Part shown: in pieces, positions 1-64,000 of the stretch
Layout of the letters: each line of letters starts with the position of its first letter
How positions within the stretch are numbered: the stretch's first letter is position 1
Assembly (NCBI RefSeq): GCF_965363235.1
Contig: NC_134838.1
Location: 16,834,441-16,898,440 of the forward strand
From: Mytilus galloprovincialis
Lineage: Eukaryota; Mollusca; Bivalvia; Mytilida; Mytilidae
DNA: 64,000 nucleotides
Direction: 5' to 3'
Notes under the pieces: generated by a model
Database searches by the model: none
What the model was told of the DNA's origin: nothing
What the model saw: only the letters and a program-made list of their open reading frames with translations
Made by a program: the position numbers and the translations under genes

Positions 1-1239
1 TCAGAAAAGAAGATGGAAATGTGAAAGTTTCCGTGTGTCAGGTGCAACAACATACGAACAGCTAACATGCCTCGTCAGGGTGGAAGCTAAAAAGTCCACG
101 AAAATTTGATTTAAAGCTTTTATTCGTTCCAACAAAGTTATTGAGATTTTGTTGAGGATTCATTTTAACCATCTACGACAACAAGAATTTTTTTTTAGAA
201 TTTACAGCTCTTCTATAAATATATGCGGAGCGCTAACAAACATGTCTATGCGGCATATGCTTTGATCATTGTTGAAGCATCAATGTACGGGGCATTTAAT
301 ATCTTACTAAAGTAATAAAACTATTCTTATTTTAGATACTATACATTGTTATCTGATATTGGACGAAAGATGTTGCCCTTTTATGTAATTATGTAATACA
401 AGTTACGATCATTTGAAAACACATATTAAACAGCCAAATGGATGCACAAGAGCTAAAATAGGAGTCATAGATCCTATTGACAACAATTATCTGCCCAATT
501 TTATTGATTTTGTAACATTTGTTTCAAATATGACCAACTTTTTATCCAAAATCACCAGCACCGTATCAGGACCCACCAACACAATAAAAGGACCCACCAG
601 CACAGTATCAGGACATGAATAAATTGAGAAAATTCTAAATTTTAATAAATTGCAATGTTTTTTTACAAAATAGTTTTGTCGTGTGGATTGCGGTATAAAA
701 AGCGGACTCTATGAGCATTTTTGTTTTATTTTTTCAGTTCTAGATTTTCTGAAAATGAGCATTTTTGTGTTACGCTTACTGAAACAGTTTAGAGAGTCAA
801 CTTTTTAATGGTTTACATATGAACCCATAAGAAACAAAATTGAAAAATCTCAACTGTTTTCTTCCATTTTTTATGAGTGAAAACGTCAAAAATCATCATT
901 TTCGTCTTTGTTTACATTTTTTCACTGATCACCAGCACCCGTCAGGACCGAATCACCAGCACAGAACGTTCTCTCGCAGGACAACCATACCCACCGTGAT
1001 TTTGGTACTGTTATTTTTAGCAATAGAAACTATCAAAGTTGTTCATGGAAAACTCCTTTTTTCATTACAAAGTATGTTACATATTAAAACCATTATTATT
1101 ATGTTAAATACGACCAAACACCATATGTAGCTAATGCTAGAATTGAACAGTGAGGTTTCCATCTAGAAATTACGCTTCTTATTCACGAAAACCATTTCAG
1201 ACAAATGAAAAATTGGGATCCGTTTAACTTCGACATAGA
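1..1239. other. Intergenic, no gene recognised
   Basis: AT-rich sequence with only short open frames that have no recognisable domain, splice context or composition bias. The only structure is the 21-bp repeat at 553-615 and a related CACCAGCAC-containing stretch near 930-965. Confidence 0.5.
553..615 (+). repeat. 21-bp tandem repeat, 3 copies
   Basis: Three consecutive 21-bp units share the pattern CACCARCAC followed by RTAWMAGGAC. Further CACCAGCAC words occur near 930-960. The units keep a reading frame rich in Thr, Ser and Pro, but nothing else supports coding. Confidence 0.7.
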
Positions 1240-1590
1240 ATGGTAGCTCATCCAAATACTGTACATGTATGCAGATACTATTTACACCACTGCGTCGATG
1301 ACACTGCTGGTGAACGTTTCGTCCTGATGGTATCAACAGCCCAGTAGCCAACACTTTTTATAAATCTACTTTGCTTGCAAAAGTATGTTATATTAGAAAT
1401 ATTTAGGATTTTCCTATCCCAGGCATAAATGACCTTAGACGTATTTGGCACAACTTTTTACTTGTTTTTGGTTTCTCAACTTTTTTTTTTTATATTTGAG
1501 CTTAAATGATGAGTGTTATGAAGACGAAACGCGCGTATGGTGTATCAAATTATTATCCTGGTTCCTTTGATAACTATTATTAAAACATTT
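1240..1590 (-). repeat. GGTACC-ended dispersed repeat, near full length
   Basis: Read on the minus strand this matches the copy at 41519-41885 over most of its length. It shares the GAAACGCGCGT block (1528-1540), the GGCACAACTTTTT block (1448-1460), the CCTATCCCAGGCATA block and the CTGCTGGTGAACGTTTCGTCC block. Its outer end reads CTGGTTCCTTTGATAA, a decayed form of the GGTACC-containing end. Five or more copies exist in the window. Confidence 0.8.
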
Positions 1591-4302
1591 TGACACTTTA
1601 CTATCATAATTCATCATTTGGATTTAACTTTCACAGTTAAATTCATTTGAAATGGTTAGGAGTTCATTGACTATTACAATTTTTTTTAACGTTTCAAGAA
1701 AAGATAGGTTTTGTTGAAGAAACACAGAAATATAGATAGAAGGGTTAAAAAAAAATCCAAGTCAAGTAATGAGTTGAAAATTCGAACACATTCTGCATAA
1801 TCTTGTTTTTACATTTTTTTTCATTGAATAGCATTTCATTTTTGAAAATGTTATTTTGAACTTTAAGTGAATGAACTGAAACCCACGGAAACAATGGCAT
1901 TTTAAATATAATTAAAATATTAACCCTTTCACAGTTTTCCTATTGTTTTAGTTAATAATAAAACGTATGGTTCAAGGAAGGACATGTTTACTTTGCCAGT
2001 TAAACTGGCTAAAAGCAGAACTAATTATCAGCAATTTACAACAATGAGTAACAACTAGCACCTGTAATATTTTACCGTACAACTTATACAGTAGCAAAAT
2101 TTACAATTGCATGAAGTTATGGTATCTTTCATTCCTCTTTTATACATTCTTGCATAGATTTCCTTAGCCATTATTGAGGTTATGTTCTTGAATTTGGGTC
2201 CACAATGCTCTGAGTTTGGGTAGAGTCGCGTGTATGTTGTACACAATAACACGCCTGGTATCTTTGAAGAAGTTTTACTTTCAGAATAACATTTAAACTA
2301 CTCATAACATCAAAACTACCAATTTATAGAATTATAACGCGTATGGTATACTTTTGCAAATTTGAATAGGAAAAATGAAAAAGGACATCATATAAATTTG
2401 GTTCGTTCGAAACACTTTAATCTTTATGCTAAATATGCCAAATAATTTTAGATTTCAAAGATGTTCACAACATTAGGAGCTATATGATTAGTTTTCAAAG
2501 GAACCAGGATTATAAAAGGTTCATTAGAAGAGTTGAAAAATCTACACAAGGTCATTTTTGACATTTTTGTTGGAATCTTAGTTTAGTTGTTTCTTCTAAC
2601 AGCGAAGTAAGGCTATAAATCATCTTAGTGCCAAAGCACTGTTAACAAAGTTGGTGACGTACCGATGAATAAATATATCTCTTAATAAATTGACGAGTCC
2701 AAAACGTTTATGTAGATTTACCTCTATCAGGAACATTCAACCACAATCACCCCTATACAACCAAGACAAGCCAAGACGGTTTCATACTTTATAACATAAC
2801 AAAATGGATTTAGAACCTTAAGTGTGTTATCTAATAATTCAGTACCAAAACACTGATTACTGAGCTGATGATTACGTCAGGAAATCGCAGTCCATCAACA
2901 ACGATTTGTGCATTGGTGATCTGTGACACAGAATTTCTATACAAATCATGATTGCGCCAGTAACATTTTGAACGGGTGATTTCAACTCCACATTTATGAA
3001 CCTTTATGCCAATAGCATTCTTGTTAGCAGCAAAACTCAGCAAATCTCAAAATCGAATAAACCAAATAGGAATGACATTTTCTTTATATCCCGTCTGAAT
3101 TTCTAGCCTTATTTGAATAATACTTGACATGAATAAATTATAGAAGGTTATTTATTCAAATCCCAATTTGATATTTATTTAAATATTCCTCATGATAGGT
3201 ATTTTTCTTTTTTTCCCCTTTCACAATAGGAAGTTCAGCTAATAGAAGGGAAACAGTGATGATAAATAACATAAGCCTAATAAAGAGAAAGGTTTTCTTA
3301 CGTTTAAGTATATGGGAGAGCTTATTAGACTTATTTACAAACTGATCGAAAACAATGGAAAATGATAACATTCCTTGAGTATTACATTTGATAGACTTTA
3401 AACAAGCTGCCAACGCAGTATAATGATCTTTTATATTAGAGGCATTGTATTTTAATGACTTTTATCATGTCTGTGAGATGAGCAGAGACATAATACTATG
3501 GTGTCTATATTTAATATTAGACATTAACGTATTTTAACAGGAATGATATGTCAGGTATACATCAAACTGTTACCACTCTAAAATATCTGAGTTCATCCTT
3601 ACTTTTATAAGATTTTATGTTCCGCATTTATTATTTTACTGCGTAGTTTATTTTTAATATCTGTTTGTGTTTTATTGCATCTTTATTCTGGTCATGTTGT
3701 TGTTTGGGTTTAATTGTGTTGTAATCTTGCACTGTCTCTTAGTGGTGTTTTTTCGTCTCCTCTTTAAATCCGAAACTGATTTTAGAGAAAACCCAAAATG
3801 TTTATAACTCAAAAGGATTAAAGTCAATTATAAGACTCTGTTCTCGTTTTGTATAGCAGAAACGAACGATTTCTTCCATCTTCGTTATATCCATCCTTTC
3901 ACAGAGGATCAACATGTCAAACTTACATCTACTGATAATAATAACATATGGATATCAGTTTAATTTTCATTCGTCTTCAGTGTCATCGTTCTTCTTATCT
4001 AGACTTTTCCTCGAGCCTAGACGTTTCTGATTTTCGGGTGTCCGTCCCATTTTTCACAGTCGAACTGTAAAGCAAGTATCGAAACCTTGTTTTATTTTTA
4101 TTGATAATGCTTGTATGTTTTTTAAAAGCTATTTAGGAAATAATACATAAAATAAGATATAGGAAACTCATTTTCATTCATTTTATTCCTATTTCTGAAT
4201 TTTTATTCTGTATATGATATGGATAAATATATTAATCTTGTCAAACATTTGACAACATTGAAAATACATTTTGAAAATACAAACAAAGATTATGTTTCAA
4301 TT
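1591..4302. other. Intergenic, 3' side of the GPCR gene
   Basis: I see no coding exon here. A scrap resembling the end of the GGTACC-ended repeat (AAAGGAACCAGGATTATAA) lies near 2495-2515. Several AATAAA words on the minus strand between 4070 and 4310 could serve as polyadenylation signals for the GPCR gene. Confidence 0.4.
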
Positions 4303-4307
4303 TTATT
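4302..4307 (-). terminator. Candidate poly(A) signal overlapping the GPCR stop codon
   Basis: On the minus strand the stop TAA lies inside the hexamer AATAAA. Other AATAAA words follow downstream, so which one is used cannot be told. Confidence 0.3.
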
Positions 4308-7300
4308 GTTTTGTTTCAAAAAGACTGTCGTTTGAAGCAAATTCCTGTAATTTGCCTAGACAAGATGCCACCCTGCTTGCTCGGATTGAATGACGCATAA
4401 TAGTTGAGTTCGAATGTGTACTTATTCTTGGTGAACATTCTAATGAACCAGCATCTTCAATCGGTGTAAGCAAAGATTGAGAATTTTCGCCTAAACGTGT
4501 TGATCTGCTGTGTAAAGTATGTCTTCTTTTTAATGGGCTGTTTTTCTTACATTGTTCTGATACCCAAGCCTGTGGTAATATTTTATGAACCAAAGACAAG
4601 TTGTAGCTTAAAGTTGGGACTGTTTGACGTCTTACACAAAAGCTATCTGCAGAATCTGTTGACCCATATCGCGATGTGCTTCCAATTGTAACCGATCCAA
4701 GAGAAATTCGGCTTGTTATCATAGATCTATTGTCAGACAGGGCAATACTTGGGGATGAAGCAGGCCATCCAGATCCAATACGAACAAAAACAGATTCCGA
4801 ACTGCTTGTAATGGAACTTCTTACTGGTATCCCATTTTCGAGATTTCTTCTTCCTGCAAATTGATTAAGATCTTTTCGGGGTGTTGCTGTTTCCATTTGG
4901 ATGTCACATGAAAAGGAAGACACGATAGACTCTCTTTTGGAATCAATAACATTCTCATTTGGAACTACATGAACGTGGATATTCATTTCTTGTTCTTGTA
5001 TCAGGAACTTTGGTATTTGAACTGATGATATGGGCTCATTCCTCGGTTGAATGGTAGGCTGTATTATACGGAATGGTTCACTCGAAGCTACTGCAATTCT
5101 GTGTTGACGAAACAAGAGCTCCAACACTTGTCTTCGCATTGGTTTACTCATCAATAACAAAATGCTTGGCTGAAGTAAGCTTGCAACGCCTGTAAGAAAT
5201 AAACTAATTCGCAGGAATTCATCTTTTCCTGCATTCGTGGAACGGGAAATATTTTTCAGCATAAATGATGTTGCGATTAACGTAGCTAAAATTACCTGAA
5301 GGATAGATAATGCCTTTGTTGACCTTCTTAAGTTTCCCAATGCTGTAATTTCAGACAAGTGATTAACTGAAAATCTGCAAGGTTGGTGCACATTATTTGA
5401 TGACCTCATGCCAAACAAATTTTCTGTAGTTGAGGGTCGATGCATATTTATGGGTTCGATTCTATGGTGGATGTAAACTTTCCATACAGCAAAAATTGAC
5501 AGCAGAATACAACAAAAGCACGGACCAACTGTAGTCAGTATCCCAATTACAAAGGACAGTTCATCTTTGATAATGTCACAACTGAACAATCCTGGTGCAA
5601 AGTAGATGGGATCTCTCTTTATGAACAAAACACTTAGCACAGCTCCTATTAAAAATAACAAAGTAGAAGATTAACTCATGCATGATCAACTCTATTTTGC
5701 ACAATTAACATAATACAAATCACGGATATGACTAACTGTGATGCAATCTTGACTCTGTTTTTTTTTTTATTGTCTATCATCACCATCAAATCCACGATTG
5801 ACATGTCTGACGTGTCATATTGAATTGTTTGAATCCCCAAATGGTCGACTGATACAATTAAATTGAAATTAAAACAACAGCTACCTCAGGACTCATTGGG
5901 ATTTTTAAATTATTTTTTTTTTTTTGCTTCCTGAGGTCTGCTAGTAATAAACTAGCTTCCTACAACCCACCACACGGGTGTATAAGACTCCCTGACACTC
6001 TGACTTGAGGTTTCCTTAATTCTGAGTGACCGATGCATGTTGCATATCGTGTCAATTGTGAATTATGTTACTTTTCCTTGACTATATACTTAATCACTGA
6101 CATGAAACACTCTTTGTAGTAAATTTTCAGTATGTTTTTGGATTCTAAACATGCTCACAGTCTTAACTCAAAGGAAAATATCTTGGATAACGACTTAAAA
6201 AAACGATTAATATCGCCTGGTCCGAGCTATCAGCGGGCCGAATTACCTTAATATTTATATATTGATATAAATACTATCATGTTACACTAAGCAAAAATTG
6301 AATTCTGCATAGCAGTTGTTAGAAGTATTTAATTGTAAATTATTTTTTTCTAGAGAACATAAAAATGCAAATTACCTGATAATAAAAACATTCCAATTAA
6401 CAGTCGGCCAAAAACTGATTTCAGACGATCGAAGCGACATCTAGCCACAGCAGCATATCTACAAAACAAACCACCGATTAATGTTGGAGACCATTCCATT
6501 ACCAGAAGATTTACACCTATGTTTTTTTTTTATAAACTTATGTTTTATATTCATTTTAGTAGGAATATATCTGTAAACAAAGCATGTAATGTGCAAGGAA
6601 ACACACGTTAAAAAACAAATTGAATGGTTATTTACAGCTAATTATGCGGTATTTTGCTCATTGTTGAAAGCGGAAGGTGACGTTGTTAACTTTAACGTCA
6701 TTTACTCTCTGATGGAGAGTTGTCTGAGTAGTAATCATTTATACATTTTCTTACTTGTACACTACAGCTAAGGTGGATTTTGCTTTGTCCACCCGTCCAC
6801 AGTGGGAGCGGGCACCGGGTGGGCAAAATTTCTAGCTTGTCCACTCTGCCCACCCATAGGAGTGGGCATACAATTTCCTCTGTTTAATAAAAAAAACTTG
6901 CAAGTACAATCAATTTAAAAAAAGCAGATAAGCATTTGTAATCAATATTTTCACCAAAAAAAAGATTATAATTGGAGTGGGCACAGGTGGGCTGTCCACA
7001 GTGGGCCGATGGAAAAAGCAAAATCCACCTGGGCTGTTGTGTATATTGACTCATCAGATCTTTACAATTAATAGCAAATGACAAAAGACAAAACACGAAG
7101 TACCAATCTAAGAGAACTCACAATTACGGAAAGTTTACTCAACAAATAAATAGACTATCGAATATTTTTTTTCTAAAGTACGTTATATTTGTAATAAACA
7201 CATTTATTAATAACTCGAATTTAGTTTTGCTTAATTTGCCCTGTTAATGAATATATGTGTATATACTGTTAACGCAAGTTCATAGATTAATCATTATTGG

Positions 7301-8707
7301 GCTAAATTTGAGATGAATTATATGTACATGTATAAGTATTTCCTTACCTTTCTATAGAGTGGCACAATAGTAGAAGCGATGTGGTTGTTAGGAATACATT
7401 TCCCAAAAAACCTTGGAATTGACACAGTACTTTATATTCCAGCCATGTTTTGTGCAGCATAGTAATACAGGGTGGCAAAACTAAGAAGAGTCCAGTAAAA
7501 CTATTACAAACAGTCAACGCTTTCAGCCAATTTCCTGAAAACATATAATATTATCATTGTCAAAACTACTTTGTATAAAAACACTGGAAACTAATCTGAA
7601 AAATCTGAAACGTTACCTAAGTAAATCGTTGTGTTTATTCTAACATGTGTCATATTCGTGAGTAGCACATACAATAGTTTTATTGTTGCATTGGCGTTTT
7701 TTTTTTTTTTGTTGCACTTCAGTGTTTCTGTTGTTCCGTTGTTTTCCTTTTATAGTTGATCTGTTTCCCTGGACTTAGTTGGTAGCATGAGTTTGTTTTT
7801 CTCTCTATCGATTTATGACCTTGATCAGCGGTATAATACTGTTGCCTTTATTTATATAAGAGAAAAATATTCAGTTTATGTAATAACCAAAAGGTAAGTC
7901 TGTTCTCGAGAAGAACAAGATTTGTTAATTTTTCTTATTTTTTTTTCCATATTGAAACAGGAACGGCTTGTCTTACCGCAGCACCTGTGATCCCTCTTCA
8001 GTATCTTTTTTCGGGTTTGTGTCCTTTGTCCAATTGTTCGATTTCTGACTGTCGTTTATTTTTTTGTCTGTTACCCTTCTAAATCACTTGGTATATTCTT
8101 AATTTTCTTATTCAAATCATTACTTCTAACAGACCATTCAACAAAATTTCTTACAAATCGTTAAATTTTCATAAGTTCACAAAAATTTGGAAAAATATAT
8201 CATATGATATAACCAACCTGTAGTACTGTTCAGATTCTTCTTATAGATAGTGTACAGTAGACATATATTCCCCGATTCCGACACCAAAAATGAGAGAAAT
8301 AGAAAAACACCCAGCAAACCATCCTCAAACTCGAGCTGAAATATAAAGTCATAGAAATCATGAATTACCATTACATACGAGGATAAATTTAATCGTTATG
8401 CTTTTAACTTGATTGTTTTTTTATCGGTAAAACATCTAGTATTAATATAATATTGAATAATAAAAGCACGAACAAGAAAGAGACTTACTGATTTGAATTT
8501 ACATAACTAATATATAAAGAAACAAGCAATGTCATCTACAGTTTGTGTTGCTCAGTTTTAAAAGGTGCATTCAGAATAATAATGAAAATATTTTTGATAA
8601 TTATAATAACCAAAGTGAATGAAACGTACTAAATAATGCTGAAATAGTTTTATTATTTTATCAAGGAAAATTACCTTTCTGTCTAGCGTGACTTCAGTCT
8701 TGTTCAT
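4303..8707 (-). CDS. Class A (rhodopsin-like) G protein-coupled receptor, orphan, 587 aa, five exons
   Basis: Coding exons on the minus strand are 8707-8675, 8335-8218, 7534-7348, 6458-6376 and 5645-4303. Each has GT/AG borders and the phases match (0, 1, 2, 1). The start MNKTEVTLDRK is an 11-residue extracellular tip with an N-glycosylation site (NKT). TM1 is about residues 17-41 with the Gly-Asn pair at 33-34. TM2 is about 57-77 and TM3 about 88-110, followed by ERY at 112-114. TM4 is about 129-152, TM5 172-195 with Pro182, TM6 250-271 and TM7 285-306. Cys88 and Cys163 are the expected TM3-ECL2 disulfide. The usual NPxxY of TM7 reads QPSIL (299-303), and no CWxP is seen in TM6. A Ser-rich cytoplasmic tail of about 280 residues follows. 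The ligand is unknown; exons and fold are secure, the subfamily is not. Confidence 0.88.
6640..6765 (+). repeat. Old Penelope-like element tail fragment
   Basis: The words ATGCGGTATTTTGCTCATTG, TTGAAAGCGGAAGGTGACG and GAGAGTTGTCTGAGTAGTAA match in order the terminal 150 bp of the tail at 29105-29240. It is strongly diverged, therefore old. It lies in the GPCR intron between the ERY-containing exon and the TM2-TM3 exon, antisense to the gene. Confidence 0.7.
6771..7030. mobile_element. Short inverted-repeat element (MITE-like), 260 bp
   Basis: The ends are inverted copies: AGGTGGATTTTGCTTT on the left and AAAGCAAAATCCACCT on the right. Inside, GTGGGC/GCCCAC blocks repeat in both orientations. 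There is no coding capacity. It follows the tail fragment at 6640-6765 within 5 bp. No clear target duplication was found. Confidence 0.7.
7690..7853 (+). repeat. Dispersed repeat with the CAATCGATTTATGAC block
   Basis: It shares the ordered blocks TTCAGTGTTTCTGTTGTTCC, ATCGATTTATGACCTT and GCGGTATAATACTGTTG with 9785-9950 and, inverted, with the 88-bp units at 51108-51380. It lies in a GPCR intron. Confidence 0.75.
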
Positions 8708-9107
8708 TCTGTCTTTAGATGTTGAAAATAGTATTGGCTACCTTATATACTCTTCCTTTTCTTCTAGGTGTTAATTTATTGATATGACATTTAACTTTCT
8801 TTAAACCATATCTTGGTCAAGCCAGAGCATCAAACTATCATTAGCACATTACCTGCGTTGGCATTTTATTTTTCATATTGTATTTCGTCAAATATATGAT
8901 AGTATCTATGTGACAGGTTTTGCAGACCCAAAATACTATGAAATTTGCATAGAACGTAATTCATATACGTTTCACATATATCAGTTTTCTAATTTTATCG
9001 ATTTTTTTTTCTATCTTTCTTTCAACTCACACTTTGCATTCATCTTTGATACATCAACATTGGTTTAAAACTTGATCTTTATTGACAGAAAAAAAAAACT
9101 TATAGAT

Positions 9108-9370
9108 AATATTAGAATAGAACACCGTATATAACTTTCACCAACACGGAACTATAAAATTACAAACTAAATCAAACCAAAAACCTAACTTAAAAAACAT
9201 ATCACGGATACGTACTAGGTGCGACACGATGAACATAATACTTCTATGAACAAAGCAGATGAAGACAACATAAAAGTAATTCATAATGAAAACGACCATG
9301 ATGGCAAAGGTGAACGTCATTTTTTTAGACGACAGACTACTCTATGAACAAATAAAAAGAAAACGACAAA
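9108..9370. repeat. Diverged direct duplicate, copy 1 (partner 10443-10700)
   Basis: Shared blocks with the partner include AGTAATTCATAATGAAAA, GACCATGATGGCAAAG, CACGATGAACAT and CTATGAACAAATA. Copies are about 1335 bp apart and clearly aged. No coding or terminal structure identifies the family. Confidence 0.65.
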
Positions 9371-9654
9371 AGAAATGCCAATAAACATTTATTAAAAAAG
9401 GAAAACTACATAGACGAAATAACAGTCAAATACTTTAAATACGATAACCAATCTGTGATCACATGTTAAACACAAACTGAAAACAAAACAGTGGATTTAA
9501 CCATCTAGGCCTATCAATTCGATATGTAATGATCATTTGAAGACTATGTTTAGACCTTTAACGAAAGAATCAAACGACATAAAATGAGATATCTGACACA
9601 GGAAACTTTGTTCGTTTACCTATTTTTAATAACACTCAAATTGATTCTTTATTG

Positions 9655-9950
9655 TGCATCTTGGTTTGGCTAGCCACAAAACCAGATTTAATCCACCATT
9701 TTTTCTTAAAATGTCCTGTACCAAGTCAGGAAAAGTTGTTATCTCATAGTTCGTTTCTGTAAGTGGTGCATTGTCGTTTGTTTTTTGTTCACTTCAGTGT
9801 TTCTGTTGTTTCGTTGTTTTCCTCTTAAAGTTCATGTGTTTTTCTCGGTTTTGGTCATGTGTTTTTCTCGGTTTTGGTTTGTTACCCAGATTTGTTTTTG
9901 TCTCAATCGATTTATGACTTTCGAACAACGGTATACTACTGTTATTTTTT
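9655..9950 (+). repeat. Dispersed repeat, longer copy
   Basis: It begins with the inverted form of the GACTTGGTACAGG/TTTAATCC block seen at 21590 and 48750 and continues into the CAATCGATTTATGAC block seen at 7800 and, inverted, at 51240. It therefore joins two blocks that occur apart elsewhere, showing they belong to one element. A 23-bp stretch (GTTTTTCTCGGTTTTGGT plus flank) is duplicated near 9838-9880. Confidence 0.7.
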
Positions 9951-10442
9951 TGTTTCAACTTCGACTGAAATTTACTTGAATGACGTTGTAAAAGAGGAAC
10001 AGATTGCAGAGTTGCTCGAAATACATGTGCAGAATGTGTAAAAAATTGTTTTGTTAAAAAACGGAGTGCTATTTATAACAACATAACAATGGCTCAATCG
10101 TACGTTGTGTCTGTAAAGCTTTTTTCAAACGCAGACATTTGTGTAACGGACATCAGTTAAAACGTGCTCTACAATAAAACGTGATCGTGATGCTGTTACC
10201 ATTAATTTATGTTCCTAATTTTATCTCAATGTATTTATATGAAATTCTGTCATTCAATTCACACTCCGTCTTTTGACATTTCTTAAATATTTAATCTATA
10301 TCAAGCAATCCTACTCATAACATATCACGTAATAATCAAAAGATCAGACAAACTTTCTTTGGCTTAAGTATTGAGCTGCATACGTCAAAACAAAACAGCT
10401 TGACATGTGCAGATATCATCCACAATTGAAACAAAAAATGAA

Positions 10443-10700
10443 GATTTAGATTAGAATAGAAGACCGAACACAACTCACACCGAAATGGAACCATCAAATT
10501 ACAAACCAAATTAAACTCATATCATAACTTAAGAAATGCAATGGTTACATCTAGATGTGGCATGATGAACATGATTATGTCCATCCGCAAAGCAGAAAAA
10601 AAACAAACAAAAAAAGTAATTCATAATGAAAATGACCATGATGGCAAAGTACAACTGAGTGAGTGAGCTATAAACAAATACCGGAAACAGTCAACATAAG
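10443..10700. repeat. Diverged direct duplicate, copy 2 (partner 9108-9370)
   Basis: Same block order as the partner: TTAGAATAGAA, ACAAACCAAATTAAAC, ATGATGAACATGATT, AGTAATTCATAATGAAAA, GACCATGATGGCAAAG. Confidence 0.65.
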
Positions 10701-10937
10701 TTTAAAACTTATAGTATAAGAAACGTAAAAATAGGACAAAGATTTCAAAACGAGAATATCTTAGGAATGACATGTTATCCTTTATAAAAAATAATCGATC
10801 TTCGAATCGCTAGAAGATGTTTCTTACAATATAAATTTAAAACTTTTCCTGTTAAAATAATTTTCATTTTTGTTTGTAAGTGGACTTTAAAATTTACAGT
10901 TTGACACATATTTAATATAAATATATATACATGTATC

Positions 10938-11379
10938 ATAGGTGGCACGGTAGTATTTCCTGGCCCATAAGGGATAATGATAGCCTTTTTAGAATTTTCA
11001 CCACTTTCTAACACTGCAAAAAATTCTACATTCACAGTTAACTGAGGTACTTTCATTTTACTATTCAGAAATGAATTTAAATATGTATCATGACCGTTTA
11101 CTTTTTTTGCTATTTTCAAAAACCTAAGGCCACTAGTACTTTTAGGTCTTTTATGGTGCAGTGAATACAAAATTAAAAAAATTCTCAAAAATTCATTTTC
11201 ATCTGTATGTAAAATTATTTCATATTTTTCTACACCTGATTCATCCCTCAGTTTGGGAAAGTATGTTCAGTTGATACTGTATTTTTTGTCCAATCACACT
11301 GTTTAGATACATTAACCTAAGTAGGGTACACAAAAGAGCAACCTAAATTCTGGAATGCAAATACTACCGTGCCACCTAT
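10938..11379. mobile_element. Non-autonomous inverted-repeat DNA element, 442 bp
   Basis: The left end ATAGGTGGCACGGTAGTATT is matched by the inverted right end AATACTACCGTGCCACCTAT. The interior is AT-rich. A 137-codon open frame on the minus strand overlaps the left end but resembles no family I know. A target duplication is not certain because the flanks are AT-rich. Confidence 0.7.
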
Positions 11380-11726
11380 ATGTTTACGACAAATAAAATA
11401 TTAGGCTATTCATCAATAACATTGGTTGACTTAAATTGCGTACTTTAGTTTTTTCACACTTTTGTTCTCGGTAGATAGGCGGATTTTGAGTTTCGTTTAC
11501 AGTTCAGAGTTATTGATATGATGTGTAGCGATCTTTGAAAAGCAATCACAACAAATAGTGTGTGGAGATTTTGTAACCATTCAACAGTTTGATAAAAAAA
11601 AAATGTTTGAAAATGAAAAATCATTCTTATGTTTTTGAATATTTAACCACAATGGTAATTGATCAATTTTCTCGTATTATTTTTGTTTTAATTTCTTTGA
11701 TTTTTTGGGGAGTCTGGCGATACACG

Positions 11727-11915
11727 GTTAATCAAAAGAAAATCAGTGATATGAGATATAAGATTGTATAAAAATTCACCCCAAATGATTCAAAACTGTT
11801 CTGAAGAGTTATTGACTGTTTTTTAGATTTTTTTTAATGTTAATCAAAAGAAAATCAGCGATATGAGATATAATATTGTATACCAATTCACCCCAAATGA
11901 AGAGTTATTGACTGG
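11727..11915 (+). repeat. 112-bp direct duplication (second copy partial)
   Basis: The block from GTTAATCAAAAGAAAATCAG through CACCCCAAATGA recurs 112 bp later with few changes. Both copies end near GAAGAGTTATTGACTG. Confidence 0.75.
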
Positions 11916-13344
11916 GTTTTTTTTTTTTTTTTAATAGTTTTTGACAAGTTTATATTCAGATGGAATGTGTGAAATCAGATAAAAATGTAACAGTTAACGA
12001 CCATGGATTCAAAACGGATCACAATTTTAATTCCATAGCAATTACACAGAGAGTTTGGGGAAATAGGGGGCGTAGAAAACCGTTAGCCACAACATACACC
12101 TTCATTTTCGTGCTTAGAGAATTGCATTCTTCGTACACGAATTTCTTATAAAAGTCATCCCTCACAAGCATGTATGACCCTTTACAGAGGACTACTTGTA
12201 GAATTATACAAAGACAAAAAATATTGAACGTTTAATGTTCATCTAAATTTTAATTTTCTATTCTATTATGTTAGGTCAGGAGAAACATCTTAAGTCCTTT
12301 GATAGTAGGTTTTTCATTGTCATGCCTTTTGAAGTGATGAGAAATTTGGTTTAGTTGAAAGAAGTAAAAGTGTGTCAAGAAAACGCATTTGGGATTTTTT
12401 TTATAAGGAAATACACTAAATAACTGTGGAAAGTGTTGTGACATGTGGTGCTCTTTAACCAAATCCCGCTTTTTAATCTTTGTTTCCAAATTTCCACATT
12501 TGTCCGTTCTTTTTCTCAGACTTCATCTTCCTATCCCAAATCCCCCCAAAGTCAATGTGGGAAATAACAGAAGCATTTTATATTCTTCACAAGGAAATAA
12601 CTGTGACCACTTTCTGCAGTCAAGCCAAGTTTGCCAAAAAATAATATTAGATAAACCATGAAAAGCCTTTCTTCATGAGTCATGATACTTTGATTATCTT
12701 GTCCACCATTTATTCAGCTATATCGAGATGAATTTGGTAGAACTTGAGTTCTCCCCTAATTAACCTTTTTATTCCTCTTTTTCTTGCAGTTTCAATATAT
12801 TGTTCGTAAAGATTCCCTTTGTTAAAGTTAGATCATTCTATAAGTTCGTACTATTGAAATCGCGTGTCAAGTTCTAAAAACTGGAAAATTTATCAAAAAC
12901 ATTAGTACCGCTGTTTTCATCCGTAATCCCATCATTAGTGATTGGATCACTCGGTCCCCTGGTGCCGCAGAAGATAAAATTACACGCACGCAAACACATG
13001 GGCCTTCGGGTTTTTTTTTAATAGTAATTTGTCATTTTTTGTCTTGTGGAACTAATTATAAATCTTATTTATAGATATTTTCATGATCATTACTTATGGT
13101 TACTGTTTCCCTCTATAAAAGTTTAAAGTTTAAATATGTAAACGCCTCGAGATCTTTCGTCTGAATACCTTTTCATCTGTCTAAACTAAGGATTAATTCA
13201 CTGATCAAAAGAAATTGTCACTCTACCACATAAGGGCTTGCTCATGTACATGTATAGTTTGCTTTTATTTTTTAAAGAAGAGATCAACAAATTGAATATA
13301 GAAAAATAGATAACCTTAAATAGCTTTATTTTGCAAAACTTTTA

Positions 13345-13475
13345 GAAATTTTTGGTCCTCAATGCTCTTCAATTTCGTACTTTATTTTTTTTTTATTCGA
13401 GCGTCACTAATGAGTCTTTTAAAGAAGGAACGCGCGTCTGGCGCAAATATAAAATGTCAATCCTGGAATTTATGA
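13345..13475 (-). repeat. GGTACC-ended dispersed repeat, partial
   Basis: It carries GGTCCTCAATGCTCTTCAA, CGAGCGTCACTAATGAGTC and ACGCGCGTCTGGCG in the same order as the inverse of 41519-41660. Confidence 0.75.
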
Positions 13476-13794
13476 GTGAACCGAAAAAAACAAACAAAAA
13501 TGGATAACGACCCTACCTCATGAAATTAAAGTAGTCTGGACAATTTTGTTTATCTTAAATTACTTGTTGATACATGTACCTTAATTTGCTGATCAAGTAG
13601 TCATTTGAAGTTTCTCTTTCCTGGCTATACAGGTTTTTTTTGGGTTTTTTTTTTAAATATTTTGGGGGAAATGGAGAGTAAAAATTTTTAGAACATGTTT
13701 ATCCTGATTGGATCTATTATTTTTAGCCACTGTACTCATTTTGGCTCATATTAAACACTATAAGAATCATTAAGTTTAAGTATGTCTGAAATCA

Positions 13795-13930
13795 GAGAAG
13801 AAAATCTTCTCCGGGTCCTCAAAATGGTATTCAACATTGTACTTTCATCGGGCACTTTTTATTCGAAAGTAACTGACGAGTCTTTGTAAACGAAATTCGC
13901 GTCTGCGTACACAATTTTTATCTTCGTATC
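13795..13930 (-). repeat. GGTACC-ended dispersed repeat, older partial copy
   Basis: It carries GGGTCCTCAAAATGGTATTC, TAACTGACGAGTCTTTGTA and AATTCGCGTCTGCGTAC, which align with the neighbouring copy at 13345-13475 but are more diverged. Confidence 0.6.
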
Positions 13931-15269
13931 TATGATGAATTTATTCATATACTGCCCACATTAATTATGATGAATATTCTAGCAAAAATATTATTATAAC
14001 AAACTACGTTGTATTTCATCCTTACTATGAGTCCTGAACAACTTGCTTGTTTGTCACGTTTGAAAATAAACTTTTACGCAGTAGTTTTGATTTGTTGTAC
14101 GTTCCCTTTATATATGTATCACGAATGAACATAGATTCAAGTTGACATATTTCATAGCTACGAAATAAGTCCGGTTGACCCGGTCTTTCACCCCAAAGGT
14201 GACTGAAGAATAAAAATAAGGTCACTTTTGGTCTTTTTCGACCGGCAGTAAAACTCTTGCAAAGTGGGGGGTCCGGTTAGGTGTGTCGTATACATGTAGA
14301 AACGGTCAGAATGTAAAAATTAAATCATATGCCTCGTGTAAAGAGAGTGCCACGTTATCTGCACGTGAAGAAACCTTGATCTTTGAAGTGCAAGGCAAAT
14401 GTTTAGTCCCTATCCATTATATCCCTATTTTCAAGTAGCAGTCCAAATTTCCCGACCGTAATCATGACCGGCCCCTGTGACAGGACCTAACTATTGTTTT
14501 ATTGTTAATGTGTTATCGTCCTGAAAGTGCATGCATCTTTTACCTCTGGACGATTAGAAACCAGCAATCAACAATAAAACAATTACGGTCTTTCAAAGTC
14601 AGACTGTCAAAAAATCACTAACACAATGTCCGAAAAAGCTTGTGACAAATAATGAGGCATGTGAGTTATGTTAATCAAGAATTATTTAAAGGATTTCAAT
14701 ACATATACAAACCACTAAAAAATAAAAAATAAATTCATAATTAATGACAAATTTTACTGTCATAAAAGCTGATACTATTATTTTTTGGGGGACTGGTAAT
14801 TTCTAACATGAATAGCCATTCTTAATCGAAATTTTTTTTAAGTTGATTTATTTTGTTTCCGTCTATACTTAGTTAATTATGAATAACAAAACATTCATAT
14901 CAACTAAATATTTTAATGCCCATACAAGTGTGGACACAGATGAGTGTGGATAGTATGTTTGGATGTTTGACAGTGTTTTATGATAAATGTAGTTCTATGA
15001 TTTTCCTATATGTGTTATTAACTGTGTTGCACGATGACAACCAACCTGAGCATTAGGAGTGTTGTTTATTTTATATTTAGTTTAGTTTTTATGTTCAAGA
15101 CGGGCATGGAAGAGACACTAATTGCATTAGTTACCAAATGATTATGATAGAATATGTTCCACATCTTTGATTTTTGATACATTTTATAGCTAGGAGAGCA
15201 ACACATAATAGGATCAATTTTTCGTGATTTTTTTAAATTGAGAGATGATATCTGAGAACATGATATAAG

Positions 15270-15480
15270 GAGACTGCAATTCAGTGGTTGTCGTTTGTTT
15301 ATGTGTTACATATTCGTTTTTTCTTTATTTTTTGTACATAAATAAGCCTGTTATTTTTCTCCTTTGAATTGTTTTACATTATCATTTCGAGACCTTTTAT
15401 AGCTGACTATGCTGTATTAGCTTTGCTCATTGTTGAAGGTTGTGCGGTGACCTGTAATTGTTAATTTTTATGTCATTTTA
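15270..15480 (+). repeat. Penelope-like element 3' tail fragment
   Basis: It matches 28970-29185 in order: AGTGGTTGTCGTTTGTTTAT, TTGAATTGTTTTACATT, TATAGCTGACTATGC, GCTCATTGTTGAAGG, GCGGTGACCTGTA. The last bases of the tail are missing and replaced by the sequence at 15488. Confidence 0.8.
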
Positions 15481-15487
15481 ATGCCCA

Positions 15488-15690
15488 TATAATGCCTGCG
15501 TCACACTGTCCCGAATCGCATGCACACCGGATGGACACACGACAAAGGAAATGATTAAATCTGATCGTAAAAACATCGGAACAATCGAAGTGCTTCTTAA
15601 GCCATCGCATGACCGCCGGTTGAGTTTCTCGGGTTTCGTCAGCAATTAACTTAATATGCGGTTTCAAAACAATTGCCGAAAGGCCGTGGA
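15488..15690. repeat. Possible one-ended relative of the 22168-22424 element
   Basis: The start AATGCCTGCGTCACAC resembles TATACCGGCGTCACAC at 22170, and both follow a Penelope-like tail. No inverted partner end is convincing here. Confidence 0.3.
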
Positions 15691-16280
15691 AAGAAAGGTT
15701 CATTTACACTTTGAAGAAACCCATACGTATTAGATCTATCTCAAATTGTGCTCGTCTTCGTAAATATTAATCAATTCACCTTAGTCTAAAAATGTAAAAG
15801 ACGATACAATTAGTGAAGTCTATAAATTTGCAAATTTTTAAAAGTTAACTTATTATGTTGTAGCTCTTCTCGGGACCTTGTAGTCAAATATCTACAATAT
15901 GCCACTACCAGTCCTAGTGACAAAAAAACTTCTCCTTGGTGGATACCTCACATTACTCTTTATTCACAGCTATCCTTGATAAATCTTATCTAATTATCAT
16001 TGAGATGTATCAGTTAGTTCAAGAAAATGCATCATAAAATAAGGATTATAAAAGTTTTATTTGCATGACTGCTCACTAAAATGTGACGACGGAAAAAAAT
16101 ATTCAATGATCTAATAAATATTTAATATTAGAATCTATAAAAAGACTAAATCAGTTCTGTGTATTATTGTGTCTTTCCCAATTGACTCCCCTAATTCCAC
16201 TCATCTCCTAGACATGTATACATGTATTACCTACTGAGAATCTGTCACTCACCCTATAATCAGATTACGCAGTGTTATTC

Positions 16281-16327
16281 TTTATAATTCTTTCGAGTAG
16301 ACAGTACACACTACAATAAGCTGCAAT
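16281..16327 (+). promoter_or_regulatory. Possible core promoter and short 5' UTR of the opine dehydrogenase gene
   Basis: A TATA-like word TTTATAATTC (16281-16290) lies about 40 bp before the ATG codon at 16328, giving room for a start site near 16310. This is a positional inference only. Confidence 0.3.
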
Positions 16328-16989
16328 ATGGTAAGTCTTAAACCGTATGTTTTTAATTATTTATCAATTAATATTTTTGATTATTAGTATGATCACACTA
16401 CACTTAATGAAAAACTTGCAGACACACGTGCATCGTGTAGCTCATATTTCATACACCTTGAAAGGCTCGTGTCAGCGGTTGTCGATAGCTAACCGGTTGT
16501 AAATCAAATGGATTTAAAGATGCAAATATCGATTTATTATTGATCTCAATAATTAAGGTAAGATTTCGGTCACTTATATACTTCAAATCGCATTTTCGTA
16601 TTCCTTTATCTTTTAAATGACTACTGTAAAAAGTATTTAAGAAAGAGGTTGCGAATATGAAATCAAAAGTGAAAATGCAAAATTTTAAATGTCATTATAA
16701 TTTGTTACAAGGTTATCTGTTACCTAAATAAACTGCAGGAAGGGTTTAATTTTTTCGACTATGTTATCCCCCCTTTTTGATATACTGTAGTATTTATGAG
16801 ATAATCTACATGTAGCAGTTTCGTTGAGTCTTTTGTAGACATTCGCTTAAAATCCAGTTGAAAATATAAATGCTTATTCTGTACGGAATACGATCAACGG
16901 TATATTAAATAAGTCAAAAAATGTGTATGAACACTTAAAATAAAAAGAATTTACATGTCATTTGCATCATAAAGAGTATGCGGGGGAAG

Positions 16990-17069
<80 letters not shown>

Positions 17070-20000
17070 CCTTTGCTATCTTTTGGTGTGGTTCAGAGGT
17101 CAATAAAAGTGCAGATTATAGGGGTGTGTTTGGATATACTCCTGAGGCGTTCTATGGTTACCCATAGGTACCTATGGTTTGATATTTTGTGTGTAAAATA
17201 TCAAACTATAGGTACCTATGGGTAACCATAGGCCGCCTCAGGCGTGTATCCAAACACCCCCAGCGTTACAACACAGTGCCTTTTTTTAATTTTTCAATCT
17301 CTATCTGATGATATGCCAAATTTTCTGTAATTTTTAAATGGTGTTTAACCACTTACACACAATTTTGTTGTGATATACTTGAATTCCGTGTTTCCAAGCA
17401 TTGTATCATGTTTTCCTTACATATCAGAAGTGTTGAATTGTCAACACACAGTTCTTATCAAAACAACAAACATTTTGTAAGCATTCTGTTGTAACTAACG
17501 ATGATCAGTGCTGCTACAAACACATAAAAACAGACAGATTAGGGAGCTCTGCCAAACTCTTTATTCTATCAATATAAGCGTGCTTTGAGGATGCTTTACC
17601 TATTAACATTTCTGTCTATTTATATCTTCATTATTTTATTGCTCTACAAGACAAGCTGCATCTCTTATGATGAATATGATCTATAGTCTCTTCATATTAA
17701 CAAATGAAGCTACAGTACAATTAGTGAAGAGGGTAGCACTAAATCTACTAAATACTTTGTGAACCATGAGCAATATTTAGTGGTTGACCATTTGAAATAA
17801 GGTTGGTTGGTTGGTTGGATAGGGCGAGGGGTTTATAAGGAAAGAGATTTTTTTTCTTCTGACGAAATATAATTCATTTTAACCTTTTGTGAGACTAGCA
17901 TATTTGTGTTGTACTGAATTTACTTTCTCTTTTGTACACATTTAATTTATTTTTACCCTGTGTTGGAGATGCAAGGTTGATTTCAAAAACCTTTGACACT
18001 ACGCTTTAATATCAATTTGCATTCAGATACTGCGAGCATTTTAATGCGGTATCATATCTTATTATTGCTACTAGGTTTCAAAATAGTTTTGTGTGAACCC
18101 ATCCTGGTTTTCTTACTACGGTATCGGATTCGGTCCGGAAAATGTTAATGTGAAACACAAAAGGGCCTGGAATGGTGTGATTTAAGACAACAGCATTGTT
18201 CTGTATGAGTTCTATATAATGTTGAATTCGTTGTTTTTACGCCAAGCTGGCAAACAAACTGGACCTCGTTATTTTAGTGATATTGACATGCTTTTCCTGT
18301 ATTTATTTTTATATATAATTCTCTATTGTTGTCACACGTGTAAGAGTGTGTAATTATGGAAATATTTTTCCACCTGCATGAGTTAAATATAAAGTATTAT
18401 TTCACACCCTGACCGTCTATTTACTGACTATTATCTATAAATATTTTCCTGATAAAAAGACGTATATGTGTCAATAGGACATCATATAAAAAAGAAGATG
18501 TGGTATGATTGCCAATTAGACAACTATCCACAAAAGACCAAAATGACACAGACATTAACAACTATCGGTCACCGTACGGCCTTCAACAATGAGCAAAGCC
18601 CATACCGCATAGTCAGCTATAATAGGCCCCGATAAGACAATGTAAAACAATTCAAACGAGAAAACTAACGGCCTCATTTATGTAAAAAAATGAACGAAAA
18701 ACAAATATGTAACACATAAATAAACGACAACCACTGAATTACAGGTTCCTGACTTGGGACAGTCACATACATAAATAATGTGGCGGGGTTAAACATATTA
18801 GCGGGATCCCAACCCTCCCCCTAACCTGCAACAGTGGTATCATGCCCACCTCGAAATATCCTATTTCCATATAATAATGATACAAATATGTGATAGGATT
18901 GTCAATGACCATTCACCAATATTCACGTTGATACGAAATACCAAAAGTACCCATACAACCTTCAACAATGAGCAAAGCCCATACCGTATATTCGGCTATT
19001 AAAGGACTTTTAGATTTGTGAAACAATTGAAACGAGATAACCAACGATTTGATAAATGACAAAACAATTAACTAAAAACATATATATAAGACCATCGACA
19101 TCCCACGAATTACAGGCTCCTGGCCAGAGACAGGCAAATAAAGAATGACTTGAAATGTAGTTTTGTGATTCAGTAATACAAGATTTTACACTTTATTTTA
19201 TAGGCTTCAAAGAAAAAGGAAAACGGACCAAATACAACTAAAAAATCTGACAAGGAAGCTGAAGCAAAGACAGATTCTAAAACAGAAGAGCCGAACAACG
19301 AGCAAAATAAGAAAGAAGAAGAAACAAACAATCAAACTGAAACGGAACCACCACCTAAAATGCCACCATTGAAGATGTGTATATGTGGTAGTGGAGGAGG
19401 TGCCCACTGTCTTGTTGGACTGGCGGCATCGCAACCAGATGTTGAAGTTCGAGTGCTCACTCTTCACGAAGATGACGCAAAACTATGGACGAAAGAAATG
19501 AAAAATAATGATTTAGTAGTTGTTATTAACAACAGAAATGGAACCTCGAGAGAAGTAAAAGCAAAGCCTGAAATCGTAACAAAGAATCCAGAAGAAGCCG
19601 TTGCCGGAAGTGATTACATATTCATGGCCGTGTCACCAACGTCTCATGATATTTACTTCAAAGCAATGGCACCACACGTGGGTAAAAACACCTTGATTGT
19701 AGGTTTACCTGGTTTTCCAGGTTTTGAATATCAATGTAGGGATATCGTAGGAGAAAAATCTATTCCCTGTACGCTGATGAATTTTAACTATTTACCTTGG
19801 GATTGTAAACTCCTTGAATTTGGAAAGAAGGTAGAAATTATAAATTTTCGAAGCTACCTAACTGGTTCCATGATTAGAGGTCGAGGGATTTGTAGAAGGC
19901 CACCGCTGATGACCCTCCAAATGCTTCACGGTGCAGAACCCATTTTTCGGCAATCGAAAAACCATCTGGAGTCTATTCTTATGTCTCATTCATATATTCG

Positions 20001-20619
20001 ACCAGCAATTATGTTTGGCCAATGGAATAGTTGGGACGGTAAACCCATCCCTGAAGCTCCTCTCTTTTACGAGACAGTAACAAAAGAAACAGCTGATCTA
20101 ATTTCTAAATGCAGCGATGAATGTGTTGAAGTAGCTAAAGCTATAATGGAGAAAAGTGCAACAAAGATTGATCTATCTGAAGTCAAACCGATCTTCGAAT
20201 GGTACCAAGAACTTTGTTCAAATGATGTTAACGTTTGTACAGATATGTTGACCGCACTCACAACAAGTAAATTTGATAAGGATGTAACGCACGAAATGAA
20301 GAAAGAAAAAGGAGGATTAGTTCCAGATTTCCATTGTGCAAGCTTAGCAGAAGACATACCAATGGGTACAATAGTAATACGCGCACTTGCTGATATTGTA
20401 GAAGTTAAGACGACAAATATTAATATGCTCATTGAATGGTGCCAACAAAAAATGGGGAAAGAATATATTATCAACGGTGAATTGAAAGGCAAAGATATGA
20501 AATCAACCAGATGTCCACAACAGTATGGGTTTACTACATTAGAATCAATTATAGCGTGTCAGATAGGATCAACAACATTAGAATCAACTATTGCATCACA
20601 GATAGAATCAATAAGCTAA
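16328..20619 (+). CDS. Opine dehydrogenase (octopine/alanopine/strombine type), two coding exons, 472 aa
   Basis: The enzyme joins pyruvate and an amino acid with NADH oxidation, regenerating cytosolic NAD+ during anoxia, as known for marine molluscs. Exon 2 (19204-20619) follows an acceptor TTTTATAG and stays open in frame. The ATG at 16328-16330 is followed at once by a donor GTAAGT, so splicing gives ATG|GCT in phase 0. Residues 2-53 are a Lys/Glu/Asn-rich extension absent from typical 400-residue family members. Residues 57-90 are the Rossmann start with GSGGGAH (63-69). The C-terminal octopine-dehydrogenase domain carries SHSYIRP; its His263, counted without the extension, falls near catalytic His212 of scallop octopine dehydrogenase. 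The last residues hold a 13-residue direct repeat (TTLES at 445 and 458). Amino acid substrate cannot be told. A later start at Met54 is the alternative. Confidence 0.9.
16992..17067. repeat. (TA)n microsatellite
   Basis: About 37 uninterrupted TA units lie in the opine dehydrogenase intron, 54 bp before the palindromic element at 17121. Confidence 0.95.
17121..17260. mobile_element. Palindromic foldback element, 140 bp
   Basis: Almost the whole element is one hairpin. The ends GGGGTGTGTTTGGATA and its inverse, CCTGAGGCG/CGCCTCAGG, and a long stem centred on GATATTTTGTGTGTAAAATATC pair with few mismatches. The stem contains GGTACC on each arm. It lies in the opine dehydrogenase intron. Confidence 0.9.
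18482..18845 (-). repeat. Penelope-like element 3' tail, 5'-truncated copy
   Basis: This is the inverse of 28890-29240, from GAAGATGTGGTATGATTGCC to the GGGATCCCAACCCTCCCCCT block. Similarity is high, so it is fairly young. It lies in the opine dehydrogenase intron, antisense, about 360 bp before exon 2. Confidence 0.9.
18935..19130 (-). repeat. Older Penelope-like tail fragment
   Basis: CAACCTTCAACAATGAGCAA, CATACCGTATATTCGGCTAT, AACAATTGAAACGAGA and GAATTACAGGCTCCTGGC match the tail in order but with many changes. It abuts the younger copy at 18482-18845. Confidence 0.75.
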
Positions 20620-20855
20620 TGAATTAACGTTGTAGGAACCATAATGAATTTTGCTTTCCTGCACATTGTTGACTTTGACATTTCAAATTATACGCTTCAT
20701 TCCTGTGTAAAACTCATATATTTACAGATTTATATTTGCTACAGCATCGAAATGTTTTCATTAAAAATTGTAAACTTCCGTTCATTTTTACAATTGATGT
20801 CTACAGTTACTGTAGTAGTCCGATTTTTTGTATAAAAGAAAAACCCAAAGATGAT

Positions 20856-20861
20856 AATAAA
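20856..20861 (+). terminator. Candidate poly(A) signal of the opine dehydrogenase gene
   Basis: AATAAA lies 237 bp after the stop codon. It is the first canonical hexamer I see downstream. Confidence 0.4.
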
Positions 20862-21539
20862 GAGGACAAATACAGGTATATATTGGGAATTGGTCAGTAG
20901 TCGGTAAATTGATTGATTGGTTGTGGGTGTTAATGCAACTTTCAGAACTCTAGGCTATGTTAATGGGTTATAAAAAAAAAAGTAGTCAGGAAGGTGAGGA
21001 AAGTCCTACTGATGTATTGAAATAGAAGTTACAGCATTTGTTGATTGACCCAAACATTTGTTAGCCGATACCATTACTTGGCATTTGTCTTAAATTGTAT
21101 CTACAAAACAAAACCTGGCATTTGAACGAAAAGAGGATAAAGGATGAAAGTCTTTTTTTGGCCTCTGGATTTGTGAAAATAGTGTTTATAAAGCATTTGA
21201 AAATAATGAAAAATTTATTGATAAATGCATAAGATTTATTAAGCCTGACATTTTAGTGCATTTGTGATGAACTAAGATAAGTGATGTCATAGACATATCT
21301 AAATTGACCTAAAAATAATTTTGCATAGTTTTTGGACAAAGTGGATACGAGCCAAGATATTTTACCCATATTGTTACGTCGTTAGATATAAAGTGCATAC
21401 TACATCTTGTAGCAAAATACATTTTGATTATATCTGAATATCAATGTCAAGGGCTCATAGTATTTTGCCAGTTCTTGCAGTTTTATATTAAAAGCACGTA
21501 GTTCAAGGAAAATTCAAAACAGATAGCCCTTTAACAAAT

Positions 21540-21900
21540 GGCAAAAAAGCTCTAACACATTAAACAAATGGGTAACAACTGTCATACCCCAGACTTGGTA
21601 CAGGCATTTCCTTATGAAGACGGATTAAATCTGGTTTTATAGATAGCTGAAAGAATCCTGTGCTATTGACAACAATGAGTGAGCAAAACAAACAGAGTTA
21701 AATGGTCAAAAATTGAGGAACAGCAGTCAACATTGTGTTATAATCTTAATCACTATAAAAAAAAAAACAATTATGTCAACAAAGAAAAAAAATGCATTAA
21801 AGACACTCTATAGACAACGCTCATAAGCAAAAATAAAAGGCAATAGTACAAAAAATTACCATAACACAATAACACAATGACGGAATGTATAAATACCGAG
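21540..21900 (-). repeat. Dispersed repeat with the GACTTGGTACAGG block
   Basis: It shares ordered blocks (CTAACACATTAAACAAATGG, GACTTGGTACAGGC, TTCCTTATG, GGATTAAATCTGGTTTTATA, TATTGACAACAATGAGTGA) with 48640-48905 and, inverted, with 9655-9740 and 43555-43685. No coding part was seen. Confidence 0.75.
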
Positions 21901-21934
21901 CCACCAAAAGGATATTATCAAAATTTGACCAAAC

Positions 21935-22130
21935 AATCTGTAGTTCTGTGGTTGTCGTCGGTTCACATTATCATATTTGCTTTTAGTTAATTGTTATAAA
22001 TTAGACAATTAGTTTTCTCAATTGAATTTAGTCGCATTCTTCATGCCTTTTGTAACCGACTATATGGTATGGGGTTTTCTCATTGTTGAAGGTCGTACAG
22101 TTGTATATTATAATTGCTTACATCCTCTTC
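21935..22130 (+). repeat. Old Penelope-like tail fragment
   Basis: CTGTGGTTGTCGTCGGTT, GTAACCGACTATATGGTATG and CTCATTGTTGAAGGTCGTAC match the tail in order. It is diverged and stops short of the tail end, with a terminal-inverted-repeat element beginning at 22168. Confidence 0.7.
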
Positions 22131-22167
22131 ATTTGAACTTCTTTTAAAACTGCTTTTTAATTCGAGC

Positions 22168-22424
22168 GTTATACCGGCGTCACACATCAGAGTATATTTT
22201 AGCTCCGACGTACGCCGGGCGTGGTTAAAAAAAATTATGTACGCTGCCAATACGCTAGTAATTTTGGATGCCCAATACACGCTTAAAGCTCGTTGTGCAC
22301 ACGTTACAGCTATGATTGACAGGTTGAATGCATCCAAAATTACTAGCGTATTGGCAGTGTACATTTTTTTTAACACGCCCGGCGAACGTCGGAACTATAC
22401 GCTGATGTGTGACGCCGGTATAAC
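22168..22424. mobile_element. Terminal-inverted-repeat element (MITE), 257 bp
   Basis: The left end GTTATACCGGCGTCACACAT pairs with the right end ATGTGTGACGCCGGTATAAC. Pairing continues inward through CGCCGGGCGTG/CACGCCCGGCG and the block GCTAGTAATTTTGGATGC with its inverse, so each arm is about 105 bp. There is no coding part. Confidence 0.9.
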
Positions 22425-23284
22425 TTCTGGCGTATCAATTTAGAAGCTGGAATGTTTGCACTAAATATGTGCTACTGCTCATGTAAGTTTCTCCCCCTGT
22501 GGTATCAGCTCGGGGGAAGGGGCTTCTTTAATACTTAATTGATAGGGGGTGCAGATGGGGTTCTGTTACCCCAACCTTTTTCATATAATTCAGATTTTAA
22601 AAATGTATACTTTTTCATAATAGCGTAGGTAAAAATGTAACCTTTTCCCATATTGTTTGGGTTTCGTGTGGTGTGTAATGGTTTGTAATGTAAGAATGGA
22701 ATACCAAAGTGACATTAGAGAAAAATTGGTTGAAAAAAAACGCCTGGAACACCAAGAAAGAGGACAGACGAAGAAATACGGGAAATATTTTGACCTAATC
22801 ATATATTTCTGATAGTTTTCCCGACCTATTCACATATTTACAAGCTTGAAAAGGTGACCTATTTCAGCGGCACGTCCTATCACCTTGTATATAGGAATAT
22901 TGTATATATCCCCGGAGAGTATCAGCAGCCATGCAGTAGTCGCCCCTACAAAAGAGAACCTATACGCTAGTTATAGTGAGTAATAATACTATAATATTGC
23001 TCAAACTACGAAAGTAAAGATAAAAACAAGCTTCAGGTGAACCAATACTTGAGGTGTACGCAGTTCTTTCATCACTTCCCAAGTGTCATACTTTGTGTGT
23101 AGCTCATAACAATAACAAATCTACCATTAACGAGGAACTGAGGACAGAAATTTAGCTACGACAATAGGAACAGATCAGTGGTCCAAAGTGCCAGACATAT
23201 GTTCCATATCAGTTAACATAATCATGACAGGTCCTTAAAACTTTCGAAGAAATCAATCCTTGTAGAAAATGTGAATCCTCGGTT

Positions 23285-23605
23285 TTGGTTTTTTTTTGTT
23301 TTTTTTTTGTTTTTTTTTATATTTCTTATGAATTTGTGTGTCAGGAGTTTGTTGGTTTGGTTCGTAGGTGTTTCTCTTTTATTTCCCCATAAAAATTATA
23401 CCATTGGTTCCCCTGTGTGTATTGTTTTACACTAAATTATTTTGGGTCCCTTTATAGCTTGCTGTTCAGTGTGAGCCAAGGCTCCGTGTTGAACGCCGTA
23501 CTTAGGCCTATATCTACAATTGTTAACTTTTTATACATTGTGACTTGGATAGAGAGAGTTGTCTCATTGGCACTCATACCACATCCTCTTATTTCTATTA
23601 TTAGA
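23285..23605 (+). repeat. Tail subfamily B of a Penelope-like element
   Basis: The ordered blocks GGGTCCCTTTATAGCTTGCT, GTTCAGTGTGAGCCAAGGCT, GACTTGGATAGAGAGAGTTG and TCTCATTGGCACTCATACCA match 34555-34695. It shares TTGTCTCATTGGCA and CATACCACATC with the main tail but differs in the middle. Confidence 0.75.
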
Positions 23606-24959
23606 TTTGAATGTCGGCAATTACAGTTATACAAATAGTACATGTACTTTCTTATAAGAATTGAACAATATCATTTCAAAAGGTACTGTCTTAAAAGAAA
23701 ACTACTCATATAAAACAATCAATAATAATTTATTGAATAAATATGTAACTTCACAGTACCCAAATTGCATCGAGTATCCAAATTGCACCTATTTGCATGG
23801 CAAAATAGGGGCGGAAGTTTTCTTAGAGATTAACAATTTATATTTTTTTATTTGACATTATGCACGTCTTTCAGCATATTTAAATACATTTAACTATACA
23901 CAAAACTTTCCCAATATTAATCATCAGATGAAGTACTACCTATAAAAGTATAATCTACGGAAACAACGAAATGCGAAGTCCCGAAAAAATTAAAATGTAA
24001 TTTTAAAAAATATAAATAAAAAAATTAGATAAAAAAAAAACAAACCTGTCAAAATAGGTTGGTTACCTTCATGCACGTTAGAAATTTATTACAAGATTTG
24101 AGAAATGAGTTTTACAACTAAAATTGATTTCATCAATTATAAATGGGACAATCCTAACCTAGATAAAACTCAAAATGCTAGCAAAGCTTTGTCTGAAACA
24201 GACTCTTTCATTTTAGTTAAAGATGTCACTGGAAGCAAAATTTTACCAAATGTTATAACCTCTTCAAGATCATATGAACATTTCCTTCTATAGAACGGTG
24301 TACATGTACAACATTTTACATTGATGGATATATAGAAAAAGATATAAATCTATAAAGTATCTTTGATATTCAGAATTCATTTGGTTTCAGCGACTTTTTG
24401 ATTTTGACCATGGGAGTGAAACAAGCCATAAAACTTTGATTATAAATGTGAATACACATTATATATATATTCAAAGTGCCACTAACTTATCAATATGTTT
24501 ACATAAGTATTTAGTATAAATATAAGTATATATAACTAAAAGGTAAATTTTACCTTATACAAAGAATATAGTTAAAAACAACAAACCGATACAAAACAGC
24601 TGCCTTTAAGTTAATATGATAATTAAAAGAACCTTCAAATTTAAAAAAAAACATCGAGTAGATACTTTCATTACAATAAAATGTTAATAGAGTGATACTA
24701 TTTATGTTAGATAACTGAGATGTTTGTAGCACCTTTTTTGTTTCTACTTCTTTGCTTTGGTGTATAATTTACCAATGGGTTGTTATATATTTATAACGAA
24801 GACATGAGATGAGTAGTGTATATACATTGACATATAAATTTCATCATAGTACTTTACACATATAGCCTTATTTGTTATTTGTAAGTTATATTCAGTTACT
24901 AATCTAAATTAAGCTGACACGTGAGTTGCGTCGGATAGAAATCGACCATATATATACAA

Positions 24960-25135
24960 AACAGGAGAAGTGGCATGATTGCAAATGAGATAACTCTCCA
25001 CCACAAGTGACCAGACGACACAGACATTTTAAACAGCTTTAGGTCACGAAACGACTTCCATCCATACCGCATAGTCGGGTATAAAAGACCTCAAAATGAC
25101 AAACATAAAACAATTCAAACGAGAAAACTAATTTG
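24960..25135 (-). repeat. Penelope-like element tail fragment
   Basis: This is the inverse of the terminal 170 bp of the main tail: GAAGTGGCATGATTGC, CCATACCGCATAGTCGG, AAACAATTCAAACGAGAAAA. It is moderately diverged. Confidence 0.8.
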
Positions 25136-25536
25136 AAACATTCAAATACTTATCAAACGATTATTTTTGGTCTGATGTTGTAGGGTTGTTATAACAACTG
25201 AGATTTCTTCAACCCAAAATAGGATAACAAATGCATTGATTTGCATTTGCATAAGGTGGATTTGTATCCGACCAAGATATTTATCTATCATTTCAAGATC
25301 GACTATGAAGTTGAGAACGGGTCGTGATTTATATTTTCATATGGGCAACCAGTGGAAATTCGAGGTATTAGATAATGAAACACACAAGAAAATTATTTAT
25401 CAACATTGGATGCAATTGAATACATGAATTTTGAAGATTTCAATTAACAACTATTCTTTGCAAGAAATCTAGGCATTTCCCATTCTAGGCACATACATGA
25501 GTTATTTGATTATCAGGAAAATCAATTTTTTTATGG

Positions 25537-28500
25537 TTACAAGGGTTGATGAAATGTATACTGACAGCAACCTTCAGGTTCAGATTTCCCTTCTTGCCCA
25601 CAACACTGCCATATCTTTATCTTAGGGTCGTTATTTCCATGGAGATGGACTGGTTTCCGGGGATGATAATAACACGTGCCAGTATTTTGACCTGGGACCA
25701 GTGCTTTGTGACAATACCGGCATTCTTGTAGGCGTTTCCTTTTGAATCGTTTATTATCTATTTGTTCATCTTGGCCTGTTAGGTATTCGGGTCTTTCATC
25801 TGCCAGGATTGAAAGCTTCTTTTTCAACTTTTCATTGTCGCCATTGGCTTTTGCAAGTGCTGTATCTTTCATGTCGTGTAGTTGCTCCAGAAATTTCTGT
25901 TTGATTTTTTCCGTTTGCAACTACAAAAAAATAAGCCTCATACATTTATATTAGCTAAATGCATAGGGATATTTATTTAAATTGATAACACATAGTAGAT
26001 GTCGATGAATACCAGTACCATGACATTTTCATTATCCAAAACATTCGATTTGACACAATAAAATCTTTAAATAAAATAATTTAGAATCCTTTTTCAACTG
26101 CGTTTAGAAGTTCAGTACAAATATGCAATCAGTTATGTGGAAAATATAGAACATCTCGCTGTGTGGTCTTTTTTAAGTTTCAAAATTGTTTCTAATCAGT
26201 TAAAAACAATAACAAAAATATTAAGGTACCGATTTTCAATAACAACTAGTAACTTTTATATCGTCATTTAATTAATGACTCTTCAGTGATGCAGATGACT
26301 TAAATAACTGAAAAGTCCCAAACCTAGTAATACCAATCGAATTACTGACTTCTGGGCCGCGGTAAAACCCATGGGAAAACAGTCCACCAGCAGATGTTGT
26401 ATATCAATACAACTAAATTGTTCTTAAAGGGTGCAGGTAATGATGGTAAGGTTTATTTGACTCATATTGATCCCAATACATTAAAATAATTACATTGCAT
26501 GAATGTTTCATTATGATACGTTATTTTGATTGGCTAACAGCAATTTTATGTCCTTCTGACATTGATATTCATTACACAATGAAATGTAACATTCATGATG
26601 ACACAAGGTCCCCCAGTAGAGTGCACAGGTACACAAAGAAAAAGTTGATAGAAATCGTGTTTTCATGATCATAGCCAAAAGATGTAATTATATGTATTGT
26701 AATTCCACAAATACAAAGCGTTGACCGTGTGCACATTTTTTTAATGAGAAGTGCTTCATACAAAATGTGCTTCGGTCAACGCTTCTAAACCCAAATGAAT
26801 TTACAAAAAAGAAATTTATATTCTTAATTAAATGTTTGGACGTGATAACATGATTTCTCGGTCGTCCGACTGTCTATATCACTCTGCAGCTCTTAAAATA
26901 AAATTGCATTATACCACGGGTTTGTGAAGTCAATTACGTTGACCTGACCTTATGAAAATAATTTAGAAGTAAATAATAGAGTACATAATACACCTATTTC
27001 CAGAATAAGAAATAAACTTCAAATACTTTCAAAGGGGTTTGTGTTTGTACCGGCCGACAAAGCAGCCAACAATGTGATGGTGATATGCCGTAAATACTAC
27101 ACAGACGTTCTTAAAAATGAAATTTTAAATTCATCTACATTCAAGTCCGTCCGCTCCACAGAGAGTGATATAGTTAACAAGCATATCACAACCACAGGCT
27201 TCTTCTGAACATTTGAAGGTCCCTACTATGTATTGGCTACCTAAACTACACAAAAAACCATTTAAATATCGTTTCATCTCGGCCTCTAGTAAGTGTTCTA
27301 CAACTAATCTTTCAGTGTTCTTAACTAGTTCATTAACTACTATTAAAGAGCTTATCATAAACTATTGTAATAAAATTTATGAACATAGTGGTATAAACCA
27401 TTTTTGGAGTGTAAACAATTCTTTGGATGTTTTAGATAAATTACGTGCTTTTGATGGTCCTTTTGATTCTGTTAATAGTTTTGATTTTTCTACTCTTTAC
27501 ACTACACTTCCACACTATCTTATTAAACAAAAGTTTTCCTATTTAATTAAATGGTCGTTTGGTAAAGCTGAATGTAGATATATTTGCTGCAACTCATTTA
27601 AAGCCTTCTTCTCTAATGAGAAAGATAAATATGCTAGATATACTTATTGGAGGTGTGATGAGATGATTGAAGCTGTTAATTTTCTCCTTGATAATATTTA
27701 TGTACGTTTCGGCAACAAAGTTTATCGACAGGTTGTAGGTATCCCCATGGGCACTGATTGTGCCCCTTTAATAGCAGACTTGTTTTTGTACTGTTACGAA
27801 TCACAGTTCATGACTAAACTCAGTAAAGACCCGTCGAAATTTCATTTAATTGATAAATTCAATAACACTTACCGTTATCTTGATGATATTTTTTCGTTAA
27901 ATAATCAAGAATTTTCTCAATATACTGTGGAAATTTAACCCAAGGAACTTACTTTAAATAAATCAAATTCATTCGGTAATAACTACTTCCTCTCCTGGAT
28001 TTAGATATTTCGGTTTTAAACGAGAAACTCCACACTAAAACTTACGACAAAAGAGACGATTTTTCGTTCCCTATTGTTAATTTTCCATTTTTAGATGGTG
28101 ATGTTCCTTTGGCACCATCTTACGGTGTTTATATTTCACAACTTGTTCGCTATGCCCGCGTCTGTTGTGACGTTTTTGATTTTAACGAACGCAACCTATG
28201 TATTACTGGTAAATTATTAAACCAGGGATATCGTTACCATAAATTACTTAAAACCTTTACAAATTTTTTCCATAGATATAAAGATTTGGTTTTGAAGTTT
28301 GGTTGCACCTGTAGAAAACTTATTTCAAACGGGATAGCACATCCTCATTTTTACGGAAATGTTGTTAACCGTGCCCGGAAATTTAGAAATGATCCATGTA
28401 AACTTGTCGCTCCTTTAAATAAACTTATTCTAAAAGGTTACCTATTCAACATTGAATATTGTTTTTATTGGTATAAATATTGATTTTGTTATCAGTAAAT

Positions 28501-31500
28501 TAAAAGTTAACTAAATATTACTAGTATGTTATATGCATATACATATTCATGGATCTACAATCTGTCGATACCTGTAACTTGGCATTGCACAAGGTCATGA
28601 TTTTCTCTGGCTGTTTATGACGCCTTTACACTAAATCCATGGGATGTTGGATGTGTACGGATTGATAGTTTAGTCTTAGTTGCATGATTTTTTTATTAGT
28701 TGTTAGTGGCTGTGAACTAGCTGTCAGATAACTGCGAGTACTCTCAGATCTGTTCATTGTGTCTTTTTGTGTCGGGATGTATAAGTACCGGGTCACGTCC
28801 ACTTGTATTTTTGTCCATCTGATGAGTTAAGCCTTTTTCAACTGATTTTTATAGTTCGTTCTTATGTTGTACTGTTATACCACTGTCCAAGGTTAGGGGG
28901 AGGGTTGGGATCCCGCTAACATGTTTAACCCCGCCACATTATTCATGTATGTGTCTGTCCCAAGTCAGGAGCCTGTAATTCAGTCGTTGTCGTTTGTTTA
29001 TGTGTTACATATTTGTTTTTCGTTCATTTTTTTTTTTTTTTACATAAATAAGGCCGTTAGTTTTCTCGTTTGAATTGTTTTACATTGTCTTATCGGGGCC
29101 TTTTATAGCTGACTATGCGGTATGGGCTTTATTCATTGTTGAAAGCCGTACGGTGACCTATAGTTGTTAATGTCTGTGTCATTTTGGTCTTTTGTGAATA
29201 GTTGTGTCATTGGCAATCATTCCACATCTTCTTTTTTATATTAATAACTTTGACTCACTCGACAAAAAACTTCATATTGTGAATCGCAGCTAATATTCTG
29301 ATAGTCGGTACTAATCTATCCGTCCAAAATTGCATCGAACGTAACATAATGTACATCTTTATATAGTTGTACATGTATATCACAACACAATTATATAATA
29401 GTTATCAGAGGTACCAGGATTATAATTTAGTACACCAGACGAGCGTTTCATCTACATAAGACTCATCAGTGACGCTCATATAAAAAAATATATAAAGCCA
29501 AACAAGTTGAAGAGCATTGAGTGATCCAAAATTCTAAAAAGTTTTGGCAAAAACGGCGAAGGTGATCTATGCCCACTGTGTCTAAACCACACCGGCAAAA
29601 TTTGTTCGGACTCGATGGTATCTAACATCGGGCACAATGACGGAACATCAATAGACAGAAGAAAGATAGATTTCTCCTTATTTTCTTATTTTTTTCATGA
29701 TATCAAAAAATATATATGTTCATAAACAACTATTTTCTATTGTGATATGCAATATTTTCTACAACTGTTCTATATTAACGGAGAAATAAGTAAAAATGCA
29801 TGTCAAAATGACGAATTGAGTGAACCTTGCCTCGAAATTGTTTAATTTCTCGTTAAATTGTTCACATTGTACGAAAAGAAAGGTACGGGAAGATAGATAC
29901 TGACACGAAGACTGCAAAACTAGTCATTATGAGCATCTCAATACTTGTATCTCTGTGTATGGAACGAAAGAAATGGGTCATGTCAAAATGAAACTGGCCG
30001 GTTTCGTCAATGTTTACCACCCGGTTTCGTCATAGATTTCACAATGCATAATCCGGTTTGGTCAAATAAAAAAAATCATAATCGCATTACATTATAATTG
30101 ATTATTTAACTTCAGCGTTGAAAAGGAGTTTTGTGGGTCGTTGGAAAACAACTTCTTTCACCGAACAACGGCTTATTATTTATATGAGTCTCAGATTCAA
30201 ATAAATAATAAGCAAACACTTGAATTCCTACTCTTATAGAACACAAATATTTTAATTTTACTTTGCATTCCGAAATTTTTTAACAGGAGATTGAGGTTAA
30301 AGCTCTCTAAATATGCGTTTTCTATATGAGTTATGGGAAAATATGTTGAACTTGAAATTAAAATTTACGGTCTTAAAAATCGAAACACACAATTGATATG
30401 TGATTTTCTCGCACAAAAGGATGGGCACCTTTATAAGTAATCTAATCATTCTATGTATGTAATCTTTTCTATCATCGTTAAAAATAAATCTTCTAAAGGA
30501 TAAACGTTGATATTAAAAGAAATGTATGCATGCATAATCGACATAGAATGAATTACAACTACCATGCATTAAAATAAAATTTATTTATCACTAATTGTAA
30601 CTATACTGCTATGTACAAATTAGTATAATAGTCTCAGGTCATCGACAAAATTCAATAATAATTATTTTGTTAACATTACTAAAAAAAAAAACGGGTCTGT
30701 ACTGTCGCCATTGTGTTATGATGATCGTACACTGACGTTGGTCAATATATTTTGACAATATATACGGACAGACGGATTCAGTTTATTTCAAAGTGGACGT
30801 GATTCGAACAGCTTTTACATACCGCCGAGTTGAACAATATTTTGATTATTTTTTGCTTTAAAAAATCGTTAAATACATGAATCAATATAGTTCTGGCAAC
30901 CAAAGGTGGGGTCGGGGCGTGCAACCTATATACGTCTTCCAGATTCGCCACTTATCTTATAAAGTGTATGTCCCTGTTTTCTTATTTCTTACAATATTTT
31001 AATTCGGTATACACTTTATGGCCGAGTTCACTTGAAACTCTCGAGTTAACTTTACTAACTCGGTTTCAACAAAACGATTTTACTGGAACTACTCGAGTTA
31101 ATCCCTCGTACCCTGGTTCCAACCCTCACCGAGCCATGGTTAAATTCGAGAAACTCTTGAATGACGTCAAACCCATGAGAATATTTTATGTTTTATGCTT
31201 GGTCAGGGCCTTACCCTAGAGTTACTTAGAGTTGTTCCGAATATCAACTCTAGTGCGTTCACGTGATAATCTATTTTATCGTCCTTCCCTCTGCCTATAT
31301 CACCTTGCTCTGTTGCTCCGTAATTCTCGTATCAAGACTTCAAAACGAGACCAGGCATTATCAGCTACGTCACAATGTGAGAGGAGAAGTTCTTTTATGG
31401 TTGGGGCCTGTTATCTAACTCCCACGTGAATAGATATTTTTCGTATCACACCGTACGGAGTGTGATATGAAAAAGTGATATCAAAATTACGTTAATTTGA

Positions 31501-34500
31501 TGATCCCTAGACGATTTTGGTAAATTTTACTTTAAAAAATTATAAATATCTGTCATAAGTAAACAAGTACGCGTTGCAAAGAAAAACGGCCGTAGCAACA
31601 CAACTCGCAACAAATAGGCCACGCACATACAACTTTTTGCCATAAGAGAAATAGGTTTAACAACTTGTGAGAATTAGATATCGCTTGATATCAACTCTCG
31701 TTATTTAATTTCAATAATAATAAACTCGCCATAGGCTCGTTTATTATTATTGAAATTAAATAACGAGAGTTGATATCAAGCGATATCTAATTCTCACTAT
31801 AGGCTCGTTTATTATTATTGAAATTAAATAACGAGAGTTGATATCAAGCGATATCTAATTCTCACTCGTTATGAAACCTATAATTATCAGCGACGTCACA
31901 ATGCGAGAGGAGACGTTATCAAGCTTGCTTTTGTCAAGTGTAAAACTGTGTTAGGGAGAAAGAAACGACCAGTAATAGCACGATAAAAAGATAATCGGGT
32001 TTTCTTCGTATAGATATCGTAAAATATCAGCCGCTCGACACAATGTGAAACTTTTTAGCTCGTTCGCTACGCTCTCTCGCCAAAAAGGTTCACATTGTGG
32101 CTCGCGGCTGATATTTTACGATATCAATGTGTAGAAAACCCGATAATCTATACATGAAGAGTTTCAAGTGAACTCGGCCTATGAGATAAGTGACGAATTT
32201 CAAGTTCTTTTTTATCGATTTTTATACATTTTTTTTCAAATATATATAAAAGTTTAATAGCAAAAATGATAAGGAAGACAAAATATACAAATAAGTCGAC
32301 TTGGTCGACATCCTAATAAAACTTATTGACCTTTAATTACGAGTTGTTTTTTTTTCCATGCATTTCTTTGCGTTTTTACACGCCCGTCACAATTTTGACA
32401 GGACGTATTATTGTATACATCCGTCTGTCCGCCCACCTGTCCGTCCGTCCGTCCGTTCTTTCATCCGTCCGTTCCTCCATCTATCAGTCATTCGGTCCGT
32501 CCGTCCGTCTATCTATCCGTCTGTCCGTCTGTCCAGCATAAACATGTCGCACCGTAACTTGAGGACAGCTTATCTTATTTCTTAAAATTTAACATAGTTA
32601 TTTCTTATAATGGTCAAACGATCTGTAAACCTTTTAGTGAAAATCAAATTAAATCTTTTTGAGTTACAGGAAATGTAAGTGAAACAGGAGTGTGGGTTTT
32701 TTTAACATGTCGCGCCATATCTCAAAAACGAAGTATTATAACTGCATCAAACTTTACATACTTCTTAGTTATATAAATCTTTTAAACTTCTGTTTACCTT
32801 TTGGTGATGTTTAAAATTTTGGTTTAGAGTGATTGATTTTTTTTTTGGTAAAACAAAAAGGGGGGGGGGGTCCACTTATTGCGATGTATCTCAAAACCTA
32901 TTTATGATTATTGTTTAAATTTTACTCACTTCTTATTAATATTAATCTTAATATCTGTATACTTTTTGGTGATGATTCAAACTTTTATTTTAGAGTTATT
33001 GAGTTTTTTGTAAAAAAGAATAGAGGTTTTCACATGGTGCGCCTTATCTAAGAAACTATTTCTGATTATTGCATACAACTTCACTCACAAGACGACGGGC
33101 GCATCATGCGGTCATGGGCGCAGCTGTTTATTGCCAATTACGGAACAAAATTCCCCTCTTTGACAAATTTAAAATTAGTTTGAAGTTAAGTGAAATAAGG
33201 GATACACCTTTCATTAGGAAACTGTGTATTACCATAATTACCTATGTCCAAACATGCCCGTTTAAAATAGATTTTAACACGCCAAGTTTACTTTACAATA
33301 AATATATATTAAATTCTCGGAAGACAATGTTCAGATCCGTGTCAACGTTCCTTTTTATTAATTTGTTTGTTTAAAAAAAAAACAAAAAACCGGGTGATAT
33401 ATAAAGACGAAACCGGGTGATTGTGTAGTAAACAACATTGACGAAACCGGTTTATTTTAATTTGACATGACCCTTTTCTTTCGTTCCATACACAGAATTA
33501 CAAGTATTGAGATGCTCATAATAACTAAATTTGCAATCTTCGTGTCAGTATCTATCTTCCCGTACCTTTCTTTCCGTACAATGTGAACACTTTAACGAGA
33601 AATTAAACAATTTCGAGGCAAGGTTCACTCAATTCGTCATTTTGACATGCATTTTTACTTATTTCTCCGTTAATATAGAACAGTTGTAGAAAATATTGCA
33701 TATCACAATAGAAAATAGTTGTATATGTATATATATTCTTTGATATCATGAAAAAAATAAGAAAATAAGGAGAAATCTATCTTTCTTCTGTCTATTGATG
33801 TTCCGTCATTGTGCCCGATGTTAGATACCATCGAGTCCGAACAAATTTTGCCGGTGTGGTTTAGACACAGTGATGCCTTGGATAATTATATATAGATATA
33901 AGAAGATGTAATGGAGCAGTGCATATTTTGATACTGTGAATTCAGTACATTTTAACGTTTTAAGATTTTGGACAATGTAGTTGTAGTTAACAGATTTTAT
34001 GAAGCTTAATTTACATATTTATTTTGATTTAAAATTTCATTTTTTTTTTTTTTTTGCAAAATTACGGTATTGACTGATTTCACGGTTCACTGCAAAAGTC
34101 ATAGTTGGAGCACCGCATGGAGTCCTATGGACACATAATATGTAATATATTTTTTTAAGAACTGTTTTATTTTTGTCTAAGAGTTGTGTATTTTCTTCGA
34201 CTTGAGGTTTGTAACTGTTCCATTGGTATTCATTTGTATCTTCTCTCCCTTTTCTGCTTATAGGTTTGAATTGCCAGACAAGTTGATATACCTCTTTTTT
34301 TTTTACTCAATCAAATGATATTTGATACAATCTATCAACGATAAAAGTGAATATTTTATGCTCTCATGGTTTGTTTAAGAAATAAAAAGATAATATTGAC
34401 ACTGTTATTTACTGCTCAGAAACACCAGGCTTTAAAATAACTTTTATAACATATATAAATTAACTGTTTATAACTAGTTTCTGTTTGTATATAAACCTAA

Positions 34501-36421
34501 ACATATAGATCAGAACGTTGGTTTTCCCGTTTGAATGGTCTTACACTAGTTATTTTTGGGGCCCTTTATAGCTTACTGTTCGGTGTGAGTCAAAGCTCAA
34601 TGTTGAAGGCCGTACCTTGACCTCTATAGTTTACTTTTATAAATTGTAACTTGGATGGAGAGTTGTCTCATTGGCACTCATACCACATCTTCCTATATCT
34701 ATATTAAGAAATTAATATTGTGTTTTTGCCTTAAAATTTTAGAATATAACATGAGACAAAACTAATTACCTCTTCTTTGTACTCTTGGAGTTCTTTTCTA
34801 CATTCTATCAATATACTGTTTAGTGTACTGATATCCTGCTCCAACTGGTACCGCTTGTTGGTCATATCGTTCACTCTTCCCTCCAAATCTTTTAAGTTCT
34901 GCATTTCCTGTTCAAGACGTCTATTTTTCGTTTTCTTAATAAATTACAAACACTTAAATCGCTTTTTTTTTAGTTATTTCATAAATATCATTATTTTTCA
35001 TTATATGTCATGAATGAAATTAACAGTTTTAATGATGGAAAAAATAAAAACATTCCATTTCCTTTATTTTTTTCTCCTTTACTGTTTTTTTTGTTTTCCC
35101 TCTTCATTTTACGATTCATCGCACTGCCTCGTTTTTGATGTTTTTTAAAACACAATTGATTTTCTTATTCATTTTTAATGTTTAATAAGTTGATACAATT
35201 ATTTGACGGAGGAATCTTTAATATTTTTGAACTAAAAATTACCTCTTCAGTTAATCTTTTTATCACTTTTTGTGTATTAACCATCTGTTTTTCGAGATCA
35301 GATTGAACTTCCCTGGTTTTTTGTTCATTTCTATCTAACTGTTCCTTTAGCTCTAAGAGTAAAAATAACGCAATGTAACCGTGATACAATCATGAAGTTA
35401 TATACGCAAGTAAAGTAAGAAGCAACCATTTAACTTTAAAAGGGGGATTGATTTTTTTCGGAGTTCGTTTTATTAAGCGCCAAGGAAAAGTGCGATTTTT
35501 TGTAGTTTTTCAACGCTATTATTCAATTTTTTTTTCTTCAAAATTTAACGGTCTGGATTCAGAATTATTTATCGTCATCTGCTTGACAACAATCATCAAA
35601 TTAGGATCAAAATACTTTTTTGGGGAAAACCATAACCGCCCTCCCCAACTAAAAAGTTTAATGGTCGTTTCCTAAGACGCAATTCTTCTTTATTTCAATA
35701 TGGCTCTAACAAACTTCCATAGAACGATATAGGACTGTTCTCGTGTGGAATTGATAAATGTATTTGGATTACCTCCCTTAGATCATTGTACCTGAAAACG
35801 GTTTGCTCGATAAATTGGGGTCGTAAATTACAAAAATAAAACGGGGAAGATGTTGTTTTTTGTAAGATCGATTACACATTAATAGATGTACAAAAAGTTA
35901 CACAAAACGAACGATGTATCTTGCTGAACGAAAAATTTCCTCATAGAAAAAGAATGAAAATGTGCATCCTCTCAATCGGTCAGTTCACGAAGACCATCAG
36001 AATAGGGTCATCACAACATTATTAATTAACGTAAATATTTCTTACTCGTTCCAATTTAATTTTCAATTCTCAGCTTCCTACTAGCATTTCATAAAGCGTA
36101 AGATTTTATCAATGTCTCGTACACTGCACATAACTTCCCAAACTGAAATTACAAAACCCGACAACACTTGCTAACAAATCAGTTGATGTTTTCTTTCATT
36201 TATTGGTATATAATTGTACCTTCATGCTCAGAATGTAACAGCTGTAGTTCATTGACTTTTCTCAGTAAGCTCTTTCCCAATTGTTCTTTTTCAAAACAGA
36301 TCTTTTCCCAGGCCCAGTCTCTCTCGCCAATTGTATTACCCAAATGAATGTTACGAATAAATTCTTCTGAATCAGCTCGCTGAATTTGAAGTCCAATCGG
36401 ATCTCTGGTGAAATCACTCAT
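25537..36421 (-). CDS. Coiled-coil protein with CHORD-like Cys/His C-terminus, four exons, 286 aa
   Basis: Coding exons on the minus strand are 36421-36220, 35352-35243, 34934-34770 and 25920-25537, with GT/AG borders and matching phases (1, 0, 0). Exon 1 encodes MSDFTRDPIGLQIQRADSEE and a Glu/Lys-rich helix. Residues about 40-200, across all four exons, form a heptad-rich coiled coil with no proline or glycine breaks in exons 2-3. Residues 226-283 hold Cys226, Cys229, Cys242, His245, His253, Cys265-Cys266, Cys277-Cys278 and His283 with the cores CYYHPRKPVHLH and WQCCG. This resembles the CHORD zinc fold (C..C, C-x2-H-P, W-x-C-C, GC, H), so zinc binding is inferred. Start at Met-Ser is chosen; an in-frame ATG 21 bp upstream is possible, but TTTTTTGTAG just before suggests a 5' UTR splice. 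The 8.85 kb last intron holds the transposons at 26990-33872. Function unknown. Confidence 0.75.
26716..26784. repeat. Short foldback hairpin
   Basis: AAGCGTTGACCG plus GCACATTTT on the left pairs with AAAATGTGC plus CGGTCAACGCTT on the right. The arms are about 24 bp around a 20-bp loop. Confidence 0.75.
26990..29250 (+). mobile_element. Penelope-like retroelement, 5'-truncated, with reverse transcriptase remnant and full 3' tail
   Basis: The translated pieces carry the Penelope-type start VPADKAANNVMVICRKYY (about 27048-27110), then TMYWLPKLHK, motif A FDFSTLYTTLPH, motif B GIPMGTDCAP and the catalytic YRYLDDIF near 27870. A C-terminal piece (28109-28483) contains PSYGVYISQLVRYARVC and QGYRYHKL and ends at RT-thumb-like sequence. 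No GIY-YIG nuclease follows the RT, as in EN-minus PLEs or in the Naiad clade, where the nuclease is N-terminal; that part would lie in the missing 5' region. The frame is interrupted in at least two places, so the copy is dead. The noncoding 3' part, about 28485-29250, is the repeat found all over this window. It lies in the intron of the minus-strand coiled-coil gene, antisense to it. Confidence 0.88.
29400..29573 (+). repeat. GGTACC-ended dispersed repeat, 5' part, interrupted by the 29574 element
   Basis: TTATCAGAGGTACCAGGATT, CAGACGAGCGTTTCATCTAC, ATAAGACTCATCAGTGACGC and AAGTTGAAGAGCATTGAG match 41525-41650 in order. The match stops within the target site ATGCC. It resumes for a few bases after 33872 (ATGCCTTGGATAA), where the other copy reads ATACCTGGGATAA. 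Confidence 0.88.
29574..30060 (+). repeat. Left long terminal inverted repeat of the 29574-33872 element
   Basis: It pairs with 33386-33872. Well-conserved blocks include ACCATCGAGTCCGAAC (inverse at the right end), GAACATCAATAGACAGAAGA and AACCGGTTTCGTCAATGT-type words near the inner edge. The inner edge fades at repeated CCGGTTTCGTC words. Confidence 0.9.
31667..31865. repeat. Perfect 59-bp inverted repeat plus a third direct copy
   Basis: The arm 31667-31725 is matched inverted by 31739-31797 with a 13-bp spacer. The right arm with its spacer is then repeated directly at 31807-31865 (68-bp step). Each arm contains AGATATCGCTTGATATC. The near identity of three copies implies recent duplication or ongoing conversion. 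Confidence 0.95.
31989..32149. repeat. Large hairpin in the nested element
   Basis: AGATAATCGGGTTTTC, ATATCGTAAAATATCAGCCG and ACAATGTGAA on the left pair with TTCACATTGT, CGGCTGATATTTTACGATAT and GAAAACCCGATAATCT on the right. The loop contains AGCTCGTTCGCTACGCTCTC. The word TATCAGC(G/T)ACGTCACAATG also occurs at 31360 and 31885. Confidence 0.9.
32365..33135. repeat. TCCG-rich complex repeat with about 165-bp tandem units
   Basis: It begins with a small palindrome (CCCGTCACAATTTTGACAGG), then a (TCCG)n/(TCTG)n-rich stretch (about 32400-32535). At least four diverged units follow, starting near 32543, 32707, 32875 and 33033, each with an ATGTCGCRCC-like start and CTTTTWGGTGATG inside. It ends at GGGCGCAGCTGTTTATT. 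It lies inside the 29574-33872 element. Confidence 0.75.
33386..33872 (-). repeat. Right long terminal inverted repeat of the 29574-33872 element
   Basis: It is the inverse of 29574-30060, ending in CACAGTG at 33866-33872, directly followed by the duplicated ATGCC. Confidence 0.9.
34500..34712 (+). repeat. Penelope-like tail, subfamily B
   Basis: GGGGCCCTTTATAGCTTACT, GTTCGGTGTGAGTCAAAGCT, ACTTGGATGGAGAGTTGTC and ATTGGCACTCATACCACATC match 23450-23590. It ends about 60 bp before exon 3 of the coiled-coil gene, on the opposite strand. Confidence 0.8.
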
Positions 36422-36589
36422 TCTACAAAAAAGTTCTGCCATTGTTCCATAATTCATATAAATTATTTTCATATCAACTTTAAAAATCAAGCAAAACGAT
36501 CCCGATCTCAGACTGTTAATACTTCGTAATGCAACCACCTTAGCTATGTTATATTGGAAATATTCTTCAATTTAGAATTGATCCTAGTA

Positions 36590-37345
36590 AACGTATCGCT
36601 CCTTATTCTAAAAGGTTACCAATTTAACACTGTAATAAGATCATTGAATATTGTTTGTATTGGTATAAATATTGATTTTGTTATTAGTAAATTAAATGCA
36701 AACTAAATGATACTAGTATGTTATATACATACACACATTCAGGGATCTACAATCTGTCGATACCTGTAACTTGGCATTGCACAAGATCATGTTTTTCTCT
36801 GACTGTTCATGACGTCTTTACACTAAATCCATTGGATATTGGATGTGTACGGATTGATAGTTTAGTCTTTAATGCATTTTATTAGTTGTTAGTGGCTTTG
36901 AACTAGCTGTCAGATAACTGCAAGTACTCTTAGATCTGTTCCTAGTGTCTTTTTGTTGTCGGGATGTACAAGTACCCGGCCACGTCCAATTGTATTTTTG
37001 TCAATCTGATGAGTCAAGCCTTTTACAACTGATTTTTATAGTTCGTTCTTATGTTGTACTTTTATACCACTGTCCCAGTTTAGGGGGAGGGTTGGGATCC
37101 TGCTAACATGTATAACCCCGCCACATTATTTATGTGTGTGCCTGTCCCAAGTCAGGAGCCTGTAATTTAGTGGTTGTCGTTTGTTTATGTTACATATTTG
37201 TTTTTCGTTTATTTTTTTTTTTTTATACAAATAAGGCCGTTAGTTTTCTCGTTTGAATTGTTTTCTCGTTTGAATTGTTTTACATTGTACTATCGGGGCC
37301 TTTTACAGCTGACTATGCGGTATGGGCTTTGGTCAATTGTTGAAA
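36590..37345 (+). mobile_element. Penelope-like element, 3' end copy truncated on both sides
   Basis: It matches 28400-29140 closely, from the last codons of the C-terminal domain (CTTATTCTAAAAGGTTACCA) through TAGGGGGAGGGTTGGGATCC to GCGGTATGGGCTTTGGTCAA. It then stops at an AT-rich run instead of the normal tail end. A 17-bp word TCTCGTTTGAATTGTTT is duplicated near 37247-37280. It sits about 170 bp upstream of the coiled-coil gene start, where that gene's promoter would be expected. Confidence 0.88.
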
Positions 37346-38180
37346 TATATATATATTAAGTTATTTGGACGAATTTGTACCGACGGAAATAATATATGTT
37401 GACGGACATATTAAAATTGCTATATCCGATCTTTTTTCCCTATCAACATGATCATATCGAACTTTTATGAAAGCTTTCTCGCAGACAGGCGAAAAACGGG
37501 AATGTTTATTTTCATACTTTTAATCTATGAATTAAAAGTGAAAAATAAGGTGAAATGTTTACTAATTTACCGTAGGTTTGAGTCAATCTGGATAATTGTG
37601 TCAATACAAACGTATATATATAAGCCCAATGAAATCAGAGATAAACTTTTTTTTAGCTCAGAGTTAAAATTATTTTCCTGGGTAGAGTCATTCTGTGATT
37701 TTTATTCCCTTCTGATTTATTATATATGAGTCATAACATAAAAAAAGATATATATGGGTATGATTGCCAAAGAAAGAACTATCAATCCTGCTATCTAGAC
37801 GAGACTGTAAAGTACAACAAGTTTTACTACCCGAATATACCCTTCAAAAAGTGAAAGAGGGTTCTAAAATAAGTGCAAAGTCGCAGTTGCATAACAAAAG
37901 TTGATATTTGAAAGCATGCTTATATAACATCGCAAGAATATCATAAAATGTTATAAAGCGTTTTTACACTAATATTACCAAAAATTATCATGTAGGCGCT
38001 GATAGGCACACACTTCTCTGGTGGAACCAAAAAAAAATGCATTACTTCAAACAGACTTTATTTTTTTTTTTTGGAAATCCTAAAAAAATCTTCATCATAC
38101 GCTCCCATAATTACCTCTGAGAGTCACCACTGTTTAAATTGACAGCCAGTCAGAAGGAAAGTATTAAAGCATATATAATA

Positions 38181-38463
38181 CACTGGGGTAAAGCTGATGA
38201 CCGTAACTGCATTCACGGTCATCCCAAGATGTCGGACGAAAAATTAGGTCAGTATTTGTATCGTCTGTTTAAGTGTTCCTTTATCATTTTCTTTATAAAG
38301 CATACATTGATACGATGTAAATTTATAAAAGATTCACATTGAAATCACAAATTACTACCGAGAAATGTGTATTAAACAGACAAAACAAATACTGACCTAA
38401 TTTTTCGTCCGACATCTTGGGATTACCGTAAATGCAGTTACGGTCATCAGCTTTACCCCAGTG
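38181..38463. mobile_element. CACTG-ended inverted-repeat element, 283 bp
   Basis: The ends CACTGGGGTAAAGCTGATGA and its inverse TCATCAGCTTTACCCCAGTG continue as near-perfect arms of about 95 bp (including AGATGTCGGACGAAAAATTA). ATAATA lies on both sides, which could be a target duplication of up to 6 bp or chance in AT-rich DNA. CACTG ends suggest the CACTA/EnSpm or Chapaev groups. It has no coding part. Confidence 0.88.
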
Positions 38464-39892
38464 ATAATATATAAAAACAAAACCTATCTATCTTGGTATA
38501 GTTTGATTATGGCATAGTTGAATAACAAAACATTTACATATGAAAGTCACTATGGAAACTATTTTCAATCCACGAAAAGTCTCCAGGATAGAAACCACAA
38601 GATCAACAACAGAAAAAGTCTTCAGGACAGCAAGCTCTTAGACTAGATCAACAACAGTGGGGATAGTTAGTTGTTTTTATATTTAAGAAAAAGGACATAA
38701 AATGTATGATGTTGGAACTGTTCAATCGTGAAAAAAAAAACAACAGAAAAAACGTATAGGAGTCCTGACTTTGAAATAAATGTGACGAAGTTGTTATATA
38801 TATATGTTCCTATAGAACATTACGTCAAAAAATTCAATTCATTCATATTAAATGCTGTCATCTAACAAGGAAGAGTAATACCGTTTACATAAATTACTTA
38901 CATCAACAACACGTAAAGAATATATAATTTCTTTATTGTGTTGTATAATAAGTACACACCATAAAATGGTAGACAATCATGAATTATTCATAACAAGTAC
39001 TTACTTTGTCTATGTTAAAAATCTGGTCATATTATAAATACGGTCATATTATAAAATGTCAATAAGTCATATCAATAATTTTAACTACTGCGTAGTTTGA
39101 TAAATAATCTTTTAATTTTTAAAAATAGAAATTTGAAAAGTTCCAGTCACCCGGAAATGTTTCTATAAATACTGTCTAATAATCTGGATTCGAAGAAGAA
39201 AGTTGTAAATCATTTACATTGTCTGCTTTTCATGTAAATTTATAGTTAGTCAAATTGAAGGCGTTCATTAATTCGGGTACATTTCGTCTCTGATCGTTGT
39301 TTAGAATTTAACTCAAGTCATATTCAGCAGAATCACAACAAAAATTATTTCGCGAAAGTAACGTTACATCTGATTAATTTTTATAAATATATATATATAT
39401 ATAGCATGAGTTTAATTGGCTTGTGTCAAGTTCCTGTAATAAATAAAGTTGAATTATACCACAGTAGATGATATTCTAAAATTGGTGGCAAAGAGTGAGG
39501 TACAGTACTGTAGAATAAATATGAATTGACCTTCTAAGAGTCACTATATCCTTTGAGAATGATAGGAATATTGACCTGACATTTTCTATCTTTTCAATGT
39601 CATTTATATCTACTGCGTTAACATGGTTATCTACTTTTGATTTATCTTGATTTTTTGTATTCAATCCTATAATCACTATGAAACATTATATTATCATTTT
39701 TACTAATGCATTAATGGGAGGTGAGGGACAAACGCCAATGAAACATCAACAAAACGTAAAGTCATCTAAAGGTAAATAGACAGGTGCAATAAGTCCAACT
39801 CTGAGCCGTTCAGGATATATAAAAGTTATAAATAAATTGAATAGAAACATATTTTTTTCAAAAAAAAAAAGTAAATTAATTTCATTTTGTTA

Positions 39893-40590
39893 CAATATAA
39901 AAAGAAGATGTGGTATGATTGCCAATCCGACAACTGTCCACAAGAAACCAAAATGATACAGACATTAAAAAACTATAGGTCACCGTTCGGCCTTCAACAA
40001 TAAGCAAAGCCAATACCGCATAGTCAGATAAAAAAGGTCCCGATATGACAATGAAAAACAATTCAAACGAGAAAACTAACGGCCTTATTTATATATAAAA
40101 AATGAACGAAAAACAAATATTTAACACATAAACAAACGATAACCACTGAATAACAGGCTGCTGACTTGGGACAGGCACATACATAGATAATGTGGCGGGG
40201 TTAAACATGTTAGCGGGACCCCAACCCTCCCCTAACTTGGGACAGTGGTATAACAGTTCAACATAAGAACGAACTATAAAAATCAGTTGAAAAAGGCTTA
40301 ACTCATCAGATGGACAAAAATACAAGTGGACGTGGCCGGGTACTTGTACATCCCGACAACAAAAAGACGTCATAAACAGTCAAAGAAAAACATGACCTTG
40401 TGCAATGCTAAGTTACAGGTATCGACAGATTGTAGATCCCTGAATGTATATATATATATAACATACTAAAAATATTTAGTTTGCTTTTAATTTACTGATA
40501 ACAAAATCAATATTTATACCAATAAAACAATATCCAATGATCTTATTACAGTGTTGAATTTGTAACCTTTTAGAATAAGTTTATTTGTTT
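39893..40590 (-). mobile_element. Penelope-like element, 3' end copy, 5'-truncated
   Basis: This is the inverse of 28430-29245, from GAAGATGTGGTATGATTGCC at the tail end to AACCTTTTAGAATAAGTTTA in the last codons. It reads closely like the 26990-29250 copy. It contains the AACCCTCCCCTAACTTGGGA block near 40222. Confidence 0.9.
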
Positions 40591-41518
40591 ATGTTTAACA
40601 ATCCGAATTGTTATTACTCGGTTATTGCGTTCGTGTTGGGCAGACAAACATTTCAGTTAAATCCCCTTCTTGCACATTGAAACACTTAGTGTAACCTTTG
40701 ATACAAATACAAAGTTTTCTTATAGGCAATATATTTTATCAATAAATGCTGATGGTTTTCTTTGTATAAGATGTTTATATTCACTTGTTTTCGTCTACGA
40801 AAGTCTGTATTTTATGACCTACTATCAGACTTAATCGCGTTAAAAGTCATAACAACAAATCAATTTCTAATTTTCAAGAACTTTCGGTCATGTCCTATGC
40901 AAATATCTTGCGGATTGTAATTTTATATTGAGTATACATGACGCTTAAGACAAACTGAACGAGATTTGCCGTCTTATCAGAACCTTAGGCGAACGATAAG
41001 ACGTCAGGCTTGTCATAAAATCAATATAAAAGCCAACTGTACAGCAGAAAAAAATAACATTCTGCATAACTTTATCACTTTTGTATTGTAAAAATATGAT
41101 AGCAATATTGGAACAAAATTGTTCAATTAGTTTTGAATTGATCAGATATCATTTTCTCCTATATAAAAAGATAAGAATAATTTCATTACAGCTAAAACGA
41201 TGTGAAGTTCCATGAATAAAATGATACCAATCGCTTATTCAAACACACGAAATGGCAATTGTGTTTGAAATCGAAAAGCTTTGTGAATAGCAGTTGTGCA
41301 ATTCCAATGAATTTCATTAAAAAAGGGGAAACATTTTGAAATCAATATCTTGTATTTTTCAAGTTAAGGTATGATAGAATATGAGTATTAAACCAAACAC
41401 TCATGCATAAAGGGTAATATAATCAATTATAATTTAATTAAAAAATATGTTACATAAACCAATTAAGTCCATGGATACAAACATATGCACATTTGTTTTA
41501 TTATCATTATCATAATGA

Positions 41519-41885
41519 TAATAATTATCAAAGGTACCAGGATAATAATTTAATACGCCAGACGCGCGTTTCGTCTACATAAGACACATTAGTGATGCTC
41601 AGATCAAAATATCTATAAAGCCACACAAGTACAAAGTTGAAGAGCCTTGAGGACCAAAAATAAAAAAAAAAATGTGCCAAATACAGCTAAGGTAATCTAT
41701 ACCTGGGATAAGAAAATCCTTAGTATTTCGAAAAATTCAAAGTTTTGTAAACAGGTAATTTATAAAAAATAATATTCATGTCAACACCGAAGAAATGACT
41801 ACTTGGCTGTTGATACCTTCGGGGACGAAACGTCCAACAGCAGTGGTATCGACCCAGAAGTGTAAATTGTTTATCAAAGGTACCT
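41519..41885 (+). repeat. GGTACC-ended dispersed repeat, reference copy
   Basis: The unit starts at ATAATTATCAAAGGTACC and ends at TTTATCAAAGGTACCTT, so its two ends are the same word in the same direction. Inside lie CCAGACGCGCGTTTCGTCTA, TAAGACACATTAGTGATGCT, GAAGAGCCTTGAGGACCAAA and GGGACGAAACGTCCAACAGC. The last block is a small palindrome, GGACGAAACGTCC. No coding part. Confidence 0.85.
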
Positions 41886-42420
41886 TACAAGAAATATGAA
41901 TCTGTTTATATCTGTATGGGTATCAAGAAAAATTGGCTATATCAATTTAAAAATGAACATTCATTCATATTTCAGCTTTCTGCCTCAGATTCTAACGGTC
42001 TATTGATACCTTTTGTGGACTAATTGAACGAATGAATCTTCGACAGATATAGCTACTGAGTTATCAAGCTTTATTATCAGTCTAATGATCTTATAATGAA
42101 GTTAAAAATAAGCTCTGTCTAACGTTTGCAAGCAACGATTCGATTTAGGTCTTGAAAAAGTTAAAGCGTTCACACAATATGGTTAATTAAGATAAGGTTT
42201 CAAAATACATTATATGACAAAGAGATGATATACATATATAAATGAGTATCATCATGGTGTTTAGCAAAACATAGAACAGAAAGGAAAAAGATAATATGAC
42301 AAAAATATGAACAGACAAGAAATTGCCTTAAAAATTCACAAAATAAAAAAAAAAAGGTTCCAGACACTTATACACGTAGCTGTTGTCATAAATAAATATA
42401 GCTTTAAGTATACATTATTT

Positions 42421-42690
42421 GCAGCCGATTTCATTGAGTGTGAAGTCAAAGGTAATATATTTAGTTAGCTTGCTTGTTAGTTGAACCGTTAAGTCATTGT
42501 TAGGTCAGGTAAACAACCCTTCTTTAAGAGAAGACTAGTCCAGCACATAACCGTTTTAATCTGTCTGTTGGACTAGGCTACTTCGAAAGGAGAGTAGTGT
42601 ACCTGACCTTACAATGACTTCATAGTTTAACTAACAAACAAGCTAACCAAATTTATTACCTTTGGCTTCGCGCTCAATGAAATCCGCTGG
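42421..42690. mobile_element. Foldback element, about 270 bp
   Basis: The left arm blocks GATTTCATTGAG, AAAGGTAATA, GTTAGCTTG and AAGTCATTGTTAGGTCAGGTA are matched inverted on the right by TACCTGACCTTACAATGACTT, CAAGCTAAC, TATTACCTTT and CTCAATGAAATC. The loop holds a second small palindrome around ACTAGTCCAGCAC/GTTGGACTAG. Confidence 0.88.
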
Positions 42691-43295
42691 TTCCATATTT
42701 CTCGACAATCACAATCTGAATAACAAAATCATCATCTTTTGACAAAAATGTTCTCCCTTTCTGAGAGATTTACATGCGCGTGCAGTGGAGATATGACAAA
42801 AAAATACTAAGAAGAAATCATCTTAATGTAAATTGTTGATCCTTTTTAATTTTAAAAATACTGCTGTTAAGTTATAAGTTTATTGGTTCTTAAACTACAG
42901 CACTCAATACATGCCAATAATGACAGAAAACAGTGTTTTGAATTGGACAAAACGATACTTGTCCGTGGGAACGGAAATAATTCTTTATATGTTTAACAGC
43001 CAATTTAGGAAACTTATTAAATAGAAAAAAAATCGTACGTTTCAGATATGTTGATTTTGTCCAGTCGCTCAACATTTATCGATTATCGATATCTCACCTT
43101 AACTATTTCAAACTGATTTTAAGATTATTTTCTTGAAACACACCTGTCGAGGCTGACCGAGTAGCCGAATCTCAAGTAAACGTATTTATCTTAGCTCTCC
43201 AATTTTATAGATGATTGTATAACAGTTAGCTCTACTCCAGCAGATTTGATTCCCAACATCAATTAAAACTGTGTATGTTTTCCTTCATGAGGAAA

Positions 43296-43363
43296 GACAT
43301 ATGTGAATACTTTCTTAAAGTATAAGACTGACATATGTGAATACTTTCTTAAAGTACAAGACT
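43296..43363 (+). repeat. 34-bp tandem duplication
   Basis: GACATATGTGAATACTTTCT and its continuation occur twice in a row with one change in 34 bp. Confidence 0.95.
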
Positions 43364-43554
43364 GGAACTATTGTATAGTTGTACAACATGGTATATATAT
43401 ATACAGATTTGTATAATGGATAAGACTCCGATCTAGGCCTAGGACTCTTGCAGGTCTAAAATCAAGGTTCTTTCTTGATATCATACATGTAATAAAAACA
43501 AAGAATTGTGGAATGAATCTAACTACTTGATTATTGCTTAAGGCAATACAAAAA

Positions 43555-43685
43555 AAACGGGAATACGACAGTTGATATCCATTCGCTTGATGTGTTTGAG
43601 GTTTGAATTTGCAATTTGATTACGGACTTTCCGTTTTAGAATTTCTTCGGAGTTCGGTATTTTTTGTTATTTTACTTTTTACATA
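43555..43685 (+). repeat. Fragment of the GACTTGGTACAGG repeat family
   Basis: It is the inverse of the outer part of the 48640-48905 copy: GATATCCATTCGCTTGATG, TGATTACGGACTTTCCGTTT and TTCGGAGTTCGGTATTTTTT correspond to the stretch at 48640-48720. Confidence 0.65.
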
Positions 43686-44057
43686 CATTTAGTGTAAATA
43701 AAAGGCAACAGAGTTTAACAATGTTAAAAAATGATAAATTCATAAAATCACAAGCAAATGTCGACTTGGTTCGTCAAAATAGTAAGGGTATCCTGCTATG
43801 TATGCATCACCTGTCATGCGAATTTTACTCACTCAAATTGTCACAATTATTGACAGGACCATTAAGATACAAACCAGGTCAATAATCCTGTATATAAAGA
43901 TCATCTAATGCAAAAACATGTTGATACACCGACGATTTCAATCGTTTTCGCTCAAAACCTTGATAAAACAGTTTTGTGATACGGGCTCGGCCTTGTGACA
44001 CTGTCTTTAATGAGGACCTTATAGTGTGAATATGCACGAGCTTAACGTACTTTTTGT

Positions 44058-44432
44058 GATATGTTCACGCCAGACAATGGGGCATTTGGTATATTACTGC
44101 TGAGAAATGGGAAGTTAACTGAAATCATGAAGTGTGTCATATATTCTAGATTAATGTCGCCCATTGCCATCATTGTCGATATCAAGGATGAGACATCGAT
44201 GATTTTAATCCTTTTCGCTCTAAACCTTGATAGAACAATTTTGCGATATGACCTCAGCCCTATGACATTGTGTTTAATAAAGACGATATGTTCACGCCAG
44301 ACAATGGGGCATTTGGTATACTACTGCTTAGAAATGGGAGGTTGACTGAAATCAAGAAGTGTGTCATATATTCTCTATTGTTGTCGCCCAAGGCCATCTA
44401 AGTCGATATCAAGGATAAGATCAAAGTATGTA
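44058..44432 (+). repeat. 226-bp direct duplication
   Basis: The blocks GATATGTTCACGCCAGACAA, TGGGGCATTTGGTAT, GAAATGGGAGGTTGACTGAA and AAGTGTGTCATATATTCT recur 226 bp apart. A third, older partial unit may start near 43925 (CGATTTCAATCGTTTTCGCT). Short open frames in the units overlap but show no known domain. Confidence 0.8.
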
Positions 44433-46990
44433 GCATGCCTTCTAGTTTCGATTTCATCCTTAATCACAAGCTCATTTGGACATATGATATTCAACTACTC
44501 ACTAAAATTTGAGTTATTGAGTGACAGAACATCATTTATACTAGTATATCAGACATTGAAATCAAATAACTTTGCAAGATGCTTATTTTTATTTTGGTCT
44601 TTGATTATGATCTGTATTATTTCTGCGTCATATTAGTGTTCATATGAAGTTGTCCCTATTTTCTCTGTTCCCTTTTATTTCTCGGTTAACCCGTACTGAC
44701 TTCCACCTGTCATGACCAGGTTCCACATTCCCTGTTTACCTCCATTTTTAAGTAAAAGGAAAAAAGTATACCTAGCATTATTATTTGGATAATTCGCATA
44801 TTTGACAGTAAACCTTATCTGAGTTTGACCAGTTGTTTTACTGAAGCAGTCGGATATTCTATGAGAAATAAAAGCCAAACTACATCCATTTTGTGTTGCA
44901 GATCAATAAACGTATGTAGTATATTTGTGTTGAAAACTAAAATCTTAGGTCATTTAATATTTGAAAATTCGATTCAATGGCATGTAGTAACTTTTGTCTT
45001 GATGGAGGTCTGAAGTATCCCCACAATTATATTACTGTTTTTTTTACTAATCGTGAGTCTAGCTTTTTATAGTCTGCCTAAACTAACACCATTATAAATC
45101 TATTGTCATTCCGAGTAAAATAATTACCACAATATATCAATCCGTCAAGAAAAAATGCGATAAAATAAATTTCTTTACAGCAAACTGTCAATTCTTAGTA
45201 CCCAGACATGGTAAAAGTAAATCAAAAATAGCAACGAACAAGAATAATTAGATTTGGAAACGTTATTCGTTAATGTATGGCGATCATTGGCAAAATAGGT
45301 TTATTGTAGTAAGATTATCTCTGTAGAAAGTGACCTAATCTTTTTTAATCGAACACAAATAACTAGGCAAATATTCGGAGACAGCGGATGAAAGTTTTCG
45401 TTGAATGAGGTACGAACGTATTCGGCGAGATATACTCGACATATTGACGATATTATTGTGCGATTTATAGAATACTCGAGGAGATACTCGATGAATCAGA
45501 AATTATTTATAATAACAGAAACCGTTTTAGTATTGACCGATGAGTAATCACCCCATAAACACTGGTTTATTCGTGGTCGTACATATAGAACTGAGTCTTA
45601 CCCATATGTTATTACGTATAAAGATTTAACTCAACTTTAGTAAGAACTTTCGTAGAAAAGACTGTGGAATGCACATAAACAATTATAAAAATCAAGTAAC
45701 TATAATTATGGGTTACATTTAGTAGGAAAACGGCGGAATTCCTATGTTTCGTTAGGAAGCATTTTTGTTACGCCACAAAAAGCTTGAACCATCTCAATTG
45801 TCTGTGGAAATGGACTGGTTTCGAGTAAAGAGGTTCGTCGGCTCGACCCTTGGGCAGGTCTAAAACTGTTCCTTTCTAAAGTCCATGAAGCTCGTGGAGT
45901 GTTATTATCAACTACTTTCAAAACAATATTTCAGTAGAGTGGTACGTTTCTCTGTAGACTGACTTGTAAGCCACCATGTATAAAAGTATAATTAATCATG
46001 CTCTTTAATCCAAAGGTTGTAGGCCTGTTCATATATTAGTAGGTTATCAATTGACAATGAACGTTGAACATTCGTTAATAAGTTTAGTTTAGGAGCGTTT
46101 ATAGGTCATCCGAATATGTACAACTGCTATCGAAATCCTATGAATTTAACAAAAATGAAAGTATCCAAAAAAGCATTGTTTATTTTCTTTTTAATTTGTA
46201 TTTGCAATAAAGGTTGTAAGAAAAAGTAAATAAAGCCATAGGCTTGCTGTCCAAATTTGACTGTGACATAATTGAATTTTTGTTAATATGTGAAATATGT
46301 TAAGCTATAGAAAGGACATTTTCATTAACAATTAGCAATGGACGCTAGCATTACCCAATAATGTTTTTTAGCAGCTAGAAAACATAAAAAAGTGTTTATC
46401 AGAGCCAGAAGTTTCACTTACTATGGTTATATAGTTTTTAGGTTTACGTTCTTATTGATTTTTTATTGAGATTCAGTATATTATTGCCATTTTAACTGTA
46501 ATTTTATGGTTGAATAACAAATGAAATGACACTATTTTAACAAAACAGTATTGTTTTATTCAACGATAGTATGGAAATACTTTAATTGAAACGGGATTGA
46601 TATTGATATACACATTGAATGCATTTGATGTAATATAAAACATAGTAGGTCTTACTGATTGTACTTACCCGTCAATTTTAATTTGATAATACTGACTTCT
46701 TTTAAAACTTAGGCTGCATTTCTTTCTAACCAAAATTTTGTAAACGTTGTGTGGCGTTCGCGGTTAGCGAATAGTTGAGCACTCACATAAATAGGAATAT
46801 TGTTTGATTTAAATTTTCAAAGCCGTTATTTATTGTCCGGATTTGGCAATACTCATGGCCCTATTTCATTTGACAAACGCTTCAACGTTTCTATAAGTTC
46901 TTTTTAAAGACTTTTGCCTCAAGCATCACTTAAGAGAAATATATTGTCGAAATGCGAAAAACATTTAGTTGGTACTGTTTAATTAAAATA
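44433..46990. other. Intergenic, nothing recognised
   Basis: AT-rich sequence with short open frames only. No splice-bounded exon, RNA gene or repeat shared with other parts of the window was found. Confidence 0.4.
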
Positions 46991-46994
46991 ATGT

Positions 46995-47275
46995 TATTAC
47001 TTCATGAACCTATCCCGAGTCAGAGACCTGTACTGTAGCGGTTGTCGGTGGTTGCTTTCTGTCATAAATTTTTTTTGTTTATTGTTTTCATATTTATTAG
47101 ACCATTGATTTTATCGTTTGAGGTTTTATCACATTTTGTCATTTCGGGACCTTTTAAGGCTAACTGTTGTTGCCGACCCTACAGTGACATAACATTCCAA
47201 CATTTACGCCATTTGGTATGTGGTGGGTAGTTGTCTCGTTGGCAATCTTACCACACTGTTTTTTTTTTTTAATTT
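46995..47275 (+). repeat. Old Penelope-like tail relative
   Basis: CCCGAGTCAGAGACCTGTA, GCGGTTGTCGGTGGTT, TTTCGGGACCTTTTAAGGCT, GTTGTCTCGTTGGCAATCTT and ACCACACTGTTTTTTT follow the order of the main tail but are strongly diverged. Confidence 0.65.
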
Positions 47276-48639
47276 TTATAATAATTGATTGTCTGGAATT
47301 GCCTACACTCTGTTTATTTATGCAATGATTTATATCACCAAAACATGGATAATGCATTTGTATTTAATGGGTTTATTTTAATGAAAGACATATTTTTGAA
47401 TACAAAGCTATTTTGATATCATCAAAACAGTGACGTTCATTTACTAATCGCATGCACATTGAAATCTATCTTCAATTCTCAAAATATAACGAATGGTCAA
47501 ATATTTTGAATTTATCAATAAAATATCATTCAAGCCTACGTGTTGTAAATACATCACTGGAAAAATTACATCATTTTGATAAATAATTAATGACAACAAA
47601 CTTTCAAATCTTCAATCATTTGCTAATACACATTGTCACGCAAAACTCTGAATATAACGATGCACTTGAGGAATAAATGACTTGGATTACAATTAATTTA
47701 TATTGCAGGAAAATAGAAATTATAGCGGCGTTTATTACCTGTATAAATTTAAATCAAGTGCGTATACAATTTAAATGTTACATTTAGCTAGTAGAAATGA
47801 TTTCTTTTTCAAAAATCGATAAAAAAGTTTATTTTCACTTATATGTCTTATATATTTTTTCATATATAAGGGAAAATTATATACAAATGTAGTAATGGGA
47901 AGTCTCAGACAGTTTATATAAAATCATAAGACAAAAAAGACAAGACAAATCAATTGCAGAAATAAGGAAAACAACGCACAAAAGGCAAGAACTCAAAACA
48001 GTTCATACAGATATAAAATCTGACCAAAAACTGTGATTGAACGCAATTGGGTTAGATTATAAAGATTTCTTGTTCCTAATTGGCATCTCTCGGAATGGTA
48101 AAAATTCTTGATAAGAAGAATGAAGGAGAAATAATGATCAGGATTGCAGTTACCACAACATTATTGGCCAGCTATGCAAACAAATATTGTGACAAGGAAA
48201 TTCTTAGGAAAAAGGAAAAAACTTGATTCAGTTAATACCTTGTAAGAAGATTCCCATTTCAAATATATACTATGTCAACTAAAAGATGTATGAAATTGAT
48301 GAACATATATGTGTCTTTTTCTTAAATCTGTGTTCGTTGAGGTTATGGAACTCAAGTTATTTGTGGTCTTTCAGATTTTTCAAGTAATGTGACGTCATTG
48401 AAGTCAAATATGTATCCTTTGGTTTCACCTCAAATCTTTTTGAGTATTTAGTCATCAATGCTGCTTTTCTTATTTGACCAGCTAAAAAGTGTAGGGTTAG
48501 TGTTGAAATCTCATTAAACTAGTATATTGCATGTTTTCAGTTCAATCTTCATTTCTTTTCGCCACTTTGCTTATTATTGAAGATCATACAATAACATACA
48601 TGTATATACATAATGCCAGTTTACCACACAGGAAAAACG
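47276..48639. other. Intergenic, nothing recognised
   Basis: AT-rich DNA without open frames of note or repeats shared with the rest of the window. Confidence 0.4.
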
Positions 48640-48905
48640 TAAAATAACAAAAATACCGACTCCAGAAAAATTTATAAAAGTCCCTCGTCCAATGGCAAAA
48701 TCAAAAGCTCAAACAAATCAAACGAAAAGAAAACAAATGTCATATTTCTGACTTGGTACATGAATTTCCTTATGTAGAAAATGGTGGATTAAACCTGGCT
48801 TAATAGCTAGCTAAATCTCTCAATTATATTAAATTAAATTAAAATTACTTAATATTGACAACAATGTGTGAACATAATCAAACATACGTAAAAGGAACAG
48901 GGAAG
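48640..48905 (-). repeat. Dispersed repeat with the GACTTGGTAC block
   Basis: CTGACTTGGTACATGAATTT, TTATGTAGAAAATGGTGGAT, TTAAACCTGGCTTAATAGCT and ATATTGACAACAATGTGTGA match 21585-21690 in order. Confidence 0.75.
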
Positions 48906-49485
48906 GCACACAGTTCGCTCGTATAAGAATGCCGACAAATTGTTGAAAAGACTATCTAGAAATCTAACAAATATGTTGTCAATTAGAAACTTGTTCCTTT
49001 GTTTGCACATGTTAATAATACTATTATGACCTATACTAGTGAAACTTTTGAATTGAACATAAATTATAACGCATGGCAACAAATAGTGCACACACATATG
49101 TATTTCCGATGTTTGTGACGCAATTCATTAAAGTGTATGACTTGGCGAAAGGGATACATATTTAAGAAGAAAAAGGATGTAGATTTGTTATGTCTATGAC
49201 GCAATGTATGATAAGACATGAAAAGGGAAATACATTTGAGGCTGGACATAGATTTAACTCTGAAATAAATATTTCTTGATGAGTTGCTGCTTGATAGCAT
49301 CCTACACAGAAATGGAGAAGACTTCATAAGTATGATTTACTTGTGTCTAATCCATTTTTCTTTAATTCAGCAAATAAAATATGTTTAAACTAAACACAGA
49401 AATGAAAAGTTTACCACCAAATAATTGAAATCGAATATTTTGTCGGAGTTAGTTTTCAACTAATCCTACTAATCAATTAATAGAT

Positions 49486-49647
49486 GTAAGTCATGGTATC
49501 AATGATGCAGTTCAGTATAGATAGTAGTATCTGTGTTGTGTAAGTCATGGTATCAATGATGTAGTTCAGTATAGATAGTAGTATCTGTGTTGTGTAAGTC
49601 ATGGTATTAATGATGTAGTTCAGTATAGATAGCAGTATCTGTGTTGT
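49486..49647 (+). repeat. 54-bp minisatellite, 3 copies
   Basis: Units start at 49486, 49540 and 49594 (GTAAGTCATGGTATCAATGA). They differ at only a few positions, so the array is young. Confidence 0.97.
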
Positions 49648-50419
49648 TCTTTATTACACATTCAACGGTATTGATGAGCTCAATATAGTTCAGACTTCAA
49701 TATTTTCAGCGAGCACAGCGCATAGGGACAGCAAAACTTGAAGCTGACGATTAATGCTAGCGTCTTCTTATTCTCTTAGTTGTCCATATTCAAAGAGGGG
49801 ATCAATGAACAATCCATACTTTTCGAAATAATCCAATGACATTTATCCACCACTACTTAGTACACAAAAATCTAAAATAAGATGTTCAAATCTTTGCTGA
49901 AAATTATCATCAATATTGAGAATTGTTATGGAAGTATGATTTCAATCATATTTAATTAAAAGTGACACTCCACATGCAGCTTTTTACGGTAATATCAATT
50001 AAAAACAGCGCAAAGTTAGAAATCATTCTTCAAATATTTCTGTTAGGCTTAATAGGCTTCAGTTATAAATAAAGTTTAAAATGATCTTGTTGTTCAATAA
50101 TAGAGTTCTGTATTCTCTGGGGTCATCATCAAATAGCTTACTTATTGTAAGAAACATGACTCACATGTCTATTTTTTCTTTTGCAGCAGTGAAATATGTT
50201 CACATGTATTCTGATCATTGTACAAGATCAGATCTCCAAGAACTAATTATGACGCTCTATTATGATACCTTCTCCGATGTGCATCCGTTGATTTCAGGAT
50301 GACATGACTTAATATGATCTTATATCAACACATTAAGTTTTAATGCAACAAAATCAGAGGAGGAGTTTAATTATTAGTATGTACTTTAAAAGATATTTGC
50401 ATTTTTTTTATAATAATAA

Positions 50420-50880
50420 AGATAAAATTGAGAAAGGAAATGGGGAATGTGTCAAAGCGACAACAACCCGACCATAGAGCAGACAACAGCTGAAGGCCAC
50501 CAATGGGTCTTCAATGTAGCAAGAAACTCCTGCACCCGTAAGCGTCCTTCAGCTGGCCCCTTAAAAAATAAGTATACTAGTACAGTTATAATCTACGTCA
50601 TACTAAACTCCGAATTATTCGCAAGAAACTAAAATTAAAAATCATACAAGACTAACAAAGGCCAGAGGCTCCAGACTTGGGACAGGCGCAAAATTGCGGC
50701 GGGGTTAAACATGTTTATGAGATCTCAACCCTCCCCTATACATCTACCAAATGTAGAAAAATAAACGCATAACAATACGCACATTAAAATTCAGTCCAAG
50801 AGAAGTCTGAGTCCGATGTCAGAAGATGTAACAAAAGAAAACAAATAGAATGACAATAATACATCTACTTCAACACTAAG
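50420..50880 (-). repeat. Second Penelope-like family, tail copy
   Basis: It is the inverse of 59220-59660: GTGTCAAAGCGACAACAACC, GCCACCAATGGGTCTTCAAT, CGTCCTTCAGCTGGCCCCTT, TAAACATGTTTATGAGATCT and GTCCGATGTCAGAAGATGTA. It shares the GGCGGGGTTAAACATG word with the first family. Confidence 0.88.
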
Positions 50881-51107
50881 AGTATCTAATTCTAATTGCT
50901 TACAAACGTGATGTTAGTGTTTTAGAAAGAGGTGTCTAAAAGTTGTTGTTAGGATGACCCATACATGTTGATGTATAGTATCTAGTTTTTACCTTCAAAT
51001 ATTTAAATAATGAGGGTTTTTTGAAGAAAAAATAATTGACATTTATTAACGATGAATATGAAAGTTAAGAAAGAGTTTCATCAAGTGATTTGGCCCTGTT
51101 GATAAAT

Positions 51108-51400
51108 AAATAAAGGCAGTAGAAGTATACCGCTGCTTAAAACTCACAAATTGATTGAGAGAAAACAAGTCGGGTTTACAAACTTAAACCGAGGGAAATA
51201 AAGGCAACATTAGTATACCGCTGTTCAAAAGTCATAAATCGATTGAGAGAAAACAAATCCGGGTTACAAACTAAAACCGAGGGAAATAAAGGCAACAAAA
51301 GTATACCGCTGTTCAAAAGTCATAAATCGATTGAGAGAAAACAAATCCGGATTACAAACTAAAACCGAGGGAAATAAAGACAACAAAAATATATTACTAG
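51108..51400 (-). repeat. 88-bp tandem array, 3 units plus a partial one
   Basis: AAATAAAGGCA units start at 51108, 51196, 51284 and 51372. Each contains AGTATACCGCTG, TCATAAATCGATTGAGAGAA and AACCGAGGG. Outside the array the same block occurs once at 51690 and, inverted, at 7800 and 9900, so a block of a dispersed repeat has been tandemly amplified here. Confidence 0.95.
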
Positions 51401-51679
51401 ATTTATTTCACTTGACTGGGTGGAGTTTAAGAAGTTCGCTCATTGAAGACCAGTCCATCTATAGACCGAAGTTTTTGGATAAGCACATCAATGAAGTGTC
51501 CAATTATTCGTCCCATTACATACACTCAGTTCTTTTGTATATGCCTTTGGTGACACTGATTAATGATTAGAATTCAATAATAATTAAAACGGCAATCTTC
51601 CTTATCATACACATTTTCAAATAAACTTTCCTTATGCAAATTAAAACATTAACTCCGCCCGATCAGTTGAAATAACATT

Positions 51680-51910
51680 GGTAATACCTGTGATCAAAAG
51701 TCATAAATCGATAGAGAGAATACAAATCCGGGTTACAAACTAAAACGGAGAGGAAAACAAAGGAACAACAGGAACACTGGAGTGCAACAAAAACAAACAC
51801 CAACATACATTGAAACTAACTATTCAATACCAACTGCCGTATTCTTGACTTGGTATAGGATATTTTAAGAAAACATAGTGGGATGAAGCTGGTTTTATGG
51901 TTGAAACACA
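51680..51910 (-). repeat. Dispersed repeat, single longer copy
   Basis: TCATAAATCGATAGAGAGAA, ACTGGAGTGCAACAAAAACA, TTCTTGACTTGGTATAGGAT and GGATGAAGCTGGTTTTATGG align inverted with 9655-9945 across both of its blocks. Confidence 0.8.
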
Positions 51911-52691
51911 TCAACTACAAGAGGATTCATATATAAACATGTGTTTTTAGCTCACCTGACCCAAAGGGCCAAGTGAACTTTTCTCATCACTTGGCATCCG
52001 TCGTCCTGCGTCCGTCGTCCGTAAACTTTTACAAAAATCTTCTTCTCTGAAACTACTGAGCCAAATTTAACCAAACTTGGCCACAATCATCCTTGGGGTA
52101 TCTAGTTTAAAAAATGTGTCCGATAACCCGTCCATCAAACCAAGATGGCCGCCATGTTTAAAAATAGAACATAGGGGTAAAATATAGATTTTGGCTAATA
52201 TCTCTGAAACCAAAGCATTTAGAGCAAATCTGACATGTGGTTAAATTGTTAATCAGGTCAAGTTCTATTTGCCCTGAAATTTTCAGACAAATCGGACAAC
52301 TCGTTGTTTGGTTGCTGCGCCCGAATTAGTAATTTTAAGAAAATTTTGCAATTTTGGGTTATTATCTTGAATATTATAAAAGATAGAGAAAAACTGTTAA
52401 CAGTAATAATGTTCAGCAAAGTAAGATCTACAAATAAGTCAACATGACCAAAATTGTCAGTTGACGAGTTATTGCCCTTTATATTCATATTTTAACCATT
52501 TTCTAAAATTTTAGTAATCTTGTTTAAAAATCTTCTCCTCTGAAACTGCTTGATCAAATTTAACTTGGCCACAATCATCCTTGGGGTATCTTGTTAAAAT
52601 ATGTGTCCAATAACCTGGACAACAACAACCAATCAAGATGGCCGCCATGGCTAAAAATAGAACATAAGGGTGAATGTAGATTTTGGCTTAT

Positions 52692-52727
52692 ATGGGGACG
52701 AAGTCCCCAATAACAGTAGAAAGTTCA

Positions 52728-52761
<34 letters not shown>

Positions 52762-53253
52762 GGGAAAATTTTCCCGATATTTTCATTGTACTAATGAACT
52801 CAAAATCGTTCAATTTTTCTTTTTGTCGCGTTTTTGAATTTCCGGATCTAAGCAGAAATCTACTTCCGTTTCCGGTCTTGTTTGCATGAGACTTTGAATA
52901 AAATGTATATTTATCAGTCTAAGAAAGGAACTCAATACTAATTCATTTTTAAAACTTGTTTTTTATATAAAAAAAAAACGTTACCTGATGACAGCGTTTC
53001 TTTGTTTACATTTAATATGACGTCATAACTTAAATAACGTCACAACTAAAATCCCTAACAACAGAACCAAAATCGGAAACGTTACGTTCTTTGTTTACAT
53101 TGAATATGACGTCATAACGTCACAACTAAATCCCTAACAACAGAACCAAAATCGGAAACATTACGGTATTTCCGTTTCTCTTTTTAACATGTTTGATTTA
53201 TAAAAAAAAATCATACAGACTTCTTCCCATTCACATGTTATGCCTGCCTCATA
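52692..53253. mobile_element. Insertion inside the complex repeat, with internal 90-bp duplication
   Basis: The unit sequence TTGGCTTAT is interrupted here and resumes at TATCTGTGAAACCAAAGCAT. The piece begins with the palindrome GGGGACGAAGTCCCC, has a poly(A) run of about 30 and a second palindrome TCGGGAAAATTTTCCCGA. It carries two direct copies of a block with TTTGTTTACATT, TGACGTCA and CCCTAACAACAGAACCAAAA near 53000 and 53091. Confidence 0.7.
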
Positions 53254-53357
53254 TTATCTGTGAAACCAAAGCATTTAGAACAAATCGGACAGGATAAATA
53301 GTGAATCAGGTCAAGATCTATCTGCCCTGAAATTTTTAGATAAATCGGACAACCCGA

Positions 53358-53812
53358 TATTCTAATGCAATTTGGATGTTACAATTTTTTTCATTGGCTA
53401 AAAGTTGCCGTGAAGTCCACAGTTGACCAAGCGTAACGAAGGAGGGATCCGCCATTTTGAATTGATTGAAACAACAAATGTTCGATTACTACTATATTGT
53501 CGAAAATAAAACAACACCTACCTCGAAATCGCCGTTTTAATGTAATTCTATTCGATTTTGAAGCGTACAGGTAACGTAATAACCTCCAGTTTGTAAGTTT
53601 TCATTTGTATGACGTCACGTTAAGTCATGACGTCTTTGTGCCAAAATCATTCATGGACTTTCGCGGATTTTTTTCTATTTGTCAAATTTAGAAATTTTTT
53701 TCAAGTTTATCGTATTTTTTTCTTTTTGAAATGCATTAGAATCGGAATAACAGTACTGTATCTACGATCTACAATTGACGGTGGCAACTCTTCAACTACA
53801 GTATTGTTATTC
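53358..53812. mobile_element. Second insertion inside the complex repeat
   Basis: The unit reads GGACAACCCG, is interrupted, and resumes at GGGTTACTGTCCCCGAATTA, where an uninterrupted unit (54297-54330) has CAACCTGTTGTTGGGTTCCT. ATTCTAATGCA near the left edge recurs inverted as TGCATTAGAAT near 53726. GGAATAACAGTACTGT and ACAGTATTGTTATTCC form an inverted pair at the right edge. Boundaries are approximate. Confidence 0.55.
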
Positions 53813-54759
53813 CTTAATTGGGTTACTGTCCCCGAATTAGTAATTTTAAGGAATTTTTGCAGTTTTTTGTTATTATCTTGAATATTATAAAAGATAGATA
53901 AACAGCAATAATGTTAAGCAAAGTAAGATCTACAAATAAGTCACATGACCAAAATTGTCAGTTGACCCATTGAGGAGTTATTGTCCTTTGTAGTCTATTT
54001 TTAACCATTTTTTCTAAAATTTAATTAATCTTTTTAAAAAATCTTCTCCTCTGAAACTACTTAGACAAATTTAACCAAAATTGGCAACCATCATATGAAG
54101 GGTATGTAGTTTCAATAATGTGTCCAATGACCTCGTCCACGAACAAAGATGGCCAACATGGCTAACAATAGTACATAGGGGTAAAATGCAATTTTTGGCT
54201 ATTATCTCTGAATTCAAAGCCTTTAGAGCAAATGTCATTCATTTAAATATGTTCATTAAATTAAGATCTAACTGCCCTGAAATTTTCAGACAAATCAGGC
54301 AACCTGTTGTTGGGTTCCTGCCCCTGAATTGGTAATTTAAAAAAAAATGCATTTTTTTGTTATTATCTTCAATATTATCTTAAATAAAGATAAACTGTAA
54401 ACAACAATTATGTATAGCAAAGTAAGATCTACAAATAAGTCAACTTGACCAAAACGGTCATTTGACCCCTTAAGGAGTTATTGCTCTTTATAGTAAATTT
54501 TAAACGATTTTCGTAAATTTATGTAAATTTTTGTAAACTTTTACAAAATATTTTCCTTTGAAACTACTGAGCCAAGTTCATTATAGATAGAGAAAATTGT
54601 AAACAGTAAGAATGTTCAGTAAAGTAAGATTGACAAACACATCATCATCACCAAAACATAATTTTCTCATGAATTCTATTCTCATGTATTATGTATGTCC
54701 TTTGTTTAGTATGATCATAGACCAATGTGAGCGACACAGGCTCTTTAGAGCCTCTAGTT

Positions 54760-56356
54760 ACTTTTTGTTTTTGTTTTGTTTTATCAAACTATCTGGTTGA
54801 AGCTTTATAAAATAATTAGGAAGCCTCTCTGAACAAAGATTGCAGAATAACATTTTTATTGTTTTATTGAGAATTTGTAATGTCGTCGTCCATTTAGACT
54901 TACGAAATGGTCGTAGTTCTCACCATGGATTCATTGTAAACTGCATTTTTTATTTGAAAATTCTAGTCATATAAATGAATAAAACAGTTTGTGACAGTAA
55001 TGATTTCTGATCATATGGTCATTAGTATTATCTCATTAAACAGAAATGTTTATATCAGACAAGTTTTTCGACAAATTAGGAAGTGATCATGTATGCTTGC
55101 TCGTTGCAACTCGATACAAAACCTTACAAGAATCCTTAATACGACGTCCAGATATATGATTACAATAATTTTATTGACTTTGTTGATAGAGACTGCCAAT
55201 CAGCAAAACTGGTCAGGGACAAACTATTCGTCAACAGAAAATTGATATGTCCTTAGTCAAAGAGACAAATGAATATGAACATTAAAAGTGCTTGATCAAT
55301 TAACTGAATACAAGAATACGGGGCTTTAAATTTTAACACGGCGATAGTACTCACAAAACTAAGTCGATTAACGCAAGTCATGAAACAAATCCTTCACAAA
55401 CTACCATTCATATAACCCTAGGGTTAATTACAAAACTTATTTCATAATTGAACTTACCCCTTTACTTAAATTTAGTTATCGCAGTAGACGTATTTCGAGG
55501 AATGTGTAGGTTTTTTTAAGGTATACCTCATCTTCTGATAATAATAACATCACTGACGCATTTTGCATCGTGTTCTTAAATATATCAATTTATGTATTTT
55601 CTTAATTTTTTTTCATTATAAGTTTTTCTTCTTTTTGTCTTCTGTTTCCCAACTAATCAACATATCAAAGAAAATATTGTGTTCCCTGCTTCAAATATCA
55701 GAAGACATCATTGGTTAATGTTTTTTTTTTCTCTAATTGTTATGTTCATCTTCATAGATATTCATGTTTAGAATTTCAATAAAGAAAAAGGAATAATTAA
55801 GTTGTGTTTCAAATTGACTAGAGACTACAATATATATAAATGAAAGTAAATACTAGCTGGAGCCGTAATTTCACAACAATTTAACTAAACAGATTGATGA
55901 AACGAAGGCTTAATTCTCCCATACAGAACTTTTAAAAAAAGAGCTATATTTAGGTAGCTAAAGTTTACCGATGTTTAAATCTCATAAAACAAAAACTTGA
56001 CAAAAGATGAGTGAATAACATGCAGGGGAAAGAATATACAGTAGGACGTCTAGTCATAAAATGTAATCCTAAACATGAACAATGTTAAACATGTAGTGGA
56101 AAATATGAGATAAAGAGGGCACCCTTAAATTCCTTTTCATGCTGCTCTTCTCTGAATCGAATATTTGTTTTATCACTCATAATACTGTAAGAATGTTTAC
56201 TCCTCTTGTTTTATCACTCATAATACTGTAAGAATGTTCACTCCTCTTGTTTTTGAATGTTTGCCAGATTCTAACCCAAACTTTTCTTTCCCTTCTTTGA
56301 TTACATATAGTTTTTTGAAAATCCTATAAAATCCTTGTTATTCTTTCATCATTTTT
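54760..56356. other. Intergenic, nothing recognised
   Basis: AT-rich DNA with no gene seen. It contains a 41-bp direct duplication at 56167-56248 (GTTTTATCACTCATAATACT). Confidence 0.45.
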
Positions 56357-57097
56357 GCCGAGCCTTCGACTTCAGTCGAAAAAACGAAACATAGCGATCT
56401 TACATTCCGTCGGCGTCGTTTTCGTCGTCGTCGATGGCGGTGTCCACAAATATACACTCTGTGGTTGAAGCTATTGAAATTTGAATGACTTCCTTTAACT
56501 ATACTGGATTTCTACCAAATTTAATTATAAATGGACTTAGTTTTTCTACCGGGAAACATTATATGTACTCTGTGGTTAACGTTTTTAAAATGTTAATAAC
56601 TTTCTTAAACTATCCTGGGTTTGTACCAAATTGGACAGAAGCTTGTTTGTTATCATAAGAAAGTATCCAGAAGTAAATTTTGTAAAAAAATAAATCTATT
56701 TTAAATGGACTAATAATTTCTGCCAGGAAACAACACATTCACTATGTGGTTAAAAGTTTTTAAAATTTTAATAACTTTCTTATACTATTTTTTATTTGTA
56801 CCAAACTTGGACAAAAGCTTGTTTATGATCACAAGCTAGTATCTAGAACAAAATTTTGTTAAAATTCCTGTGTATCTGTATTTTATTAATAAATGAACTT
56901 AGTTTTTCTTCCAGTTTTAAAAACATTTATTAGATTCATAAAATATCCTGGATTTTTACCAAACTTGGACAGAAGCTTCTTACTATTAAAAGATAGTATC
57001 AAAAGTAATATTTTTATTGTTTTTCTTCCCTAATTTTTGTTGAGCCTGAGATTTACAGCAACAGCAGGCGGGATACTGGGTTCCTCGGAACCCTTAC
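56357..57097 (+). repeat. TCG-rich complex repeat with about 190-bp tandem units
   Basis: It starts TTTTTGCCGAGCC with the palindrome GACTTCAGTC, then a (TCG)n-rich stretch (GTCGTTTTCGTCGTCGTCGA). Diverged units with CTCTGTGGTTAA, TTAATAACTTTCTTAAACTA and CCAAACTTGGACAGAAGCTT follow near 56460, 56560, 56740 and 56900. It ends with TTTTTGTTGAGCC, GGGTTCCTCGGAACCC and TTACGAATTTTT. Confidence 0.8.
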
Positions 57098-57544
57098 GAA
57101 TTTTTAAAAGAAAAAAGGCGCCAGTGTTTAGTTGAGGAAAAATCCAGAGAGAATTATTTTCTGCCAACATTTCAATTGCTTATATTTTGAAACCAAACAC
57201 AAATATCCTTCATTTTATCTGCTTGTTTTTAGTTTATTTATATATTATCAATTTATAACAGTGTTTTTAAAATCTTGTTATTTTGATACAGAGTAGCGAA
57301 CATTCTTAACCATATCTTTGTTATCCGATTACCGTATAGGTGTAAGATTTATTTCGAAAAAGGGAATTATAAGGACAAAAACAACTAGGATGAACACAAA
57401 ATCATGTCATTAAATAGGAAAGTGTTTGTTTGAACAGACTGTATGAAAGTGTTGTATGAATAGAAATTTAGAATACATAGCTGTGAATAGATTTTTTAAA
57501 TCGAGACTTCAAACAAAAACATTTTTACTTTAAATAAATGTACA

Positions 57545-57606
57545 ATTATTGTCGTGTTGTTGTCTCTATGACACACTCCCCATTTCAATTCTCAATTTTA
57601 TCACAA
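57545..57606 (+). repeat. Tail end of the second Penelope-like family, short fragment
   Basis: GTTGTCTCTATGACACACTC and CCCATTTCAATTCTCAATTT match the last 60 bp of 58772-59665. Confidence 0.75.
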
Positions 57607-58429
57607 TTGTTTCTAAAGGTTCATCATAACATTTCGGCTGATATGACCATATTTACACTACAAATTTAAATCTGATAACAGACAACCCTGCCCACTTGGA
57701 GAAGTTTTAAGGCATGACAGAACCTACATTTTAAATGCATTTTATGTTTCAGAAAACTATAAACTTTTCTTATTTTTGCTTTTCAATTTGTTTCATTCCT
57801 GCAAAAGGTGCAAAATTAAACTAAGTCGGGTAAAAGTTTGAGAAGCTCCCTTTACAAAAGCAGTAGTGTGAGTAGTATTGATTATAATGAACAATAGACA
57901 TCTGCAAACAAAAGGTGACGGAGTGGACCGTATCATATAAACTCGTGTGTTTGTTTGTTTCGCCATCTTTTGCAGACTAGAAAAAATGCACATAAAAAAA
58001 CATAGACTCCACATAACCTTTATATATCTAAGTCCTGCCATGCCATAAAAACTTCGTAGATATATCAGTTTGTCGGTACTTATAGTAGATTCAGTGGTGT
58101 AAACACGGCAATATTTTTCAATTCTTTTAAATGAACCTTAGAATATTTTTATTCTTTCAAATATTTTGCTTTGAGCGTTCCTGATGACGCATTCAGTTGT
58201 TTTCATCATTTTTATACCACTATGACAATATCATCCTCACAAAATTTGCTTCTGTACAAAAAACTGGAAGTGACATTCAACCTCGACATTTCTCAATATC
58301 AATTTGACATTGATATTTTTCTTACTTCTAGTCTGACATATTTTAAGTTCAAAGTTTCCATTTCACATTTCCAATTTGAAACTGTGAACAAAATATCAAC
58401 TTTGAAGTAAGAAATGTTGACTTGTTTTT

Positions 58430-58650
58430 CGTTCATTTTTTTTTATATATAAAAAAGGCCGTTGGTTTTCTCGTTTGAATTGTTTTACATTGTCTTATCG
58501 GGCCTTTTATAGCTGACTATGCGGTATGGGCTTTGCTCATTGTTGAAGGCCGTACAGTGACCTATAGTTGTTTATGTATGTGTCATTTTGGTCTCTTGTG
58601 GACAGTTGTCTCATTGGCAATCATACCACATCTTCTTTTTTTGTATTAGA
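58430..58650 (+). repeat. Penelope-like element tail, 5'-truncated copy
   Basis: It matches 29010-29240 nearly base for base: TTTTCGTTCATTTTTTTTTA, ATAGCTGACTATGCGGTATG and TCTCATTGGCAATCATACCA. Low divergence suggests a young insertion. Confidence 0.92.
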
Positions 58651-58771
58651 AGAAGGAAGTGTCAACTTGGATTCGAGAGTGTCGAGTTTGATACGAGACA
58701 TTTGTGTCTTTGTTAAGCCGCCAACATGCCCATAATTACTATGTGTAAAAGAAATGAATTTCAGAAATTAA

Positions 58772-59665
58772 TTGGAACAAAAACATAGAAGGTTTGAGCT
58801 AACAATACAGTTGTTCAGGTATTTCACATCCAATCATTATCGTAATATTCTTTACAAAGCACAAAACTGTCAGTATTCACCTCAAAAGCCTACAAAACCT
58901 TTAAACAGACTTATTAAGAAGGGATATAGTTACGATACTGTTGTCAGGTCATTAAATATTGCATATTTTGGCTTTAATATTTATTCACTTATAGGGTCTT
59001 TGTATCGGAACTAAACACATTTATTTGAAAAAAAACAATTGTTGGCATGACACGGTATGTTCTTCTCATGTATTTTATGATAGTATGATACTAAACCCCT
59101 AACGGGAGGGATTGTGCCTGATATCCATATGATGAAGACATAATCTTTCAATCAGTTTAATTGAGGTCTAGAGCTGGCATATCAGTTAACTGCTAGTAGT
59201 CTGTTGTTATTTGTGTCTCATTGTCATTTTATTTATTTTCTTTTGTTACATCTTCTGACAACGGACTCGGACTTCTCTTGAACTGAATTTTAATGGGCGT
59301 ATTGTTATGCGTTTACTTTTCTACATTGGCTAGAGGTATAGGGGGACGGTTGAGATCTCATAAACATGTTTAACCCCGGCGCAATTTTGCGCCTCTCCCA
59401 AGTCAGGCGCCTCAGGCCTTTGTTAGTTGTTTGTATGATTTTTAATTTTAGTTTTTTTGTGTATAATTCAGACTTTAGTATGACGTTCATTACCACTGTA
59501 CTAGTATACATATTTTTCAAGGGGCCAGCTGAAGGATGCCTACGGGTGCGGAAGTTTCTCGCTACATTGATGATCTATTGGTGGCCTTCGGTTGTTGTCT
59601 GCTCTATGGTCGGTTTGTAGTCGCTTTGACACATTCCCAATTTCCATTCTCAATTTTAGTTAAAC
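58772..59665 (+). mobile_element. Second Penelope-like family, 3' part with C-terminal coding remnant
   Basis: The open frame at 58772-59014 ends in KPLNRLIKKGYSYDTVVRSL, comparable to APLNKLILKGYLFN at the end of the first family. The noncoding tail (59015-59665) contains ATAGGGGGACGGTTGAGATC, TAACCCCGGCGCAATTTTGC and AAGGGGCCAGCTGAAGGATG. The catalytic domain is missing, so the copy is 5'-truncated. Confidence 0.8.
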
Positions 59666-59669
59666 AATT

Positions 59670-60926
59670 GTAATACCAGTAATCGAATGTTACTTAATAG
59701 TCATCATGACATGATATATCTATCGCTAATTAATTACCAGGTGAGCTATACAGTTTTTGTTTGTTTGTATTCTTGAAATCTCATTGTAGCTGTATTATTA
59801 ACTCAGTTTGCCACAATAACACTCGGTGATTGAAATCTGTATTAATTGTTATTAAAATATGATAAACGATATGAGGACTTTCTTTATTAACTATTGTTGA
59901 AATCATTATACAGTATAATGGTAAATGGAACATCTAAAACACCAGCTGTTGGTGACAACCTTATAACTGACAAAGCCAAATGAATGGCTCCTCTAGCTGT
60001 CTAGATCCGTATAACAATGTATCCTTAATCTAATTTTCTGACTTTTACCTTGGTTTTGCTTATTATATATTAACATCCATATGCTTGATTTTAATACAAT
60101 TCATAGGACAGATGAGGGCTTTATCGATTGGGCCATTAAATATAAATGTGTGCGTAATTGTGATGATGCGAGTTCTTAATCATTCCGTAAGAGACCTATA
60201 CAATAAAATAGTGTTATTAATCCGACTGGCTTGTATCTAAATTTAAACACAGGCGTATAACATCCTTATGGTTTGGAAACCGTTAGCTAATTACGATAGA
60301 CCACACCGGAAATAGTTCACGCTGATGTTAGTTTGTTCATCTGTCAAACCCTTATGGTAGTGTTTTGTTCTTTAGTGTAACATTAAGGAAATATCTATTT
60401 TTTTCTAGATTCATCAGAAAAAGTGACCAATTTATCACAAAATTACAAACGGCTTGATTTCCACTATCTTACTTCGCGGTATATGGACTTATTGATAATA
60501 ACGAAAGGAAAATAATTGATTTAACCTCACTAACAGAAATAGTGAAAAGCGCTACACGCTTGTTTAAACACTTTCTGCTCGGAAAGATATTATAAGTGTT
60601 CCCTCTACGACAGCTAATTAACCAGAGTAAACATCATTTCATTTGTTTTAAATTTCACAGATAAAACAATAATCTGACATACGAGGATAGATGCGAGCAA
60701 AAAATCAATTGGCAATGCTGAGAGTGCTGGAAATCTTGTCTTTTCCCGGAGTTTTATTGAGACACTGAATTGTTGGTTATCTATTAGTTTTTGATGAATT
60801 CATGACCTGGACGATATACATCTTCCTCTGGGTATTGTTTTCTTATCTTAAGAATATGAATGGATATTTAACGTGGCACGCAGGAATGAATCAGTGGATA
60901 CGACTAACTTTCAGAAGGATTTAAAC
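59670..60926. other. Upstream region of the glutamate receptor-like gene
   Basis: No coding exon was seen. It should hold the promoter and 5' UTR of the gene starting at 60927, but I cannot place a start site. Confidence 0.4.
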
Positions 60927-61289
60927 ATGAACAGAACTCAGTTTCTTATTTTTATGTTTTTAATTCATGTATGTGGAACTACTAGACCAAATGTGACTAT
61001 TGCAGCAATTTTTGATATAGAATATTATGATCATTTTAGTAGAATATTCTTTAGATATTTCACGGAAAACATCACACAGGAAGTATCTTTACATGGAATT
61101 GCAACTGACTCGAGGAATAACATAGATGGGACATTGAGAGGAATATGTTCTTTATTCAAAGACAACAATATTGTATCATTTATAGTGATAGGATCGACGC
61201 AGACTATACAGTCTGTGAGTCTTGTGACAACACCATTGAAAATCCCAGTTCTCAGTTATAACACCGATAAAAACGTTTTTATGCCTAAG
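60927..61289 (+). CDS. Ionotropic glutamate receptor-like protein, first coding exon (partial gene)
   Basis: From Met at 60927 the exon encodes 121 residues ending at AAG|GTAAGT (phase 0). A signal peptide (MNRTQFLIFMFLIHVCGTTR) is followed by NVTIAAIFD and a helix-strand pattern ending ITQEVSLHGIATDS, then a Cys-containing helix and the block VSFIVIGSTQTIQSVSLVTT before PLKIPVLSYN. This order is the start of the amino-terminal periplasmic-binding-like domain of ionotropic glutamate receptors, including a strand testing whether sites are absent or available. NMDA-like versus other subtype cannot be told from one exon. An in-frame ATG lies 54 bp upstream, but the chosen start puts the signal peptide first. 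Later exons, including the pore, are not visible and presumably lie beyond 64000. Confidence 0.7.
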
Positions 61290-61319
61290 GTAAGTACAAT
61301 CAGATCAATATGAAATATG

Positions 61320-61545
61320 TATTGTGTTCCGGCCTCACTCCTACTGGAGTCCATGCGATTCAATAAACAAAATATATATATTGTATTCCGGTCTCACTCC
61401 TATTGGGATCCATGCTATTTAATAATCAAAATATGTATTGTGTTCCGGCCTCGCTCCTACTGGAGTCCATGCGATTCAATACATTACATGTTTTATCTTC
61501 CGGTCTAGCTCCTCTCGGAGTTCATGCGATTCCCTCTGGATGTTT
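61320..61545 (+). repeat. Minisatellite of about 58-bp units, 4 copies
   Basis: Units start near 61321, 61380, 61437 and 61494 and share TTCCGGYCTCRCTCCTAYTG and CATGCGATTC. The first begins 31 bp after the splice donor of the glutamate receptor-like exon. Confidence 0.93.
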
Positions 61546-62811
61546 TCCCCTTGATTTGTCTTCTTAATCGATTTTTTGTAGGTAAATTACTATAATATAT
61601 TTAATATGTGTAATTTGAGATATCAATATCATGCACAGATTAATTAAAGTCAAGATTTAATAATGTTTTACTGCAACAGCTGTTTTCTATAGTCAACAAC
61701 ATATTATGAAGTGTGATGTAAAAACCCGCATGCACAAATAACACGTACATACATTTAATTGCAATGTCAACAGAAACTTATAGTACTTCACACAATTGCA
61801 ACATATGTTCCCCTTTCGCTGATCGACTTATCTGAAATAGGACTGACGAAAACGAATTTGATATTGTTTAAAGTATCAAATGTTTTAAATCTCTTTCAAA
61901 ATATGAAAATTATATCAAAACTGAGGGAGCTCATGCTTTATTCGATATTCAACGAACATGATATATTGCTATTACATATTGTATATGATTTAAAATTGTA
62001 CTGTTGTCCGTTATGGGTGCGACATTTTCTAATTATCAACTAAAATGTACTATACCAACTTTAATTGGAAATCTACAAGTCTTTTGGAAGTAAATATGAC
62101 GATGTTATTCATGACAGCATATAGATTTATAATGTCATGCTGTTTTTCATTGACTTTCTTTTCCTGGTTTAACCCTCAGTTGCAAATTAATCTAGACCCG
62201 TTTGCCCTCGTCGATAAAAAGCCGGTAATGTTTAAGTGCTTGCCAAAGAGATCTTTATAATCATTAAGCTGATTCTTATAGACATAATTACGTAGAGTGC
62301 ACAATTTACCGATGCCTGTTTCAGAAACTAAATCATTTTATTTGAAATTAATGTAAATTTTCAATCGTACGAAGTGCGTAAAAATGTAAATTTTAAACAT
62401 TATAGTTGAATCTGTTTTACGTCTATGTGTTCGTTTTTAAAATCAGAACGGATTTTCTTCAAAACAATTTTATATATCTTTACATTTTAGCACACAATCA
62501 TGAAACATTGTACAACATCCATTGTGCACTTAGTTAAAAGCTTACTATCTTTGATAAGGTTAACAACCACTGGGTCAATGCCATTGTTGATGACATTTCA
62601 TTAATAATCATCAGATCATCAGTAGGCAAGTCAACACTTCCCTGTAAATTAACAACTCAAAAAACTTTAACACAAACGTTACACTATAATTTATGTACCT
62701 TCTTGAATAAATGACCATAAACTGATTTTGCACATCCTTTTTAAGATTTTTTTTAAGTACAATGACCTTCAACTTTGTAATTGATTCGGCCTTCCAATTG
62801 TTTACCTTTGA

Positions 62812-63135
62812 GTGATTTTGATGAGTCTTTCGTAGACGAAACTCACGTCTGGGGAACTATATCATTTCCCTGGTATCATTGATGATTCTTACAACAACAC
62901 ATATGGTGCTACTGCTGTTGAATGTTTCTTCCCCAAGGGGATAACCATCTAAACTTCAGCAATAATGTGCTGAGAGGCAATCTGTTGGTGGGATTACATT
63001 CTGTAAATAAAATGGTCATTTACCTTTTAAATCATTAGAAACACGTTAGATTTAGGTACAGATGACCGTACATATATGTTTTGTATATTTGGCACAACTT
63101 TTTTGTGTTTGAAGCACTTCAATTTGGTACGAATT
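62812..63135 (-). repeat. GGTACC-ended dispersed repeat, joined partial units
   Basis: GATGAGTCTTTCGTAGACGA, AACTCACGTCTGG and CCCTGGTATCATTGATG are the start block of one unit (read inverted). The next bases carry the opposite end of a unit (ACTGCTGTTGAATGTTTC, TTCCCCAAGGGGATAACC) and later TTTGGCACAACTTTTTTGTG. The order fits two units head to tail. Confidence 0.7.
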
Positions 63136-63289
63136 CCCTGTCTGTAGTTAGATTAAACGCATGCTTTCTTTGATTAGTGTATCTGTTCGTTTGAAATATT
63201 CCAACCTAAACAATGTTTGCATATTTACACTAAATCATATAACATATCGTTTAGGTTAGTATTATGGGATTTTTATATCATTTGTCCCT

Positions 63290-64000
63290 TTGAGTAGCTG
63301 GGTTTTTTATCAGATTTGTCCATTTGTTCACTTATTTTATAGCTTTGTTTCCGTACGATTAGCCCATTATTAGACTCATCGTCTAGTTTTGTTTAAGTCG
63401 GATTAGTCCATCATACCACCGATCATTTAGAGTTGCGTCTTTTGGATTTGTCTATCCTCTCGTCCATCATCTATCTTTGTTTATGCATGCCAGATAATTT
63501 CATCACCGCACCGATCATCTAGCTTTGTTTCTGTCGAATTATTTCAAAATCTTATACATTGCCAAGCTTAGTTTTTGTTAGATTTGTCTACCGGCTCACC
63601 CATCGTCTAGTTTTGTTTCTGTTGAATTTGTCAATTATCTCAACCGTCGTCTATCTTTGTTTCTGTCGGATGATTCTATCATTTCACCCATCGTCTATAT
63701 TTGTTTCTGTCGGATGATTCTATCATTTCACCCATCGTCTATCTTTGTTTCTGTCGGATGATTCTATCATTTCACCCATCGTCTATCTTTGTTTCTGTCG
63801 GATGATTCTATCATTTCACCCATCGTCTATCTTTGTTTCTGACGGATGATTCTATCATTTCACCCATCGTCTAACTTTGTTTCATTGGATTTTTCCATTA
63901 TCACATGCATCTTGTTTTTGTCTGATAATCCCTTTATCTCTTCCATTCTTTAGCTTTGTTTATATTGGATTAGTCCATTGTCTGATCTACCGTATAGCTT
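63290..64000 (+). repeat. 44-bp minisatellite, runs off the window edge
   Basis: From about 63640 to 63890 units of 44 bp (TTCTGTCGGATGATTCTATC, ATTTCACCCATCGTCTAT) are nearly identical. To both sides, from about 63290 and up to 64000, the same unit continues in decayed form with CTTTGTTT, TCGTCTAG and RATTAGTCCAT. Confidence 0.93.

Follow-up and report, generated by a model that had tools for sequence, protein, structure and literature searches.

The question raised by this locus is whether the two long inverted ends found in a 64-kb window (the whole stretch of DNA analysed) delimit a transposon and, if so, whether that transposon is related to Transib and the RAG-like elements, as proposed in a first-pass annotation. 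Examination of the whole window identified a 4,299-bp element with long inverted ends at 29574-33872. One of the two ungapped blocks of its arms (308 nt) was the top inverted pair among the 25 longest of 52. BLAST alignment of the arms yielded 467 aligned columns, of which 446 were identical and 21 mismatched, with 14 gap columns in addition, and delimited inverted ends of around 470-480 bp: long, as annotated previously, but slightly shorter than the 490 bp proposed. Both tips read CACTGTGTCTAAACC inwards, placing CACTGTG outermost at each end as had been reported, and the inverted match ended exactly at the tips (next base outwards, C versus T). The ends and their flanks were as follows:

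29569-29573, plus strand: left target-site duplication (TSD), ATGCC (only a length of 5 fits among 2-12; single counterpart in two host-repeat copies)
29574-30042, plus strand: left terminal inverted repeat (TIR), 469 bp by arm alignment, beginning CACTGTGTCTAAACCACACC
29574-29580, plus strand: terminal heptamer CACTGTG, one base off the RSS heptamer CACAGTG
33394-33872, minus strand: right terminal inverted repeat, 479 bp by arm alignment
33873-33877, plus strand: right target-site duplication, ATGCC (only a length of 5 fits among 2-12)

The arms were not uniformly similar. Mismatches per 60 columns, counted from the tip inwards, were 0, 0, 3, 0, 1, 5, 5 and 7, and the outer 134 columns were mismatch-free (P = 0.0007 if the 21 mismatches were evenly spread over the 467 columns). 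This perfect identity over the outer 134 bp, decaying inwards, suggests end-to-end copying: the unusually long ends may have originated by copying of one end onto the other, or by homogenisation from the tip.

Flank lengths of 2-12 bp were compared, and an exact duplication was present only at 5 bp (ATGCC), a length read from one insertion, that of the copy analysed. In 200,000 random position draws with the same spacing, an exact 5-bp match was obtained in about 0.19%, and an exact match of any length between 4 and 10 bp in about 0.9%. A survey of the window for CAC..GTG pairs with a spacing of 200-8000 bp and a match at 12 or more of 14 end bases gave 39 pairs, and only the 29574-33872 element was flanked by a 5-bp duplication. 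The insertion point was located in a repeat present in other parts of the window (host repeat):

29395-29573, plus strand: left part of the host repeat hit by the insertion (copies spanning the site: 41518-41711 and 1415-1580)
33878-33885, plus strand: apparent right-hand continuation of the host repeat (TTGGATAA versus TGGGATAA)

Five other copies of the host repeat in the window aligned up to the insertion point. Two of these ran through the site with one 5-mer: 41518-41711 on the plus strand (ATACC) and 1415-1580 on the minus strand (ATGCC). The flanks joined with a single ATGCC read GATCTATGCCTTGGATAA, and the two spanning copies read AATCTATACCTGGGATAA and CATTTATGCCTGGGATAG. The 8 bases to the right of the junction matched at 7 of 8 positions in the first of these copies and at 6 of 8 in the second; a match of at least 7 of 8 to these bases occurred at 0.04% of window positions, and the right-flank homology faded beyond them. 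Both spanning copies are related to each other and, therefore, are not independent witnesses of the empty site. The other three copies were silent, ending within the 5-mer (13306-13475 and 62707-62891 after AT, 2152-2211 after ATGC). The tips are well fixed, because the flanks carry an exact 5-bp repeat and two of the five copies favour an empty site; this is very probably a true insertion with a 5-bp duplication in the host repeat. The ATGCC noted earlier on both outer sides was thus corroborated, and the empty-site match is evidence that the earlier work did not contain.

A non-transposon origin, by which the structure would be an inverted duplication made by chance or by the assembly, is extremely improbable. 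It would agree with the single copy in the window and with the three of the five host-repeat copies reaching the site that end inside the 5-mer, but not with the exact 5-bp flanking repeat or with the two related copies that cross the site with a single 5-mer; on these observations, a fortuitous palindrome and a fold-back of the assembly were both rejected.

The interior of the element contained the following features:

29998-30064, plus strand: three direct copies of CCGGTTTCGTCA (starts at 29998, 30021 and 30053; mismatches 0, 0 and 1)
30043-33393, no strand assigned: core, GC 34%, six-frame translation without any protein-family match above cut-off
30943-32198, no strand assigned: probable nested second element within the core, with inverted ends beginning ATTCGYCACTTATCT; boundaries tentative
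31667-31866, no strand assigned: palindromic and tandem 68-bp units within the nested element
31989-32149, no strand assigned: hairpin with 71-nt arms within the nested element

No Pfam family was found above cut-off in the whole element translated in six frames (stops as X), and the sole match at E up to 1 was FtsL_2 (E 0.12), below its cut-off. The longest stop-to-stop frame inside the element, among the listed frames of at least 60 aa, was 112 aa long and had no Pfam match, and no RNA family in the element reached the gathering threshold. Since no Pfam family passes cut-off in six frames, the element is apparently non-autonomous, without recognisable coding capacity, in agreement with the first-pass annotation. 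It is, in kind, ordinary: a real, non-autonomous, long-TIR DNA transposon. In the nested element, the left arm was interrupted by about 58 bp, and the flanks were TTCCAG and TTCAAG (5 of 6 bases alike). Of the three CCGGTTTCGTCA copies, two occupied the innermost part of the left arm and the third lay in the core, immediately beyond that arm. Two more, within one mismatch, were present in the right arm (33405 and 33439), and elsewhere in the window the motif was found within one mismatch at one place only (15630). CATGTCAAAATGA had two matching places per arm, and the inner of the two right-arm copies carried two mismatches.

Further copies were searched for in several collections. BLAST of both ends against the 64-kb window detected the two arms only, and a search of the window for the tip (15 bases, 3 mismatches allowed) detected the two tips only. 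Exact end patterns gave 0 matches in viral contigs and in prokaryote contigs (the latter searched without control). Control patterns taken from host repeats likewise gave 0 matches in the viral contigs, which therefore apparently lack such mollusc DNA and are uninformative on copy number. Neither the left end, compared with plasmids by BLAST, nor the whole element, compared with phages in the same way, had a match in these non-mollusc collections. No published description of the element was present among the matches listed, with Repbase outside the scope, which is not proof of absence.

Concerning the superfamily, the element is, with somewhat better than even probability, a non-autonomous DNA transposon served in trans by an enzyme most likely belonging to the CMCT clade and, therein, to the Transib/RAG1-like branch. 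This branch leads because it was the sole compared group pairing CAC tips with 5-bp duplications. CMCT elements mostly have CA..TG termini and TSDs of 2-5 bp (PMC12730594). The CAC start and 5-bp duplications stated previously for Transib, ProtoRAG and RAG-like elements agree with the literature (PMC7204232, PMC8355894 and PMC4411706 for RAG-like elements and Transib; also PMC8289069). The heptamer, nonamer and tip sequences are considered below, after two other groups that share one or other of these traits with the element.

CACTA elements carry subterminal repeats, and the motifs CCGGTTTCGTCA and CATGTCAAAATGA, which recur in or beside the arms, are reminiscent of them. The element may be a non-autonomous member of CACTA/EnSpm or Chapaev (CMCT clade) with a 5-bp duplication atypical for the group, although this is unlikely. 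The CAC..GTG termini are common to both: Chapaev tips are invariably CAC..GTG, with duplications of 3-4 bp (PMC4079192), and CACTA-type MITEs with CAC..GTG and a 2-bp duplication have been published (PMC6004678). Another small CACTG-tipped element in the window (38181-38463) had flanks repeating ATA or ATAATA, that is, 3 or 6 bp and not 5, and therefore CACTG tips alone mark no single family here. However, the duplications published for CACTA/EnSpm and Chapaev, in the descriptions compared, are 2-4 bp, whereas lengths 2, 3 and 4 mismatched at the element and the 5-bp duplication was backed by the two related host-repeat copies.

hAT tips are usually of the CAG or TAG types, and the hAT5 tip type would be expected to differ from that of the element. 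A hAT5-type element, from the hAT group with 5-bp duplications, is a very doubtful candidate. Families of hAT5 with 5-bp TSDs, the length observed here, do exist (PMC12730594), and in a survey of molluscs hAT ranked second in richness among the DDE/D superfamilies (PMC10294476). Long TIRs also occur in hAT, since lengths of 417 and 575 bp have been published for the TIRs of hATm elements. Against this, a C as the third tip base is unusual for hAT (the published hATm tip is TAGGGTG), and the typical hAT 8-bp target duplication was absent at the flanks of the element (one insertion).

Returning to the Transib/RAG1-like branch, Transib elements, by the published description of their tips, share with the element the CAC, seven heptamer-like bases and the 5-bp TSD (PMC8355894, PMC4411706), and their TIRs are usually symmetric (PMC8289069), as are, nearly, the ends described here; the difference is the transposase, none being seen in the element (Pfam, six frames). 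In the mollusc survey, Transib accounted for 1 of 14,275 DDE/D elements (PMC10294476), which lowers the prior for this branch, though RAG-like genes have been reported from oysters and a mussel. As the first-pass annotation stated, RAG-like elements are known in bivalves: complete in two oysters, non-autonomous in the pearl oyster Pinctada imbricata, and represented in the mussel M. philippinarum by one broken RAG-like gene pair together with unpaired, possibly intact genes (PMC7204232). A non-autonomous RAG-like element in a bivalve is, therefore, already on record, in P. imbricata (PMC7204232).

The protostome RAG-like elements share with the element the CAC start, a T at position 4, the 5-bp TSD, molluscan hosts and non-autonomous copies, and an extended within-species similarity of their TIRs has been noted (PMC7204232). 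They differ in that positions 5-11 of the element were off their consensus, its ends were 469-479 bp long, and neither RAG1L nor RAG2L was present. Compared with that consensus (CACTWMCAAACKTYKBB, PMC7204232), the tip matched at 4 of the first 11 bases and 6 of 17 overall, with no fit beyond CACT. An AAAC block was located near the tip at positions 11-14, shifted by 3 bp with respect to positions 8-11 of the consensus; AAAC fell within positions 8-17 in 5.9% of random draws. The match to the AanRAGL 13-mer (string from PMC9435367) was 3 of 13. Repbase places non-autonomous elements by equal TSD length and by likeness of bases 1-11 with one mismatch, and the 11 bases of the tip were not alike to this degree with either of these two published strings. 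In the case of the lancelet ProtoRAG, the tip is CACTATG, 6 of 7 bases as in CACTGTG, and the 5-bp TSD is GC-biased (ATGCC has 3 of 5 GC in DNA of 32.5% GC, n = 1), but its 27/31-bp spacers contrast with the long, near-symmetric ends of the element (PMC8289069). The ends described for the group, in the publications compared, are short: 13-bp TIRs (PMC4411706) and about 43-47 bp as derived from the ProtoRAG blocks (PMC8289069).

As had been pointed out, the tip differs from the V(D)J heptamer CACAGTG at a single position, but for a word that already begins with CAC this means little: of the 1,270 CAC words on both window strands, 7.2% were within one base of that heptamer, and the likeness is, therefore, weak evidence. 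CACTGTG was among the top heptamers in RAG recombination assays, the first for a TT spacer start (PMC9723617); the bases following it in the element were TC. A clear nonamer, reported as lacking in the first-pass annotation, was not detected in the element end either: the best match, 5 of 9, fell short of the 6 of 9 most often reached as the best in shuffled sequence, and spacers of 12 and 23 bp gave 3 of 9 and 2 of 9, respectively. A nonamer is not expected in invertebrate RAGL or in most Transibs (PMC8289069). The proposed relationship to the Transib/RAG superfamily is thus favoured by the CAC..GTG termini and the 5-bp duplication and not by the tip consensus, the AanRAGL string or the nonamer; RAG/Transib kinship, judged from one copy of the element, is no more than plausible.

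The combination of TIRs of about 475 bp, CAC..GTG tips and 5-bp duplications was unmatched in the published descriptions compared, and might denote an undescribed superfamily characterised by these three traits. This is quite unlikely: there was no positive sign of a new enzyme, the literature sample was small, and aberrant ends are possible in non-autonomous elements. Within the preferred Transib/RAG1-like branch, the stronger proposal of a new lineage in a mussel-like bivalve, with a transposase recognising near-symmetric, nonamer-free CACTGTG ends of about 475 bp and with living autonomous copies elsewhere, is tentative and on balance unlikely.

Mobilisation of the element would begin with the binding of both near-identical ends by a transposase encoded elsewhere in the genome and supplied in trans. 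Cleavage would take place 5' of the CAC at each tip, the excised piece would be joined to the target with a 5-bp stagger by cut-and-paste movement, and repair of this stagger would generate the ATGCC duplication. If the transposase were RAG1/Transib-like, the group ancestral to V(D)J recombination would gain a family from bivalves whose ends are unusually long and nearly symmetric and whose tips differ from the V(D)J heptamer at one position. Otherwise, the element would be another non-autonomous DNA transposon of a mollusc genome rich in repeats.

The repeats of the window, together with an octopine dehydrogenase frame, make a bivalve host likely, perhaps a mussel. The window as a whole had a GC content of 32.5%, and this frame matched 3c7a (E 1.5e-135), a solved structure of the scallop enzyme.

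The core of the main element, the apparently non-autonomous transposon at 29574-33872, probably carries a second element nested within it (30943-32198), with flanks that agree at five of six bases (TTCCAG and TTCAAG); the left arm of this nested element is interrupted, and it holds several palindromes.

A small inverted-repeat element of 283 bp was also seen in the window (38181-38463; tips CACTGGGGTAAAGC), its 92-nt arms showing 96% complementarity and its flanks duplicating ATA or ATAATA (3 or 6 bp) rather than 5 bp.

Mussel gill symbionts are among the bacteria of the 'Candidatus thioglobus' kind. For this reason, host contamination is worth checking before a bacterial reading is given to the Transib from 'Candidatus thioglobus' named in a figure legend of PMC9435367.

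Two open frames at 27174-28483 had, by eye, the appearance of a Penelope-type reverse transcriptase, and contained PMGTDCAP and YLDDIF, which we take to resemble motifs of that enzyme; a comparison of these frames with Pfam gave no matches at 0.001. Parts of 28450-29255 were found again, incompletely, near window positions 15268, 18484, 36642, 39968 and 58423.

Other features of the window were an octopine dehydrogenase-like frame of 471 aa (19204-20619) and tandem arrays at 51108-51393 and 63301-63978, with 88-bp and 44-bp spacing.
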